From positions 186,001-250,000 of the forward strand of contig NZ_QORW01000003.1 of assembly GCF_003574735.1 (NCBI RefSeq): a DNA stretch of 64,000 nt, read 5' to 3'. The DNA comes from Dongia deserti. GTDB taxonomy: Bacteria > Pseudomonadota > Alphaproteobacteria > Dongiales > Dongiaceae. Numbering within the stretch: position 1 is the stretch's first letter; every line of letters starts with the position of its first letter. A program made the translations under genes and the position numbers. The notes beneath the pieces were generated by a model. The model did not search any database. It had not been told where the DNA came from and was given only the letters and a program-made list of their open reading frames with translations. Positions 1 to 64,000 of the stretch are shown here, one piece after another.

Positions 1-653
1 GGATTGCAAGCCCGTTCGACGCACGCGATCTCAGAGGAAAAGGGCGCAACGCCGAACAGGTGCGCTCCGACTTCAAGCTTGCAGTTTCGCGCGGCCCTCT
101 GTTCGCCGTCGTCTCGCGCCTAGTGCACCAAAAGGGGCTGGACCTGATGATCGGCGCGGCCGAGACCGTGGTGCGCTTAGGCGGCCAGATTGCCATCATG
201 GGCCAGGGCGAGCCGACGGTCGAACGAGAACTCGGCGCGCTGGCTAAGCGCCATCCGGGCGATATCTCCTTGAAAGTCGGGTTTGACGGGGCGGAGGCAC
301 GCTGCATGTTCGCGGGCAGCGACTTCCTGCTCATGCCGTCGCGCTTCGAGCCGTGTGGCCTTAGCCAGATGTATGCGCAACGCTTCGGCTCTCTCCCCAT
401 CGCGCGCAAGACCGGCGGCCTGGCCGATTCGATCGAGGACGGCCGGACCGGCTTCCTGTTCCGCGCGATTTCGGTTGAAGCATGCCTGGAAGCGATCACA
501 CGAGCCTTCAATGTGTTCGGCAACGGCGATATCTTCATGGCAATGCGCAGGCTGGCCATGGCACGCAACTTCAGCTGGACCAAGCCGGCGGCTTCGTACC
601 AGGCAATCTACGCCCGCGCGATCAATGGGCTTCGAACGCACCACGTGGCCTGA
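1..653 (+). CDS. glgA: Glycogen synthase GlgA, C-terminal part (5' end outside window)
   Basis: The reading frame is open from the left edge (first full codon at base 3), so this is the last 216 or so residues of a longer protein. It transfers glucose from ADP-glucose to the growing alpha-1,4-glucan in the cytoplasm. The visible part is the C-terminal GT-B Rossmann domain of family GT5. The segment SRFEPCGLSQMYAQRFGS carries the EPCGLSQ donor-binding signature, and ARKTGGLADSIEDGRTGF follows as in all GlgA proteins. A GTG at base 60 lies inside the conserved domain and is not the true start. About 180 bases separate it from the next gene on the same strand, so it may end its own transcript. 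It supplies the linear glucan on which the downstream enzymes act. Confidence 0.93.
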   Translation, partial: IASPFDARDLRGKGRNAEQVRSDFKLAVSRGPLFAVVSRLVHQKGLDLMIGAAETVVRLGGQIAIMGQGEPTVERELGALAKRHPGDISLKVGFDGAEARCMFAGSDFLLMPSRFEPCGLSQMYAQRFGSLPIARKTGGLADSIEDGRTGFLFRAISVEACLEAITRAFNVFGNGDIFMAMRRLAMARNFSWTKPAASYQAIYARAINGLRTHHVA

Positions 654-830
654 ACGCATGGAGCCTATGGAACCGGCGGCGTTAACAGGTGTTGATATCC
701 CTCGGGAAGCATAGGGTGCACGGCCTTCGCTGTGAGTCAGTTAGCAATTTGCTTACCGCCAAATGACGATCGTTCGGTGCGCGAGCAAGAGCGTTGAAAC
801 CTCGTCCACCGATCCGGGGTGGAGAGTTTC

Positions 831-3800
831 GTGGCGAGAACATCCAGAGCACATCCTGCCGATACTGAGTTCCACGAAGATAGGACGCCGCTCGCCCAGC
901 TAGGTGCAAAGGCTCCGGAACCTGGCCCACGCATTTACAATCTGTTTCCGCCCTTGGCGGGCAGCGTCTCGGATTGGGGAAACCACCTGCGGCGCGTTGC
1001 CGGGATGAACTTCAACTGGGTGTTTGTTAACCCATTCCACGCGACCGGCGGGTCCGGGAGCATCTACGCCATCAAGGACCCTTATAGCCTGAGCGACCTC
1101 GCCCTGGGGTTGCGGCCGCGCGAGGACCAGCCCGCCGCTCTCCGGCAATTCACCTCGGACGCGAAGCGGCTGGGACTTCGCGTCATGATGGATCTGGTGA
1201 TCAACCACACGGCGCAGGATGCCATCCTGGCAGCCGACCATCCGGAATGGTACCGCCGCAACCCTGACGGCACGTTATACGCCCCACGCGCGCTTGACCC
1301 CGATGATCCAACCAAAGTGACCGTCTGGGGGGACCTGGCGGAACTCGACTACGATACGCCATCGGCACGCACAGCGCTCATCGATTACTGGACTCACTAC
1401 GTCCGGCACTATGCGGGATTGGGCTTCGATGGGTTCCGGTGTGATGCGGCCTATCAAGTGCCGGCCGACGTCTGGCGAAATATTCTTGCGGCCGCAAGGC
1501 AGAGCTTTCCTCACCTGCGCTTCTTCGCCGAAACGCTCGGCTGCACGACAGAGCAGGTGACGGCCCTCGCCGACGCCGGGTTCGACTACATCTTCAACAG
1601 TGCCAAATGGTGGGACTTCCGCGCGCCTTGGCTGCTCGACCAGTATGAAAAGTTCCGGTTGATCGCACCTTCGATTGCCTTTCCAGAGAGCCACGATACG
1701 GAGCGGCTGGCGGCTGAAGTCGAAAGCGACGCGCGGCTCAAGGCGAGCCTGAAGTTCCATCTCTTGTTCGCCGCCTGCTTCTCCTCCGGTGTCATGATGC
1801 CGATGGGCTATGAATACGGCTTCCGGCGCAAGCTCGACGTGGTGCGAACGCGGCCCGAGGATTGGGAAGAGACGGGCATCGACCTCACCGAATTCGTCGC
1901 GGCCGTGCACGCGATGAAAGCTGCGGTGCCGGCCCTCAATTGCGAGGGCCAGCAGCGGCGGATTACGGCGCCCGGCAGTCCGGTCATCGGCCTGTTGCGG
2001 TTGGCCGGAGGACACCCGATCGACTCAGATGGGTGTGCGATCATCCTTCTTAACCCCGACAGGCAAACATCTCATGCCATTGCGATCGGTCCGCTGCTCA
2101 CCGAGACTGGCGGCCTGTTCGGCCGCTTCACCGACGTCACGCCGCTCAGCGCGCCGCTGACTCTGCATCCTGGCGATTCCATCACTTTGGAGCCGCTCAG
2201 TGCACGCGTATTTCGTGGCGAGCGTGTCAGCCGTCCGGCCAAAATTGCGGCGACTCCTGCTCCAACGCCAGGTGCGCTCAGTGAACTCGAGGAGTTGGCG
2301 GCCCATCGCATTGCGATCGAGCGGGTCTATCCCGAGTTGGACGGCGGTCGCTTTCCGATCAAGCGCATCGTCGGCGATGTCCTGGAGATCTGGGCCGACA
2401 TTTTCGGCGATGGCCACGATCAGCTGCAGGCGCGCATCAAGTACCGCCCTGTGGGCGAGACGGAATGGTCGGAAGCTCCCATGGAGTTCTTCGACAATGA
2501 CCGCTGGGTCGGGCGTATCCCTCTCACGCTCAATACCGACTACGTCTACACGATCGAAGCCTGGCGCGACCTTTTCGGCAGCTGGCGCGCCGAAGTCACT
2601 AAGAAGCGCACAGCCGGTCAGGATATTCATCTCGAGCTGGAGGAAGGCTGCATTCTCGTCCAGAAGGCCGCTTCACGCGCGCAGGGCCGGTACCGCGAGA
2701 CTCTGGAGGCCTTGCTGGCGCACGCCCAGACACTGCGCGGCCGACCGAACGAGCTCGTCGACCTGCTGATGGCCGACGAGTTGCACATCGCTGTCGTGCG
2801 GTGTGCCGACCGAACCAATGTCTCGCGCTATTCACGGGAAGTGCGGGTGATCGTCGATCGACAGGCTGCGCTCTATTCCGCCTGGTACGAGCTAATGCCG
2901 CGCTCGCAAAGCGGCTCGACCGAGCGCCATGGCACCTTCGACGATGTGATCGCCCGGCTCCCGTATGTCCGGGAGATGGGTTTCGATGTGCTCTACCTGC
3001 TACCCATTCATCCGATAGGGCGGGTCAACCGTAAGGGCCGCAACAACAGCCTCGTGGCCGGCCCGCGCGATCCGGGCAGCCCCTACGCGATCGGCGCGAA
3101 GGAAGGCGGCCACACTGCCATCCATCCGGAGCTCGGCACTTTGGAGGACTTCAAGCGCCTGGTGCGCGCCGCTCATGCTCACGGTCTCGAAATCGCGCTC
3201 GATTTCGCTATTCAATGCGCGCCGGATCATCCGTGGATCGAGGAACATCCCGAATGGTTCGACTGGCGGCCTGACGGCACCATCAAATTCGCGGAGAATC
3301 CGCCGAAGAAATACGAGGACATCGTCAACCTGCATTTCTATCGCGAGGCGTACCCCGCCGTCTGGCACGCGCTCCGCGATGTCGTGCTGTTCTGGATCGA
3401 GCAGGGCGTGAAGATATTCCGCGTCGACAACCCACACACCAAGCCCCTGCCCTTCTGGGAATGGATGATTGACGAGGTGCGCGCGCAGCATCCGGATGTA
3501 ATCTTCCTGGCGGAGGCATTCACCAGGCCAAAGATGATGAAGCGTCTGGCGAAGCTGGGCTTCAACCAATCCTACACCTACTTCACCTGGCGCACGACCA
3601 AGCAGGAGCTGACCGAATATCTGACGGAGCTGACGCAACAGGAGCCGAAGGAGTACTATCGGCCGAATTTCTTCGCCAACACGCCGGACATCAATCCGTA
3701 TCACCTGCAGACCGGCGGCCGCCCGGCCTTCGTTGCACGCGCGACTCTCGCCGCGACTTTGTCGAGCGTCTATGGCCTCTATAGCGGCTTTGAACTGTGC

Positions 3801-4250
3801 GAGGCGGCGCCGATCCCTGGCAAGGAGGAATATCTAAATTCCGAGAAATACGAGATCAAGGCTTGGGATTGGGACCGGGCCGGCAACATCCGCCAGCACA
3901 TCACGCGGCTGAACGCGATCCGGCGTGACAATCCGGCCCTGCATCAGCTGACCAATCTGCGCTTCTACAACGCCTTCAGCGACAACATCCTGTTCTATGG
4001 CAAGATGACGGAAACCAAGGACAATGCGATCCTGGTGGCGGTTAATCTTGATCCGCACCATGCGCACGGCTGCGACTTCGAAGTGCCGCTGTGGGAGTTC
4101 GGACTGCCGGACCACGCCGCGATCGACGCTGAGGAGTTGCTCACCGGGGCCAGGATCCGCTGGCACGGGAAGATCCAGCGCATGCAGCTTGATCCCCACG
4201 CCAATCCTTGCGCGATCTGGCGGCTGACTCCGACGGGGGCGCAGGCATGA
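831..4250 (+). CDS. glgE: Fusion of a GH13 alpha-amylase-like domain with GlgE maltosyltransferase
   Basis: About 1139 residues, against roughly 660-700 for stand-alone GlgE. The extra N-terminal half (about residues 30-480) is a complete GH13 domain with MDLVINHT, GFRCDAA (nucleophile Asp), FAETLG (acid Glu) and ESHDTE (transition-state Asp) all present. From about residue 490 the protein is GlgE: an N-terminal glucan-binding region (RIAIERVYPELDGG, then FDNDRWVGRIPL), then FRVDNPHTKP with the nucleophile Asp and LAEAFTRP with the acid Glu. GlgE adds maltose from maltose-1-phosphate to alpha-1,4-glucan. The role of the N-terminal domain is inferred to be glucan hydrolysis or disproportionation. 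I chose GTG 831 because GGAGAG sits six bases upstream; GTG 819 is in frame but poorly placed. The stop overlaps the next start (ATGA), which couples it to the maltokinase that makes its substrate. Confidence 0.9.
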   Translation: MARTSRAHPADTEFHEDRTPLAQLGAKAPEPGPRIYNLFPPLAGSVSDWGNHLRRVAGMNFNWVFVNPFHATGGSGSIYAIKDPYSLSDLALGLRPREDQPAALRQFTSDAKRLGLRVMMDLVINHTAQDAILAADHPEWYRRNPDGTLYAPRALDPDDPTKVTVWGDLAELDYDTPSARTALIDYWTHYVRHYAGLGFDGFRCDAAYQVPADVWRNILAAARQSFPHLRFFAETLGCTTEQVTALADAGFDYIFNSAKWWDFRAPWLLDQYEKFRLIAPSIAFPESHDTERLAAEVESDARLKASLKFHLLFAACFSSGVMMPMGYEYGFRRKLDVVRTRPEDWEETGIDLTEFVAAVHAMKAAVPALNCEGQQRRITAPGSPVIGLLRLAGGHPIDSDGCAIILLNPDRQTSHAIAIGPLLTETGGLFGRFTDVTPLSAPLTLHPGDSITLEPLSARVFRGERVSRPAKIAATPAPTPGALSELEELAAHRIAIERVYPELDGGRFPIKRIVGDVLEIWADIFGDGHDQLQARIKYRPVGETEWSEAPMEFFDNDRWVGRIPLTLNTDYVYTIEAWRDLFGSWRAEVTKKRTAGQDIHLELEEGCILVQKAASRAQGRYRETLEALLAHAQTLRGRPNELVDLLMADELHIAVVRCADRTNVSRYSREVRVIVDRQAALYSAWYELMPRSQSGSTERHGTFDDVIARLPYVREMGFDVLYLLPIHPIGRVNRKGRNNSLVAGPRDPGSPYAIGAKEGGHTAIHPELGTLEDFKRLVRAAHAHGLEIALDFAIQCAPDHPWIEEHPEWFDWRPDGTIKFAENPPKKYEDIVNLHFYREAYPAVWHALRDVVLFWIEQGVKIFRVDNPHTKPLPFWEWMIDEVRAQHPDVIFLAEAFTRPKMMKRLAKLGFNQSYTYFTWRTTKQELTEYLTELTQQEPKEYYRPNFFANTPDINPYHLQTGGRPAFVARATLAATLSSVYGLYSGFELCEAAPIPGKEEYLNSEKYEIKAWDWDRAGNIRQHITRLNAIRRDNPALHQLTNLRFYNAFSDNILFYGKMTETKDNAILVAVNLDPHHAHGCDFEVPLWEFGLPDHAAIDAEELLTGARIRWHGKIQRMQLDPHANPCAIWRLTPTGAQA

Positions 4251-7200
4251 ACCTGCCTTTGCAGCAGAGTGTTCAGCTGGATCGCCAGCTGGAGGTGTCG
4301 GCCCGCAGCAATCCGCTGTGGTTCAAGAGCGCTCTCATCTATGAGGCCCACGTCAAGGCGTTCTATGATTCCAACAATGACGGGATCGGCGACTTCGAAG
4401 GCATGCGCCGCAAGCTGGACTACCTCCAGGACTTGGGCATCACCGCGTTGTGGCTGCTTCCCTTCTATCCTTCGCCCTTGAAGGATGATGGCTACGACAT
4501 CGCGAAGTATCGCGGCATCAACCCGGCCTACGGCACGATGCGGGATTTCCGCCGGCTTGTGCGCGGATGCCATGATCGCGGCATCCGCGTCATCACGGAG
4601 CTGGTGATCAACCACACCTCTGACCAGCATCGTTGGTTCCAGCGCGCGCGGCGCGCCAAGCCCGGTTCCACATTGCGGGACTTCTACGTCTGGAGCGACA
4701 CCGATCAGAAATACAAAGATGTCCGGATCATTTTCAGGGATACGGAGAAGTCAAACTGGACTTGGGATCCGGTTGCAAATGCCTACTACTGGCATCGCTT
4801 CTATTCGCATCAGCCGGACCTTAACTTCGACAATCCCCGCCTGCTCGAAGAGATCATCCGGGTCATGCGCTTCTGGCTGGACACCGGAGTCGACGGACTG
4901 CGGCTCGATGCTATCCCCTACCTGATCGAGCGCGAGGGCACCATTTGCGAGAACCTGCCCGAGACACACGAGGTGATCCGCAAGATCCGGGCAGAGATCG
5001 ACGCCAGGTATCCGGACCGCATGCTGCTGGCAGAGGCCAATCAATGGCCGGAAGACGTGTCGGCCTATTTCGGCCTCGGCGATGAATGCCACATGTGCTT
5101 CCATTTCCCGCTGATGCCGCGCATCTACATGGCGATCGCCCAGGAAGACCGCCACCCGATTACCGATATCATGCGCCAGACGCCGGAGATTCCTGGCAAC
5201 TGCCAGTGGGCGATCTTCCTGCGCAACCATGACGAACTGACGCTTGAGATGGTGACGGACAAGGAGCGCGACTACCTCTGGAGCTTCTACGCCACCGACC
5301 CACGCATGCGGCTCAATTTGGGCATCCGCCGGCGCCTCGCGCCGTTGCTCAGCAACGACCGGCACAAGATCGAGCTGCTCAACAGCCTGCTGCTCTCCAT
5401 GCCCGGCACGCCGGTGCTATACTACGGTGACGAGATCGGCATGGGGGACAATGTCTATCTCGGCGACCGTGACGGCGTGCGCACGCCTATGCAATGGTCA
5501 TTGGACCGCAATGGCGGCTTCTCGGCCTGCGATCCACAGCGGCTCTATCTGCCGCCCATCATGGACCCGATCTATGGTTACAACACCGTCAATGTGGAGG
5601 CCCAGGCACGCTCCTCCTCCAGCCTGCTCAACTGGATGAAGCGCCTGATCGCGGTCTGCAAGCAGCATAGCTCCTTCGGCCTGGGCACCTTGAAGTTCCT
5701 CTATCCGGGCAATCGCAAGGTCCTTGCCTATCTCCGCGAGCACGAGGGGGAAGCGCTGCTGTGTGTTGCGAACCTGTCTCGCGCGGCGCAGGCCGTCGAG
5801 CTGGATCTATCGCGTTTCAAAGGGCGCGTGCCCGTTGAGCTGCTAGGCCGCTCGCCATTCCCGCCAATCGGCGATCTGCCCTATCTGCTGACGCTGCCCA
5901 GCTATGGATTCTATTGGTTCGTTTTGCCGGAATGGGCGGACGCCCCGCGCTGGCATGACGTCATTCCGGAGCCGGTTCCGGAATTCACCACTCTTGTGAT
6001 GCGCGACGGCTGGCACAGCCTGACGACCGGCCGTGAAGCAAATGAGCTCGCAAGCTCCGTCCTGCCGAATTTCATTGCGAAGCAGCGCTGGTTCGCGGCC
6101 AAGGATGATCACATCGCGCGCGCGGACGCCACCGTGCTCGGCACCCTAGGTCGGCGTCAGCTGGGCGACTATCTGCTGCTGATGGCAACGTTGGATCTGG
6201 AGGGGCGCAAGGAGAGCCAGCATTACTTCCTGCCGCTGGACGCGTCGTGGGACGAGGCTGCGGGCACGATGAACTGGCCGCTCACCCCCTTTACGCTCGC
6301 CAAGGCGCGCCGCGGCTCGAAAGTTGGAGCGATCTATGATGCATTCACATCGGATCAGTTCGTCCTGGCATTGATCGACGCCATGCATAAGGGCACGGAG
6401 CTGTCCAGCGCTGATGGCACGACCAAGTTCGCATCGACGGAGGCGTTGGCCGAGATCGACTGGGGTGCTGCGCCGGATATCCGCCGCTTGGGCGTCGAGC
6501 AGAGCAACAGCTCCGTCATCATCAGCGATCACGCTGTTCTCAAGATTTTTCGGCGGCTGTCGGAAGGCGAGCATCCCGAGCTCGAGATCGCACGCTTCCT
6601 GACTGAGGTCGCTCACTTCCAGAACACCCCGCCCCTGCTCGGCACTGCAGAGCAAGTCGGACAGGACGGGAGACGGCACGCCCTCGCCATCCTGACCGGC
6701 TTCGTGCGCAATCAGGGCGACGGATGGGTTTTCACCACCGAATATCTGGACCGCATCTTCGACGACGTGAGGGTGGTTGAGGGAGCCGACACCGTGGCAC
6801 CCGAAGAGCGCCACGCCGCCTATCTCGGGCAGATCGCGACGCTGGCGCGCCGGACCGCGGAACTGCACATCGCTTTTGCCAGTGGGATCGACGAGCCCAA
6901 CTTCAAGCCGGAGCCGATTCGAGCCGCCGATATCGCCGTATGGGCCGGCAGCGCCAAGACGCTGGCGCAGGCAGCCTTCGCCCAGCTTGCGAAGGCGCAG
7001 GCCGCCGCACCAGAAGCGGTGAGCGGATCGATCGACACGCTGCTCGAGCGCAAGGACGAGTGCTTCACTGCCATCGATCAGCTGGGCAAGGGTCCGATCA
7101 CCGCCAGCAAGACGCGTATCCATGGCGACTACCACCTGGGCCAGGTCCTGGTGGCGAAAAACGACTTTTACATCATCGACTTCGAGGGTGAGCCCACCCG

Positions 7201-7600
7201 TACCCTGCAGGAACGCCGCCTCAAGTCCTCGCCTTTCAAGGATGTCGCCGGAATGCTGCGATCCTTCGAGTACGCCGAATGGTCGGCGCTGTTCGCCATC
7301 GCGGAGCACGAAGCCGACTCCGTCGCCAGGCTGCTGCCGTTCGCAGAAGCCTGGCGCCAATGCGCGCAAGCCACCTTCCTCAACGGCTATTTCGAGGCAA
7401 TCGGCGATTGTCCGAGCTGTCCGAAGGATCGTGCCGAAGCGGATCGGCTGCTCAATCTCTTCACCCTCGAAAAGGCGTTGTACGAGATTTGCTACGAGGC
7501 GACCAATCGGCCGACCTGGCTGCGTATCCCCATCGCTGGGCTCCAGACCGCGCTCGACAGCTTGAAGGGACAGAAGGGAGCCGGCGATGGCGCAGCGTAG
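4247..7600 (+). CDS. treS: Bifunctional trehalose synthase (TreS) - maltokinase (Mak/Pep2)
   Basis: A fusion of about 1117 residues. Residues 15-550 are a GH13_16 trehalose synthase that interconverts maltose and trehalose: [18 protein letters not shown] (nucleophile Asp), [10 protein letters not shown] (Glu) and LRNHDELTL (Asp) are intact. From about residue 590 a maltokinase begins with the [17 protein letters not shown] cap region. Near residue 960 it carries the phosphotransferase-fold loop [12 protein letters not shown], followed by YIIDFEGEP. Together the two halves convert trehalose to maltose and then, with ATP, to maltose-1-phosphate for GlgE. This fusion is widespread in Proteobacteria and Actinobacteria. 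The chosen ATG overlaps the glgE stop; an upstream in-frame start at 4208 lies inside glgE and is unlikely. The gene ends 14 bases inside glgB. Confidence 0.95.
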
Positions 7601-9836
7601 CAAGAATCCTAGGCAGGCGACATCCACGCGCGGGCGGCACGCCCGGCGCGAGACCGATCTGCATGCCCTGGCCAGCGCACTCGCCGGCGGGGATTGCGGA
7701 GATCCCTTCTCCGTCCTTGGCCTCCACGCCGAGAAGCCCGATCAGTTCGTCGTCCGTTGTTACCATCCGGCGGCGAGCCAGGCTTGGGTCATCGATCGCG
7801 CCGGCGGCGAGATCACCAAGCTGGAGCAGCAGTACGAGCCCGGCTTTTTTGCGGGACCGGTCCCCGGACGCATCAACTACCGGCTCCGCCTCGCCTTGCC
7901 CGTCCGCACGATCGAGCTGGAGGACCCCTATCGTTTTCCACCCGTGCTCGGCGACATCGATATGCATCTGCTGGCCGAAGGAACGCATCTCAGGCTCTAT
8001 GAGCGTCTCGGCGCGCAGCTGATCGAGATCGATGGCATCAAGGGCGTGAGCTTCGCCGTGTGGGCGCCGAATGCCCGGCGTGTCAGCGTAATCGGCGACT
8101 TCAACGATTGGGATGGCCGCCGCCATCCCATGCGCAAGCGTTTCGAGGCCGGTGTCTGGGAGTTGTTCCTGCCGGAACTCAAGGGCGGGGAACTCTACAA
8201 ATACGAGGTCAAGAGCGCGGACGGCAGGCTGCTGCCGCTAAAGGCCGATCCGGTCTCCTTCCAGTCGGAACGGCCGCCGCGTACCGCTTCCGTCGTGCAT
8301 GGAGCGAAGAAGCATGAATGGAACGACGCCTCCTGGATGAGTGGCCGCGAATCCACGAGCAGCCGTTCCGCGCCGATCTCCATCTATGAGTGCCATCTCG
8401 GCTCCTGGGCCAGAGTGCCGGAGGAGAACAATCGCTATCTCACCTACGAGGAGCTCGGAGAGCGTCTGGTACCGTATGTGAAGCAGATGGGCTTCACACA
8501 TCTGGAGCTGCTGCCGATCAGCGAGTACCCGTTCGACGGCTCGTGGGGCTATCAACCGATCGCGCTCTATGCCCCCACGAGCCGCCATGGCAGCCCGGTC
8601 GAATTCGCGCGCTTTATGGACCGCTGCCACCAGGAAGGGCTCGGAGTGATTCTGGACTGGGTACCTGGCCACTTTCCCACCGATGCACACGGCCTGGTCT
8701 ATTTCGACGGCACGCACCTTTATGAGCACTCCGATCCGAGGCTCGGCATGCACCAGGACTGGAATACGCTCATCTATAACTACGGCCGACATGAGGTCAC
8801 GAACTATCTGCTCGCCAATGCCCTCTTCTGGCTGGACCGCTATCACATCGACGGGCTCCGGGTCGATGCGGTTGCGTCCATGCTCTATCTCGATTACAGC
8901 CGCAAGCCCGATCAGTGGATCCCGAACCGCTATGGCGGCAACGAGAATCTGGAGGCGACCGCCTTCCTGCGCAGGCTCAACGAGCTGGCCTACGGTCACC
9001 ATCCCGGCGTGATGACAATTGCCGAGGAATCGACTGCCTGGCCTGCGGTGTCACGCCCCACCTATGTCGGCGGCCTCGGCTTCGGCTACAAGTGGAACAT
9101 GGGCTGGATGCACGACACGCTGCGTTATATCGGCAAAGAGCCTGTTCATCGCCCCTGGCACCACAACGATCTCAGCTTCGGACTGCTCTATGCATTCAGC
9201 GAGAACTTCATCCTGCCGATCAGCCATGACGAGGTGGTGCACGGCAAGGGCTCGCTGATCGGAAGGATGCCCGGCGACAGTTGGCAGCGCTTTGCCAACC
9301 TGCGCGCCTATCTCGGCTTCATGTTCACCCATCCGGGCAAGAAGCTGCTATTCATGGGATGCGAGTTCGGGCAGGAGCGCGAATGGAACCACGATGCTGG
9401 GTTGGACTGGCATCTGCTGTCCGATGCTGATCACAGTGGCGCGCAGACATTGGTGCGTGACCTGAACGCCATCTATCGCACTCTCCCTGCGCTCCATCAG
9501 CTGGATTGCGAGCCGCAGGGCTTCGAATGGATCGACGCCTCCGACCATGAACGCAGCATCATCTCGTATCTCCGGCGCGGGAAGGCCCCGGAGTCTCTTG
9601 CCGTCATCGTCTGCAATTTCACACCGGTCCCTCGCCATCATTGTCGCATCGGCGTTCCTGAACCCGGTTTCTACGCGGAGCGCATCAACACGGATTCGGC
9701 CTTCTATGGCGGCAGCAATGTGGGCAATGGCAGCGGCGTCCTGGCCGAGCCACAGGGGTGGCACGGACGGCCCTATTCCATCGAGCTGACGCTTCCTCCA
9801 CTCGGCACGCTGATCCTCGAGCGGAAGAACGCCTGA
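7587..9836 (+). CDS. glgB: 1,4-alpha-glucan branching enzyme GlgB
   Basis: Cuts alpha-1,4-glucan chains and re-attaches them as alpha-1,6 branches. The 749 residues have the long proteobacterial layout: two N-terminal CBM48 modules (about 35-130 and 145-235, the second with [20 protein letters not shown]), then the GH13_9 barrel. Catalytic motifs are [14 protein letters not shown] (Asp, near 425), [10 protein letters not shown] (Glu, near 478) and [13 protein letters not shown] (Asp, near 545). The [13 protein letters not shown] segment is diagnostic of GlgB. The ATG is preceded by GGGAGCC and overlaps the treS-mak end by 14 bases. It shares the linear-glucan substrate with its upstream neighbour GlgE, as in the classical GlgE pathway. 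Confidence 0.97.
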
Positions 9837-12064
9837 TGCGCAGGTCGGAACTCGGCTCATTGGCGCCGAAGGCGCGGTTGTCCACGAGCATTGCGGCAAG
9901 GCAGACCGCCGCGCGGGTGGTTGCCCCTCTCACGACCCGATCACGCGTTTGGCCGGGGCGGCCCTATCCGCTGGGAGCCACCTGGGACGGCAAGGGCGTC
10001 AACTTCGCGCTGTTCTCTGCGCATGCGGAACGCGTCGAGCTCTGCCTGTTCGACGCCGCCGGCGTGCGCGAGATCGATCGCGTACGCCTGCCCGAATATA
10101 CCGATGAAGTCTGGCATGGCTATCTGCCTGACGCCCGTCCGGGCACACTCTACGGCTATCGGGTCCACGGACCGTATGAGCCTAGAGCAGGTCACCGCTT
10201 CAACCCGAACAAGCTGCTGCTCGACCCTTACGCCAAGGCGATCTATGGCAGGTTCCTGCAGTCCGAGGCAATCTTCGGGTATCGCGTCGGATCGCCGCGC
10301 GAGGATCTGTCATTCGACCGGCGCGACAGCGCACGCGCCATGCCCAAGAGCCGTGTGGTCGATGGCAGCTTCCAGTGGGGCGACGATCGGAACCCTGCCA
10401 CGCCATGGTCCGACAGTGTCATCTATGAAATGAATGTCCGCGGCTTCACCATGCTTCACCAGTCCTTGTCGCAGCCGCTGCGTGGCACCTGCGCCGGGCT
10501 CGGCAGCCAGCCGGTCATCGACTATCTACGGTCGCTGGGCATCACGGCGGTCGAGCTTTTACCGGTGCACGCGCGGTTCGACGAGCCGCACCTGCTTCAG
10601 AACAATCTGAGAAATTACTGGGGCTACAACACGATCGGATTCTTCGCAGCCGAGCCGCAGTTGCTCTCGACGGGGCTGGTGGCGGAGTTCAAGACCATGG
10701 TCCGGCAGCTGCACGATGCGGGGATCGAGGTGATCCTGGACGTGGTCTACAATCACACCGCGGAAGGCAATCATCTGGGGCCGACGCTTTGTTTCCGGGG
10801 CATCGATAACGCCTCCTATTATCGCCTAGTCTCGGACGACCGGCGGCACTACATCAATGACACCGGTACCGGCAACACGCTCAACCTGTCTCATCCTCGC
10901 GTCCTGCAGATGGTGCTGGACTCTCTCACTTATTGGGTCGAACAGATGCGTGTCGACGGTTTCCGCTTCGACCTGGCGGCAACTGTTGGACGGGAAGAGC
11001 ACGGCTTTGATCCAGGTAGCGGGTTCTTCGACGCCATCCGGCATGTGCCGGCCTTGCAACATGTCAAGCTGATCGCGGAGCCCTGGGACATCGGTCCCGG
11101 CGGCTACCGGCTCGGCCAGTTCCCACCAAGCTGGGCCGAATGGAACGATCGCTACCGCGACGCCGTGCGGCGCTATTGGCGCGGTGACGAACGTATGCTG
11201 CCGGAGCTAGCAGCGCGCATCAGCGCGTCCGCCGATCTGTTCGACCATCGCGGACGGCGCCCATGGGCCAGCATCAATTTCGTCACCGCTCACGACGGAT
11301 TCACATTGAACGATCTTGTCTCCTACAACGAGAAACACAACGAAGCCAATCAGGAGGATAACCAGGACGGCCATCCCGAGAACCTGACCTTCAATTTCGG
11401 CGTGGAGGGCCCGACGGATGATCCGGTCATCATCGCCCAGCGCGACCAGCAGAAGCGGAACTTCCTGGCGACGCTGCTCCTGTCGCAGGGAACGCCGATG
11501 CTTCTGGCGGGCGACGAGATCAGCCACACGCAGGGCGGCAACAACAATGCCTATTGCCAGGACAATGAAACGACTTGGCTCGATTGGAGCCGCCAGGAGT
11601 CGGAGGCGACGCTGGTCGATTTCACACGGCGCCTGATCGCGTTGCGCAGCGCGCATCCGGTTCTACGGCGTATGCGCTTCCTGCACGGCAATTTCACCTG
11701 CTCGCGCGGAATCAAGGACATGACCTGGTTCACGCCGCAGGGTGTCGAGAAGACGTCCGAGCAATGGATGGACCCGGTGGCGCGTTGCATCGGCGTGCTG
11801 CTGAACGGTCGCGCGGGACCGAGCGTGGGCCCGCGCGGATCGCTGGTCGAGGATGACCTGCTGCTGATCATCCTCAATTCGCACCATGAGATCGTGGAGT
11901 TCACGTTGCCGTCGCTGCCGATCGAAGCGCACTGGACTCGATTGCTTGATACAGCCGATCCCGACAGCATTGTGGAGGCATTCTCCATGGGCGCTGTTCT
12001 ACCGACGAAGGGCCGCTCCTTGGTCGTCCTCTCCCTGCCCGTCGGTGAGACTGAAGAACCGTGA
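9836..12064 (+). CDS. glgX: Glycogen debranching enzyme GlgX
   Basis: Hydrolyses alpha-1,6 branches of phosphorylase-limited glycogen and releases short linear malto-oligosaccharides. The protein is about 742 residues from the ATG that overlaps the glgB stop by one base (TGATG). An N-terminal CBM48 (PYPLGATWDGKGVNFALFSA, near residues 40-60) precedes the GH13_11 barrel. Visible motifs are DVVYNHTAEGN, GFRFDLAATVG (Asp), IAEPWDIGPGGY (Glu) and FVTAHDGFTLNDLVSYN (Asp). A GTG-initiated reading frame extends back to 9758, but that part lies inside glgB. The released linear chains are substrates for the TreY/TreZ pair encoded immediately downstream, so the gene probably links glycogen to trehalose. 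Confidence 0.96.
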   Translation: MRRSELGSLAPKARLSTSIAARQTAARVVAPLTTRSRVWPGRPYPLGATWDGKGVNFALFSAHAERVELCLFDAAGVREIDRVRLPEYTDEVWHGYLPDARPGTLYGYRVHGPYEPRAGHRFNPNKLLLDPYAKAIYGRFLQSEAIFGYRVGSPREDLSFDRRDSARAMPKSRVVDGSFQWGDDRNPATPWSDSVIYEMNVRGFTMLHQSLSQPLRGTCAGLGSQPVIDYLRSLGITAVELLPVHARFDEPHLLQNNLRNYWGYNTIGFFAAEPQLLSTGLVAEFKTMVRQLHDAGIEVILDVVYNHTAEGNHLGPTLCFRGIDNASYYRLVSDDRRHYINDTGTGNTLNLSHPRVLQMVLDSLTYWVEQMRVDGFRFDLAATVGREEHGFDPGSGFFDAIRHVPALQHVKLIAEPWDIGPGGYRLGQFPPSWAEWNDRYRDAVRRYWRGDERMLPELAARISASADLFDHRGRRPWASINFVTAHDGFTLNDLVSYNEKHNEANQEDNQDGHPENLTFNFGVEGPTDDPVIIAQRDQQKRNFLATLLLSQGTPMLLAGDEISHTQGGNNNAYCQDNETTWLDWSRQESEATLVDFTRRLIALRSAHPVLRRMRFLHGNFTCSRGIKDMTWFTPQGVEKTSEQWMDPVARCIGVLLNGRAGPSVGPRGSLVEDDLLLIILNSHHEIVEFTLPSLPIEAHWTRLLDTADPDSIVEAFSMGAVLPTKGRSLVVLSLPVGETEEP

Positions 12065-13878
12065 CTAGTTTCGTGCACGACATGCGTTTCGGCGCCAACC
12101 TGTTGCCCGACGGCACAGTGCGCTTCCGACTGTGGGCGCCCGGACTGGACCGAGTCTCTTTGGTCATCGACCAGGATCAAGCTGCCATGGCAATGGAGCC
12201 GCACGGCGACGGCTGGTTCGAGGTAACAACGGATGCCGCCCGGGCCGGCAGTCTCTACGCCTTCCAGCTGTCTGACGGCTTGCGCATTCCTGACCCGGCT
12301 TCGCGCCAGCAGGCGGAGGATGTCCATGGCCCCAGCGTGGTCGTTGATCCGCTGAGCTATCCATGGCGCTATCCCGATTGGCGCGGCCGGCCATGGCACG
12401 AGGTGGTCCTGTACGAGCTCCACACCGGCACGTTCACTGACAGCGGCGATTTCGAGGGCATACAACACAAGCTGGACTGGTTGGCCGACCTCGGCGTCAC
12501 GGCCATCGAGCTCATGCCGCTTGCCGACTTTTCAGGCAGGCGAAACTGGGGTTATGACGGCGTTCTGCCCTTCGCGCCCGCGCGCAGCTACGGTACACCG
12601 GATCAGTTGAAGGCACTGATCGACGCGGCCCATGAGCGTGGACTCATGATGTTCCTGGACGTGGTCTATAACCATTTCGGGCCGGATGGAAACTATCTCG
12701 GGCGATATGCGCCGCAATTCTTCACCGACCGCCATCATACGCCGTGGGGTGCGGCCATCGACTTCGCGCAGCCGGTGGTGCGCGAGTTCTTCATCCAGAA
12801 TGCGCTCTATTGGCTGAATGAGTTCCGGTTCGATGGCCTGCGCCTGGATGCAGTCCATGCGATCCTCGACGACAGCCCCACGCACATCCTGACCGAGCTG
12901 GCGAACCGCGTTCGTGAAACATCCGATCCCGACCGCCATGTTCATCTCGTGCTGGAGAACGACGCCAACCAGTCGCACTTCCTGCAGCAATCGCCGAAAC
13001 TCCAGTACAACGCGCAATGGAACGATGACTTTCATCACGCGAGCCACGTGGTTCTGACGCGCGAGTCAGAAGGCTACTATGCCGACTACCAGCGCGATCC
13101 GCTCGCCGCGCTTGGGTTGGCTTTGGCGCAGGGCTTTGTCTACCAGGGCGAAAGCTCCATCCATCGCGACAACGCCCCCCGCGGCGAGCCGACGCTCGAC
13201 CTGCCGCTCTCTGCCTTCGTCGCCTTCCTGCAGAACCACGACCAGGTCGGCAACCGTGCATTTGGTGAGCGCTTGGCCCAGCTGGTCCGGCCAGAATTGC
13301 TGAGGGCGGCGGCCAGCATTCTCATCCTGTCGCCGCAGATTCCTTTGCTTTTCATGGGCGAGGAATGGGCTTCAGCGCGGCCCTTCCAGTTCTTTTGTGA
13401 CTTCAGGGGTGAATTGGCGCAAGCGGTGCGGGACGGCCGGCGGCGGGAGTTCATGAAATTCCCGGCCTTTGCGGAGCCCGCGGTCCGCGACCGCATTCCC
13501 GATCCCAACGATATCGCCACTTTTCGGCGCTCCAAGCTGGACTGGTCGGAGGTAGATCGCAACGCGCACACCGAGCATCTGCAGTATTGTCGCGAGCTGC
13601 TGGCGGTGCGGCGCGCGGCGATCATACCGCGGCTCGCCCAGGCCGAGGTCAGAGATGCCACATACGACACGAGTGATGGCCTGTTGCGCGTGTCGTGGCT
13701 GTTGGCGGACAATGCCAGACTGACGCTGATCGCGAATTTGCACGCCGACACGTCCAATCCTATGCCCGCACCTCTTGGCAGAATGCTCCACAGCACACAT
13801 CCGCATGTCGCCGACAGTGCGGCCAAGCCAGGCTGGTTCGTGGCCTGGTATCTGGCAGATCGCGGGGCGGCGACGTGA
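12061..13878 (+). CDS. treZ: Malto-oligosyltrehalose trehalohydrolase TreZ
   Basis: Cleaves maltooligosyl-trehalose, made by TreY, into free trehalose and a shortened glucan. The 605 residues match the usual length. A CBM48-like N-terminus (MRFGANLLPDGTVRFRLWAP) leads to a GH13_10 barrel with DVVYNHFGPDGNYLGRYAP, GLRLDAVHAILDD (Asp), LVLENDANQ (Glu) and LQNHDQVGNRAFGERL (Asp). PLLFMGEEWASARPFQFF near residue 430 is typical of TreZ and sets it apart from GlgB. The GTG start overlaps the glgX stop (GTGA), and its own stop overlaps the start of the MalQ-TreY gene in the same way, which points to translational coupling of TreZ and TreY. Confidence 0.96.
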   Translation: MTSFVHDMRFGANLLPDGTVRFRLWAPGLDRVSLVIDQDQAAMAMEPHGDGWFEVTTDAARAGSLYAFQLSDGLRIPDPASRQQAEDVHGPSVVVDPLSYPWRYPDWRGRPWHEVVLYELHTGTFTDSGDFEGIQHKLDWLADLGVTAIELMPLADFSGRRNWGYDGVLPFAPARSYGTPDQLKALIDAAHERGLMMFLDVVYNHFGPDGNYLGRYAPQFFTDRHHTPWGAAIDFAQPVVREFFIQNALYWLNEFRFDGLRLDAVHAILDDSPTHILTELANRVRETSDPDRHVHLVLENDANQSHFLQQSPKLQYNAQWNDDFHHASHVVLTRESEGYYADYQRDPLAALGLALAQGFVYQGESSIHRDNAPRGEPTLDLPLSAFVAFLQNHDQVGNRAFGERLAQLVRPELLRAAASILILSPQIPLLFMGEEWASARPFQFFCDFRGELAQAVRDGRRREFMKFPAFAEPAVRDRIPDPNDIATFRRSKLDWSEVDRNAHTEHLQYCRELLAVRRAAIIPRLAQAEVRDATYDTSDGLLRVSWLLADNARLTLIANLHADTSNPMPAPLGRMLHSTHPHVADSAAKPGWFVAWYLADRGAAT

Positions 13879-16800
13879 CCGAGACGAACGCGCTCGACCA
13901 GATCTGTGAAGAACTCGGTATCCTGCCGCGGTATCGCGACCATGCCGGCGCCATTAGGGAAGTGCCGCAAGCGACCCTGCGCTCGCTGATGGCATACCTG
14001 AAAGGCGTCAAATCGGACGGACTGGTGCCACCGGTCTTCGTGCATCGCCAGGGCAGCGGTCCAATAGCTGTGCCGCTACGACATGCGGATCAGACGCTCC
14101 GCTGGGAAGTGGATATCTGTGGGCGGACCTTGGCGGGTTCGGTTGCCCCCAATGCAACCTGCATTGTTGTCGAAGACGATGCCCCTTCCGGTTATCACGA
14201 ACTGAAGTTGTACTCGGGAAACGCTCTCCTCGCCACGTGCACACTGATCATCGCCCCCCAGCAAGCGTTCTTGCCGCCCTTGCTGCGGGATGGCGGGCGG
14301 CTCTGGGGCTTGGCGACGCAACTCTTCGCCCTCCGATCCGCGCGCAACTGGGGCATCGGCGACTTCACCGACCTCGCCGATCTCGCCTGGCATGCGGCAT
14401 CACACGGCGTGGCGGCCATCGGTCTGACACCGCTGCACGCGCTCTTTCCCGACGAGCCGGACCGGTGCAGCCCTTATTCGCCGAGCAGCCGCTGCTTCCT
14501 GAACGTGCTCTATATCGATCCGGAAGCAATGCCGGAATTCGCAACCTGCGAAGCCGCGCAGGCGTTACGCGCAGAGCCGACCTTCGATTCCGAGCTCGCG
14601 CGCCTGCGGTCCACACCTCTCGTCGATTACGCCGGCGTTGCGACATGCAAGCGCCGTATGCTCGGGCTGCTCTACGAGCACTTCCGCAACCTGCACCTTG
14701 CACGCAACGACGAACATGCTGCGCAGTTCCAGCGCTTCCGCAAGGAACATGGCAGCCGCCTGCGCCAATTCGCGACCTTCGAGGCGTTGCGCGAGCATTT
14801 CGAAAGGCTGGGGGGCAGCCTCTCATGGCCGAGCTGGCCGGAGCCGTTTCGCGATCCGGACAGCGAAGCCGTCGCCGACTTCGTCGCGCGCCATGAAGAA
14901 CGCATCACATACTTCGAGTACCTCCAATGGCACGCCCATCGCCAGCTTCTCCAGTCGCAGCAGGCCGCGCGCGAGGCTGGCATGCCGATCGGGATCTATC
15001 TGGATATTGCCGTCGGCGTGGACCGCGATTCTGCCGAAGCGTGGTGGTCGCAGGACTATCTGGTGGGCGGTTGGAGCATCGGAGCGCCGCCGGACAACTG
15101 GAATCTCAAGGGCCAGAGCTGGGGCGCCCCACCCCCCAACGCCTTGCGCATGCGCGAAACGGCCTATGCTGCCATTCGCGAGTGCCTGGAAGCCAACATG
15201 CGTGCGGCCGGCGCGGTGCGCATCGATCACATTCTCGGCTTCATGCGACTGTTCTGGGTACCGGAAGCAGCTGATGCTGCCGCGGGCGCCTACATCCGCT
15301 ATCCGCTCGACGACTTGCTGGCGATTCTTGCCCTCGAAAGCCAAGCCCACCGGTGTCTGGTGATCGGTGAAGATCTCGGGACCGTTCCCGACGGTTTGCA
15401 TGACGCCATGCAGCGCACCGGCATTCTCTCGTACCGTCTGCTCTATTTCGAACACGAGCCGGACGGCAGCTTTCGCAAGGTCACCGATTGGCCGCAGCAA
15501 GCGCTGGTCGCGCCCTCCACCCATGATCTCTCCACCTTGCCGGCCTATTGGCGTGGTGCGGACCTTGACCTGCGTGCCAAGCTCGACCTTTATCCCTCGC
15601 GGGATGTGGCGGAAGCCGAACGGCAGCGGCGAGTCGTAGACAGGGAGCAGCTCGTCGCGGCATTGGCGGAGCAAGGTCTGCCGGCGACTGTCGACGGCGA
15701 TGTGCCGATCGAGTCCGTTTATCGCTTCCTTGCTCGCACTCCTTCTTACCTGCTGATGGTACAGCCGGAGGATCTGCTCAGCGTCATTGAGCCGATGAAC
15801 GTGCCCGGCACGACCACGGAATATCCGAACTGGCGACGCAAGCTGCCGGTCAGCGCCGTCGATTTCTTTGCCGACGCGAAGGTTGCGCGAGTCGTGGCGG
15901 CGATCAACGCCGAGGGCCGCGAGTCGCCTAAGGAGACGCAGGGACCAGATACCGTACCCAGCGTTCCGACCGCCACCTATCGGCTGCAGTTCAACCGCCA
16001 TTTCACCTTCGCGGATGCCAGGCAGCTCATTCCCTATCTCAGCGAGTTGGGCATCAGCCACGTCTACGCTTCGTCTTATCTCAAGGCCCGGCCGGGGAGC
16101 GCCCATGGCTATGATATAATCGATCACAACGAGATCAACCCGGAGATCGGGAGCTGGTCGGAATTCGAGGGGTTCTGCGATGCCTTGCGCGAAGCCGGCA
16201 TCGGGCAGATCCTAGACTTCATTCCGAACCACATGGGCATCGGCTATGCCGACAACGAATTCTGGCTGGACGTACTGGAGTGGGGCCCCATTTCGCCGTT
16301 CGCCGGCTTCTTCGACATCAACTGGCATCCGCGCCAGCCCAATCTCAAGGGCAAGGTGCTGGTGCCCTTGCTTGGCGATCAATATGGCAACGTGCTAGAG
16401 CGCGGTGAGCTCGAGCTGAGATTCGAAGCCGAGAGCGGCAGCTTCGCGATCTGGTATTTCCAGCATCGGTTTCCCATCCACCCGCGCTGCTATCACCAGA
16501 TCCTCGGCGACGTCGATACAGATCTGAAGCGGCTTGCGCTCACGGTCGCGGAGGTCAACGAGGCAGCGATGCGCAGCGTCGGCGACAAGCTGAAGCAGGA
16601 TCTGGCCAGCTTCGCGCGCGCAGATCCGGAGCATACCCCGCAGATCGAGAACGCGATCAAGTCCTTCCAGGGCGAGCCAGGCAACCCCGAGAGCTTTCGG
16701 CCTTTGCATGACTTGCTGGAGCAGCAAGCCTATCGCCTCGCTTTCTGGCGCGTGGCTGCCGATGAGATCAACTATCGTCGGTTCTTCGACATCAACGAGC

Positions 16801-18734
16801 TGGCCGGAATCCGGATGGAAAACCCGGAGGTGTTCGCGCATGCCCACCGCCTGGTTGGACAACTCACCGCCGAGGGAAGGCTGCATGGGCTGCGTCTCGA
16901 TCACGTCGACGGATTGCTGGATCCGGGCGGCTATATTGCGCAATTGCGGGACTTCGCCGCGCACCGTAGCAAGGACTTCTACATCGTCGTCGAGAAGATC
17001 CTAGCGCGGCACGAGCGGCTGCGGACGGACTGGCCGATCGCAGGCACGACGGGCTACGATTTCACCAACCTGGTCAATGGATTGTTCGTGGACCCCGACG
17101 GAAAGCAGGCGATGGATCGGACCTATCGCCGTTTCCTCGACCGGTCGGCGGACTTCGATGAGATCCTCTATGCCTGCAAGCTGCAGGTGATCGATACCAT
17201 GCTGGCGAGCGAGCTGAATCGTCTGGCATCCGGCCTCGATGCCATTTCCGAGCGTCACTGGAGCACGCGCGACTACACGGAGGAGCGCCTGCGCGCGGCA
17301 TTGCGGGAGGTCGTCGCCTGTTTCCCAGTTTATCGCAGCTATGTGACGGAGCGAGGCGTCTCGCCTGACGATCGGCGCGACATCGATTGGGCGATCGGCC
17401 AGGCCCGCAAGAGCTATGCTGGCCCGGACCCGGAGATCCTCGATTTCATCCGCGCTGCACTGGCGACAGACCTGGCAGACTGGAGCCCGGCCTTCAATCG
17501 CGACGAGATCCTGCGCTTCGCCATGCGCTTCCAGCAATATACCGGGCCGGTGACGGCGAAGGCGCTGGAAGACACCAGCTTCTATCGCTACAACCGATTG
17601 CTGTCCTTGAATGAGGTCGGCGGTGATCCGCGCCAGTTCGGTGTAACGCTGTCGGCCTTTCATCACCTTATGCAGGAGCGTGCGAAGAGCTGGCCCAATG
17701 CCATGTCGGCCTTGGCGACGCACGATACCAAGCGCGGGGCAGATCTGCGCGCCCGGCTCAATATCCTGTCGGAGATCGCGCCGGAATGGAACCAGCGTGT
17801 GCGCCGCTGGGCCACCCTGAACCGGTTCAAGCGCGGAAAGGTCGGGGGCGATCCGGCGCCGTCACCGAACGACGAATACGCCATCTATCAGACACTGCTC
17901 GGTGCGTGGCCGGTGCAACTCCTCGGCGTCACCGCCCCTACCCAGGCAGAGCTCGAAGTCTTCCGCGAGCGCATGAAAGGCGCAGTTCTCAAATCGATTC
18001 GCGAGGCTAAGCGCCGCACCAGCTGGAGCAACCCCAACGAGGCCTACGAAGCGGCTTGCCTGCGCTTTGTCGAACGGCTGCTGGAGACCGATCGACCCAA
18101 TCCGTTCCTGGACGACTTCGTGACGTTCCAGCGTCGGGTCGCACAGCTCGGCGCGTTGAACAGCCTCAGTCAGACAGTTGTGACGCTGACTGCGCCAGGC
18201 GTCCCTGACCTCTACCAGGGTGGAGACTTGTGGGACCTGAACATGGTCGATCCCGACAATCGCCGGCCCGTGGATTTCGAGTTGCGGCAGCGCATGCTGG
18301 CCGACATCACCCAGCCTGACGCCGACCGGCGTGCTCAGGTCCGCAACTGGCTCGCGAACTGGCCCGACGGTCGCGTCAAGCTGGCTGTCGCATCCGCCGT
18401 GCTGCGCTGCCGCCGCCAGCATGCGGATCTGTTCCGCCAGGGCACGTACGAGCCGATCGCCGTCAACGATTCCCAGCACATGATCGCGTTCGCGCGCCGC
18501 GATGGCAACAGGAGCTGTCTCGTCATCGCCGGCCGCCTGTTCGCGCGGTTGATGCAGGATGCCTCATCCTATGACGGCGCGGAGCTCTGGGCCGATCTGC
18601 GCATCGAGGCACAAGGCATGCCGGAGATCTTGACCAATGTGCTGACGGGCCAGATCCACTTGAGCGGCGACGGACTGCAGATGGGTGAGGTTCTAGCCGA
18701 CCTGCCCGTTGCGGTCCTGCTCGGCCATAACTAA
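13875..18734 (+). CDS. treY: Fusion of 4-alpha-glucanotransferase (MalQ) and malto-oligosyltrehalose synthase (TreY)
   Basis: About 1619 residues, the sum of two enzymes. Residues 1-680 are a GH77 MalQ: SARNWGIGDFTDL, RIDHILGFMRLFWVP (Asp), GEDLGTVPDG (Glu) and STHDLSTLPAYW (Asp). A short linker rich in Glu/Pro/Thr leads into GH13_26 TreY at about residue 698 (TATYRLQFNRHFTF). This half has ILDFIPNHMGIGY, GLRLDHVDGL (Asp), VVEKILARHERL (Glu) and ALATHDTKRGAD (Asp). MalQ would lengthen short oligosaccharides, and TreY would turn the reducing end into an alpha-1,1 linkage for TreZ. The GTG start is chosen because it overlaps the treZ stop (GTGA); the open frame upstream lies inside treZ. I know of such fusions in Rhizobiales. 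The stop overlaps the convergent glgP stop. Confidence 0.94.
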   Translation: MTETNALDQICEELGILPRYRDHAGAIREVPQATLRSLMAYLKGVKSDGLVPPVFVHRQGSGPIAVPLRHADQTLRWEVDICGRTLAGSVAPNATCIVVEDDAPSGYHELKLYSGNALLATCTLIIAPQQAFLPPLLRDGGRLWGLATQLFALRSARNWGIGDFTDLADLAWHAASHGVAAIGLTPLHALFPDEPDRCSPYSPSSRCFLNVLYIDPEAMPEFATCEAAQALRAEPTFDSELARLRSTPLVDYAGVATCKRRMLGLLYEHFRNLHLARNDEHAAQFQRFRKEHGSRLRQFATFEALREHFERLGGSLSWPSWPEPFRDPDSEAVADFVARHEERITYFEYLQWHAHRQLLQSQQAAREAGMPIGIYLDIAVGVDRDSAEAWWSQDYLVGGWSIGAPPDNWNLKGQSWGAPPPNALRMRETAYAAIRECLEANMRAAGAVRIDHILGFMRLFWVPEAADAAAGAYIRYPLDDLLAILALESQAHRCLVIGEDLGTVPDGLHDAMQRTGILSYRLLYFEHEPDGSFRKVTDWPQQALVAPSTHDLSTLPAYWRGADLDLRAKLDLYPSRDVAEAERQRRVVDREQLVAALAEQGLPATVDGDVPIESVYRFLARTPSYLLMVQPEDLLSVIEPMNVPGTTTEYPNWRRKLPVSAVDFFADAKVARVVAAINAEGRESPKETQGPDTVPSVPTATYRLQFNRHFTFADARQLIPYLSELGISHVYASSYLKARPGSAHGYDIIDHNEINPEIGSWSEFEGFCDALREAGIGQILDFIPNHMGIGYADNEFWLDVLEWGPISPFAGFFDINWHPRQPNLKGKVLVPLLGDQYGNVLERGELELRFEAESGSFAIWYFQHRFPIHPRCYHQILGDVDTDLKRLALTVAEVNEAAMRSVGDKLKQDLASFARADPEHTPQIENAIKSFQGEPGNPESFRPLHDLLEQQAYRLAFWRVAADEINYRRFFDINELAGIRMENPEVFAHAHRLVGQLTAEGRLHGLRLDHVDGLLDPGGYIAQLRDFAAHRSKDFYIVVEKILARHERLRTDWPIAGTTGYDFTNLVNGLFVDPDGKQAMDRTYRRFLDRSADFDEILYACKLQVIDTMLASELNRLASGLDAISERHWSTRDYTEERLRAALREVVACFPVYRSYVTERGVSPDDRRDIDWAIGQARKSYAGPDPEILDFIRAALATDLADWSPAFNRDEILRFAMRFQQYTGPVTAKALEDTSFYRYNRLLSLNEVGGDPRQFGVTLSAFHHLMQERAKSWPNAMSALATHDTKRGADLRARLNILSEIAPEWNQRVRRWATLNRFKRGKVGGDPAPSPNDEYAIYQTLLGAWPVQLLGVTAPTQAELEVFRERMKGAVLKSIREAKRRTSWSNPNEAYEAACLRFVERLLETDRPNPFLDDFVTFQRRVAQLGALNSLSQTVVTLTAPGVPDLYQGGDLWDLNMVDPDNRRPVDFELRQRMLADITQPDADRRAQVRNWLANWPDGRVKLAVASAVLRCRRQHADLFRQGTYEPIAVNDSQHMIAFARRDGNRSCLVIAGRLFARLMQDASSYDGAELWADLRIEAQGMPEILTNVLTGQIHLSGDGLQMGEVLADLPVAVLLGHN

Positions 18735-21160
18735 TTCCGGTCTATGGCCTTCGTACCCCAGATCTCGCGCGAGTAATCCATTACCGCCCGGTCGCTGGAG
18801 AAGCCGCCCATGCGTGCGACGTTGAGGATCGCGCGCCGCGTCCATTCCTCCCGATCCGGATAGAGCGCGTCGACCTCGCTCTGCACGTCCAGGTACGACC
18901 GGAAATCAGCCAGAACGCAATATCGCTCGGTCCTCTTGGTCAAGCTCTGCACGATGGGATGGAACAGGTCGCGCTGCTCCGGCGAGAAGAAGCCGCTCGC
19001 CAGCATGCCCATGACTTCCTGCAGCTCTGGATCCCGATTCACGTACTCCATCGGATCATAATGATCGGCCTTCAGACTGCTGACCTCCGCTGTCGAGAGG
19101 CCGAAGGTGAAGAAGTTCTCCGCCCCCACTGCCTCGCGGATCTCAATGTTCGCGCCGTCGAGCGTGCCAATTGTGAGCGCGCCGTTCAGCGCCATCTTCA
19201 TATTGCCGGTGCCCGAGGCCTCGGTCCCGGCGGTCGAGATCTGCTCTGACAGGTCAGCTGCGGGAATGATCCGCTCGGCCAGGCTGACGCCATAATTGGG
19301 CAGGAACAGAACCTTCAACCGGCCACCCACCACCGGATCATTGTTCACCACGCGCGCCACGTCGTTGGCGAGCTTAATGATGAGCTTCGCCATAGCATAA
19401 CCCGGCGCCGCCTTGCCGGCGAAGATGATGGTCCGCGGCGGGTGGTGCCCGCCTGGATTGCGCCGGACGCGGTTATAGAGAGCGATCGCATGCAGCAGCT
19501 TCAGGACCTGCCGCTTGTATTCATGGATGCGCTTGATCTGCACATCGAACAAGGACGAGGGGTCGACGCCGACCCCGACACTCTCGAGGATATGGTCGGC
19601 GAGCCGCGCCTTGTTGACTTCCTTTGCGGCGCGGAAGCGCGCACGGAAATCCGCATCATCCGCGAGCGATGCCAGCTGTTCCAGCTTGCCGAGATCCTGC
19701 ATCCAGCCATCGCCGATGCGCGAACTGATCAGCCAGCTCAGGCTTGGATTGACCTGTGCCAGCCAGCGGCGTGGTGCGATTCCGTTCGTGATGTTGACGA
19801 TCCGTCCGGGCAACAGACGGTCCAAATCGGTGAACACCGTCTGGCGCATCAGATCGGTGTGGATCTTGGAGACGCCGTTCACCGCATGGCTGCCGACGAA
19901 CGCCAGATGCGCCATGCGCACGCGGCGCTCGCCTTGCTCGTCGATGAAAGAGACGCGCCGCAGCAAATCGACATCGCCCGGATAACGCGTGACCACATCG
20001 TCGAGGAAGATTTCGTTGATGCGATAAATGATCTGCAGATGCCGTGGCAGCATGCGCTCGAAGAAGTGCAGCGGCCAGGTCTCCAGCGCCTCCGGCATGA
20101 GCGTGTGGTTGGTATAGGAGATGGTGCGATGCGTGATGCTCCACGCTTCCTGCCAGCCCAAACCATGATCGTCCATCAGGAGCCGCATCAGCTCCGCAAC
20201 GCAGATGGCAGGATGCGTATCATTGATCTGGATCGCGACGAAATTGGGCAGCTCCGAGAGCGGGCGCTTCTGCCGCTGCAGGCGATGCAGAATGTCCTGC
20301 AGGGATGCACTGACGAAGAAATATTGCTGCTTGAACCGCAGCTCGCGGCCGGCCTCCGTCCCGTCGTGGGGATACAGCACACGGGTCAGGCTTTCCCAAT
20401 GCGCCTTGTCACCGACGGCGCCGAGGTGGTCGCCTTCGTTGAAGCGCCGGAGATCGAGCTCGCGCGGTGCGCGCGCAGACCAGAGCCGCAGCGTATTGAC
20501 CGTGTCGGAACGATAGCCGGGAATCGGAACGTCGAAGGCCGTCGCGAGCACGCCCGCCGTCTCGGTCCACTGGTTGTCGACGATGCGGCCGTAGAATTTC
20601 ACGGGATAGGTCAGATCGGGGCGGGGGAACTCCCACGGACCGCCCAGACGCAGCCAATGGTCCGGCTCCTCATTCTGCCAGCCGCCTTCGATCTTCTGCG
20701 CGAACATGCCGAATTCATAACGGATGCCGTAGCCATAGGCCGGCACGCCGACCGCCGCAGTGCTGTCGAGTAGACACGCCGCCAAGCGACCAAGGCCGCC
20801 GTTGCCGAGACCGGCATCAGGCTCCTGCTCGGCAACCTCTTCGATGTTGCAGCCGACTTCAGCAAGAGACTCGCTGAAGACCTCGTGAATGCCGAGGCTG
20901 CGGAGCGTGTCCATCAGCAGCCGGCCGATCAGGAACTCCATCGAGAAGTAGCAGGCTTCCTTAGCCCCCTGCTTCTCCTTGCTCTGGCGCGCAATCGCCC
21001 AGCGCTCAAGCAGTAGCGCGCGGGTGAAGGCTGCGGTGGCATAGAGCCAGTGCTGCGGTTCTGCCGCGTCGGGTTCAATTCCCGTGGACTGCAGAAGGTG
21101 CCGCTCAAGCGACCGGCGGACGGACGGCTTGTCCAGGGTAGGCGCGGAGTCGGTGAACAT
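18731..21160 (-). CDS. glgP: Glycogen/starch/alpha-glucan phosphorylase GlgP
   Basis: Releases glucose-1-phosphate from the non-reducing ends of glycogen with PLP as cofactor (family GT35). About 809 residues, in the normal range. Seen are KEACYFSMEFLIGR near the N-terminus, PDAGLGNGGLGRLAACLLDS, and the PLP-lysine segment EASGTGNMKMALNGALTIG near residue 650. ATG 21160 (MFTDSAPTL) is my choice. A TTG at 21214 with GGTGA just upstream would add 18 residues and cannot be excluded. The gene faces the glg/tre operon and overlaps the MalQ-TreY stop by four bases, so the two transcripts must run into each other. About 200 bases lie between its start and the next minus-strand gene, and these presumably hold its promoter. 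Confidence 0.95.
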   Translation of the reverse strand: MFTDSAPTLDKPSVRRSLERHLLQSTGIEPDAAEPQHWLYATAAFTRALLLERWAIARQSKEKQGAKEACYFSMEFLIGRLLMDTLRSLGIHEVFSESLAEVGCNIEEVAEQEPDAGLGNGGLGRLAACLLDSTAAVGVPAYGYGIRYEFGMFAQKIEGGWQNEEPDHWLRLGGPWEFPRPDLTYPVKFYGRIVDNQWTETAGVLATAFDVPIPGYRSDTVNTLRLWSARAPRELDLRRFNEGDHLGAVGDKAHWESLTRVLYPHDGTEAGRELRFKQQYFFVSASLQDILHRLQRQKRPLSELPNFVAIQINDTHPAICVAELMRLLMDDHGLGWQEAWSITHRTISYTNHTLMPEALETWPLHFFERMLPRHLQIIYRINEIFLDDVVTRYPGDVDLLRRVSFIDEQGERRVRMAHLAFVGSHAVNGVSKIHTDLMRQTVFTDLDRLLPGRIVNITNGIAPRRWLAQVNPSLSWLISSRIGDGWMQDLGKLEQLASLADDADFRARFRAAKEVNKARLADHILESVGVGVDPSSLFDVQIKRIHEYKRQVLKLLHAIALYNRVRRNPGGHHPPRTIIFAGKAAPGYAMAKLIIKLANDVARVVNNDPVVGGRLKVLFLPNYGVSLAERIIPAADLSEQISTAGTEASGTGNMKMALNGALTIGTLDGANIEIREAVGAENFFTFGLSTAEVSSLKADHYDPMEYVNRDPELQEVMGMLASGFFSPEQRDLFHPIVQSLTKRTERYCVLADFRSYLDVQSEVDALYPDREEWTRRAILNVARMGGFSSDRAVMDYSREIWGTKAIDRN

Positions 21161-21359
21161 ATCGGGACCGGTTACCACTCGAGCGATATGTGTCAATTGC
21201 TGATTCTGATGCAAATTTCACCAATCAAATCAATGGGCTGAAGGTAGCAGTTTTGCCTAAAGCGATCAGTCGCAAACGATTCGGAGTCAGTTTTATGTCC
21301 GACTCGATTGGCGCTGGTTCTGGCTGCCAATCCGCGACCTTTATCTCAGCAGAATATGG

Positions 21360-22046
21360 TTAATTTTTGGTTTTTGGGTGGCTCTCGCCGCGATCCGGGC
21401 TTTTGGCGAGCACGTAGATATAATGATATAGGTCAGCCCGCGACCTCTCGAATGGCTCGCACGTCACCGCAAATCCGGCCTCCTCCGCATGCGCTGCGAA
21501 GGTGGTGGATTCAAAACCAGACCACAGCAACGCAATCCCGTTCTCCGAGAGCGAAGCGTAAAGCTTTCTCAGCCCCGCCGGTGAATAGAGCGCAGCGTTG
21601 CTGGCGGTTACGAGTGGCTCCGGACCGTTATCGATATCCAATACGATGACATCGTAGCGATCATCTGCTGCGAGCAACTGCATGACATCGGCATGGACGA
21701 TTCTCAGATCCGTGCATCTCTCCAGCAAGGCCGATGACTTCACATAGCGATGGAACCAATCGATCACGGCACCGGAAAGCTCGGCGACCGTGATCGTTCC
21801 GACGGCACCGACCGCCTCGATGAGTGCAGCGATCGTGTAACCGAGGCCAAGCCCGCCGACCAGAACGCGAGGTTTGCGCGACGGCGCGAGTTGTGCGGCA
21901 TATTGCCCCAGTGCCGTTTCCGACTCGTGGCAGAACCCGTTCATCAGTTCCAGGCCATTGGCGCGGATCATGAACATGCCGTCCTTGCCATAGAGTTCGA
22001 GCAAAGCATCGTTCTCTGTCACAGACTCGATCAGCGCCCAAGGCAT
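21360..22046 (-). CDS. Spermidine synthase-like / SAM-dependent methyltransferase-fold protein
   Basis: The 228 residues form a Rossmann methyltransferase-like fold. VLVGGLGLGYTIAALIEAVG (near 61-80) is the nucleotide-binding glycine loop, ITVAELSGAVIDW is the acidic second strand, and YDVIVLDIDNGPEPLV is the post-motif usual in spermidine synthase relatives. The protein is shorter than true spermidine synthases and lacks their N-terminal beta domain, so polyamine synthesis is not safe to claim. It starts three bases after the stop of the SelD fusion with no clear ribosome-binding site, so it is probably translated by coupling. Its position at the end of the selenium operon is the only hint about its role. 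The GLGLGYT and DIDNGP motifs support the fold, but the substrate is unknown. Confidence 0.7.
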   Translation of the reverse strand: MPWALIESVTENDALLELYGKDGMFMIRANGLELMNGFCHESETALGQYAAQLAPSRKPRVLVGGLGLGYTIAALIEAVGAVGTITVAELSGAVIDWFHRYVKSSALLERCTDLRIVHADVMQLLAADDRYDVIVLDIDNGPEPLVTASNAALYSPAGLRKLYASLSENGIALLWSGFESTTFAAHAEEAGFAVTCEPFERSRADLYHYIYVLAKSPDRGESHPKTKN

Positions 22047-22049
22047 TCG

Positions 22050-24311
22050 CTAGCCCCGCCCATTTGTTCGGTCCGGGAGGCTGCCGGCGATGAACACCGA
22101 TGCCCCTGCTTCGCCGAGGCCGACTTGCCTCACACGGCCGACGATTGTTGCATATCCATGGCCGGCGGACTGCAGTTCGGCGGCGCAATCGGCCGCCGCT
22201 GCGGCAGGGACACCGGCGAGCAAGCCGCCGGAGGTTTGCGGGTCGAACAGGACCGCCTTGGCCGGCGCATCGATGTGGCTGCGCAGCAGCTGAAGGCGCG
22301 CCAGGTTCTCCGGAAGAAGGGTCGATGCCATCCCCTCCCGGGCCTTGGCGAGGACGTCGGCGTAGATCGGCATGGCGGTGAGGTCGAGTTCCGCTTCTGC
22401 ACCGCTGGCGACCAGCATTTCCCCCAGATGCCCGATCAGGCCGAAGCCGCTTACATCCGTCATAGCGGTCGCGCGGTACCTCGAGAGGATCGCGGCTACA
22501 CTGCGATTGGACCGGCGCATCTCCTCCAGTGCGGCAGCGACCGAAACCGCACGCGCCCGCCCGCGCATGGCGGCCGCGAACAGGATGCCCGTGCCGAGCG
22601 GTCGCGTCAGGAGCAGCGCATCGCCCGCCGCCAATCCGCCCTTGCGCACGATGCTGTCTGCCGCAACTTCGCCCGTGACACTCAGCCCCAGCGACAGATC
22701 CATTCCTTCACTTGAATGACCGCCGACCAGCGCGACGCCTTCGCGGTCGAGACATGCGCGTGCACCGGACAGCAGCTGGAACAAATGCTCTTCGACCTTG
22801 TCCGTAGGGCCGACAGGAATGACCGCCGTAGCCAGTGCGTGGCGCGGCACACCGCCCATTGCGAACACGTCATTCAGCGCATGATTGGCCGCGATCTCTC
22901 CGAACACGAAGGGGTCGTCGATGAAGGCACGGAAGAAGTCGACGGTCTGCACTAGGTATCCGGATCTCGGCGGCAGTAGGATAGCCGCATCGTCAGGCGC
23001 ATCCAGCCCGATCATCACACCATCGACCATCGGCGGCGGCAGCTTGGCGATGGCGCGCGACAAAGGCAACGGACCGATCTTCGCCGCGCAGCCGCCGCAG
23101 CGCATCTCCTCTTCCCGAGCGCTGTCCAGCTGCACCTTGGGCATGCGTCCGAGCATGGCATCGGTGTCCTGATACATCCGCATCCAGCGGCGATCGATCC
23201 AATCCTTCCACCGCCAGACCCAGGCACCTTCGGTCTTGAAAGGTCCGCGCGACGCGACCGCGTAGCGTTCTCCAGTCGAGATCAGCGCGAGATGCCGCTG
23301 CTGTGGTCGCCACGGTCTTGGCGCCTGGCCGCGCGCACGCCGGCGCAGATTCCGGGCAAGGGGCGGACCGGCGCGCACGGCATAGACGCCTGCCTTCTCC
23401 CGCGGCGTCTCGGTCAGGGTCACGCAATCGCCGGCGCCGAACACATCCGGATCGTTGAGCGCTTGAAGCGTGGGGCCAACGGCCAGAAATCCATCCTTGT
23501 CCAGCGCCAGGCCAGTCCCGCGGAACCAGCCCGGCGCCGCGGCTCCGGTCGTCACCAGCACCGCGTCCGCCGCAACGCTCTGACCTCCTTCCAATTCGAT
23601 CTCGGACGGCATCACCGCGCCGGCCAGGCTATGCTCATGCAGTTCGATACCACGCGCGGCGAGCGCTCGCCGGAAGCTGTCGCGCACCTTCGTGTCGTGG
23701 GTCGCCAGAATCTCGTCATCAGTCACCAGAACAAAGGAAAACGCCGCCTCATCCCGACCGTCCGCCCGCGCATCGGCCAGCAGGTGCGCGCGCATCGACA
23801 GGATGAGTTCGACGCCACCGGCGCCGCCGCCGATCACTGCGATGCGCCGCGGGCCATCGGGCGCGCGGCAACGCTCCCGCAAGGAAGCGAACTTGGCGAG
23901 GAAAGACCCGATCGGCTTGACCGCGATGCCGTATTCCGCCGCGCCGTCAATGTGCGCCAGTGCCGGCGTGATACCGACGTCGATGGAGAGCAGGTCATAG
24001 GCGATGGGCGGTCGCCCTGCGAGATGCACGCGTTTCTGCGCGCGGTCGACCCCGATCGCTTCCGCATGGATCAGCCGCGTGCCCGTGATTGCTGTCAAAC
24101 GCAGCAGGTCGATATGCGCTTCCGGCTCGGCATAGAGGCCGGCAATCACACCGGGCAACATGCCCGAGTAGGGCGTCTCGAGGTCACGCGTAACCAGGGT
24201 CAGGCGCACGCCCGGCGCTGGCTTCATCGCAAACGCCTTGAGAACATGCACATGAGCATGTCCCCCGCCTAGCAGGACGATGTCGATGCGCACCTCTCCC
24301 GCGCGCATCAT
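22050..24311 (-). CDS. selD: Fusion of FAD-dependent NADH dehydrogenase-like domain with selenide, water dikinase (SelD)
   Basis: SelD makes selenophosphate from selenide and ATP, the selenium donor for SelA. The 753 residues are twice the usual SelD length. Residues 1-370 are a pyridine nucleotide-disulfide oxidoreductase of the NDH-2 type, with an N-terminal glycine-rich dinucleotide site (IVLLGGGHAHVHVLK) and a second one (RIAVIGGGAGGVELILSMRA). From about residue 400, SelD begins with MRCGGCAAKIG, which keeps the catalytic Cys and Lys; cysteine, not selenocysteine, is encoded. ALNDVFAMGG, LVGGHSSEGMDLSLG and the C-terminal FDPQTSGGLLAG complete it. Such fusions are known in several bacteria and some algae. 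The oxidoreductase half may supply reduced selenium, but that is inference. ATG 24311 is the first of two adjacent ATGs. Confidence 0.93.
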   Translation of the reverse strand: MMRAGEVRIDIVLLGGGHAHVHVLKAFAMKPAPGVRLTLVTRDLETPYSGMLPGVIAGLYAEPEAHIDLLRLTAITGTRLIHAEAIGVDRAQKRVHLAGRPPIAYDLLSIDVGITPALAHIDGAAEYGIAVKPIGSFLAKFASLRERCRAPDGPRRIAVIGGGAGGVELILSMRAHLLADARADGRDEAAFSFVLVTDDEILATHDTKVRDSFRRALAARGIELHEHSLAGAVMPSEIELEGGQSVAADAVLVTTGAAAPGWFRGTGLALDKDGFLAVGPTLQALNDPDVFGAGDCVTLTETPREKAGVYAVRAGPPLARNLRRRARGQAPRPWRPQQRHLALISTGERYAVASRGPFKTEGAWVWRWKDWIDRRWMRMYQDTDAMLGRMPKVQLDSAREEEMRCGGCAAKIGPLPLSRAIAKLPPPMVDGVMIGLDAPDDAAILLPPRSGYLVQTVDFFRAFIDDPFVFGEIAANHALNDVFAMGGVPRHALATAVIPVGPTDKVEEHLFQLLSGARACLDREGVALVGGHSSEGMDLSLGLSVTGEVAADSIVRKGGLAAGDALLLTRPLGTGILFAAAMRGRARAVSVAAALEEMRRSNRSVAAILSRYRATAMTDVSGFGLIGHLGEMLVASGAEAELDLTAMPIYADVLAKAREGMASTLLPENLARLQLLRSHIDAPAKAVLFDPQTSGGLLAGVPAAAAADCAAELQSAGHGYATIVGRVRQVGLGEAGASVFIAGSLPDRTNGRG

Positions 24312-24330
24312 CGCCGCCGGACCCGGCCCA

Positions 24331-24726
24331 TCATTGCGCGGCGACCTCCTCGATCATTATGCGCCGCCCCTGCCGGTCGAAGAAGAAGCCCTCGTTCAGA
24401 GTCAAGCGCTCGGCCTTCACTCGCGATTCGATCTCACTCAGCCTGGCACGTGCCGCGGCGTTATCGAGCGGCCCGCCTTCCGGCGCGATCGCGGGGAAGA
24501 AGGATGCGCCATCCCAATGGACTCCGGCGTCCGCGAACAGCGCCATGATTTCCAGCCACTCGACCTCCGCGCCGATCACGTTGAGATAGGTCGAGGCAAG
24601 CGGAGTCACGGATCGGTCGCCGATTTCCACCAACACCACCAGCGCGGTGAAGGCGCCGCGATCGGCGAATTCGGCAACGATCCAGTCGTTGAAGTCGAGC
24701 ACGTCGCCGGTCTCAGAAATCGACAA
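24331..24726 (-). CDS. Unrecognised 131-residue protein of the selenocysteine locus
   Basis: I do not recognise a family. The frame opens well before this point, but the upstream part is the antiparallel reading of the preceding gene. I place the start at TTG 24726, with GGAG seven bases upstream, giving MSISETGDVLDFNDWIVAEF. A GTG 18 bases downstream is the alternative. The protein is acidic and cysteine-free, with a likely mixed alpha/beta core (FTALVVLVEIGDRSV), the segment VGIDAEVEWLE-like region around residues 50-60 ending in WLEIMALFADAGVHW, and a basic C-terminus. The start overlaps the end of the upstream unknown gene by 14 bases, and the selD fusion follows after 19 bases. It is therefore embedded in the Sec operon; a role in selenium or formate dehydrogenase metabolism is a guess from position alone. 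Confidence 0.6.
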   Translation of the reverse strand: MSISETGDVLDFNDWIVAEFADRGAFTALVVLVEIGDRSVTPLASTYLNVIGAEVEWLEIMALFADAGVHWDGASFFPAIAPEGGPLDNAAARARLSEIESRVKAERLTLNEGFFFDRQGRRIMIEEVAAQ

Positions 24727-25168
24727 GGGGAGTCTCCGGCATGGGCTGATCGAACAGGTCCCAGAATGGCTTGCGATGCGTCGCTTCGTACCAGGCTTCG
24801 AACGCGCCCAGCGAGGCGAGGATGTCGACCGGCGGCGCGTCCGGCTGCGGATGCAGATTCCTAAACAGTCCCCGAACCACGGGTGCAAACTGAGTCAAGA
24901 TGGCGGAGCGGGCTTCGCTGTCGCTCGACCAGCCGAGCTTGGCGCGCAGAACCGCCTGACTGCCGGCGACTGCCATCTCCTCGCTCTCCGCGCGCGCCAC
25001 CGCATCGGCGATCGGCCGCATCAGGTTCGCGCGGCGGAAGGCAAAGCTGCGCTCCCGCTCGAGGGCTTTGATGCGCTCGGCAGCTTCCCGGCGGTACGCC
25101 ATTTCCGCGGCCGCAGCGCTCTTGGCTGCGGCCTCGAGCGTCTCGAGGAACGGCGCAATCGGGCTCAT
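24713..25168 (-). CDS. Unrecognised 151-residue protein following selB
   Basis: I do not recognise a family. The ATG (MSPIAPFLETLEAAAKSAAA) overlaps the selB stop as ATGA, which decides the start; the longer open frame upstream runs antisense-like through the tRNA-Sec gene in another frame and has no support. The first 70 residues are rich in Ala, Glu and Arg without prolines after residue 6, and look like a long helix or coiled coil. The second half (FAPVVRGLFRNLHPQPDAPP, then FEAWYEATHRKPFW) is more globular and aromatic. No cysteines, signal peptide or membrane segment are seen. Its translation would be coupled to a selB frame that passes through selC, which is the main reason to think that the selB tail is really translated. 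Confidence 0.6.
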   Translation of the reverse strand: MSPIAPFLETLEAAAKSAAAAEMAYRREAAERIKALERERSFAFRRANLMRPIADAVARAESEEMAVAGSQAVLRAKLGWSSDSEARSAILTQFAPVVRGLFRNLHPQPDAPPVDILASLGAFEAWYEATHRKPFWDLFDQPMPETPLVDF

Positions 25169-27249
25169 CGGCGCGCGCCCTGCGAAACTGGTGAATGGGA
25201 AATTGGCGGAAGAGAGTGGGAGTCGAACCCACCAAGGATCGTCTCGCGACCCTTCCCGGATTTGAAGTCCGGACGCCCCACCGGGGACGCATCTCCTCCA
25301 ATTGGAGCCTGCGCCGGCTCGGCGCGCTTGGCGAACATGTCTGTGCGATTGGGATTGATGCGCCGCCAATCGCCACGCCGCATCGTGAAACCTTGGCGGT
25401 CGAAATATTCGAGGATCTGGATCGCCACTTTGCGGCCGTTCTCCAGGCGGTCCCGGAACTCCGCCGCATTGAATCGGCCGTCCTCGGTATTGCGCGCAAC
25501 ATCGATCGCGATCTCCGCCATCTCTGCGACGGTCTCCGCCAGGAAGAAGTGATCCAGCGCAACCTCGTCCACTTCACCGCGGCGGGCCACCAAGCGGAAG
25601 ATCCGGCGCACGATCTTCTCGTCGATCCCGAACTCACGCGCAATGTCGCGCACGCGCGGCGGGCGGAAGCGGTTGAACTCGCCCAGCAATGGCTTGGCAC
25701 GCGACCAGATCCGCTCCTCCTCCGGCGTCATGCGCACTTCGTGATGTGGCCGCCGCAGCCAGGCGCGGTCCAGAACCACGGCGCCGGCACTCACCATCCG
25801 CTGGATCGCCGCCGCGAACAATGGCGCGGGCAGACGCGGATGAAGAGATAGCCTCAGCTTCTCCTGCCCCATCCCTTGCAGATCTGGCCGTTCGGAATGA
25901 AACGCATCGAGCGTCGCGATGGCGGCATCGCTGAACCGCTGCCAGGTCGTGCGTCGCATGGCGATGGCCTGGTGACCGCCCGACAGCGCGACGAGATCAT
26001 GCCGCTCAATCGCCTCTCCGGCCGCGTTGGCGGAGGCCGCACGGTCTCGAAAGAAAGCTTCCAGATCGACAAAGCCCCTCGGCCCAGCCAGAGCGGCCGA
26101 GAGCGCCGCTGCGGGATCGGCAGTGTCGAGCGCCAACAGCTCTGCGCGGCGCTCCGACGTGCGTCGCTTGCGTTCCGGGGCACGCAAGTCGATCAGCACA
26201 CCGCCTCCGATGGTGCGGGTGGCGGAGGTATCGCGGATGACGAACCGGTCGCCCGCCGCCGCGGCGATCGGCTTTTCGAGAACGATCTGCACCAGCTCGG
26301 TTTCACCCGGTGCGATGGGCTCATCCCGCAGGACCACGACGCGCGCCGCCACGTCCGTCGCGCCGTGATGAAATCGCACCGGCATCCATTGGCCAACGGG
26401 CTTGAGTTCGGACTTCAGCACCCGCAGCTGCGTGTCGATGCGACCGGTCGGTGCATGCAGGGATGGATCGAGCACGATATCGCCGCGTCCGATCGCTTCC
26501 TTGGTGATGCCCGCGCCCGCCAGCGCCAACGCACAGCGCTCGCCGACTTGCCCGTGCTCCGCCGCGCGGTTCTGCACATGCAGAGAGCGCACGCGCGCTT
26601 CCAGCCCTGATGGGCTCACGATCACGGCATCACCGACGGTCACATGGCCGGACAGGACCGTGCCCGTGACGACCGTCCCTGTGCCGATCAAGGTGAAGGA
26701 ACGATCGACGGCAAGACGGAAGCGCCCGTCAGCCGCCCGTGTCACAGTCGCGCGGCACAGATCATCCAACCGCTCTGCCAGTGCGCCGATGCCCTCTCCC
26801 GTCATGGAGGAGACGGGCAGGATTTCGGCACCAGCCAGGCACGTTCCGGTCAAGGCTGCCAAGATTTCCGCTCCGACTTCGCGTCGGCGCGCTTCGTCCG
26901 CGAGGTCTGCCTTGGTCAGTGCGACGATCCCGCGCGTGAGGCCCAGCAGGTCCAGGATGGCGAGGTGCTCGCGCGTCTGCGGCATGATGCCATCGTCGGC
27001 TGCCACCACCAGCAGTACGAGATCGATGCCGGTCGCGCCGGCCAGCATGTTGTGCACCAGCTTCTCATGGCCCGGCACGTCGATAAAGCCGATGACCTGC
27101 CCGTCCGGGCGCGCCCAATAGGCGAAGCCAAGATCGAGGGTGATGCCGCGCGCCTTCTCCTCCGGCAGACGGTCGGCATCGACGCCAGTCAAGGCCCGCA
27201 CCAAAGCGGTCTTGCCATGATCGATATGACCGGCGGTTCCGACGATCAT
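25165..27249 (-). CDS. selB: Selenocysteine-specific elongation factor SelB, reading frame running through the tRNA-Sec gene
   Basis: SelB is the GTPase that carries Sec-tRNA to UGA codons followed by a SECIS hairpin. Residues 2-14 (IVGTAGHIDHGKT) are the G1 loop, DVPGHEKLV is G3 and TKADL is G4. EF-Tu-like domains II and III follow, then winged-helix repeats that bind the SECIS (for example RPPRVRDIAREFGIDEKIV and GRKVAIQILEYFDRQGFTM). The ATG overlaps the Sel1-repeat gene stop (ATGA); 73 further upstream codons are open but lie inside that gene. The usual C-terminus is reached near residue 630 (NRTDMF). The frame then stays open for about 65 codons, 32 of which are exactly the tRNA-Sec gene, and stops on the next gene's ATG. 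Confidence 0.93.
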   Translation of the reverse strand: MIVGTAGHIDHGKTALVRALTGVDADRLPEEKARGITLDLGFAYWARPDGQVIGFIDVPGHEKLVHNMLAGATGIDLVLLVVAADDGIMPQTREHLAILDLLGLTRGIVALTKADLADEARRREVGAEILAALTGTCLAGAEILPVSSMTGEGIGALAERLDDLCRATVTRAADGRFRLAVDRSFTLIGTGTVVTGTVLSGHVTVGDAVIVSPSGLEARVRSLHVQNRAAEHGQVGERCALALAGAGITKEAIGRGDIVLDPSLHAPTGRIDTQLRVLKSELKPVGQWMPVRFHHGATDVAARVVVLRDEPIAPGETELVQIVLEKPIAAAAGDRFVIRDTSATRTIGGGVLIDLRAPERKRRTSERRAELLALDTADPAAALSAALAGPRGFVDLEAFFRDRAASANAAGEAIERHDLVALSGGHQAIAMRRTTWQRFSDAAIATLDAFHSERPDLQGMGQEKLRLSLHPRLPAPLFAAAIQRMVSAGAVVLDRAWLRRPHHEVRMTPEEERIWSRAKPLLGEFNRFRPPRVRDIAREFGIDEKIVRRIFRLVARRGEVDEVALDHFFLAETVAEMAEIAIDVARNTEDGRFNAAEFRDRLENGRKVAIQILEYFDRQGFTMRRGDWRRINPNRTDMFAKRAEPAQAPIGGDASPVGRPDFKSGKGRETILGGFDSHSLPPISHSPVSQGARR
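25204..25299 (-). tRNA. selC: Selenocysteine tRNA (anticodon TCA), nested in the 3' end of selB
   Basis: A 96-base element with every hallmark of bacterial tRNA-Sec. The 8-bp acceptor stem begins GGAGGAGA and pairs fully (one G-U) with TCTCTTCC. A discriminator G and encoded CCA follow. The anticodon stem CCGGA/TCCGG closes the loop CTTCAAA, with TCA at 25263-25265. A long variable arm has a 6-bp stem (GGGTCG/CGATCC), and the T arm is GTGGG-TTCGACT-CCCAC. The length and GCCA end match E. coli selC (95 bases). It starts on a codon boundary of the selB frame and occupies exactly 32 codons of it, on the same strand, so release needs RNase P/RNase processing of the selB message or a separate internal promoter. 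Confidence 0.97.
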
Positions 27250-28007
27250 GTGGCACTCCGCTCGGCTTCCAACCGCTGTGCGGGCGTGCAGGCGGCGTGC
27301 GCCGCGGACAGGAACGGCCCTGCAAGCTTGCTGCCGCGGCGCTGCGCCCGCAGCAGCCACGTGAGCGCCGCCACCGAATCCCGTTTGATACCAGCACCCA
27401 TGTGATGTGCTGCGCCCAGCATCGCTTGCCCATCGGCATCGCCGAGCACAGCTGCCTTTTGCCACCACTGCGCAGCAGCCGCGGGATCGCGCGTGACGCC
27501 CAGCGCATTGTGATAGAGCATGCCGAGCCGGGTCATCGCAGATGCCACGCCCTGCTCCGCTGCCGCCATCGCCCAGCGCCGCGCCTCTTCGTAGTCCGGC
27601 GGCAGCAGTTCGCCTTCGACCAGTAGCCAGGACAGCATGTCCTGGGATTCCGCATCGCCCTGTTCGGAGGCCGCGCGATACCAGCGCGCGGCTGCGGCCG
27701 CGTCCAGCTCGACCAACTCTCCTTTGAAGTAGAGCGTGGCGAGATTGCGCTGGCCGACGACATCGCCGGCCTCCGCCGCCAGGGTCAGCCAGCGCATGGC
27801 CAGCGTGCCATCGGGCGCGACCCCAAGGCCGTTGGCAAAGCAGGCGCCGATATTGCTCTGCGCGCGCGCGATGCCGGCATGGGCCAGCGGCCCCCAGATC
27901 TCCAGCGCTCGCGCGTGGTCGCCATGTTCCGCCGCTTCGTAGGCCATGGTCATCTGGTCGGTAACGCTATCGAGCGCACGCTCTACCCCGGAGTCAGGCG
28001 CTTGCAT
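27246..28007 (-). CDS. Sel1-repeat (TPR-like) protein between selA and selB
   Basis: The 253 residues consist almost entirely of Sel1-like helical repeats of about 36 residues. Successive units are marked by G-x-A-x-A-Q-x-x-x-G and AA-x-W-Y/W motifs (ARAQSNIGACFANGLGV, QRNLATLYFKGE, ESQDMLSWLLVEGEL, AMTRLGMLYHNALGV, GQAMLGAAHHMGAGI). Such solenoids bind other proteins. No signal peptide is seen, so a cytoplasmic adaptor role is likely, but the partner is unknown. The ATG is preceded by GGAGGGATGGG and overlaps selA by 14 bases, while its stop overlaps the selB start (ATGA). This firm placement between two core Sec genes suggests a function in Sec synthesis or formate dehydrogenase maturation, which remains inference. 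Confidence 0.85.
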   Translation of the reverse strand: MQAPDSGVERALDSVTDQMTMAYEAAEHGDHARALEIWGPLAHAGIARAQSNIGACFANGLGVAPDGTLAMRWLTLAAEAGDVVGQRNLATLYFKGELVELDAAAAARWYRAASEQGDAESQDMLSWLLVEGELLPPDYEEARRWAMAAAEQGVASAMTRLGMLYHNALGVTRDPAAAAQWWQKAAVLGDADGQAMLGAAHHMGAGIKRDSVAALTWLLRAQRRGSKLAGPFLSAAHAACTPAQRLEAERSAT

Positions 28008-29412
28008 CCCATCCCTCCGACAAATCGAGCGCGTTGAGATTGGCGGCAAACCCAGCCTCATCCTCCAGGCAGCGCAGATCAAGCATCAGACAATTGTCGG
28101 CGATCCGGCCGATGACGGGAACCGGCAAGTCGCGCAGCGCCGCCCCCAATGCCGCGAGCGCGCGGCCCTGCCCGCGCGACGCCGATGGACGGATGGCGAT
28201 GCCGGCACTGGGCACGATCTCCAATGGCAAGGCGCCAGAGCCGATCTGGCTGGCGCAAGCGACGCTTTCCACCTGATAGGCAGCGCCAAGCTTCGCGACC
28301 AGAAGCGGGGCGATGCGGCCGACCAACTCTTCGATCTCGACCTTTGGTCGCGCCAGCAGGCGGATGGTCGGCAGACGCGCGGCTAGGCGGTCAGGATCGC
28401 GGTGGAGCTTGAGCGTCGCTTCCAGCGCAGCCATGCGAATCTTATCCACGCGCAGGGCGCGCTTCATCGGGTTGCGGTTGATCTGCGCCAGCAGCTCCTT
28501 GCGGCCGACGATGAATCCGGCCTGCGGCCCGCCCAGCAGCTTGTCGCCGGAAAAGGTGACGAGGTCGGCACCCTCGGCAACGACTTCCGCCACCGTCGGT
28601 TCGTGTTTGAGTCCGAAGCGCGTGAGATCAATCAATGTGCCGGAGCCGAGATCGTTGACCAGCGGCAAGCCGTGCTCCCGTGCCAGTCCCGCAAGCTCGC
28701 GCGCGGAGACCTCGCTAGTGAAGCCTTCGATCCGGTAATTTGAGGTATGCACCTTCAGCAGCAGACCGGTCTTTGGTCCGATCGCCGCCTTGTAATCCTT
28801 GAAATGCGTACGGTTGGTAGTGCCGACTTCGACGAGCTTCGTGCCCGCACGGCTCATGATCTCCGGCATGCGGAAGGCGCCGCCAATCTCGATCAGCTCG
28901 CCGCGCGACACCACCGCCTCGCGCCCTTTCGCCAGCGTGTTGAGCGCCAGCAAAATAGCGGCCGCATTGTTGTTGACGATGGTCGCATCCTCGGCGCCTG
29001 CCAGCTCGCATAATAATCCGCGCAGATGATCGTCACGGTCGCCGCGCTTGCCGGCCTCAAGGTCGAACTCGAGTGCGACGGCGCTGCGCATGGCGTCCGT
29101 CGCCGCCTCGATCGCTGCGTTCGCCAGCAGCGCGCGGCCCAGATTGGTGTGCAGCACCGTGCCGGTCAGGTTGAAGACCGGGCGCAGGCTCGGCACAGCT
29201 TTGGCCTGCAGCAGCAGCCGCGCGTCTTCAGCCACGGCCTCCGCAGCAGCGCCGGTGCCAGCCTGGCGCGCGTCGGCTATCACATCGCGCACCGCAGCCA
29301 CGACCGCAGAGCGGCCGAACTCGCTGATCGCAGCATTAGCGATCCCGGTCCTCAGCACTTCGTCGACCGAGGGCAGGCGTCGTGCGCTGGCGATGTTGCC
29401 GTCCGAGCTCAC
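27994..29412 (-). CDS. selA: L-seryl-tRNA(Sec) selenium transferase SelA
   Basis: PLP enzyme that converts seryl-tRNA-Sec to selenocysteyl-tRNA-Sec using selenophosphate. At 472 residues it has the usual length. It begins with the N-terminal tRNA-binding region (ARRLPSVDEVLRTG), followed by FNLTGTVLHTNLGRALLA, VNNNAAAILLALNTLA, and the PLP-lysine segment TFSGDKLLGGPQAG near residue 287, where Lys should form the Schiff base. I chose GTG 29412, one base after the fdhE stop. An extension to 29508 is open but overlaps the fdhE end, and the family does not need it. It works with selB, selC and the SelD fusion of the same operon, so all four Sec functions are encoded within 8 kb. Confidence 0.96.
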   Translation of the reverse strand: MSSDGNIASARRLPSVDEVLRTGIANAAISEFGRSAVVAAVRDVIADARQAGTGAAAEAVAEDARLLLQAKAVPSLRPVFNLTGTVLHTNLGRALLANAAIEAATDAMRSAVALEFDLEAGKRGDRDDHLRGLLCELAGAEDATIVNNNAAAILLALNTLAKGREAVVSRGELIEIGGAFRMPEIMSRAGTKLVEVGTTNRTHFKDYKAAIGPKTGLLLKVHTSNYRIEGFTSEVSARELAGLAREHGLPLVNDLGSGTLIDLTRFGLKHEPTVAEVVAEGADLVTFSGDKLLGGPQAGFIVGRKELLAQINRNPMKRALRVDKIRMAALEATLKLHRDPDRLAARLPTIRLLARPKVEIEELVGRIAPLLVAKLGAAYQVESVACASQIGSGALPLEIVPSAGIAIRPSASRGQGRALAALGAALRDLPVPVIGRIADNCLMLDLRCLEDEAGFAANLNALDLSEGWDASA

Positions 29413-29413
29413 G

Positions 29414-30331
29414 TCAATACCCAACCAGGAACGGGTTTGCGCCGCCGCGCGTGAAGCCCGTCTCGCGCACCAGCAGATCCAGTCCGAGACTGGCGACGTC
29501 GTCGGCAATGGGATCGACCGCCGGGTCCTGGTGCTGGTGCAGGATCTTCACGTAGCCGTGGCAGCTTTTGCAGGTTTCGGCCTTGATCGTTCCCGCGCCG
29601 CCTTCGAGTTCCTCATAGGCAATGCCGGCCGTCGAGCCGCACAAGGCGCACTTGATACGGACATAGTTCCACAAGGTGCCGCACAGCGCACAGCCGCAAT
29701 AACGCGCGCCGTGCGCGCCCTGCCAGCCGACGACCATCGACGTCGCCGGCAGGCCGCCGCAGACCGGGCACGCCCCATCTCCGACCGGCACCAGCGACTT
29801 CGCGTCAAGCTGTGCGGCAAGCCGGGCGAACTGGACCTGCAGGGCAGCCGCAACGTAGAGATGATCCGCCAGCGTTTCCATCGGAATGGCATAGGCCAGC
29901 ACGGACCTGACCATCTCCGCGCGCGCCACGCCATCAGTGGAGCGCAGCCGTGCGAGCGCCTCCGCCGCCGCCTCGGGCATGTCGATGCCTATCACCTGAT
30001 CGAGAAGACGCTCGAGCGTCTGGTCAAGCACCTGGTCGGGTTCGAACCGCGCGCGATCCAGCGCCGGCATGCTGAACTCGCGCGCACGCTTGAGCGCGTC
30101 CGCCTTGGGCAGTGTGGGCGCCGGCAGCCCGCCCTGCACGACATGCTGAGCCTCGGCGATGCCGGCCAGAAACAGCAGATAGGGCTTGAGATCGTGGCCT
30201 TCCGCCAGATAGCGGAAGCGCGCGGCGCGGGTGCAGAAGAGCTGCAGCGGCTCCGGCAGGCGGACAAAGGCAGGACTGACAACCTCGCCGATCGAGGTCA
30301 TATCGCGCTGCGGCGCGTCCGTCTTTGCCAT
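29414..30331 (-). CDS. fdhE: Formate dehydrogenase accessory protein FdhE
   Basis: Cytoplasmic maturation factor for respiratory formate dehydrogenase, needed for activity of the exported enzyme. The 305 residues match the family. The C-terminal half carries the four CxxC pairs typical of FdhE rubredoxin-like iron sites: CPVCGG, the CALCGTLWNYVRIKCALCGS region, and CKSCHGYVK. The ATG has a good ribosome-binding site (GAGGTGAG, four bases upstream). It lies 48 bases after the gamma-subunit gene and one base before selA, which fits a single transcript combining the enzyme, its chaperone and the Sec apparatus. Confidence 0.96.
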   Translation of the reverse strand: MAKTDAPQRDMTSIGEVVSPAFVRLPEPLQLFCTRAARFRYLAEGHDLKPYLLFLAGIAEAQHVVQGGLPAPTLPKADALKRAREFSMPALDRARFEPDQVLDQTLERLLDQVIGIDMPEAAAEALARLRSTDGVARAEMVRSVLAYAIPMETLADHLYVAAALQVQFARLAAQLDAKSLVPVGDGACPVCGGLPATSMVVGWQGAHGARYCGCALCGTLWNYVRIKCALCGSTAGIAYEELEGGAGTIKAETCKSCHGYVKILHQHQDPAVDPIADDVASLGLDLLVRETGFTRGGANPFLVGY

Positions 30332-30379
30332 TGCTCACCTCACGAACCACACGGGTCACGTGTTGGGTGCCAGTTTACC

Positions 30380-31087
30380 CTATTCCGCGGGCTTGGCCCC
30401 ACTGCCTTGGTCGTCACGCTTGCCGGTGACCAGTTCCCTCAACCACTTCCGATGATGCCGCCAAGCCCAGCCGCCGGTGACCGAGCCTTTGACCATGGCG
30501 CGGATCGTGCCGCGCACCCAGATCGCAGCATAGACGTGAACGATCCAGACGCAAATGCTCACGACTGCACCCACTGCATGGATCAGCACCGCGGCGCGTT
30601 TCTGCCCCACACTGGTATATTCAGCGAAATACTGGTCCCACAGCACCACCCCGCTCCCGATCATGATGATGATCAGGACCGACATCGTCCAGAAATACAA
30701 CTTCTGACCGGCATTGTATTTGCCGACCTCCGGGACATTCTCCTCGTGGCCGCGCAATACGTCGCTGAGGCGCCGCATCCAGGTGCCATCCTCGCCCCGC
30801 CACAGGTTGGCCCGCCAGAAGCGCAGGAACAGTCCCAGGAATCCGAAGAACAGGACCACGCCGATCCACGGATGGATGGCGCGCGTCGTCTCGCCGCCGC
30901 CGAACAGCCCGGTCAGGAAGAACAGGCTGGGATGGAACAGCGCCAGACCGGACAATGCCAGCAGCACCAGGCTCGCCGCGGTGATCCAGTGATTGATGCG
31001 GGCGGCCGGTGTGTAGCGATCCACCGTCACCGGGTCGCCCGGATGGACCTTGTCGTCAGGCCCGACATCATACGGTCTTTCCATCAT
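30380..31087 (-). CDS. fdoI: Formate dehydrogenase gamma subunit, cytochrome b556
   Basis: Membrane haem b subunit that passes electrons from the beta subunit to quinone. The 235 residues show four membrane segments: [59 protein letters not shown] and [20 protein letters not shown]. Histidines in segments 1, 2 and 4 are in the places of the haem ligands of the FdnI/FdoI family. The ATG overlaps the beta-subunit stop (ATGA); a second ATG follows immediately, and both share the GGGAGGTGG site. With the Tat-exported alpha subunit and the tail-anchored beta subunit it forms an FdnGHI/FdoGHI-type membrane complex with its active site in the periplasm. Confidence 0.95.
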
Positions 31088-32031
31088 CCACCTCCCGGCT
31101 GATTTTCCGTCAGCCGCTTGGCATTACGCTCATCCTCCGCCGACACGCGGTTGGCGCCGGAGACGATGTGGTGCAGGAACCCGATGCCCACGAAGGAGGC
31201 GATCGCGGTCAGGCCTGCATATTTGGTGAGGCCCTTCCACAGTTCCACCACTGGGCTGATCTTCGGGTCCTTCGGCAGGTCGGCATAGATCTCCGGCTTG
31301 TCGGCATGGTGCAGCACATACATGACGTGGGTGCCGCCGACGCCGGGCGGATCATAGAGGCCCGCATTCTGGAAGCCGCGGGACTTCAGATCCTCGATGC
31401 GCGCGTTCGCGTGCTGGATCATGTCTTCCTTGGGGCCGAACACGATGGCCTGGGTCGGGCAGGCCTTGGCGCAGGCCGGTCCCTGCCCCACCGCGACGCG
31501 ATCAGAGCACAAGGTGCACTTGTAGGCCTTGTGATCGACCTTGGAGATGCGCGGGATGTTGAAGGGGCATCCCTTCACGCAATAGCCGCAGCCGATGCAG
31601 TTCTCCTTCACAAAATCCACGATGCCGTTGGAATATTGCACGATCGCGCCGGGTGCCGGACACGCCTTGAGGCATCCTGGATCGCCGCAATGCATGCAGC
31701 CATCCTTGCGGATCAGCCATTCGAGATTGCCGGTCTCCCCGTTCTCCCACTCGGTGAAGCGCATCAGCGTGAAGCTGGCCGGCGTGAGATCGTGCGGGTT
31801 CTCATAGACACCCGTGTTCACGCCGACTTCTTCGCGCATGTCGTTCCATTCCAGGCAGGCGACCTGGCAAGCCTTGCAGCCGATGCACTTGGAGACGTCG
31901 ATGAGCTTCGCCACCGGGGTAAGCTGCCGCGGTGGCGTCGGCACGGTAGAGGCCGAGCGCCGGACCAGGTCTTCCTGGCCGTATTGCATCGCGGAAGGCT
32001 GGACGGACGGGTTCGGAAGCGGAGGATACAT
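31084..32031 (-). CDS. fdoH: Formate dehydrogenase beta subunit (four [4Fe-4S] clusters)
   Basis: Iron-sulfur electron-transfer subunit, 315 residues. Four cysteine groups for [4Fe-4S] clusters are visible in order: [37 protein letters not shown], and the CTLC and CAKACP pair. Near residue 275 a single membrane helix ([20 protein letters not shown]) anchors the C-terminus, as in FdnH/FdoH. The ATG is preceded by GGGAGGCAGCC, 11 bases after the alpha-subunit stop. There is no Tat signal of its own, as expected, since the subunit travels with the alpha subunit. The overlap with the gamma gene couples their translation. Confidence 0.96.
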
Positions 32032-32042
32032 GGCTGCCTCCC

Positions 32043-35000
32043 TTACGATACCGGTTCGGTCAGCGGCGCAATATCAACCAGGAACGCCTTATATTCCGGC
32101 GTCTCGATATTGGCGTCACCTACGAACGGGGTCAGCGTGTTGGGGCCGAGCCCCTTCTTCGCCACACCGGTAAAGCCCCAGTGCAGCGGCACGCCGACGA
32201 TATGGACCGTCTTGCCGTCGCATTGCAGCGGCTTGATCCGCTTCGTCACCACGGCCTTGGCTTTCACCTCGCCGCGATTGGACATGACCTTGACCCAGCC
32301 GCCTTGCTTGATGCCCTTCTCCTCAGCCAGCTGCTCCGAGATCTCGACGAAGAACTCGGGCTGCATGACGGCGTTTGGCTGAACATGCTTGGTCCAGAAG
32401 TGGAAGTGCTCGGTCAGCCGGTAGGAAGTCGCCGCGTACGGGAACTTCTCCGCCTCGCCGAACTGGGCCATGTCGCCCTCGAACACGCGCGCAGCCGGGT
32501 TGCCCTTCACGTTCGGGGCAACCGGGTTGGCGATCGGCGATTCGAACGGCTCGTAGTGCGCCGGGAATGGACCGTCCTTCATCATGGTACGCGTGAACAG
32601 GCGCGCCGTTCCTTCCGGGTTCATGATGAAGGGGCCGACCACATCCGGCTTCGCCGTGGGAGCGATGTCGGGCACGTCATAGCCTTCCCACTTGGTGCCG
32701 TTCCAGGCGATCACTTTGCGGCTCGGATCCCACGGCTGGCCGTTCATGTCGGCCGAGGCGCGGTTGTAGAGAATCCGACGGTTGGCCGGCCAGGAGAACG
32801 CCCATTTGGAGTAGAAGCCGGCCTCGTCCGGATCGGAATTGTCCCGCCGGGCCATGTTGTTGCCGTCCTCGGTGAAGCAGCCGGTGTAGATCCAGCAGCC
32901 GCAGGAGGTCGTGCCGTCGTCGCGAAGCTGGCCGAAGCTCGCCAACTGCTTGCCCTTTTCCACCAGCACCTTGGTCGGATCGGTGGGATCGTAGACCGCC
33001 TCGATCGCGTAGCCATTGATCTCACGCGCGATCTCGTCAGCCTTGGGATCGTCTGGGTCCGCGTACGGCCAGCGCACCTTGAGGATCGGATCCGGCAGCG
33101 GTCCGTCTTCTTTCTCGTAGAGCGCTTTCAAACGCTTCCAGATCTGCGCCATGATCCAGGTGTCGCGCTGGGCCTCGCCCGGCGGTGTTCCGCCCGCCCA
33201 GTGCCACTGCAGCCATCGCCCTGAATTGACGAGGGAACCGTCATCCTCCGCGAAGCAGGTGCTCGGCAACTGGATCACTTCGGTCTGGATTTGGGATGGA
33301 TCGACGTCATTATACTCGCCGTGATTCTCCCAGAACCGCGCAGTCTCGGTGTCCAGCGGATCCATCGTAACCAGGAACTTGAGCTTGGACAGTGCATCCG
33401 TGCACTTCTTCCGGTTGGGGAAGGAGAGCAGCGGATTGAAGCCCTGGCAGACGTAGCCGTTCATCTTGCCCTGGTGCATGAGCTCAAACGCACGCAGCAC
33501 GTCGTAGGCCGGCACGTCGAGCTTCGGCAGCCAATCATAGGCGAAGTCATTCCACGGCTGCGCTTCGTCACCCCACATCGACTTCTGGAAACTGACGAAG
33601 AACTTCTTGTAGTTCTGCCAGTAGCTCATCTGGTCGGGCCTGAGCGGCTTGAAGCCGCGGGTCGACATGTAAGTGGCGAAGTCGACCTCTTTCTGAGTGG
33701 GAATCGTGAGATAGCCGGGGATCAGGTTTGACATCAGCCCGATATCGGTGAGCCCCTGGATGTTGGAGTGGCCGCGGAGCGCATTCATGCCGCCGCCGCG
33801 CATGCCGATATTGCCCAGGATGAGCTGCAGCATCGCCATACTGCGGATGTTCTGTGACCCCTTGGAATGCTGGGTCCAGCCGAGGGCATACATCGACGTC
33901 ATGGTCTTGGTCGGCGAAGAGGTCTCCGCTACCATTTCCGCAACCTTGAGGTACTTGTCCTTGGGCGTGCCGCAGATCCGCTCCACCATCTCGGGCGTGT
34001 AGACGGACACATGCTCCTTCAGTAGGTTCCACACGCAGCGCGGATTGCTGAGCGTGTCATCCACCATCACGAACCCGTCTTCGCCGATTTGATAGTCCCA
34101 GCTCGACTTGTCGTATTCGCGCTTCGATTCGTCGTAGCCCGAGAACAGGCCATCCTTAAAGCTGAAGCCGTCCTTCACCAGATAGGTCGCATTCGTGAAG
34201 GCCTTGACATAGTCCCAGTGGACCTTGTCGTTCTGGATGCAGTAGTTGATAAGGCCCAGGATGAACGCGATATCGGTGCCTTGCCGGATCGGCGCGTAGA
34301 AATCCGCCACCGACGCCGACCGCGTGAATCTGGGATCCACGACAATCAGCTTCGCGCCGCGATTGGCCTTGGCTTCCGTGACCCATTTGAAGCCGCACGG
34401 ATGGGCTTCGGCGGCATTGCCGCCCATGATGATGACGAGGTCCGTATTCTTGATGTCGGTCCAGGAATTCGTCATCGCGCCACGGCCGAATGTTGGGGCG
34501 AGACTCGCCACCGTTGGGCCGTGTCAAACTCGCGCTTGGTTGTCGAACGCCAGGATCCCGGTGCTGCGGACCACCTTGTAGGTCAGGAACGCCGTTTCGT
34601 TGGTGCTCGCCGACGCAGCGAGGAAGCCGGTGGTCTTCCACCGGTTCACCGTGACGCCATCCTGGTTCTGCGCTTCGAAATTCGCGTCGCGGTCATCCTT
34701 CATCAGGCGCGCGATGCGATCGAGCGCATCGTTCCAGGAGATGTCCTCGAACTTGTCGGCGCCCGGCTTGCGGATGCGCGGCTTGGTCAGGCGCGTCTCC
34801 GACTTCACGAAATCGAGCAACGCCGCGCCCTTCGGACACAGCGTGCCGCGATTGGTCGGATGGTCGACATCACCCTCGATGTGAGTGATCTCGGCCTTTT
34901 CGCCTTTCGTCAGGTCGCCCTTGGAATACATGATCACGCCGCAAGCGACGGAGCAGTACGGGCACGTGTTGCGGGTTTCTGTGGTGCCGACCAGCTTGAA

Positions 35001-35123
35001 CGCCCGGATCGCATCGGCATAGGCAGCTTCGATGCCGCCAAAGCCGAACGCACCAAGCGCCGTCCCGGCCAACCCCACGCCCGCACCTTTCAACAAGGTG
35101 CGTCGCGAGAGTTCCATGTTCAT
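32043..35123 (-). CDS. fdoG: Formate dehydrogenase-N/O alpha subunit, selenoprotein with in-frame UGA at codon 200
   Basis: Oxidises formate to CO2 at a molybdenum/tungsten bis-pterin site. Read through the TGA at 34524-34526 it has 1026 residues (E. coli FdnG: 1015). The N-terminus is a Tat signal ([12 protein letters not shown]), so the enzyme works in the periplasm. [14 protein letters not shown] and GTLCPKGA bind the [4Fe-4S] cluster. The flanks of the stop codon, LAFDNQARV before and [19 protein letters not shown] after, match the Sec site of FdnG/FdoG almost word for word. The C-terminal pterin-binding domain ends near [14 protein letters not shown] 35123 has GGGAGGG upstream; longer open frames upstream lack family support. 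A gene caller ignoring Sec would split this into two genes. Confidence 0.97.
34481..34523 (-). promoter_or_regulatory. SECIS hairpin directly after the fdoG UGA codon
   Basis: The 43 bases immediately following the Sec codon fold into the bacterial SECIS shape. CACGGCC and GGCCGTG form a perfect 7-bp base. The upper stem is GG/CC, a bulged T, then GGCG/CGCC closing a five-base loop that contains the GU pair of bases contacted by SelB. The arrangement (bulged U, then loop GU) is the same as in the E. coli fdnG element. The sequence also encodes conserved residues, as is normal for bacterial SECIS elements. Confidence 0.9.
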
Positions 35124-35164
35124 GATACCGGTCCCTCCCCAGAATGTGTTTCTGCTGGCGACCG

Positions 35165-35181
35165 TCCTCACCTTGTGAGGA
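35165..35181. promoter_or_regulatory. 7-bp inverted repeat in the fdoG leader
   Basis: TCCTCAC-CTT-GTGAGGA is a perfect 7-bp inverted repeat with a three-base centre, 42 bases upstream of the fdoG ATG. It could form a small RNA hairpin in the 5' leader or be a protein site. No run of T follows, so it is not a classical terminator. Function unknown. Confidence 0.35.
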
Positions 35182-35293
35182 TGCGGAGCCAGCGCACGAG
35201 GTTCCGCAGTCACTGTGATGACATTTTGGAACCACTTTAAGGACAACGCAACGGCGTTTGCGTACCTTGGCCGAAAGATCGAATTCTCTGGAC

Positions 35294-35336
35294 GGGCCCA
35301 ATGATTCGTTTCATGGGCCCAATCACTGGATTGGGC
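35294..35336. promoter_or_regulatory. Linked inverted repeats built from GGGCCCAAT/ATTGGGC, upstream of fdoG
   Basis: Two overlapping dyads share half sites. GGGCCCA (35294-35300) is inverted as TGGGCCC (35314-35320). GCCCAATC (35317-35324) is inverted as GATTGGGC (35329-35336) with a four-base centre. The motif GCCCAAT/ATTGGGC therefore occurs three times in 43 bases. This looks like an operator array for a dimeric regulator of the formate dehydrogenase operon; the alternative is a weak terminator for the doeB transcript, but no T tract follows on either strand. Confidence 0.4.
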
Positions 35337-35521
35337 GAGATGGGATTACGCGGTGCAAGCGCAGGTTTTTGCCACCGTAAAGCGATTTGAGCGGGGCGCG
35401 AGGGAAAGGATGGCCATCCAAGCGGCCCAAGGTAGGGCGTCCGGAGGGTGAGCTGCTATCTGTAGAGCGCCTTTGGCACGCGGCACGGTTGTGAGCCGGG
35501 GAGCTCCAGGGCCCGGATCGC

Positions 35522-36520
35522 TCAGGAAACGACCTGCGCCGTGACCGCAATGCAGTCCCCGGACTTCACCAGTCCTGGGAAATGTCGGCCCGCCAGGATG
35601 CCATCCATGGCGGCGCGATATTGAGTCGGCGGCGCGCCGGTCCGGTGGGCCGGCCAGACCTGCGCGATGACGTCGCCCTTACGAACCGGCTGGGCGAGAT
35701 CGATATTGGGCTCGAGCAAGCCGTCCTGCTCACTGAAAGTGAAGCATTCGCCGCTCGGCATATCGAGCATGGTCGAGGATTCAGTTTCGATCTTGCCAGC
35801 AAGAATGCCGGCATGTATCAGCAAGTTCCGCACGCCGCGCTTGGCGATCGCAACCGTTTTCGCACTGGTCGTGCCGCCGCCGCCGAGTTCGGTCGAGATG
35901 AAGACCTTCCCCATTTCCTCCGCGGCGGTGTCATACATGCCGACATTGTCGATCTCCAGCAGCATCATTGAGTAAGGCGCGTTGAACGCCTTCATCGCTG
36001 CGACGCACTGGGCTTGGTGATCGCGATCCGGCAGCCGGTGCGCGCAGCAGAACGGCACGAATTCCAGCGTCTTGCCGCCGGAATGGATGTCGAGCACGAC
36101 GTCCGCCAGCGGCAGCAACGTGCGCTGGAAGTAGTCGGCGATCTTTTCCGTCACGGTACCGTCCGGCTTGCCCGGAAACACGCGGTTGAGGTTGCCCTTG
36201 TCGATCGGCGAGGTGCGTGTGGCGCTGCGGAAGGCAGGATAGTTCATCGTCGGCACGATGATCACGCGCCCGGACAGTACGGACGCATCGATCGATGCAG
36301 CAAGATTCATCAGCGCAACCGGCCCCTCATATTCGTCACCGTGATTGGCGCCGGTCAACAAGACGGTCGGACCTTTGCCATTCTTCGCCACGGTGATCGG
36401 AATCATCACGGCGCCCCAGGCGGAATCGTCGCGGCTGTAGGGCAGCCGCAGGAAGCCGTGCTGCAGGCCGTCACGTTCATAGTCCACGGTCGCGGAGATG
36501 GGATTGGCCCGCTTCTCCAT
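35522..36520 (-). CDS. doeB: N-alpha-acetyl-L-2,4-diaminobutyrate deacetylase DoeB (EutE)
   Basis: Second step of ectoine breakdown: removes acetate from N-alpha-acetyl-diaminobutyrate, the product of DoeA, giving 2,4-diaminobutyrate. The 332 residues belong to the succinylglutamate desuccinylase/aspartoacylase zinc hydrolases. Zinc-ligand motifs are GANHGDEYEGP (His, Glu, near residue 60) and DIHSGGKTLEF (His, near 143); ISTELGGGGTTSA is typical of the DoeB branch. It is the last gene of the leftward ehuBCDA-gntR-doeB unit, 23 bases after gntR. The link with ehu, eut and doeA genes makes the assignment firm, although relatives with other N-acyl substrates exist. Confidence 0.92.
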   Translation of the reverse strand: MEKRANPISATVDYERDGLQHGFLRLPYSRDDSAWGAVMIPITVAKNGKGPTVLLTGANHGDEYEGPVALMNLAASIDASVLSGRVIIVPTMNYPAFRSATRTSPIDKGNLNRVFPGKPDGTVTEKIADYFQRTLLPLADVVLDIHSGGKTLEFVPFCCAHRLPDRDHQAQCVAAMKAFNAPYSMMLLEIDNVGMYDTAAEEMGKVFISTELGGGGTTSAKTVAIAKRGVRNLLIHAGILAGKIETESSTMLDMPSGECFTFSEQDGLLEPNIDLAQPVRKGDVIAQVWPAHRTGAPPTQYRAAMDGILAGRHFPGLVKSGDCIAVTAQVVS

Positions 36521-36543
36521 ACTCTCAACTCCTGTGCCCGATC

Positions 36544-37236
36544 TTATTCCTTGCCGTCCGGATAGCGCTTCATGCGCTTGACGCTCATGGAAATGTGGCT
36601 GCGGCGGATATGGCCCACCGCCTCCAGATCGCCGACTTCCATCGCCTGTAGGATGTCGGCCATCTCGCGCCGGAACACCTCGATCTCATCCGGCAGGTTC
36701 AGGTGTGGCACCGATTTCAGCCAGATCCGCGTCGTCAAATAATAGAGCCGCTCGGAAATTTCGCGCAGCGGCGCGTTGCCGACCATCGCGCCCAGCTCCT
36801 GGAAAAAGTCCATGTTGAGTCGCGCATACGCCTTCGGATCTGGCTTCTTCAGCAGCTTGTCGCACCGTGCCACCAAGGATCGCACCCGTGCCAGATCCTC
36901 TTCACTGCGCGGGATCGGGTCGAGCTTGCCGATCAGCTCCGCTAGCTCCATGCGCAGCCGGAACACCTGCGCCAGCGAATCAATATCGACATCGGTGACG
37001 AAGGTCCCGACGCCGTGGCGGCTTTCGAGCAACCCTTCGCTTTCGAGCCGCGACAGCACGCGGCGGATCGGTGTGCGCGAGACATGGAACTCACGTGCCA
37101 ACTCCTCCTCAGCCAGGCGTTCGCCAGGCTGGTATTCGAGCAGGCAGATGCGGTCGCGGATCGCCTTATAGATCCGCTCGAACCGCTCCCGCGACATGCT
37201 GAGCGGGCGCTCAAGGTTCTCGTCATAGGTGCTCAT
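36544..37236 (-). CDS. GntR-family (FCD) regulator of the ectoine genes
   Basis: A 230-residue GntR regulator. Residues 20-90 are the winged helix-turn-helix (LAEEELAREFHVSRTPIRRV, then LESRHGVGTFVTD). The all-helical C-terminal part has the FCD pattern of metabolite-binding Arg/His residues (FRLRMELAELIG, RLNMDFFQELG). It lies inside the ehu operon, with its start overlapping the ehuA stop (ATGA), so it is probably autoregulated. The TGTATACA palindromes in the ehuB-eutB intergenic region are of the kind bound by FCD-type GntR proteins and are the likely operators. This is not the MocR-type EnuR known in marine bacteria: no aminotransferase domain is present. The ligand, perhaps a DoeA product, is inference. 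Confidence 0.85.
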   Translation of the reverse strand: MSTYDENLERPLSMSRERFERIYKAIRDRICLLEYQPGERLAEEELAREFHVSRTPIRRVLSRLESEGLLESRHGVGTFVTDVDIDSLAQVFRLRMELAELIGKLDPIPRSEEDLARVRSLVARCDKLLKKPDPKAYARLNMDFFQELGAMVGNAPLREISERLYYLTTRIWLKSVPHLNLPDEIEVFRREMADILQAMEVGDLEAVGHIRRSHISMSVKRMKRYPDGKE

Positions 37237-38021
37237 ACCGCCTCCAGGACGGCGCGCAAGAACTGCTGGGTTCTTTCGTTCTTCGGCGCGGTAAACAGCT
37301 CCTTGGGCTCGCCCTGTTCGCAGATCTTGCCTTGGTAGAAGAAGCAGACTCGGTCTGCGAATTCCTTGGCGAACCCCATCTGATGCGTGACCATCAGCAT
37401 GGTCAAGTCATGCTCGCTGCCCAGCTTGCGGATAACCTGCAGCACCTCGCCGCACAGCTCCGGATCCAGAGCCGAAGTAACCTCGTCGAACAGCATGATC
37501 TTGGGCCGCATGGCGAGAGCCCGGGCGATGGCCACGCGCTGCTGCTGACCACCGGATAGCTGTGCAGGATAGTGCCCTTTCTTGTCGCCGAGGCCGACCA
37601 TGTTCAGCAGCTCGGCAGCCCGCTCTTCGGCCTCGCGGCGCGGCAGGCCGAGCACCGTCATCGGCGCTTCGGTGCAATTCGCCAAGGCGGTCATATGCGG
37701 GAACAGGTTGAAGTGCTGGAACACCATGCCGATCTTGGAGCGCACCCGGCGCAGATGCTTCGGTTCCGCCGGAACCATTTGGCCGTTCTTCTGCATATGG
37801 GTCATGGGCTCACCGTCGACCCAGATCACGCCGCCGTCGATCCGCTCGAGCGTCATCAGCATTCGCAAGACAGTGGTCTTGCCCGAGCCGGAGGGACCGA
37901 TGATCGCCACCTTCTCCCCGCGACCGACCTCGAGGTTGAGGTCGTCGAGCACGGTCAGTGCGCCGTAGCGCTTGGTGACACCCTCGAACCGCACCATCGG
38001 ATGGTTGGTTGTTGCGCTCAT
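37233..38021 (-). CDS. ehuA: Ectoine/hydroxyectoine ABC transporter ATP-binding protein EhuA
   Basis: Powers import of ectoine and hydroxyectoine. The 262 residues form a polar amino-acid type ABC ATPase with IGPSGSGKTTVLRML (Walker A, near 42), LSGGQQQRVAIARALA (signature), IMLFDEVTSALDP (Walker B) and LMVTHQMGFA (H loop). The start overlaps the ehuD stop (ATGA). Substrate is inferred from context: the binding protein, both permeases and the ectoine catabolic genes are adjacent, in the arrangement of the Sinorhizobium ehuABCD locus. Confidence 0.93.
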   Translation of the reverse strand: MSATTNHPMVRFEGVTKRYGALTVLDDLNLEVGRGEKVAIIGPSGSGKTTVLRMLMTLERIDGGVIWVDGEPMTHMQKNGQMVPAEPKHLRRVRSKIGMVFQHFNLFPHMTALANCTEAPMTVLGLPRREAEERAAELLNMVGLGDKKGHYPAQLSGGQQQRVAIARALAMRPKIMLFDEVTSALDPELCGEVLQVIRKLGSEHDLTMLMVTHQMGFAKEFADRVCFFYQGKICEQGEPKELFTAPKNERTQQFLRAVLEAV

Positions 38022-38686
38022 CGCACGCTCCTTCGATTGAGCCGCTGTTCAAGCCAGCGAATCCCGGCCGCGGATACCAGGCTGAGAACCAGGAAGGTCA
38101 GCCCGACGATTGTCATCGGCTCATTGTAGCGGAAGTTCTCCGACCCCAGGTTCTTGGCCGTCTGCACCAGCTCCGCGACCGCGATGGCTGAAAGCAGCGG
38201 CGTGTCCTTGAACAGGGCGACCAGGTAGTTGCCCAGCGCCGGCACAATCGGCGGGATCGCCTGGGGCAGGATGATGTTCTTGAACGTGTTCCAGGAACTG
38301 AAGTTGAGCGCCGTGCAGGCCTCCCACTGGCCGCGCGGCACGGCCTCGAGCCCGGCGCGATAGACCTCGGAGCAATAGCAGCCGTAATGCAGGCTGAGCG
38401 CGATGATGCCGGCGGTGAAGGCGTCGAGCGTTATGCCGAAGCGCGGCAGAACGAAGAAGATGAAGAAGATCTGGATCAGCAGCGGTGTAGACCGCACCAG
38501 CTCGACGAAGGCCGACGCGAACCAGCCGATCACCGCCCCGCTCATCCTCAGTACCGCCAGCACAAGGCCCAATACCAGGGCGATGACGAAGCTGATCAGC
38601 GTGGCCTCAATCGTGACGATCGCGGCGTTGGCCAGGATCGGCAGGATTTCGAGCGTATAGCTCCAGCTCCAGATGTCAGCGCTCAT
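38018..38686 (-). CDS. ehuD: Ectoine/hydroxyectoine ABC transporter permease EhuD
   Basis: Inner-membrane permease of the HisM/GlnP family, 222 residues. Hydrophobic segments include AAIVTIEATLISFVIALVLG, LIQIFFIFFVLPRFGITLDA and TIVGLTFLVLSLVSAAGI. The EAA loop that docks the ATPase is EAVPRGQWEACTALNFSSW. The ATG is fixed by a one-base overlap with the ehuC stop (TAATG); the long open frame further upstream is a histidine-rich misread of ehuC. It pairs with EhuC to form the channel. Confidence 0.93.
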   Translation of the reverse strand: MSADIWSWSYTLEILPILANAAIVTIEATLISFVIALVLGLVLAVLRMSGAVIGWFASAFVELVRSTPLLIQIFFIFFVLPRFGITLDAFTAGIIALSLHYGCYCSEVYRAGLEAVPRGQWEACTALNFSSWNTFKNIILPQAIPPIVPALGNYLVALFKDTPLLSAIAVAELVQTAKNLGSENFRYNEPMTIVGLTFLVLSLVSAAGIRWLEQRLNRRSVR

Positions 38687-39414
38687 TATCGCCCCCGCCC
38701 GCGGACCATGCCGCGTAAGGACGCGCGCTCCAGCCAGCGCATGCCGATCGTGATGGTGAGCGACATCACCAGATAGGTCAGAAGCGCCAGGGTGAAGATC
38801 GGAATGGTTTGCATCGTCGTGTCGTTGATGGTCTTCGCCCGGAAGGTGAGGTCGCTCATGGTGATCAGCGACACGAGCGCCGTCGATTTCAGCAGCTCGA
38901 TGAACAAATTGCCCCAGGGCGGGATCATCGCGACGAAGGCCTGCGGGAGGATGATGCGCTTCAACGCCTGCCAGCGTGTCATGTTGAGCGCCGTCGTCGC
39001 CTCCCACTGGCCGCGGTGGACGCCCTGGACTGCGCCGCGCACCACTTCCGCGCCATAGGCGCCGATATTAAGGCCAAGACCGAGCACGCCAACGGAGAAC
39101 GGATCCATTGAGATGCCGAAGAGCGGCAGCACAAAGAACAGCCAGAAGAGCTGCACCAGGGCCGACGTGCCGCGGAAGAATTCGACATAGGTGACGGCCA
39201 GCCAGCGCAGCGGCGGCGCACCATAGAGCCGGAACAAGGCGGCGGTAGTTGCCATAATCACCGCCAGGAGACTACCGAGCAAGGTAATCTGCACCGTCAG
39301 CCAGGCACCCTGCAACAGACCGGACATGAAGAGGGCGTTGTCCCCGAACAGCGACATGATCGCGATTGCGATCAACGCCGCCACCAACATTGCGCTGAGC
39401 GAGAACATGCCCAT
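38686..39414 (-). CDS. ehuC: Ectoine/hydroxyectoine ABC transporter permease EhuC
   Basis: Second inner-membrane permease, 242 residues. Five or so membrane segments are visible, starting with FSLSAMLVAALIAIAIMSLF and GAWLTVQITLLGSLLAVIMA. The coupling loop QGVHRGQWEATTALNMTRW corresponds to the EAA motif. It follows the binding-protein gene by about 80 bases and overlaps ehuD by one base. The first residues (MGMFSLSAM) suggest ATG 39414; the second ATG two codons later is equally possible. Confidence 0.92.
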   Translation of the reverse strand: MGMFSLSAMLVAALIAIAIMSLFGDNALFMSGLLQGAWLTVQITLLGSLLAVIMATTAALFRLYGAPPLRWLAVTYVEFFRGTSALVQLFWLFFVLPLFGISMDPFSVGVLGLGLNIGAYGAEVVRGAVQGVHRGQWEATTALNMTRWQALKRIILPQAFVAMIPPWGNLFIELLKSTALVSLITMSDLTFRAKTINDTTMQTIPIFTLALLTYLVMSLTITIGMRWLERASLRGMVRGRGR

Positions 39415-39494
39415 GGCGATGATCCTCGGCCTACGGGAAGGGGGTGGGTTCGCGAAGCGATGCGGGGCGGACCAAAGGCCCGCCCCGTTTCAGC

Positions 39495-40373
39495 CTACTC
39501 GCCCTTGCAGAGCTGTTCCGTCGTTTTGTTCGGCAAGTAGTCCTTGCCGAAGCCAATCGGCGTCACCAGCGCGATATGCTCCGGCGAGCCGATGAACTTC
39601 TTCAGCTCGGCGTTGAAGGCATCAAGGAGGTCCTTGTCCTCTTTGCGGAAGCCGAAGCCGCCATGGCCTTTTACCGACTTGCCGGCCACTTCACCGAACG
39701 GCGTGGTGGATTCTACGCCTTCGCCCTTCTTCGCCATGTCGGCGATCGAGAGCGCGGTCAAAGCGGCACCGTCGGCCCGGCCGGACTGCACCGCCGCAAG
39801 CAGGCTCGACTGATCGGGGAGGACCAGCAGCTGACCCTGCGGGATACCAGCATCCTTGGCATAGCCAACCTCGACCGCGCCGGACATGACCGCGAGCTTC
39901 AGGTCCTTGTTGCTGGCAAAGGTGGAGAAATCCTTCACGCCCTTGGGATTGCCCTTGGTCACCAGCATCGCTTGTCCGATGCCGTAGGACGGCTCGGAGA
40001 ACGCGATCTCGGCGCAGCGCTTGGGATTGATGAACATGCCTGCCGCGATGATGTCGAAGCGGCCGGCCTTGAGGCCCGGGATCAGCGAACCGAACTCGGT
40101 CAGCACGCCATCAACTTGGGGAATGCCGATCTTCGCCAGCACTGCCTTGGCCACCTCCGGCGCTTCGCCGGTCAGCTGGCCATCGGGTGTCGCATAGCCG
40201 AAGGGCGCTTCGTTGGCGAAACCCACGCGGATGAAGCCCTGCTCCTTCGCCCGCTCCAAAGTGGTTTCCGCGAACGCCAGTCGGGCGCCGGCGCCGAGCG
40301 CCGCAATGCCCGCGCCCAAGCCGATGGCGGATTGCAATAGGCCGCGCCGCGTGACCCTCAACTCGTGATTCAT
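39495..40373 (-). CDS. ehuB: Ectoine/hydroxyectoine ABC transporter substrate-binding protein EhuB
   Basis: Periplasmic solute-binding protein that delivers ectoine or hydroxyectoine to EhuCD. The 292 residues start with a Tat-like signal (VTRRGLLQSAIGLGAG, cleavage near AFA-ETT), then the family 3 fold (RVGFANEAPFGYATPDGQLT, FDIIAAGMFINPKRCAEIAF). The ATG has a strong GAGGAGGAAAGC site. It is the first gene of the leftward operon. The likely promoter is TTGCGC-17 bases-TATACA on the minus strand, with a TGTATACA palindrome over the -10. The roughly 80-base gap to ehuC fits the excess of binding protein needed. Confidence 0.93.
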   Translation of the reverse strand: MNHELRVTRRGLLQSAIGLGAGIAALGAGARLAFAETTLERAKEQGFIRVGFANEAPFGYATPDGQLTGEAPEVAKAVLAKIGIPQVDGVLTEFGSLIPGLKAGRFDIIAAGMFINPKRCAEIAFSEPSYGIGQAMLVTKGNPKGVKDFSTFASNKDLKLAVMSGAVEVGYAKDAGIPQGQLLVLPDQSSLLAAVQSGRADGAALTALSIADMAKKGEGVESTTPFGEVAGKSVKGHGGFGFRKEDKDLLDAFNAELKKFIGSPEHIALVTPIGFGKDYLPNKTTEQLCKGE

Positions 40374-40470
40374 GCTTTCCTCCTCTGTTGTCTGGTCGCA
40401 TGTTTTTGCTGTGTCGGCCCCGGGAAGGTTTGACCAGCGCCCCCGCCCGGAAAACCCTTTCTTAGATAGT

Positions 40471-40499
40471 TGTATACATCTTATCTTTTCTTTGCGCAA
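40471..40499 (-). promoter_or_regulatory. Predicted ehuB promoter with palindromic operator TGTATACA over the -10
   Basis: On the minus strand TTGCGC (40494-40499) and TATACA (40471-40476) are 17 bases apart, a fair sigma-70 pair. The -10 is part of the palindrome TGTATACA (40471-40478), which also occurs 96 bases away at the eutB start. A GntR dimer bound here would block polymerase. Confidence 0.55.
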
Positions 40500-40565
40500 G
40501 TTCCGCGCTAGTCTTTGAGTGTCTTAGCGGATTTCTCTCCAAGAGCAGTCCGGACACTCCTGGCG

Positions 40566-40575
40566 ATGTATACAT
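40566..40575 (+). promoter_or_regulatory. Palindromic operator ATGTATACAT and -10 next to the eutB start
   Basis: ATGTATACAT is a perfect 10-base palindrome ending six bases before the eutB ATG. Its TATACA is spaced so that transcription would start at or next to the ATG. It matches the site over the ehuB -10, and both suit the GntR regulator of the locus. No good -35 is seen 17 bases upstream, so activation may be needed. Confidence 0.5.
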
Positions 40576-40581
40576 TAACGC

Positions 40582-41592
40582 ATGAGCCTGCCTGAGACCG
40601 CGCCAAGCCTTGCCGACATCCGCAGCGCGCGCGACGCGACCGCGGGGCTAGCCCTGCGTACGCCTCTGATCACGGCCCCGAGCCTCTCGGCCTTGGCCGG
40701 CCGCGAGGTGCTGCTGAAGCTCGAGAGCCTGCAGCCGATCGGTGCCTTCAAGCTGCGCGGTGCGATCAACGCGGTGAGCCGCCTCGATCACGAGCAGAAG
40801 CGGCGCGGGATCGGCTGCTGTTCGACTGGCAATCATGGGCGCGCTGTCGCCTACGCCGCAGCGCGCGCCGGCATTCGCGCTACCATCTGCCTGTCCGCGC
40901 TGGTGCCGGATGCCAAGGTGCGCGCGATCCAATTGCTCGGTGCTGAAGTCAAGCGCATCGGCAACAGCCAGGACGCCGCCCAGGCGGAGATCGATCGTTT
41001 GGTGCGCAGCGACGGGCTAACGGACATCCCGCCTTTCGACCATCCGCACGTGATCGCTGGGCAAGGCACGATCGCGCTCGAGCTGCTGGACGATCGACCG
41101 GACCTGTCCGCAATCATCGTGCCTCTGTCCGGCGGCGGACTCATCAGCGGTATCGCGATCGCCGCCAAAGCGTTGAAGCCGGACATCAGGATCATCGGCG
41201 TGTCGATGGATCGCGGCGCGGCGATGCACGAAAGCCTGATGGCCGGCCGGCCTGTCGACGTGACAGAGGTTCCTTCTCTCGCCGACTCGCTCGGCGGCGG
41301 AATCGGCCTCGCCAACCGGTGGACTTTTCCGATCTGCCGCGCGCTGGTGGACGAGACGATCCTGGTCGGCGAAGAAGAAATCTATCGCGGCATGCAGGCC
41401 CTGTTTGGCGATCAGAAGCTGGTCACCGAAGGAGCAGCCGCTGTCGGACCGGCGGCGCTGATCGCGGGCAAGCTGAAACTCAATGGCCCGGCCGCCATGA
41501 TCATCAGCGGCCACAATGTCGATCCGGACCAATTCCTCGCCATCGCCGGCGGCCAGCCGGTCAAGATCGGCGATCAAGTGATTAGGGGGTGA
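40582..41592 (+). CDS. eutB: Threonine dehydratase-like enzyme EutB of hydroxyectoine utilisation
   Basis: Fold-type II PLP enzyme of the serine/threonine dehydratase family, 336 residues. PIGAFKLRGAINAV holds the PLP lysine (residue 57), CSTGNHGRAVAYAA is the phosphate-near asparagine loop, and IIVPLSGGGLISG is the glycine loop. With EutC it is thought to help turn hydroxyectoine into ectoine, according to work on marine Rhodobacterales. The ATG lacks any Shine-Dalgarno sequence; an operator-like palindrome sits there instead, so the message may be leaderless. The stop overlaps the eutC start (GTGA). On sequence alone it could be an ordinary dehydratase; the neighbours give the name. Confidence 0.87.
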   Translation: MSLPETAPSLADIRSARDATAGLALRTPLITAPSLSALAGREVLLKLESLQPIGAFKLRGAINAVSRLDHEQKRRGIGCCSTGNHGRAVAYAAARAGIRATICLSALVPDAKVRAIQLLGAEVKRIGNSQDAAQAEIDRLVRSDGLTDIPPFDHPHVIAGQGTIALELLDDRPDLSAIIVPLSGGGLISGIAIAAKALKPDIRIIGVSMDRGAAMHESLMAGRPVDVTEVPSLADSLGGGIGLANRWTFPICRALVDETILVGEEEIYRGMQALFGDQKLVTEGAAAVGPAALIAGKLKLNGPAAMIISGHNVDPDQFLAIAGGQPVKIGDQVIRG

Positions 41593-42584
41593 AATTGCGC
41601 GATATCTTCGTGCTGACCGAACGCGACCTGCGCGCATGTGTGCACCTGAACCGTGACGCCATCGACATCGTCGAACAGGCGTTTCGCGCCTTGGCCAGCG
41701 GCAAGGTCATCATGCCGCCGATCTTGTCCATGGAAATCCCCGATGCCCACGGCGAGGTCGATGTGAAGACCGCCTATATTCCCGGCTTCGACGGCTTTGC
41801 CATCAAGGTCAGCCCGGGCTTCTTCGACAATCCCAAGATCGGCTTGCCCAGCCTCAATGGCCTCATGATCCTGTTCTCTGCCAAGACCGGACTGGTCGAT
41901 GCGCTGCTGCTGGACAACGGCTACCTCACCGACGTGCGCACTGCCGCGGCCGGCGCCGTTGCCGCGCGTCATTTGGCGCCGCGCGAGGTGCGGGTCGCCG
42001 GCGTGATGGGAACCGGCGTGCAGGCGCGACTGCAGATCCAGGCGGCCCATCTGGTGCGCCCCTTTTCCAAGGTCCTGGTGTGGGGCCGCGACGCAGCCAA
42101 GGCAGCGGCCTGCGCACGCGACATCGCCGCCGCGACCGGCGTCGAGGCTAAAGCAATCGACGATCCCGCCGCGTTGGTGCGCGAAAGCCAGCTGGTCGTC
42201 ACGACGACAGCGGCGCGCGAGCCGATCCTCAAGGCCGCGTGGCTGCACCCCGGCTTGCACATCACGGCGATGGGCTCCGATCAGGCCGGCAAGAACGAGA
42301 TCGAGCCGGCAGCAGTCAAGGCCGCCACGCTTTTCGTGTGCGATCGCGTTTCCCAGAGCGCCAAGCTCGGCGAACTGCGCTCCGCACGTGAAGCCGGCCA
42401 TCTCCTCGGCATCGATCCACCCGAGCTCGGCGAAGTGATCGCCGGCATCAAAGCCGGGCGCAAGTCGGACGAGGACATCACCGTCTGCGATCTGACCGGC
42501 ACCGGCGCGCAGGATACCGCCATCGCGACCTACGCACTGGCAGCAGCGCGCAAGGCCGGCAGCGGCACCATCATTCAGGCCTGA
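41589..42584 (+). CDS. eutC: Ornithine cyclodeaminase-family protein EutC
   Basis: A 331-residue member of the ornithine cyclodeaminase/mu-crystallin family with an NAD(P) Rossmann domain: VAGVMGTGVQARLQIQAAHL near residue 138 is the dinucleotide loop. LLLDNGYLTDVRTAAAGAVA is a family signature. In ectoine users it accompanies EutB in hydroxyectoine conversion, possibly as an imine reductase or dehydrogenase; the exact reaction is not established to my knowledge. GTG 41589 overlaps the eutB stop and has GGGGG just before it. doeA follows after eight bases or so. Confidence 0.88.
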   Translation: MKLRDIFVLTERDLRACVHLNRDAIDIVEQAFRALASGKVIMPPILSMEIPDAHGEVDVKTAYIPGFDGFAIKVSPGFFDNPKIGLPSLNGLMILFSAKTGLVDALLLDNGYLTDVRTAAAGAVAARHLAPREVRVAGVMGTGVQARLQIQAAHLVRPFSKVLVWGRDAAKAAACARDIAAATGVEAKAIDDPAALVRESQLVVTTTAAREPILKAAWLHPGLHITAMGSDQAGKNEIEPAAVKAATLFVCDRVSQSAKLGELRSAREAGHLLGIDPPELGEVIAGIKAGRKSDEDITVCDLTGTGAQDTAIATYALAAARKAGSGTIIQA

Positions 42585-42598
42585 AGGAGAAAGTGACC

Positions 42599-43783
42599 AT
42601 GGCCATCTACGACAAACCCTTCGAAAAGGCCGAATACGCGAAGCGCGTTGCCGATACCAAGCGGCGCATGCAGGCAGCCGGCTTCGATCTCATCATAGCC
42701 CAAGACCCCGCCAATATGTGCTGGCTGACCGGGTTCAGCGGCTGGTCCTTCTATGTGCCGCAATGCGTGCTGGTGCATGTGGAAGAGGAATGGCCGATCT
42801 GGTTCGGCCGCGCCCAGGATGCCAAGTGCGCGCGCGTCACCACCGATCTGCCGGACCGCAATATCGTGCCGTTCTCCGAGCGGCTGGTGCAGCACAAGGT
42901 CGAGCATCCTTATGATGAGCTGGTGCAGCTGATCCAGTCGCGCGGCTGGGACAAGGCGCGCATCGGCGTCGAGATGGATGCGCATTACTACACGGCACGC
43001 TGCCATGCGCATCTGACCAAGGGCCTGCCCAACGCCAAATTCTCCAACAACGGCGATCTGGTGAACTGGGCGCGCTTGGTGAAATCGCCGGCAGAGCTGA
43101 AGCTGATGCGCGAGGCGGGACGCATCTGTACCAGCGCGATGAATGCGGCGATCGCCAAGATGAAGCCCGGCGTGCCGCAGAACCACGTGATCGCAGACAT
43201 CTACCATGCCCAGACGATGGGCATGAACGGATTCGGCGGCGACTACACCGCGATCTGCCCTTTGTTGCCCGTGGGCGAAGGCACCAGCACGCCGCATCTG
43301 ACCTGGTCCGACGCGCCACTCCCCGACAACGGCCTCGTCATGCTGGAGATCGCGGGGTCCCGCCGCGGCTATCATGCGCCGCTGACCCGCACGATGTATC
43401 TCGGCAAGCCGCCGGCCGGGATCCTGGACGTGGCAAAGGTTGCCGTCGAGGGGGTCGACGCCGGCCTTGCCATGGCCAAGCCGGGCGCAACCGCGGAAGA
43501 GGTCGAAGCGGCTTGGCAGGCTGTGCTGCGCCGGAATGGCCTCAAGAAGGAGAGCCGGGTCGGCTATTCCGTCGGCCTTTCCTTTCCACCCGATTGGGGC
43601 GAGCGCACGGTTTCGCTGCGGCCGGGTGACACGACGGAACTGCAGGCCGGCATGTGCTTCCATATCCAGGCCGGCCTGTGGCTGCAGGACTGGGGTGTCG
43701 CGATTTCCGAATCCTTCGTCGTTACCGACAAGGGCGGCGAGCGTCTGTGCGACGTGGCGCGCCATCTGATCGTGATCGATTGA
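42599..43783 (+). CDS. doeA: Ectoine hydrolase DoeA (EutD)
   Basis: Opens the ectoine ring to N-acetyl-diaminobutyrate, the first committed catabolic step, in the cytoplasm. The 394 residues are an M24 (pita-bread) fold: an N-terminal creatinase-like domain (IAQDPANMCWLTGFSGWSFY), then the C-terminal domain with NWARLVKSPAELKLMREAG and RVGYSVGLSFPPDWGERT. The usual metal-binding carboxylates of methionine aminopeptidases are largely replaced, as in DoeA, which is not a peptidase. ATG 42599 has GGAGA nine bases upstream; GTG 42593 is less well placed. It overlaps doeX by one base (TGATG). A paralogue lies 8 kb downstream. Confidence 0.92.
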   Translation: MAIYDKPFEKAEYAKRVADTKRRMQAAGFDLIIAQDPANMCWLTGFSGWSFYVPQCVLVHVEEEWPIWFGRAQDAKCARVTTDLPDRNIVPFSERLVQHKVEHPYDELVQLIQSRGWDKARIGVEMDAHYYTARCHAHLTKGLPNAKFSNNGDLVNWARLVKSPAELKLMREAGRICTSAMNAAIAKMKPGVPQNHVIADIYHAQTMGMNGFGGDYTAICPLLPVGEGTSTPHLTWSDAPLPDNGLVMLEIAGSRRGYHAPLTRTMYLGKPPAGILDVAKVAVEGVDAGLAMAKPGATAEEVEAAWQAVLRRNGLKKESRVGYSVGLSFPPDWGERTVSLRPGDTTELQAGMCFHIQAGLWLQDWGVAISESFVVTDKGGERLCDVARHLIVID

Positions 43784-44274
43784 TGAAGAATGGCGGCCTC
43801 AAGCTGGATGAGCGCGATCTCAGGATCCTCGCGATCCTGCAGACGGAAGGCCGCATCACCAAGACCGAATTGGCGGAGCGGGTGAACCTTTCGCCCACTC
43901 CCTGCTGGAGCCGGCTGAAGCGGCTGGAGAAGATCGGGCTGATCGAAGGCTATCGCGCCAAGATCGCGCTCAAGCGCTTCGGCCTCACGATGGTGTTCAT
44001 GGAAGCGGAGCTGGAGAGCCACCGCGCGGCCGATTTCGCCCGCTTCGAAGCGGAGATGAGGCAGATTCCGGAGATCACCGGGTGCTGGTCGGTGGGTGGC
44101 GGCATCGACTACCTGATCCAGGTCATGGTGAAGGACGTCGATACCTACCAGCGCTTGGTCGACCGGTTGCTCGAAAGGGGCATCGGGCTCAAGCGCTACT
44201 ATACCTACGTAGTCACCAAGGCCATCAAGGAAGACAGCCCACCGCCGCTGGAGCGGTTGCGTGCTGCCGACTAA
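43783..44274 (+). CDS. doeX: AsnC/Lrp-family regulator DoeX
   Basis: A 163-residue Lrp/AsnC regulator. Residues 8-60 form the helix-turn-helix (LDERDLRILAILQTEGRITK, ELAERVNLSPTPCWSRLKRL), and the RAM ligand-binding domain follows (VFMEAELESHRAADFARFE, GCWSVGGGIDYLIQVMVKD). The ATG overlaps the doeA stop by one base, and DoeX is the usual partner of doeA in ectoine loci. This locus thus has two regulators, this one and the GntR protein. The stop overlaps the convergent soxG stop by four bases. A perfect palindrome 5 kb downstream (49381-49399) is a possible target, but this is untested. Confidence 0.9.
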   Translation: MKNGGLKLDERDLRILAILQTEGRITKTELAERVNLSPTPCWSRLKRLEKIGLIEGYRAKIALKRFGLTMVFMEAELESHRAADFARFEAEMRQIPEITGCWSVGGGIDYLIQVMVKDVDTYQRLVDRLLERGIGLKRYYTYVVTKAIKEDSPPPLERLRAAD

Positions 44275-44804
44275 TTCAGTCGCGTGGCCGCCTCCGCCAG
44301 CACGTCCCAGATCGAGCGGGCGAAGCTGCGTGGCACCAGAACGTCGATCCCATCTGCTCGCCGCCACAGCACGACACTCACGCGGTGCAGCGGCGTCAGC
44401 GCGATGTCGTCGACAGCGAAATGCTGCGGCCGGAGATCGACCGCAACGAAGCGGCTCAGCAGCGGGCTCACGATGCGCTCTTCGACGTGAATGATGGTCC
44501 GCGCGTAAGAGAGGTCCAGCATGGCACCGGTATCAGCGCCGATCGACGGGTGGTCGTGTGCCGTGCCGCGATCGGCGAGCAGCCACAGGCGCTGCGGGTG
44601 GACGCGCAGCAATGCAGCCCGTGCGCCGCAAGCAGCCTTGCCGGGGCGCGGCGGCGCGGGCAGCTCGCAATGCATGGCCAGATTCTTCGCCATCTCTGCG
44701 TAGCGATCCGGCCAAGCATGATATTGCAGCAACATGGCGCAGTGCCGATGCGAAAGGGCGGGAGCCGGCTTGCTATGCAACAGGGATGAGTTGCGGTCAG
44801 CCAT
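44271..44804 (-). CDS. soxG: Sarcosine oxidase gamma subunit SoxG
   Basis: Smallest-but-one subunit of heterotetrameric sarcosine oxidase, 177 residues, last gene of soxBDAG. Sequence conservation in SoxG is low, but LLRVHPQRLWLLAD and GAMLDLSYARTIIHVEE, then LLSRFVAVDLRPQHFAVDD, fit the family, and DVLVPRSFARSIWDVLAEAA is its common C-terminus. The ATG overlaps the soxA end by eight bases. The stop overlaps that of doeX on the other strand. Confidence 0.85.
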   Translation of the reverse strand: MADRNSSLLHSKPAPALSHRHCAMLLQYHAWPDRYAEMAKNLAMHCELPAPPRPGKAACGARAALLRVHPQRLWLLADRGTAHDHPSIGADTGAMLDLSYARTIIHVEERIVSPLLSRFVAVDLRPQHFAVDDIALTPLHRVSVVLWRRADGIDVLVPRSFARSIWDVLAEAATRLN

Positions 44805-47745
44805 TGAGGCGCTTCCCTTCCGGATCGAGGAAGTGCGGCGCCACGACCTTCACCAAGGTACGGCGGCCGCGGATCGGATCATCCGCCAGCAAGGTCCGCC
44901 CGCCCCATTCGCTGAGGCCCCCCTTCAGCAGTCCGATTCCGACCCAGTGGCCGAGCGAGGGGCTTTCCGTCACCGACGTGACCCAGCCCAAGCCGTGCCC
45001 CGTTTCGTTGCCCCCTTCGCACAGGATCGATCCGCCTTTGAAGATCTCGCCCTTGGTGACCGGCACCAGACCGACGAGCTGCGGCCTGTCCTTGCGTTGC
45101 AGGTCCGGCCGTGTGCGCAGCACGCCGCCGATGAACGCTTTCTTGGTCGATGCCATGCGCCCGAGGCCGAGATCGTCCAGAGTGGCGCGTCCATCCAGCT
45201 CCGGTCCGCCAACATGCCCCTTCTCGATCCTGAGCGCACCCAAGGCTTCCAATCCATAGGCACCGCCGCGGCGCGCCGTGGCACCGTCCAGCAGTGCCCG
45301 CCAGAGTTCCTGACCGTGATCCGCTGGGACATAGATCTCGTAGGCGAGCTCCCCGGAGAAGCTGATCCGCGCGATCCGGCACGGTACACCATTGAACGAT
45401 CCTTCCCGCACACCCATGAACGGGAATGCGTCGTTGCTGAAGTCGAGATCTGCGACCAGCGCCTGCAACAGATCGCGTGCCAATGGCCCGGCCACCGAGG
45501 CGCCGGCCCACTGATCCGTGACAGACGTGACCGCGACGCGCAGGTCCGGCCAACGCATCTCCAGCAGTTCTTCCAGCCACGCCATCACCTTGCCGGCATT
45601 GGCGGTCGTCGTCGTCATGAAATACTCATGCTCGCCGAGGCGCCATGACGTGCCGTCATCCATTACGATGCCGTCGTCGCGCAGCATCACGCCGTAGCGC
45701 GCCTTGCCGATTGCCAGCGACTTGAAAGCGTTCACATAGACGCGGTCAAGGAGTTCGCCCGCGTCGGGGCCTTGCACCGCGATCTTGCCCAGGGTCGAGA
45801 CGTCGCAGATGCCGACGGCTTCCCTCACCAGGCGCATCTCGCGGAGATAGGCCTCATCGACGGTTTCGGTCCCTTGTGGATAGAACCAGGGACGCAGCCA
45901 CAAACCCGTCTCCAGCATGCGTGCACCCTGCGTGACCAGCGCATCATGCATGGGTGAACGGCGGGTCGGCAGCAGATGCTGATCGCGCTCCGCGCCTGCG
46001 AGCGCGCCGATCGAGACCGGCGCGAACGGTGGGCGGAAGGTCGTGGTCCCGATGGCATCGAGCGGCCCACCGCGCAGCTTGGCGATCACTGCCAGCGCGT
46101 TGACAGCAGAGGTGCGGCCCTGATCCGTTGCCATGCCGAGGGTGGTGTAGCGCTTCAGAAGCTCCGGCGCGTCATAGCCTTCGTGGCAGGCCTGGCGCAC
46201 GTCACCGAACGTCACGTCATTCTGGATGTCGACGAAGGCTTTGCCCTTGATGCCGCCGAAGATCCAGGGGCGGATCGGGTAGTCCCAGCCGCCCGGCGCT
46301 GGGAAATCCTCTTTCGGCGCGCTGCGGCCGAGCGCATGCGCCGCTTCCGCGCCCGCAGCCCGGCCGGATCGCGCACAATCATCGGTACGCCAGATGCCCG
46401 TGGCAGCGCCGATGCAGCGGACCGGCTCGCGCGCTTCGCCTGGGAGGAAGGCGGCCAGCGTCTCGTTCCAGACCGGCCTGACGCCGCGTTGGCTCAAGAG
46501 ATGCTGGGTCGGCGACCAGCCCCCCGACATGCCCATGGCATCGCAGTCTATGGTCTCGCCGGCTTTGCCATCGATTCTCGCAACTTCCAGGGCGCGGACG
46601 CTTTGACGGCCGATGGCCCGCACTGGGACACCGCCCAAGCGCAGCTCCACGCCGGCGCTCTTTGCCATCTCCGGGAGCGGCCCCGAAACATCCTCGCGTG
46701 CATCAAGCAGCATCGTCGCGATGCCAGCGCGCGCGATATCAGAGGCTGCGGCGTACGCCGAGTCGTTGTTCGTGGCGATGACGATGCGCGTGCCCGCCGC
46801 CACCCCCCACCGATTGACGTAGGCGCGCAGGGCCGAGGTCAGCATCACGCCGGGTCGGTCGTTGTTGCCGAAGATCAGCGGCCGTTCGAGTGCTCCCGCA
46901 GCGAGCACGATGCGCTTGGCACGCACGATCCAGAAGCGCTCGCGCACCCCGGCGGCCGGCTGCAGCCGTTCCACCAGACCAGCGACCCCATGGTCGTAGA
47001 GACCGAACGCCATGGTGCGGCTGAGGACCCGCACATTCGACGCTCCGCGTAGACTGCGCTCCCGCGTCAAAAGCCAGCCACGCGCATTGATACCCTCAAT
47101 CGCTTCGCTCTCTTGCAGCAAGCCGCCGCCAAGGGCGAAATCGCGCTCGACCAGGATCACATCCAGGCCAGCCTCTGCCGCAACGCGCGCCGCTTCGATT
47201 CCGGCCGGACCGGCGCCGATCACCAGCAGATCGCAAGAAGCCTCGCAGCTTTCGTAGTGGTCGGGATCGGGCTCGCGCGAGGCGACGCCCAATCCCGCAG
47301 CGCGGCGGATGAAACGCTCGTAGAACAGCCAGCTCTTGGGGCTGTTCCCGGGTCCCATGAAGGTCTTGTAGTAGAAGCCGGCGCTGAATAGTCGCGCGGA
47401 CAGCTGGTTGATCGCGCCCAGATCGAACCGTAGGTTCGGCCAGCAATGTTGGCTATGCGCCTCCAGGCCTTCTACGAGTTCCTCTGTCGAGGCCAGCGTA
47501 TTTGGGATGGTGCGCGCGCCGCTGCCGATCGTCACGAGCGCAGAAGTTTCCTCGATTCCTGCGCTCATGATCCCGCGCGGCCGGTGATATTTGAAGCTGC
47601 GCGCGACCAGGCGCTCGCCATTGGCCAGCAACGCGGAGGCCAGCGTGTCGCCACGGAATCCGTGCAGCGTACGGCCATCGAACGAGAAGCCGAGCGGCTT
47701 GCCGCGGTCGATGGCGCCGCCGCTCTTGAGACGAAATCCGGTCAT
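44797..47745 (-). CDS. soxA: Sarcosine oxidase alpha subunit SoxA
   Basis: Large subunit, about 982 residues. It oxidatively demethylates sarcosine together with SoxB and hands the one-carbon unit to tetrahydrofolate. Domain order: an N-terminal ferredoxin-like region (GFSFDGRTLHGFRGDTLASA), an NAD-binding Rossmann core (LLVIGAGPAGIEAARVAAEA, near 150), and a C-terminal aminomethyltransferase-like folate domain (from about 590, KIAVQGPDAGELLDRVYVNA; later SFSGELAYEIYVPAD). ATG 47745 overlaps the soxD stop (ATGA); the longer open frame upstream is inside soxD. No glyA, folD or purU is nearby, unlike many sox operons. Confidence 0.94.
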   Translation of the reverse strand: MTGFRLKSGGAIDRGKPLGFSFDGRTLHGFRGDTLASALLANGERLVARSFKYHRPRGIMSAGIEETSALVTIGSGARTIPNTLASTEELVEGLEAHSQHCWPNLRFDLGAINQLSARLFSAGFYYKTFMGPGNSPKSWLFYERFIRRAAGLGVASREPDPDHYESCEASCDLLVIGAGPAGIEAARVAAEAGLDVILVERDFALGGGLLQESEAIEGINARGWLLTRERSLRGASNVRVLSRTMAFGLYDHGVAGLVERLQPAAGVRERFWIVRAKRIVLAAGALERPLIFGNNDRPGVMLTSALRAYVNRWGVAAGTRIVIATNNDSAYAAASDIARAGIATMLLDAREDVSGPLPEMAKSAGVELRLGGVPVRAIGRQSVRALEVARIDGKAGETIDCDAMGMSGGWSPTQHLLSQRGVRPVWNETLAAFLPGEAREPVRCIGAATGIWRTDDCARSGRAAGAEAAHALGRSAPKEDFPAPGGWDYPIRPWIFGGIKGKAFVDIQNDVTFGDVRQACHEGYDAPELLKRYTTLGMATDQGRTSAVNALAVIAKLRGGPLDAIGTTTFRPPFAPVSIGALAGAERDQHLLPTRRSPMHDALVTQGARMLETGLWLRPWFYPQGTETVDEAYLREMRLVREAVGICDVSTLGKIAVQGPDAGELLDRVYVNAFKSLAIGKARYGVMLRDDGIVMDDGTSWRLGEHEYFMTTTTANAGKVMAWLEELLEMRWPDLRVAVTSVTDQWAGASVAGPLARDLLQALVADLDFSNDAFPFMGVREGSFNGVPCRIARISFSGELAYEIYVPADHGQELWRALLDGATARRGGAYGLEALGALRIEKGHVGGPELDGRATLDDLGLGRMASTKKAFIGGVLRTRPDLQRKDRPQLVGLVPVTKGEIFKGGSILCEGGNETGHGLGWVTSVTESPSLGHWVGIGLLKGGLSEWGGRTLLADDPIRGRRTLVKVVAPHFLDPEGKRLNG

Positions 47746-48017
47746 TTCATCAGCCCGGGGATGGCAGTGCGCGCCGGCTCGACGCGCGTGATGGCATGGG
47801 TCAGCGTGTCGCGCTCCACGATGAGCCACAGGCGGCAACCATCGCTGTGCTGCCAGCGCTCGCGATGCGGTCCTTTCGGGTTCGAGCGCACATAGACGGC
47901 CTCGATCCACGCCTCGAGTGGGGCGGACAGCTCGGGATAGGCAATATTGGCATCGCCGCCATAGGTGAACTCGCTATGGTCGCGCTCGCCGCAGAAGGGG
48001 CAATTGATGCGCAGCAT
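47742..48017 (-). CDS. soxD: Sarcosine oxidase delta subunit SoxD
   Basis: Zinc-binding small subunit of 91 residues. The predicted zinc ligands are all present: C6 and C9 in NCPFCGERDHSEF, then H57 and C61 in WQHSDGCRLWL, spaced as in characterised SoxD. The ATG directly follows the soxB stop with no gap, and the stop overlaps soxA, so the three subunits are translated as a coupled set. Confidence 0.95.
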   Translation of the reverse strand: MLRINCPFCGERDHSEFTYGGDANIAYPELSAPLEAWIEAVYVRSNPKGPHRERWQHSDGCRLWLIVERDTLTHAITRVEPARTAIPGLMK

Positions 48018-49274
48018 TCAGTGCAGCCTGGGTGTCGGACCGGAACCGGCCTCATCGACGATGGCGCCACGGGCGAAGCGATCGAGCGAGAACGGCACGG
48101 AGAGCGGGTCCGGCTGGTCGCGCGCCATCAGGTGCGCAAAGCACCAGCCGGAGGCCGGCGTTGCCTTGAACCCGCCATAGCACCAGCCGCCATTGAGATA
48201 GAGCCCGTCGACCGGCGACTTGGAGATGATGTGCGAGCCGTCCATGGTCATGTCCATGACGCCCGCCCAATGCCGCAGCAGGCGCACGCGCCCGAGGCAC
48301 GGCATGAGCGAGACCGCCAGCGCGGCGACATCGCGCACCACCGGTAAGTTCCCGCGCTGCGCATAAGAGTTGTACATGTCGAGGTCGCCGCCGAACACCA
48401 TGCCGCCCTTGTCCGATTGGCTGATATAGAAGTGGCCATGGCCGCCGAAGCCGATCACGTAGTCGAGCAGCGGCTTCAAAGGCTCGGAGACAAAGGCCTG
48501 CAGCAGGTGGCTTTCGATCGGCAGGCGCAGTCCCGCCATCTCGCCCAGGCGCGAGGTATGACCAGCGACCGCGATGCCGGTTTTCGCCGCCATGATCCGG
48601 CCGCGGCTGGTCTCGACCCCCGTGATGCGTCCGCCTTGGCGCACAAACCCGGTGACCTCGCAATTCTGGATGATGTCGACACCAAGCTCCGATGCGGCAC
48701 GGGCATAGCCCCAGACCACCGCATCGTGGCGCGCGGTGCCTGCGGTCGGCTGCATCAGCCCGCCCCAGATCGGAAAGCGCGCTGTTGGGCGGTAGTCGAG
48801 GTGCGGCACCAGCTCCTGCATCGCCGCACGATCCAGCAGCCGCGCCGCGATCCCGTGACGTCGCATGATGTTGCCGCGCCGCGCCGCCGAATCCAGCGCA
48901 TCAGGCGAATGCAGCAGCAGGATCTGCCCGCGCGGACTGAACATCACGTTGAAGTTCAGGTCATGGGCGAGCGTATTCCAGAGCTTGAGCGAGAAGTCGT
49001 AGAACTCGGTGGCGCCGGGCAACATGTAATTGGAGCGCACGATGGTGGTGTTGCGCCCGACATTGCCGGAGCCGATATAGCCCTTCTCCAGCACGGCGAC
49101 ATCGCGGATGCCGAACTCCTTCGCAAGATAGTAAGCAGTTGCGAGCCCATGGCCCCCGCCGCCGACAATGATCGCCTCGTAGCGCTCCTTCGGGGCGGGA
49201 TCGCGCCACGCGCGCGGCCAGGGCCGGCCGGTGATGGCATGCTTCAGGAGCGCGAGCGCGGAATAGCGCGACAT
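48018..49274 (-). CDS. soxB: Sarcosine oxidase beta subunit SoxB
   Basis: FAD/FMN subunit that oxidises sarcosine, 418 residues. AIIVGGGGHGLATAYYLA (near 36) binds FAD; GSGNVGRNTTIVRSNYML is the beta-subunit hallmark. His183 in GTARHDAVVWGYARAA is in the place of the histidine that carries covalent FMN in heterotetrameric sarcosine oxidases. First gene of the leftward soxBDAG operon; the 174 bases upstream are shared with the divergent aldehyde dehydrogenase operon and contain a strong palindrome. It lies within the ectoine genes, which suggests a shared role in using methylated or osmolyte-derived amines. Confidence 0.95.
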   Translation of the reverse strand: MSRYSALALLKHAITGRPWPRAWRDPAPKERYEAIIVGGGGHGLATAYYLAKEFGIRDVAVLEKGYIGSGNVGRNTTIVRSNYMLPGATEFYDFSLKLWNTLAHDLNFNVMFSPRGQILLLHSPDALDSAARRGNIMRRHGIAARLLDRAAMQELVPHLDYRPTARFPIWGGLMQPTAGTARHDAVVWGYARAASELGVDIIQNCEVTGFVRQGGRITGVETSRGRIMAAKTGIAVAGHTSRLGEMAGLRLPIESHLLQAFVSEPLKPLLDYVIGFGGHGHFYISQSDKGGMVFGGDLDMYNSYAQRGNLPVVRDVAALAVSLMPCLGRVRLLRHWAGVMDMTMDGSHIISKSPVDGLYLNGGWCYGGFKATPASGWCFAHLMARDQPDPLSVPFSLDRFARGAIVDEAGSGPTPRLH

Positions 49275-49380
49275 GGGGCCTTTATGCAGCGAATTCGATG
49301 CCGCCCTTCATCGCACTCCCGGGGCGGAAAAAGCAGCTAAAGGCGCGGTGCTGGATAGTGGAATCTTCTGCGGTCCGCTG

Positions 49381-49399
49381 CCACTTTGGACCAAAGTGG
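49381..49399. promoter_or_regulatory. Perfect palindrome CCACTTTGGACCAAAGTGG between soxB and the aldehyde dehydrogenase gene
   Basis: Nine-base arms CCACTTTGG and CCAAAGTGG around a single A, in the divergent intergenic region, 50 bases upstream of the aldehyde dehydrogenase ATG and about 107 bases from soxB. Its centre contains TTGGAC, a possible -35 hexamer. The perfect symmetry and location point to an operator for a dimeric regulator. DoeX, the GntR protein or an unlinked regulator could bind; I see no second copy in the ehuB-eutB region. Confidence 0.6.
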
Positions 49400-49448
49400 G
49401 CCGCTTCACCCCCTATCCTGCAGGTCTTGCGACTCCAGGGAGGATGGC

Positions 49449-50942
49449 ATGCAAAGCTCCGCCACCAGCCGGCACAGACGCTCCGCCGGATTGGAGCTGC
49501 TTAGGGATTCCAGGTTGCTGAAGGAATTCGCCTATATCGACGGCGCCTGGCGGTCCAGCGCCTCCGGCCGCGTGATTTCGGTGACCGATCCCGGCAACGG
49601 CGAATGGATCGGCCATGTCCCGGCCTTGACCGCCGACGAGAGCGCGCAGGCGATCGCAGCAGCAGACCGAGCTTTTCCAGCCTGGTCCGCCCTTTTGCCT
49701 CAGCAGCGAGCGCAGGTCTTGCGTCGATGGTTCGAGGCGGTCGTGGCAAACCGCGAGGATTTGGCCGTGCTCATGACGCTCGAGCAGGGCAAACCGCTCT
49801 CGGAAGCCCGTGGCGAGATCGACTATGCGGCATCCTTCATCGAGTTCTATGCCGAGGAAGCGAAACGCACGAACATCGAATCGGTGAGCTCGCATCTCGC
49901 CGATGCGCTGATGAGCGTGCGGCGGCAGCCGATGGGTGTCGCAGCCCTGGTGACGCCCTGGAACTTCCCCTCCGCCATGATCACGCGCAAGGCGGCGGCG
50001 GCTCTGGCGGCCGGCTGCACCACGGTGGTCCACCCGTCGCATCAGACGCCCTTTTCCGCCCTTGCGCTGGCGGAACTCGCGGAACGCGCCGGTGTGCCCG
50101 CCGGCACATTCAACATCGTGACCGGCGAAGCGGCCGAAGTCGTCGCGCCGATGACGGAATCTCCTGCGGTTCGTGTACTCTCCTTCACGGGTTCGACGGA
50201 GGTGGGCCGCCTGCTCTATCGGCAATCTGCCGCGACCATCAAGACGCTGGTTCTGGAACTGGGCGGTCATGCGCCGTTCCTGGTGTTCGCCGACGCCGAT
50301 CTCGACCGCGCGGTGGATTGTGCCGTGAGCGCGAAGTTTGCGACCTCCGGCCAGGATTGCCTCGCCGCCAACCGCATGCTGATCGAGCGGCCGGTCTATG
50401 ATGCTTTTGTCGCCCGCTTTGCGGAGCGGGCGCGGGGTCTGACCGTCGGGCATGGATTGTCCGATCCCGCCATCGGCCCGCTGATGAACGAAGCCGCCGT
50501 GCGCAAGCAGGAAGAGCATGTGGCCGACGCCCTCAAGCGCGGCGCGCGGCTGGTGGCTGGCGGCAAACGGCATCAGGCAGGCCCGCTCTTCTTCCAGCCG
50601 ACCGTGCTGGCCGATGTGCCGGCCGATGCGCTGATCTTCCGGGAAGAGACATTCGGGCCGATCGCCGCCCTCGCGCCATTCGATGAGGAGGCACACGCTT
50701 TAGATCGCGCCAATGACACGGATTATGGGCTGGTCGCCTACCTTCATACCCGCGATACGGGACGGATTGCGCGACTGACTGCCGAGCTGCAATACGGCAT
50801 GGTGGCGGTCAACCGCACCAAGATCACCGGTGCGCCGATCCCCTTCGGCGGCGTCAAGCAATCGGGCCTGGGGCGCGAAGGATCGCGGCTTGGCATGGAA
50901 GCCTTCATGGACGTCAAATATATATGCCAGGATGTCGCGTGA
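49449..50942 (+). CDS. doeC: NAD(P)-dependent semialdehyde dehydrogenase (DoeC-like, succinate-semialdehyde dehydrogenase family)
   Basis: A 497-residue aldehyde dehydrogenase. GVAALVTPWNFPSAMITRKA binds the cofactor, LELGGHAPFLVF holds the catalytic Glu, TSGQDCLAANR the nucleophile Cys (near residue 303), and REETFGPIAALAPF is the usual late motif. In ectoine breakdown DoeC oxidises aspartate semialdehyde to aspartate after DoeD has transaminated diaminobutyrate. The aminotransferase two genes downstream supports this, but succinate semialdehyde is an equally good substrate by sequence. ATG 49449 has GGGAGGATGGC upstream; the 21-codon extension to 49386 would run into the operator palindrome. 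Confidence 0.82.
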   Translation: MQSSATSRHRRSAGLELLRDSRLLKEFAYIDGAWRSSASGRVISVTDPGNGEWIGHVPALTADESAQAIAAADRAFPAWSALLPQQRAQVLRRWFEAVVANREDLAVLMTLEQGKPLSEARGEIDYAASFIEFYAEEAKRTNIESVSSHLADALMSVRRQPMGVAALVTPWNFPSAMITRKAAAALAAGCTTVVHPSHQTPFSALALAELAERAGVPAGTFNIVTGEAAEVVAPMTESPAVRVLSFTGSTEVGRLLYRQSAATIKTLVLELGGHAPFLVFADADLDRAVDCAVSAKFATSGQDCLAANRMLIERPVYDAFVARFAERARGLTVGHGLSDPAIGPLMNEAAVRKQEEHVADALKRGARLVAGGKRHQAGPLFFQPTVLADVPADALIFREETFGPIAALAPFDEEAHALDRANDTDYGLVAYLHTRDTGRIARLTAELQYGMVAVNRTKITGAPIPFGGVKQSGLGREGSRLGMEAFMDVKYICQDVA

Positions 50943-50951
50943 GGTCAGCCG

Positions 50952-52103
50952 ATGATGCACGATAACCCATTCTCTGAAGCGGAAATCGCGCGGCGCCTGG
51001 CGGCGTTCCGCACAGGGCTATTACAACGCGGGCTCGACGGCGCAGTGGTCGCTGCGCCGGAGAACGTGTTCTATCTGACCGGCCTCGATCATTGGGGTTA
51101 TTTCGCGCCCCATCTGCTGATCGTGCCGCTCGCAGGCACGCCCGTGCTCGTGACCCGGGCCATGGAGCGCGTCTCGGTCGAGAAGCAGGTAAAGGCGGCG
51201 GAGTTCCGCGGCCACAGCGACAGCGAGACGGCCGCCGATGTGGCGGCACGCGTCTTGCGTGACCAGAAGCTCGCGGGGCGCCGCCTGGGCCTCGAATATT
51301 GGACCGCCGGCTTCAGTCACGGTCTGGCCATGTCGTTGCAGGCACAAGCCGAAGCGCAGTGGCAGGACATCTCCGGCCTCATCGACGATCTTCGCCTGGT
51401 GAAAAGCACGGAAGAGCAAACCCTGATGCGCCGCGCCGCGGCCGTGACGGATGCCGCTGCGGGCGCTGCAATCGAGGTCATTGCAGACGGAGCGCCGGAA
51501 CGCGAGGTCGTCGCTGCCTGTGTTGCCGCGATGACGAGAGCCGGCGGATCGCCGCCCGCGTTCGGTCCCTTCATCCGGCCAGGGAGCCGTCTCGGCGAAG
51601 AGCACACGACCTGGGGCGACGGGCGTTACAAGTCAGGCGAGCCGGTGTTCCTGGAATTGTCCGGCTGCGCCTCGCGCTATCACGCGCCGCTGGGGCGGCT
51701 CGTCCATATCGGCTCCATCCCTGACCCGGACGCCCGGATGGCCGAGACGAGCCAGCAAGCCTTCCATGCCGTCCTGGGGGCGCTGCGTTCCGGTGCTCGC
51801 GCGCGCGACGTCTATGCCGCCTGGCAACAGGTGGTCGACGAGGCCGGCCTGCCGCGGTATCGTCGTCACCATTGCGGCTATTGCGTCGGGATTGGCCTGT
51901 CGCCGACCTGGACAGGCGGCAACAAGGTCGTCGGCCTGCGCCACGATTCCGAGATGGAGATCCGGGAGGGTATGTCGTTCCACATTCTCTCCTGGCTCAT
52001 GGGAACGGGACGCGGTGATTACTTCATTTCCAATACGGTGCTGCTGGGTGCGGGGGGACCGGAAGTCCTGACCCGCACGCCCGACGGCCCGATCGTCAGA
52101 TAG
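50952..52103 (+). CDS. M24-family (pita-bread) hydrolase, DoeA paralogue
   Basis: A 383-residue protein with a creatinase N-domain (DGAVVAAPENVFYLTGLDHW) and an M24 C-domain (SGLIDDLRLVKSTEEQTLMR, HHCGYCVGIGLSPTWTGGNK). Like DoeA it keeps only part of the metal-binding set of true aminopeptidases, and it ends in the same EIREGMSFHILSWL pattern. It could be a creatinase/ectoine-hydrolase type amidohydrolase for a related cyclic or N-acylated compound. It sits between an aldehyde dehydrogenase (9-base gap) and an aminotransferase (10-base gap), so hydrolysis followed by transamination and oxidation is a reasonable guess. The first of two adjacent ATGs is used, with GAGGT upstream. Confidence 0.8.
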   Translation: MMHDNPFSEAEIARRLAAFRTGLLQRGLDGAVVAAPENVFYLTGLDHWGYFAPHLLIVPLAGTPVLVTRAMERVSVEKQVKAAEFRGHSDSETAADVAARVLRDQKLAGRRLGLEYWTAGFSHGLAMSLQAQAEAQWQDISGLIDDLRLVKSTEEQTLMRRAAAVTDAAAGAAIEVIADGAPEREVVAACVAAMTRAGGSPPAFGPFIRPGSRLGEEHTTWGDGRYKSGEPVFLELSGCASRYHAPLGRLVHIGSIPDPDARMAETSQQAFHAVLGALRSGARARDVYAAWQQVVDEAGLPRYRRHHCGYCVGIGLSPTWTGGNKVVGLRHDSEMEIREGMSFHILSWLMGTGRGDYFISNTVLLGAGGPEVLTRTPDGPIVR

Positions 52104-52113
52104 GAGCAATGCG

Positions 52114-53493
52114 ATGTTGCGCAACGACCAGCTCGACCAGTGGGATCGCGCCAATCTCTTTCATCCCTCGACTCATCTGGGTCAGTTCGCGCGCGGAGAA
52201 ATGCCGAACCGCATCGTCACCGGCGGCGAAGGCGTTTATATCCGCGACCGTGACGGCACCAAGCTGCTCGACGCATTTGCCGGGCTCTATTGCGTGAATG
52301 TCGGCTATGGCAGGACGGAGATCGCGGATGCCATCGCCAAGCAGGCGCACGAGCTTGCCTACTATCATGCTTATGTCGGGCACGGCACAGAGGCTGCGAT
52401 CACACTGGCACACATGGTGCTGGAGCGCGCGCCCAAGAACATGTCCAAGGTCTATTTCGGCCTGTCGGGCTCGGACGCCAACGAGACCAACATCAAGCTG
52501 ATCTGGTACTACAACAATATCCTGGGACGGCCTGGTAAGAAGACCGTCATCTCGCGCTGGCGCGGCTATCACGGATCGGGCCTGATGACCGGCTCGCTGA
52601 CCGGCCTCGACCTGTTCCACAAGAAGTTCGACCTACCGCTGGATCAAGTCACGCACACGGAGGCGCCCTACTACTTCCGCCGTCCGGACGCGTCGATGTC
52701 GGAAGAGGAATTCTCCGCCTATTGCGCGGCCAAGCTGGAGGAGCTGATCTTGAAGGAAGGGCCGGACACGGTTGCCGCCTTCATCGGCGAACCGGTGCTC
52801 GGCACCGGTGGCATCGTGCCGCCGCCAAAGGGCTATTGGGCCGCAATCCAGCCGGTCCTGAAGAAGTACGACATCTTGCTCATCGCCGACGAAGTTGTGA
52901 CGGGTTTCGGTCGCCTTGGCAGCATGTTCGGCTCCGACCACTACGGGATCGAGCCGGACATCATCACCATCGCCAAGGGCCTCACCTCGGCTTACGCGCC
53001 GCTGTCCGGCTCCATCATCTCCGAGAAGGTGTGGAAAGTGCTGGAGCGCGGTACCGATGAACTCGGCGCAATCGGCCATGGCTGGACCTATTCCGCCCAT
53101 CCGATCGGTGCGGCGGCGGGCGTTGCCAATCTCAAGCTCATCGACGAGCTCGGCCTAGTCGAGAACGCACGCAACGTCGGCAGCTATCTTCTCGATACCA
53201 TGCGCCAGGCGCTCGCCCGCCAGCCGATCGTCGGCGAGGTACGCGGCGAAGGCCTGCTCTGCGCGGTCGAGCTGGTCGAGGATCGGGACAAGCGCCGCTT
53301 CTTCGATCCGGCGAAAAAGGTCGGCCCGCAGGCGGCCGCAGCGCTGCTGAAGCGCGGTGTCATCGCACGCGCCATGCCGCAGGGCGACATCTTGGGATAC
53401 GCCCCGCCGCTCTGCCTCACGCGGCAGGAAGCCGACACGATCGTGATGGCCACGCGCGACGCGATCGAGGAGGTCGGCAGAAACCTTCGCTGA
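52114..53493 (+). CDS. doeD: Class III PLP aminotransferase (DoeD-like)
   Basis: A 459-residue omega-aminotransferase. YFGLSGSDANETNIKLIWYY is the phosphate loop, LLIADEVVTGFGRLG has the PLP-ring Asp, and TIAKGLTSAYAPLSG carries the PLP lysine near residue 288. Close in pattern to the SpuC/DoeD group. In the ectoine pathway DoeD converts diaminobutyrate to aspartate semialdehyde; polyamine, beta-alanine or taurine-type substrates are possible alternatives. A short spacer with a weak AGGAG site separates it from the M24 gene. It ends the rightward operon, just before a strong hairpin. Confidence 0.83.
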   Translation: MLRNDQLDQWDRANLFHPSTHLGQFARGEMPNRIVTGGEGVYIRDRDGTKLLDAFAGLYCVNVGYGRTEIADAIAKQAHELAYYHAYVGHGTEAAITLAHMVLERAPKNMSKVYFGLSGSDANETNIKLIWYYNNILGRPGKKTVISRWRGYHGSGLMTGSLTGLDLFHKKFDLPLDQVTHTEAPYYFRRPDASMSEEEFSAYCAAKLEELILKEGPDTVAAFIGEPVLGTGGIVPPPKGYWAAIQPVLKKYDILLIADEVVTGFGRLGSMFGSDHYGIEPDIITIAKGLTSAYAPLSGSIISEKVWKVLERGTDELGAIGHGWTYSAHPIGAAAGVANLKLIDELGLVENARNVGSYLLDTMRQALARQPIVGEVRGEGLLCAVELVEDRDKRRFFDPAKKVGPQAAAALLKRGVIARAMPQGDILGYAPPLCLTRQEADTIVMATRDAIEEVGRNLR

Positions 53494-53508
53494 CCCCTCG
53501 CCCGCTCA

Positions 53509-53533
53509 GTCCCTGATCGCTTCGATCAGGGAC
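53509..53533. terminator. Hairpin between convergent doeD and tadD
   Basis: GTCCCTGATCG and CGATCAGGGAC form a perfect 11-bp stem with a CTT loop, 15 bases after the aminotransferase stop and 12 bases before the end of the convergent TPR gene. No T run follows on either side, so if it terminates, it does so weakly or with Rho; a bidirectional end point for both operons is the likely role. Confidence 0.6.
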
Positions 53534-53545
53534 GGCGGGGCCGGG

Positions 53546-54496
53546 TCACTGCCCCGAACTGCCGGCAGACTGCTGAGCCTGTGCCGGCAGTTTCGACTTG
53601 ACTAGAACCTTCAGCGCTTCGAGGTTCATGGCCGCGCCATTGTGATAAGTCGGGCTGCTCTCCAGCGCCTGTGAGAAGTATTGCTGGGCGTCCTTGTAGT
53701 CTCCGCGCAACATCGCGACGTAACCCACGTTGTTGAGCGCATCCGGCCGTACGTCGGGTTGCAAACCCGTCAGCGCCTCGGTATAGCGGCCCTGCCAGGC
53801 CAAGGCAATTCGGAGATTGGATTTCGCAGTGTCCAAAGTGGGATCCTGCGCGATCGCCTTCTCGAACTGGGCGGCAGCCTCTTCATATCGCTTCTGCAGA
53901 AGCAATGACATGCCCATATTGTTCACGATCACCGCCGGCGTTGGACATGCAGCCATGCTCTTGTCGTAGGCCGCTACAGCTTCACTCCATCGCTTCTCCT
54001 GGTCATAGGCCCGTCCCAGCCCCGCCCACGAACGCCACAGCGACGGATCCGCCTCGAGCGCGCTGTTCAGCTGCGAAATGGCCGTAGTCGTATTGCCCAT
54101 GGCCAGCAGGGCCAGCCCCATGCCTTGCCACGCCCGCGCGCGGAAAGCGTCATCGGACTGCACTTCCTCGAAGCGCGTCAGCGCTTCCTTCGGTCGATCC
54201 AGGCCCAGCAGCACCTCCGCCGCGGCGTAACGCGCTCGCGCTGTTGTTCCCATCTCCGCATTTAGTCGCCCCAGCCGCTGGTAAGCCAACTGAAATCGGC
54301 GTGCCTCGATGTCCGCCTCCGCCGCCGTCAGGATCGCGTCCTGCGACTCCACCGCTGGGCGAGCGACATTCTCGACGGGCGGGTTTGTTGCGCCGCAGGC
54401 CGTCAATGCGATCATGACAGCTGCCGTCAACGCGTATCGAGCCGGCCTTCGGCAAGATCGGGCCCCCGAGCGCAGAATTCCATGTATGCTATCCAT
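53546..54496 (-). CDS. tadD: TPR lipoprotein of the Tad pilus operon (TadD-like)
   Basis: About 316 residues with a lipoprotein signal (RYALTAAVMIALTAC, lipobox LTAC) and several tetratricopeptide repeats (ARAWQGMGLALLAMGNTTTA, SLWRSWAGLGRAYDQEKRWS, AVIVNNMGMSLLLQKRYEEA, ALNNVGYVAMLRGDYKDAQQ). TadD is an outer-membrane pilotin-like factor needed for pilus assembly and secretin stability. ATG 54496 has a G-rich stretch upstream; ATG 54517 would add seven residues without a ribosome-binding site. It is the last gene of the operon, separated from the other TPR gene by about 60 bases. Confidence 0.85.
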   Translation of the reverse strand: MDSIHGILRSGARSCRRPARYALTAAVMIALTACGATNPPVENVARPAVESQDAILTAAEADIEARRFQLAYQRLGRLNAEMGTTARARYAAAEVLLGLDRPKEALTRFEEVQSDDAFRARAWQGMGLALLAMGNTTTAISQLNSALEADPSLWRSWAGLGRAYDQEKRWSEAVAAYDKSMAACPTPAVIVNNMGMSLLLQKRYEEAAAQFEKAIAQDPTLDTAKSNLRIALAWQGRYTEALTGLQPDVRPDALNNVGYVAMLRGDYKDAQQYFSQALESSPTYHNGAAMNLEALKVLVKSKLPAQAQQSAGSSGQ

Positions 54497-54554
54497 GTGT
54501 GCCCCCCAAGCGTTCATCCACAGCGCGTTATATCACCATTGAGATGCAGCGCCC

Positions 54555-55376
54555 TCACAGAACCGAGAAATCGTCGACATCCGAGACGTGCAGGAACGAC
54601 GACGATTCGGTTCTCGTCGACGCGTCAGCAACCTGCTCGCCATCGAAGAGCGCGAACAATTCCCGGAACAATCTATGACGCGGGTCCGGCGAACTTCCCT
54701 CAATGCTGCTGACGGCAGTTGCCGGCCCAGGCTCGGGCTCCGGCGCTACCGACGGCGCGTTCGTGATCAGCAGTTGCACACCTGGCGCTATGCGCTGAAG
54801 CTGCCCGGCGCGGCGCACCAGAGTCACGTGCTCAGACAACCTGATGCTCTGCTCGGCCTGCAACGGCGCAGGCTGCGGTATTGGCCTTGTCGCAAGCGCA
54901 TTGTCTCGACCCGTCGCGAGACCAAGGTTGGCCGCTACAACCTGGTTGCCGTCGCCAACGGCGGCCGCACGCTCGAGGAGCCCGATCGCCTGCGCTGTGT
55001 CGCCACGCACCAGATGCGAATACCCCAGGTTGTTGAGCGCGGCGACCGAATTCGGATCGACCTGGAGCGCCTGCTGATGGTAGCGGTCGGCAAGATCGAA
55101 GCGTTTGAGATTGGCGTAGGTTACGGCCAGCAGATTGAGCGCCCTGACGTTGCGCGGATCGTCATGCACCACCTCGGTCAGCGTTTCGATCGCCGAGCCG
55201 AACTGCCCCGTCGCCACCAGCCCACGGCCACGCTCCACGGGATCATCGAAGGCCATGCGCTGTCCGTCCATCGTCATGATGGGGCGCATTCCGCCCGGCA
55301 AGGCGGAGCAGCCGGACACCAGCAGCGCTCCTCCCAACAAAGCGAACCCCAGCAGGTGTCGAATGATCGAACGCAT
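54555..55376 (-). CDS. Second TPR lipoprotein of the Tad operon
   Basis: A 273-residue protein with a lipoprotein signal (LLGFALLGGALLVSGC) and at least three TPR units (IETLTEVVHDDPRNVRALNL, FDLADRYHQQALQVDPNSVA, ALNNLGYSHLVRGDTAQAIG). The last 110 residues are different: a low-complexity Pro/Glu segment (NAPSVAPEPEPGPATAV) and an acidic tail with no recognised domain. The start at ATG 55376 has GGAGG five bases upstream; an ATG 15 bases earlier lacks one. Paired TPR lipoproteins after tadC are common in alphaproteobacterial tad loci; either may be the functional TadD. Confidence 0.83.
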   Translation of the reverse strand: MRSIIRHLLGFALLGGALLVSGCSALPGGMRPIMTMDGQRMAFDDPVERGRGLVATGQFGSAIETLTEVVHDDPRNVRALNLLAVTYANLKRFDLADRYHQQALQVDPNSVAALNNLGYSHLVRGDTAQAIGLLERAAAVGDGNQVVAANLGLATGRDNALATRPIPQPAPLQAEQSIRLSEHVTLVRRAGQLQRIAPGVQLLITNAPSVAPEPEPGPATAVSSIEGSSPDPRHRLFRELFALFDGEQVADASTRTESSSFLHVSDVDDFSVL

Positions 55377-55393
55377 CCCAGCCTCCACCATTC

Positions 55394-56374
55394 TTAGCGA
55401 TACAGGATCAAGCGATAGATGCGGATCATGACCGGCAGCAGGATCACGATCAGCATCGTCGGAAACACGAAGAAGCCGAGCGGCAGCGCAAGCTTCACCG
55501 GCAGGGCATGCGCCTTGGTCTCGGCACGGAGCATGCGCATGGTGCGCATGTCGTCCGCGTAGAGCCGCAGGGCGTCCGCGACGCTGGTGCCCAGCTCCTC
55601 CGATTGCAGGAGCAGGGTGACCATCGAGCGGACCTCATCGATCCCCATGCGCTCGGCGAGATTGCGGAGAGCATCGGCGCGACTCTCCCCTGCACGCAGC
55701 TCCAGCGCCATCATCGCGAAGTTCTCCGCCAGCGCCGGATGAGCGTGGCCGATTTCCTGCCCCACCCGGTTGATTGCCGCGTCCAGGCTGAGGCCGGCCT
55801 CGACACACACAACCAGTAGATCGAGCGCGTCGGGGAATCCTTCGCGATACTGCATCTGCAGGGAACGCGTGCGCCTCGCAATCCAGAGATCGGGGAAATA
55901 GAAGGATATCGCGGCCCCCACCAGGCCCAGAACCGGTATCATGTGGTCGGGAATCCGTGTCGAGATGATCGGCGCCGCGAACGCGAACAGGATGACGAAC
56001 AGCACGGCCAAGCCGATGCGGGCGGCATAGTAGAACCCTACGGCCGATGGCCGATAGTAGCCCGCGCACACCAGACGCCGACGAAGCAGGGAGATCTTCG
56101 TCATGTCGGTCGGCATCAGCCGCCGCACGATCGGCGATATCACCGGGGAAACACGCGTCGCCTCGTCGAGGTAACTCAGCGACTCGGTCCTGGCCTTCGC
56201 GCCTTGCGCGACACCCACATCGACACCCATGCGCCGGCGCACCGCGCTGCTGCTCGACCACAACGCGCTGACCCCATAGACCGCGAGGCATACGGCAAAG
56301 AACACCGTCGCGAGGAATGCCAAGCGCAGCGCATCGTCCGGCGCGAGTCCGATGAGGGCAAGCACGTCTGTCAT
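55394..56374 (-). CDS. tadC: Tad pilus inner-membrane platform protein TadC
   Basis: A 326-residue type II secretion F-domain protein. N-terminal membrane segment near 15-35, two more around residues 120-165 (AARIGLAVLFVILFAFAAPI), the cytoplasmic F domain (DALDLLVVCVEAGLSLDAAI, ALNNLAERMG-like region with SMVTLLLQSEELGTSVADAL) and a C-terminal membrane helix (LPLGFFVFPTMLIVILLPVM). It forms the platform with TadB that couples the CpaF ATPase to pilin extrusion. Thirteen bases separate it from tadB. Confidence 0.93.
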   Translation of the reverse strand: MTDVLALIGLAPDDALRLAFLATVFFAVCLAVYGVSALWSSSSAVRRRMGVDVGVAQGAKARTESLSYLDEATRVSPVISPIVRRLMPTDMTKISLLRRRLVCAGYYRPSAVGFYYAARIGLAVLFVILFAFAAPIISTRIPDHMIPVLGLVGAAISFYFPDLWIARRTRSLQMQYREGFPDALDLLVVCVEAGLSLDAAINRVGQEIGHAHPALAENFAMMALELRAGESRADALRNLAERMGIDEVRSMVTLLLQSEELGTSVADALRLYADDMRTMRMLRAETKAHALPVKLALPLGFFVFPTMLIVILLPVMIRIYRLILYR

Positions 56375-56386
56375 GTTCGGCTGTTC

Positions 56387-57358
56387 CTAGACACGGAAGT
56401 TCACCATGCGAAACATGACGATGATTCCGACAACCATGAGGAAGAACCCGAACCCCAGGATCGGCCAGAACACGGGGTCGTCCTTGACCGCGGAATAGAA
56501 TCGCGGCGCTATCAGATTGATCACGCCGATCAGCGCGAACGGCAGGATTGAAAGAAGGACAGCGGAGAAGCGACCCTCGGCCGAGAGCGCGCGGATCTTG
56601 GCGCGCATCTTAAAGCGCTCCCGGATGACCCGGGACAGGCCACTCAGGATCTCGGCAAGGTTGCCGCCGACCTCGACCTGGATGGTCACCGCCACCACCA
56701 GAAACCGCAGGTCGCCGAGCCCGACACGGCGGGCCATGTTGGAGAGCGCATTCTCGAGCGTGAGGCCATAGGTCATCTCGTCGACGACGAGCCCGAACTC
56801 CGTCGCCAGAGGGTCGCGCATCTCGCGCGCCACCATGGAAATCGAGGTGGCGACCGGATGACCCGCGCGGAGGCTCCGCACCATGATGTCGATCGCGTCC
56901 GGCAGCTGCGCCGTCATCGCCTTCCAGCGGCGGCGACGCCTCAACATCAATACCAGCACCGGCAGGACGAAGCCCACAAGCACAGCCACAGGCGCGGCCA
57001 CGACGGCGGACTTGTAGATCGCCATCAAAATGATCGCCGAGAGCGCCCCGATGGCCGCCATCAGCAGCATGACCTGATTCGGCGAGCGCCTGACGCCGGA
57101 TTGCGATATCAGCAGAAGGAACCACTCGAGCGGATTGCGGGCATGATCACTCGCAGGCAGCGGCCGTTCGCGCTGCAGCCGCACCAAAACCTCTTCCCGC
57201 TTGTCGCCGCCGACGAGCATGCGCAGGCGCCGATTGGGCGAGGCTACCGTTCCGCCGCCCGGCCCCGCCAGCAGGTAGAACAGGCCCTCCACCAACAGCA
57301 GCACGCTTACGAAGATCGCGCCATAGAAGAGGTATGTGAGATAGACCGGCATCTGCAC
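56387..57358 (-). CDS. tadB: Tad pilus inner-membrane platform protein TadB
   Basis: A 323-residue type II secretion F-domain protein, homologue and partner of TadC. N-terminal membrane helix (LFYGAIFVSVLLLVEGLFYL), a middle pair near 100-140 (APVAVLVGFVLPVLVLML), the F domain (QLPDAIDIMVRSLRAGHPVA, FLVVAVTIQVEVGGNLAEIL) and a C-terminal helix (FWPILGFGFFLMVVGIIVMF). It starts two bases after the cpaF stop, so the ATPase and platform are translated together. Confidence 0.94.
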   Translation of the reverse strand: MQMPVYLTYLFYGAIFVSVLLLVEGLFYLLAGPGGGTVASPNRRLRMLVGGDKREEVLVRLQRERPLPASDHARNPLEWFLLLISQSGVRRSPNQVMLLMAAIGALSAIILMAIYKSAVVAAPVAVLVGFVLPVLVLMLRRRRRWKAMTAQLPDAIDIMVRSLRAGHPVATSISMVAREMRDPLATEFGLVVDEMTYGLTLENALSNMARRVGLGDLRFLVVAVTIQVEVGGNLAEILSGLSRVIRERFKMRAKIRALSAEGRFSAVLLSILPFALIGVINLIAPRFYSAVKDDPVFWPILGFGFFLMVVGIIVMFRMVNFRV

Positions 57359-57360
57359 CT

Positions 57361-58755
57361 CTAGCCGAGTATCCGCTCGGGCTCGAACGCCCGGGGCGGC
57401 ATCTCGATGCCGCGTGTCTGGAACTCCTGCATGAAGCGCGGCCGGATTCCCGTCGCCCGGAACTCGCCGTGCACTGTGCCGTCGCTGTCGGTGCGCCGAC
57501 GCACGAACCGGAAGATCTCCTGCAGCTGCACCACCTCGCCTTCCATGCCGGTGATCTCGGTCAGGCTGACCAGTTTTCTGCGGCCATCGCTGAGACGCTG
57601 CAGCTGCAGCACCACGTGCAGCGCCGAGGCGACTTGGTGGCGCATGGAGCGCGACGACAGATCGAGACCGGCCATGCCGATCATCTGCTCGAGCCGACTC
57701 AGCGCATCGCGCGGCGTATTGGCGTGCACCGTGGTCATCGACCCTTCGTGGCCGGTGTTCATCGCCTGCAGCATGTCGAAGGCCTCGCCGCCGCGGACCT
57801 CGCCTACGATGATGCGGTCGGGTCGCATGCGCAGCGCATTCTTCACCAGCTCACGCTGCCGAATCTCGCCGCGTCCTTCGACGTTCGGCGGCCTCGTTTC
57901 CATCCTGGCGACATGGATCTGCTGGAGCTGGAGCTCGGCCGCATCCTCGATGGTGATGATCCGCTCGCGGCCATCGATGTAGCGCGACATCGCGTTCAGC
58001 ATCGTCGTCTTGCCCGAGCCGGTGCCGCCTGAGATCAGGACGTTGAGGCGACACTGCACGACTCCCTGCAGGATCGTGCTGATCTCCTCGGTGATGGTCC
58101 CATTGGTGACCAGGCTGTCGAGGGTATAGGGGCGTGCGGCGAACTTTCGGATCGAGACCAGCGGCCCGTCGATGGCAACCGGCGCGATCGCGACGTTGAC
58201 GCGCGAGCCATCCGCCAGGCGCGCATCCATCATAGGCTGGGATTCATCCACCCGGCGACCAACCGCCGATACGATCTTGTTGATGATGCGCAGCAGGTGC
58301 CGCTCATCCTGGAATATCACGGGGGTCAACTCCAGCCGCCCCTGCCGCTCCGCGAACACCTGGCGGTGGGTATTGACCAGGATGTCGTTGATCGACGGAT
58401 CCTTGAGGAGCGGTTCGAGCGGCCCGAGCCCGACCATCTCGTCGATGACGTCGGTAGTGATTTGCGCCTGTTCACGCTGGTTGAGCTGGACCCGCTCCGC
58501 CTTCAGGAGCCGCGTGATAATGCTCGCCGTCTGCTCACGGAACGCCTCTGGCGGCAGCTTCTCGATCGCGGTCAGGTTGATCTCTTCGAGCAGGCGCTGA
58601 TGCAGCCGAACCTTCACTTCGGTATAGAGCCGGTTGGCGGCATCTATATCCGCCTGTATGGCGTCGGCCTGCGCCAGCACCATCGATTCGGTGCGCGCCG
58701 AAGGCTCCGGCTCCTTGCCGTTGACGTTCGTCAGCTTGGTGAACCGGCTCAGCAT
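57361..58755 (-). CDS. cpaF: Tad pilus assembly ATPase TadA/CpaF
   Basis: Hexameric secretion ATPase that drives Flp pilus extension and retraction, 464 residues. The N-terminal domain (LPPEAFREQTASIITRLLKA, VGLGPLEPLLKDPSINDILV) precedes the RecA-like core: Walker A ISGGTGSGKTTMLN, the ITIEDAAELQL Asp box, Walker B RPDRIIVGEVRGGEAFDMLQ and the His box GSMTTVHANTPRDAL. ATG 58755 is chosen because it begins the conserved N-terminus; the 61 codons upstream are a frame over the cpaE end. About 46 bases separate the two genes. Confidence 0.96.
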   Translation of the reverse strand: MLSRFTKLTNVNGKEPEPSARTESMVLAQADAIQADIDAANRLYTEVKVRLHQRLLEEINLTAIEKLPPEAFREQTASIITRLLKAERVQLNQREQAQITTDVIDEMVGLGPLEPLLKDPSINDILVNTHRQVFAERQGRLELTPVIFQDERHLLRIINKIVSAVGRRVDESQPMMDARLADGSRVNVAIAPVAIDGPLVSIRKFAARPYTLDSLVTNGTITEEISTILQGVVQCRLNVLISGGTGSGKTTMLNAMSRYIDGRERIITIEDAAELQLQQIHVARMETRPPNVEGRGEIRQRELVKNALRMRPDRIIVGEVRGGEAFDMLQAMNTGHEGSMTTVHANTPRDALSRLEQMIGMAGLDLSSRSMRHQVASALHVVLQLQRLSDGRRKLVSLTEITGMEGEVVQLQEIFRFVRRRTDSDGTVHGEFRATGIRPRFMQEFQTRGIEMPPRAFEPERILG

Positions 58756-58801
58756 CGCGGGTCTGCCTCTTTCGCTGTGCGCACAGGGATCATGCGGCCT
58801 G

Positions 58802-59977
58802 TCATCGCTCGCTCCCCCGGTTGACCGCATCCATCGCCATCTTGGTGATCTGCTTTTCCGCCCGCGTGCCGGAATGGAACTTGCCGACCGGCATGCCGTG
58901 ATTGGCCGCGCTGGAGAACAGGCGGTAGTCGCTGGCAACGAAGTAGTCGATCTTGCGTCCCAGGGCGCGTTCCACCTCCCTCACCTTGAGGCCGGAGCGC
59001 CACCATGAGCGACGGTAGCGGTTCAGCACCACCGCGATCGGCGTGCCGGCCGCGCTCGTTTCCTTGATCTGATTGAGGAACAGGTGTGCCTGCTTCGCGG
59101 CGACGACGGTCAGCTGCAGCGCCAGGAAGATGCGGTTGGACCCGGCCAGGACCTCCGTGAACCAGCGCGTCCAGCCAAGCGGCAGATCGACCACCACGCA
59201 ATCGTAGCTCTCGCAGACGAGCGCCATGAGATGCCCGACAACGTCGCTCGGTACCGAATCCGGGTTCATACTGCCGTTCGGCGCAGCGATCAGATCGAAG
59301 CCAGCCGGGTGGTGTGTTGTCATGGCGGCCAGGAGCTCGGCATCGAGACGATGCGGCGAGCGGACGATCTCGGCGATGTCGAGAAGCGGCTCGGCATCGA
59401 GATGCAGCCAGGCGGAACCGCCCTGGAAATCGAGATCGATCAGGCACACCCGGCGCCTCGGCTGGCCACGGCGCACGCGCGACAGCTCGTATGCGCTCTC
59501 GATCGCGAGCGACGTCGCCCCCATCCCGCCCGAGCGCCGGACGAAGCTCAAGACCTGACAATCGTGCTGGGACCTCTCCGTGCCGCCGCGCAGCCGCGAC
59601 CGCACCGCGCGGACCACCGCGATGACATCCTCGTGCACGATCGGCTGCGGCAAGTAATCCGCGACGCCGAGGCGGATCAGCCGGCGCATGGCGTCCACGC
59701 TGGCGGGGGACGCCGACGTCACGATCACGGTCGGTCGCATCTCCCCAGCCAGCAGGCGCTCGAGCGCGGTCATGTCCTGCCGGCTGTTGAGGTCGATGTC
59801 GACGATCAGCACGTCCTGTAGTCCGAGCCGGTCCGGCAGCCGGTCGTGCAGCCGCCCGCGCACGATGCCGATCTCGAAATGCGACGCACCGGCGAACGCC
59901 GTCCGCAGATCGTGCTCCGTCTCGGCGGATTGGACGATGGCTCGAACCCTGGTTTCAGTCACTGCGTTCACAGTCAT
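58802..59977 (-). CDS. cpaE: Tad pilus localisation protein CpaE/TadZ
   Basis: ParA-like protein that places the pilus machine at its site in the cell, 391 residues. An N-terminal receiver-like domain (VLIVDIDLNSRQDMTALERL, RLIRLGVADYLPQP) is followed by an atypical ParA domain. Its P loop reads RRSGGMGATSLA, lacking the lysines of the ParA deviant Walker motif, while CLIDLDFQGGSAWLHLD and VVVDLPLGW keep the other features. TadZ proteins are known for such degenerate ATP sites. The gene lies between the pseudopilins and cpaF as in other alphaproteobacteria. Confidence 0.92.
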   Translation of the reverse strand: MTVNAVTETRVRAIVQSAETEHDLRTAFAGASHFEIGIVRGRLHDRLPDRLGLQDVLIVDIDLNSRQDMTALERLLAGEMRPTVIVTSASPASVDAMRRLIRLGVADYLPQPIVHEDVIAVVRAVRSRLRGGTERSQHDCQVLSFVRRSGGMGATSLAIESAYELSRVRRGQPRRRVCLIDLDFQGGSAWLHLDAEPLLDIAEIVRSPHRLDAELLAAMTTHHPAGFDLIAAPNGSMNPDSVPSDVVGHLMALVCESYDCVVVDLPLGWTRWFTEVLAGSNRIFLALQLTVVAAKQAHLFLNQIKETSAAGTPIAVVLNRYRRSWWRSGLKVREVERALGRKIDYFVASDYRLFSSAANHGMPVGKFHSGTRAEKQITKMAMDAVNRGSER

Positions 59978-59999
59978 GCCTCAGTATCATCGCATTCGC

Positions 60000-60659
60000 T
60001 CAGTTCACGCCCGCGGCGCTCAGATCCTCGCCGGTCATGGTCACGGTGAAGTCGGGCATCGTGATTTCGTCAAAGCCCATCAGGCCGCCGAGGGCGAAGA
60101 ACTGATAGGTGAGCCCCGTAATGGTCAGCGTGACGGTCGGCACCGGCCCGCCCGGCCGGCCGGCGAAGCCAAGCTCGGTGTGGCGGTAGTTGACCCGCAC
60201 GTTCTGCGGCGTGATGCGCCAGAAGATGTCACACATGCCGGGATCGCCGTCAGCGCCGATCGTGCCGCACGTCAAGTCGCCGCCTCGGCCAAAGACCAGT
60301 CGCTGCATATTGGCTGCGCTGTACGCCAGAGAGACGCCACCCGGAGCGGTTCCGCTGCAGGTACCGTTCGTGCCGCTCGCGTTGGTTCCCCAGCAGGTGA
60401 CGCTGTAGTTGGTCTGCCACGGCCCGCCCGGAGTCCCCGTGGACGTGAGAGTCGTCAGCGGGCTCCAGACGGGATCGGACACAGCTGCCATGCGCGCGCC
60501 GAGCTGCGCGGCCTTGCTGGCGCTGTTCCACTGGAAAAGGGCGTACCCGAACTCGACCAACCCGAAGGTCAGCAGGAAGAACAGCACCATCACGATCGAG
60601 AACTCGATGATCGAGGCGCCGGTCTCGTCACGAAGCAGGCGGACGAAGAGCGAACGCAT
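60000..60659 (-). CDS. tadE: TadE-like pseudopilin (second of two)
   Basis: A 219-residue protein starting with a short basic leader and the class III pseudopilin region DETGASIIEFSIVMVLFFLL, in which the TadE glutamate is present. The rest is periplasmic, with six cysteines (VTCWGTNASGTNGTC, LTCGTIGADGDPGMC and others), probably in disulfides. A minor pilin subunit of the Flp pilus. ATG 60659 lies four bases after the other tadE stop; the earlier open frame is within that gene. It could also be called tadF by position. Confidence 0.85.
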   Translation of the reverse strand: MRSLFVRLLRDETGASIIEFSIVMVLFFLLTFGLVEFGYALFQWNSASKAAQLGARMAAVSDPVWSPLTTLTSTGTPGGPWQTNYSVTCWGTNASGTNGTCSGTAPGGVSLAYSAANMQRLVFGRGGDLTCGTIGADGDPGMCDIFWRITPQNVRVNYRHTELGFAGRPGGPVPTVTLTITGLTYQFFALGGLMGFDEITMPDFTVTMTGEDLSAAGVN

Positions 60660-60663
60660 GGCA

Positions 60664-61161
60664 TCACTCCCCGATCGCCCGCTGCATGTGAGTCGCGGTG
60701 ATCGAGAGCGCCGGCAGCCCAAGCGCATCCAGGAATCCGACGTCGACATAGTCGAAGGTTGTGCTAGCCTGGACCGTATAGACGAAGGCACCGCCCCTGT
60801 AGCTTCCATCCGAATTGTCGACAGGAGTGACATTGAAGGTGACATCCGCCGCAGCCCAGTCGTCGACGCGGGCAGTGCCTGTGCCATCAATTGTACCCGT
60901 GACCGCTAGATTTATTGCCTTGGTCTCTTTTGCTGTCGCTTCATCCGTAGTGTCACCGGGATCATAGGCCCTCGCCAAGTAGCGCGCCCCGTCGCGCAGG
61001 CCGTCGAGCACGAGCTGATACTGATAGAGGAAACGTCCGAACTCGCTCACTCCCAGCCCGAGGAAGAGCAGGAAGGGCGCCAGCAGGGTAAACTCCACCA
61101 TCGCGGCGCCGGCGGTGTCACGCCACAGGGCCAGCCCTGCGATGGAGCGCCACGTCCTCAT
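60664..61161 (-). CDS. tadE: TadE-like pseudopilin (first of two)
   Basis: A 165-residue minor pilin. After a short basic start comes the TadE domain DTAGAAMVEFTLLAPFLLFL with the G-x3-x-V-E-F processing region, a membrane helix, and YQLVLDGLRDGARYLARAYD, a family signature. The C-terminal part is beta-rich and lacks cysteines, unlike the next gene's product. The ATG overlaps the tadG stop (ATGA). Confidence 0.88.
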   Translation of the reverse strand: MRTWRSIAGLALWRDTAGAAMVEFTLLAPFLLFLGLGVSEFGRFLYQYQLVLDGLRDGARYLARAYDPGDTTDEATAKETKAINLAVTGTIDGTGTARVDDWAAADVTFNVTPVDNSDGSYRGGAFVYTVQASTTFDYVDVGFLDALGLPALSITATHMQRAIGE

Positions 61162-62735
61162 CGGTAGAGCTGCACGATGTCGTGCAGCACCGCGTCATCG
61201 CTCCCTGGCTTGACCTTGTCGATGATTTCTATGAACAGATCGTTCGCATCCTCTTCACAGTTAGGATCAAAGTTGCCGTTGCCATTGCAATTGTTGCTGT
61301 TCTTGGCCATTGGTCGCGTGACGAACATCTTTACGAACGCCAGCGCGGGCATTTCCGTCTGCGAGTTGCCGTTGGGCAGCGCGCTGCAGTCCAGCACGGC
61401 GGCATAGATAATACGGCGGTCGATGTCGTCTGGGTTCCTGGAAGGATCGGAGAGCGTATTGTTCTGGTTGCCGTTCTTGTAGCATTGCGGATTGCCGTTC
61501 TCGCCCTTCGGGCTCAGGTTCGACGTATTCGGAATACGGCTATTGTCTACTTCCGAGCGATACATGTCGTAGCGGCTCATCGTGGTGTTCGCGGCGGTTG
61601 AGCAACCGCTCGGGGCGGCGGGGTCGCCAGCGGCAGTATGATCCGGACCGTGGTTCCATGCCCAATAACTGGCGCAATCCCAGTCGCCGAGACCCCAACG
61701 AGACCCGGCTGTTCCTGCCAGCTGGGTCCAATTCTCATCGAGCGGCAGAGGCCGGGCGTTCGTAGGGTCCAACTGATTGTTGTTGGTGCACGCGCCACCG
61801 TTTTGAAGCGTATATCCTTTGACCACGTTCACCGCCGGTCTGTAGGCTTCGTTGTTCTTCTTGCTGTTGAAGTTTCCGTCATACAGATCGAAGCGGGTGT
61901 TGATGCCCTGACGCACCGACGCGACGTTGCCTTGGTGGAGATCAACGCCGTCCTGCGAAAAACAGGCCAATGGTTCATCTACGGCCAAGGCGTCCCTCAA
62001 AGCGGCTGCGCCGTTTTGACCGGGCGTGTCCAAGAATCCGAAGTTTCCCGGCGAGAGCTGTCCGTTGCCCGACCACTTCTTCAAATTGATGAGCCTTCGG
62101 CGATCCGCATTATCAGGATCGTTCCAGTCGTCCAGCTTGTCGAGCAGCGCCTGCTCGTCTGGGTAGGGGTTGCATATGAACAGCGGAGTGAACTTGCAGA
62201 CGGCCGAGGTGAAGCCCGCGATGGCGACGGCATTGGCAGGCGCCGTCGTGCCACCACCGATTGCCGGAGCAAAGAGAGTATCGATGGAACGGCTGTTGGC
62301 ATCCGTCAGCTTGACCAACACGAATCGCGCTTCGATGGGGTCTGTGGTCGTGTGGGTCGAACTTTCCACAACGCTTATTGGCGTGTCGTCCGACGGCAGA
62401 GACTTCAAGAAAATGGGCGTGCTTACGGTGATCTTGGACGTGTTGCTGCTGAAAGTGGGATTGTTGTCGACCAAGTTCGCCATCGCCTGCGTGGCGCGTG
62501 TGATGGCGTCACCATTGCCGTCCAGCTCCGCGGCGCCGGCGAGAGCGAGGGCGTCGGCAGCGGATTGCATCTCGGTATCGAGCGTGAACAGGCGTCCGCC
62601 GTCGATCACCAGAGCGGCAAACCCCATGAACACCGTCAAGGCGAGCGACACATAGATCAGCACGGCGCCGCGCTCGTCGCGTCCGAGGCGCCGGCCGAAA
62701 CCTATTATTCCGATCCTTCCTGACGAGATTCCCAT
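61158..62735 (-). CDS. tadG: TadG-family Flp pilus protein
   Basis: A 525-residue protein with the TadG N-terminus: RDERGAVLIYVSLALTVFMG is a membrane-anchor segment, followed by GGRLFTLDTEMQSAADALAL, the alanine-rich helix shared by the family. The periplasmic part is rich in Asn, Asp and Gly with scattered cysteines (FTPLFICNPYPDEQ, then NNCNGNGNFDPNCEEDAND), and no von Willebrand domain is obvious. Its role is in pilus biogenesis at the envelope. It starts 37 bases after the small lipoprotein gene and overlaps the first tadE. Confidence 0.88.
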   Translation of the reverse strand: MGISSGRIGIIGFGRRLGRDERGAVLIYVSLALTVFMGFAALVIDGGRLFTLDTEMQSAADALALAGAAELDGNGDAITRATQAMANLVDNNPTFSSNTSKITVSTPIFLKSLPSDDTPISVVESSTHTTTDPIEARFVLVKLTDANSRSIDTLFAPAIGGGTTAPANAVAIAGFTSAVCKFTPLFICNPYPDEQALLDKLDDWNDPDNADRRRLINLKKWSGNGQLSPGNFGFLDTPGQNGAAALRDALAVDEPLACFSQDGVDLHQGNVASVRQGINTRFDLYDGNFNSKKNNEAYRPAVNVVKGYTLQNGGACTNNNQLDPTNARPLPLDENWTQLAGTAGSRWGLGDWDCASYWAWNHGPDHTAAGDPAAPSGCSTAANTTMSRYDMYRSEVDNSRIPNTSNLSPKGENGNPQCYKNGNQNNTLSDPSRNPDDIDRRIIYAAVLDCSALPNGNSQTEMPALAFVKMFVTRPMAKNSNNCNGNGNFDPNCEEDANDLFIEIIDKVKPGSDDAVLHDIVQLYR

Positions 62736-62772
62736 GGCCGAATCTCCGCGTACCTTTCTGTCCAGGCCCCAG

Positions 62773-63039
62773 CTAGTTCGTGGTGGTCAGGTCCTCCGGT
62801 GGAATGACCTGGCCGGTGCGATACCGCTCAATCGCGATGCTGTCCTTCCGCCCGTCGAAATCGATATCCACGTTCGCCGCCGACACCGGCTGCGGATCGA
62901 TGATCATGACGGCGTTATTCTGCCGCACCGAATCCCCGTAGCCGACGAACTGTGTTCTCGAATCCTGGTACACGCTGGGGTCGCACGCGGTTACCGCCAT
63001 GCCTACCACCAGCAGACCGAAGCAAAGATGCGCTTTCAT
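62773..63039 (-). CDS. Small lipoprotein of the Tad operon
   Basis: An 88-residue protein with a lipoprotein signal (FGLLVVGMAVTAC, lipobox VTAC). The mature part is only about 69 residues: SRTQFVGYGDSVRQNNAVMI, then VDIDFDGRKDSIAIERYR. It occupies the place of CpaD between the secretin and the pseudopilins but is far shorter than CpaD (over 200 residues). Similar small lipoproteins with a G-D-S/A-V-x-x-N pattern occur in tad loci of Rhodospirillales/Rhizobiales as far as I recall. A pilotin or secretin partner is likely; this is inference from position. Confidence 0.8.
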   Translation of the reverse strand: MKAHLCFGLLVVGMAVTACDPSVYQDSRTQFVGYGDSVRQNNAVMIIDPQPVSAANVDIDFDGRKDSIAIERYRTGQVIPPEDLTTTN

Positions 63040-63049
63040 CGCTGTGCCC

Positions 63050-64000
63050 TCATTCCAAGATGTAACCGTAGGAGCCGCTGAAGCCGACCTGGTCCTTGCT
63101 CAGCGCATCAGCGCCGCTGGGCACAGCGGACACACCCGGAGCCTGCGGCGTGGTGCCGGAGCCCTTGCCCTCCGTCTGGCCGAACAGGAAGAGCTCGGCA
63201 TCGCTCGGCAGAACGAGGCGATCGACCGGCGTTGCTAGATCGGCCATGGACGGTGCCGGCTTCACCAGCCGCGGCGTCACCAGGATCACCAGCTCCGTCT
63301 CGTTGCGCTGGAAACCGGTGCTGCGGAACAGCGCGCCCAGGATGGGGATGTCCGACAGCCAGGGCAGGCCGGAGATCGCGTTCTGATAATCCTGCTGCAG
63401 CAGGCCGGCAATGGCGAAGCTCTGGCCGTCGCGCAGCTCGACGGTGGTCTTGGCGCGGCGGGTCGACAGGCCCGGTACAGTCACGAGCGTCGTCTGCACG
63501 GAGATTGACGGATCGATGCGGCTGACCTCCGGCGCCACCACCAGGTTGATGAGGTCCTTCCCGATGACCGTGGGCGTGAACCCGAGGCCGACGCCGAACT
63601 CCTTGAACTCAATCGTGATCGTGTCGTCTTCCGATTCGACCGGAATGGGGAACTCGCCGCCGGCCAGGAAGCTGGCCGTGTCGCCTGAGAGCGCGATCAG
63701 CGTGGGTTCGGCCAAGGTCCTGGCCAAGCCATTCTGCTCCAACGTCTGGAAGGTCGTCTGCAAATCCGGATTCCCACCGGTGTCGAGGGCGCCGATCCCG
63801 AACGGCAAGCTGCCGGTCGCTATGGGCAGTGCGGACGAGGTGATGAGACGGAAACCAACATCGCCCGCCACGATCAGGTCGTGCCCGATGCCGAGCTCGC
63901 GCACGACGTTGCGCGAGACCTCGGCGAACTTCACCTGCAGCATGACCTGTTGGCTGCCCTGCACGCTCATCGCGTTGGTCACCGACTGCGGCGCGTATTG
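63050..64000 (-). CDS. cpaC: Tad pilus secretin CpaC/RcpA, C-terminal part (5' end outside window)
   Basis: Outer-membrane channel of the Flp pilus. The frame is open to the right edge (QYAPQSVTNAMSVQGSQQVM), so only the last 316 residues are seen. They are the secretin domain: VMLQVKFAEVSRNVVRELG, LAEPTLIALSGDTASFLAGG, the VPVESEDDTITIEFKEFGVG region, and GLPWLSDIPILGALFRSTGF near the end of the barrel. The Gln/Gly-rich tail (KGSGTTPQAPGVSAVPSG) is variable. It precedes the small lipoprotein gene by ten bases, so the operon continues upstream beyond the window, where cpaB, the prepilin peptidase and the pilin are expected. Confidence 0.93.
   Translation of the reverse strand, partial: QYAPQSVTNAMSVQGSQQVMLQVKFAEVSRNVVRELGIGHDLIVAGDVGFRLITSSALPIATGSLPFGIGALDTGGNPDLQTTFQTLEQNGLARTLAEPTLIALSGDTASFLAGGEFPIPVESEDDTITIEFKEFGVGLGFTPTVIGKDLINLVVAPEVSRIDPSISVQTTLVTVPGLSTRRAKTTVELRDGQSFAIAGLLQQDYQNAISGLPWLSDIPILGALFRSTGFQRNETELVILVTPRLVKPAPSMADLATPVDRLVLPSDAELFLFGQTEGKGSGTTPQAPGVSAVPSGADALSKDQVGFSGSYGYILE

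What the first reader, a model, noticed from the sequence alone, without database searches (positions are those of the whole stretch)
25165..25299. tRNA-Sec gene lies wholly inside the selB reading frame
Seen directly: selC occupies exactly 32 codons of the selB frame on the same strand, starting on a codon boundary, with no selB stop before it. The selB frame then continues 12 codons and ends in an ATGA overlap with the next gene. If translated, SelB would carry a tail decoded from its own tRNA gene. The same transcript is both the selB message and the tRNA precursor, so processing of one destroys the 3' end of the other. That could be feedback: tRNA maturation would remove the stop codon from selB mRNA and uncouple the downstream gene.
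Basis: partly seen in the sequence, partly recalled or inferred. Interest (0 to 1): 0.8.

Follow-up and report, generated by a model that had tools for sequence, protein, structure and literature searches.

The report
Selenocysteine tRNA gene nested in selB
In this bacterium the gene for the selenocysteine tRNA sits entirely inside the coding frame of its own delivery factor, SelB, so one transcript may yield either the tRNA or the full-length protein; the arrangement and the feedback idea were published in 2021, and this locus is a further example.

Summary
selC (25299-25204, minus strand, 96 nt with encoded CCA) fills exactly 32 codons of selB; the frame runs 12 codons further to a TGA that overlaps the next ORF's start (ATGA). 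One selC and one full-length selB were found in this genome.

It is not new: Mukai 2021 (PMC8124441, read in full) describes selC nested in selB in Alphaproteobacteria, with the same overlap and the same feedback model.

Added here: the open frame is very unlikely to be accidental. In 74 of 74 nested loci the tRNA lies in phase 0 of selB, with 16 linker lengths, each a multiple of three, and at least 28 length changes on a SelB tree. The tRNA itself would be readable in frames 1 and 2 in 66 and 68 of 69. Non-nested loci show mixed phases. The linker is weakly constrained and the tail is predicted disordered. The frame is kept also in 26 loci with no start near the stop, so coupling to the next gene is not the whole reason.

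Feedback by tRNA processing stays untested. Verdict: real, conserved, already described kind; a new member.

The parts
25165..27249 (-). selB, ATG to TGA, 694 aa; residues 651-682 are read from selC
   Evidence: TIGR00475 450.6 bits against cut-off 242.25; start and overlap
25204..25299 (-). selC, tRNA-Sec, 96 nt with encoded CCA, phase 0 of selB
   Evidence: RF01852 76.1 bits; ARAGORN; letters
25300..25359 (-). linker between the last SelB winged helix and selC
   Evidence: Pfam SelB-wing_3 ends at residue 703 of the 767-aa ORF; comparable linkers vary in length by threes
25168..25203 (-). 12 codons of selB after selC
25165..25168 (-). ATGA: stop of selB overlapping start of ORF1
24713..25168 (-). 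ORF1, 151 aa, no Pfam or NCBIfam match
24331..24726 (-). ORF2, start uncertain (TTG 24726 assumed), no Pfam or NCBIfam match
22050..24311 (-). SelD fused behind a pyridine-nucleotide oxidoreductase domain
27246..28082 (-). Sel1-repeat ORF (start uncertain), ATGA overlap with selB
27994..29421 (-). selA (start uncertain)
   Evidence: Pfam SelA 537.7 bits
29414..30331 (-). fdhE
   Evidence: TIGR01562 283.9 bits
32043..35246 (-). formate dehydrogenase-N alpha subunit with one in-frame TGA (residue 241 of the ORF, 34526-34524)
   Evidence: TIGR01553 1412.1 bits

Best explanation
This is a member of the published arrangement in which selC is nested, in frame and on the same strand, inside the 3' end of selB within an fdh-sel cluster. 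The reading frame through the tRNA is really used: translation ends just beyond the tRNA and gives SelB a probably disordered tail, about 54 residues longer than the E. coli protein. Because tRNA and message share one stretch of RNA, each transcript that covers both can serve only one end: either ribosomes finish SelB, or the tRNA folds and is cut out, leaving a selB message without a stop codon. Shown here: geometry, single copy, conservation, frame preservation. Inferred: translation of the tail, co-transcription, cleavage of the shared transcript, mutual exclusion. Not shown: that the exclusion acts as regulatory feedback.
For: Geometry. One selC and one full-length selB found in the genome; the two next-best Rfam matches are tRNA-Ser. 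Nesting and ATGA kept in the other two family members with selC. 69 of 76 named loci with SelB upstream are nested. Phase 0 in 74 of 74 nested loci, 16 linker lengths, all multiples of three. At least 28 length changes on the SelB tree; one gain and four losses fit. Mixed phases in 21 non-nested loci. In frame 0 translation ends 1-28 codons past the tRNA in 74 of 74; frames 1 and 2 end within 30 codons in 39 and 24 of 74. The tRNA cloverleaf forms within the message in the predicted fold. Sec-containing formate dehydrogenase in the same cluster. Same arrangement and model in Mukai 2021.
Against: No transcript, processing or peptide data for this locus. Lineages that lost the nesting keep selB and selC, so it is dispensable. 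The linker is weakly constrained (dN/dS 0.69 against 0.17 in the winged-helix part) and the tail has no predicted fold. The fold of the region is not more stable than shuffles (z -0.57). Competition between translation and folding alone would not demand phase 0, since other frames are open too.
Confidence: 0.7

Rival explanations
1. Tail function: the phase-0 peptide encoded by selC is itself useful to SelB (for example in RNA or ribosome contact), so one stretch is selected both as tRNA and as protein.
For: Phase 0 is strict although frames 1 and 2 of the tRNA are open in 66 and 68 of 69 nested loci; kept in 26 loci with no start near the stop. Differences at second codon positions inside the tRNA are fewer in nested than in control tRNAs (0.21-0.22 against 0.28-0.29 for pairs of 80% identity or more; pairs not independent).
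Against: Tail predicted disordered, pLDDT under 50 for nearly all of it; linker residues nearly free; lineages without the tail exist.
Confidence: 0.2
2. Coupling only: the frame is kept so that ribosomes leaving selB start the next gene (ORF1 or ORF2); the tRNA merely lies in the way.
For: ATGA in the window and its two family members with selC; 33 of 74 nested loci have a stop-start overlap with an ORF of 100 aa or more. Of the other 41, 10 have such a start from 5 nt before to 14 nt after the stop, where re-initiation is possible.
Against: 26 loci have no such start from 40 nt before to 30 nt after the stop and still show 8 linker lengths, 11 changes, all in frame.
Confidence: 0.2
3. Inherited accident: the overlap arose once by loss of a stop codon and persists with no regulatory role; frame breaks are disfavoured only because altered tails harm SelB.
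For: Tree fits one gain; some lineages lost it without losing selB or selC.
Against: Losses are few against at least 28 in-frame length changes. A nonsense test was too weak to decide (4-5 expected).
Confidence: 0.25
4. Separate transcripts: selC has its own promoter inside selB, so selB mRNA and tRNA precursor are mostly different molecules and little exclusion occurs.
For: None found; promoters of other types could not be scanned.
Against: No sigma-70-like site at 25100-25700, but none was expected by chance either, so this is weak.
Confidence: 0.2

Closest known systems
selC nested inside selB in Alphaproteobacteria (Mukai 2021, PMC8124441)
   Same: Whole tRNA-Sec, 96 nt with CCA in most cases, inside selB on the same strand, first codon Gly (GGA) and last Pro (CCA); selB stop often overlaps the next ORF; cluster with selA, Sel1-like, SelD and fdo genes; same proposed exclusion between SelB and tRNA.
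   Different: I could not tell whether this genome was in that study. The phase count, length changes on a tree, dN/dS and disorder prediction given here do not appear in the paper's text (figures not held).
Partial selB-selC overlap in Dyella/Luteibacter and reversed overlap in Shewanella/Ferrimonas (same paper)
   Same: Overlap of the same two genes
   Different: There selB stops inside selC, or selC lies on the other strand
tRNA-Lys inside cox1 of Armadillidium mitochondria (as cited in PMC8124441; not read by me)
   Same: tRNA wholly inside a protein gene in direct orientation
   Different: Compact mitochondrial genome, unrelated genes

Membership tests
Nested selC-in-selB arrangement (Mukai 2021) | Complete tRNA-Sec on the same strand inside the selB ORF | tested here: met
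Nested selC-in-selB arrangement (Mukai 2021) | tRNA length a multiple of three, first codon Gly, last codon Pro (most cases) | tested here: met
   96 nt, GGA to CCA
Nested selC-in-selB arrangement (Mukai 2021) | selB stop overlaps the next ORF's start (many cases) | tested here: met
   ATGA at 25168-25165
Nested selC-in-selB arrangement (Mukai 2021) | fdo and sel gene cluster with Sel1-like, ORF1/ORF2 and SelD | tested here: met
   ORF1 and ORF2 equated with Mukai's by position and size only
Nested selC-in-selB arrangement (Mukai 2021) | Host is alphaproteobacterial (nested form) | tested here: inconclusive
Nested selC-in-selB arrangement (Mukai 2021) | tRNA processing cuts selB mRNA and lowers SelB (hypothesis of the paper) | not testable with these tools
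   needs RNA and protein data
tRNA-Sec (RF01852) | Score above the gathering cut-off, UCA anticodon | tested here: met
   76.1 against 47 bits; anticodon tca
SelB (TIGR00475) | Score above the curated cut-off | tested here: met
   450.6 against 242.25 bits

The most novel reading that the evidence does not exclude
The phase-0 peptide encoded by the tRNA gene is itself under selection: SelB carries a working tail translated from the gene of the tRNA it delivers, so one 96-base stretch is selected at once as tRNA and as protein, independent of coupling to the next gene.
Probability: 0.2. Interest if true: 0.7.

Novelty: new member of a known kind. Interest (0 to 1): 0.4.

Why it matters
A tRNA gene inside a protein frame forces one RNA to be either message or tRNA, a simple way to balance SelB against its tRNA without a regulator. 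The idea has been in print since 2021; the searches (open-licence PubMed Central only) listed no experiment on it. The frame-preservation counts here say that the reading frame is selected, and not only for coupling to the next gene, which makes a direct experiment worthwhile.

Tried and rejected
Single-genome openness as evidence: rejected, since the tRNA is open in all three frames. Linker lengths measured from BLAST ends were replaced by anchored lengths, because BLAST ends vary by whole codons. Nonsense-mutation test: 4-5 events expected in pairs chosen because they are nested, so uninformative. Protein-level constraint inside the tRNA: a small deficit of second-position differences, pairs not independent. 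Pfam at E up to 1 for ORF1, ORF2 and the tail: nothing. The order-level search returned the same 17 genomes as the family.

Limits of the counts. 22 of 48 loci and 4 of 80 had no SelB detected upstream and were not classed (two of the four begin at contig ends). In one search L046 was skipped, and L070 and L072 have doubtful tRNA ends. Three of 81 anchor residues are not G. The tree is a quick one with 30 open forks of 90 inner branches; L120 and L135 are poorly filled. The 17 unnamed rows in the tree are a choice: 17 of the 26 loci with SelB upstream. The dN/dS pairs were compared without gaps, with linkers bounded by BLAST ends.

Full report
Observation. On the minus strand selC occupies 25299-25204: the Rfam tRNA-Sec model covers 25299-25208 at 76.1 bits, and G plus CCA follow. 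SelB reads through it in phase 0 for 32 codons, then 12 codons, then TGA at 25167-25165 inside an ATGA that starts the next ORF. SelB most likely starts at ATG 27249, itself in an ATGA overlap with a Sel1-repeat ORF. The genome has one full-length SelB match; the other five matches are at 72 bits or less against 1553.6. It has one match to a tRNA-Sec pattern. The Rfam search gave 8 matches in this genome, two over the cut-off: 76.1 bits here and 47.1 bits elsewhere. The second, and the next one at 46.9 bits, are tRNA-Ser by ARAGORN.

Setting. The cluster holds fdhE, selA, a Sel1-like gene, selB with selC, ORF1, ORF2 and a SelD fused behind an oxidoreductase domain. A formate dehydrogenase-N alpha subunit with a single in-frame TGA at residue 241 lies upstream, so the Sec system has an evident client. 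The PDB chain closest to SelB (5lzb, 614 residues; that it is the E. coli protein is recalled) aligns over window SelB residues 1-627 to its residues 1-601. The window protein therefore runs about 54 residues past that length, and residues 651-682 are read from selC.

Prior work. A search found Mukai 2021 (PMC8124441), which I read in full text (figures not held). It reports selC nested in selB in diverse Alphaproteobacteria, the 96-nt length, the stop-start overlap with ORF1 or ORF2, lineages that lost it, and a model in which tRNA processing leaves a nonstop selB mRNA. Two later reviews repeat this (passages of PMC13188914 and PMC9312934). A third citing paper was seen only in a listing. The searches listed no experiment on it; they cover open-licence PubMed Central papers only.

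Conservation. Of 17 genomes in the family, 3 have a pattern match to selC, and these three are nested with ATGA. In a class-wide draw 46 of 385 genomes match. Among 48 loci (these 46 plus two family members) SelB was detected upstream in 26: 5 nested, 1 with the stop inside selC, 20 with the stop before it; 22 were not classed. A scan of named genomes with the tRNA-coded peptide kept the best 80 of 396 confirmed loci. SelB lies upstream in 76 of 80: 69 nested, 6 with the stop before, 1 with the stop inside. A quick SelB tree of 93 rows needs 5 changes between nested and not, which fits one gain and four losses (L037; L038 with L039; L122; L134). In that tree the window's SelB groups with Bosea and that of its family member G006 with Rhodoplanes, which suggests transfer of the cluster between lineages.

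Is the frame selected? In 74 nested loci (69 named, 5 unnamed) the distance from a fixed residue of the last winged helix to selC takes 16 values, all multiples of three. The tree needs at least 28 length changes. The tRNA has no stop in frames 1 and 2 in 66 and 68 of 69 nested loci, so frameshifted nested forms could exist, but none was seen. Of 6 loci with the stop before selC in the same set, 5 are out of phase; in 21 non-nested loci of the other set the phases 0, 1, 2 occur 7, 5 and 9 times. If a third of length changes were in frame by chance, 28 or more of 32 would have probability 3e-10; the cautious counts, 15 of 19 or of 20, give 6e-5 and 1.7e-4. These treat changes as independent and take the losses as frame breaks. 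In frame 0 translation ends 1 to 28 codons after the tRNA in 74 of 74; in frames 1 and 2 it ends within 30 codons, or inside the tRNA, in 39 and 24 of 74.

What is selected? Hardly the linker sequence: pooled dN/dS over 21 pairs is 0.69, against 0.17 for the winged-helix part. Not an evident folded domain: AlphaFold2, on a 32-row alignment, gives pLDDT under 50 for nearly all of the tail. Not overlap with the next gene alone: 33 of 74 overlap the start of an ORF of 100 aa or more and 41 do not. Of the 41, 10 have such a start from 5 nt before to 14 nt after the stop, 5 have one 26-35 nt before it, and 26 have none from 40 nt before to 30 nt after it. These 26 still show 8 linker lengths and 11 changes, all in frame. 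What stays common is that ribosomes cross the tRNA in phase 0 and stop soon after it. That agrees with competition between translation and tRNA folding, but strict phase is not explained by competition alone, since other frames are open; a role of the tail peptide stays possible.

Mechanism. Most likely each transcript that covers both is used either as selB message or as tRNA precursor. Folding of the 201-nt region gives the tRNA cloverleaf within the message, though the total energy is not unusual against shuffles (z -0.57). Cleavage at the tRNA 5' end would leave selB without a stop. Whether this sets the ratio of SelB to tRNA is untested.

Verdict. Real, conserved, and a new member of an arrangement already in print; the added value is evidence that the frame is maintained by selection.

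Noticed in passing
22050-24311: SelD is fused behind an oxidoreductase domain; the fusion model TIGR04369 ('fusion_not_SelD') scores 476.6 against a cut-off of 700, the SelD model TIGR00476 273 against 125.
   Followed up: no
24331-25168: ORF1 and ORF2 downstream of selB have no Pfam or NCBIfam match, although ORFs that look alike follow nested selB in many loci.
   Followed up: partly
L111: A record titled Mycobacterium sp. KBS0706 carries a selB-selC locus that groups with Inquilinus limosus; the title may be wrong.
   Followed up: no
25160-25360: In the minimum-energy fold the linker before selC pairs with the region just before and around the ORF1 start, so a folded tRNA might hide that start; conservation not checked.
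   Followed up: no
L134:4001-4096: In an Acetobacteraceae genome selB ends at a TAG inside selC, a natural case of partial loss.
   Followed up: no
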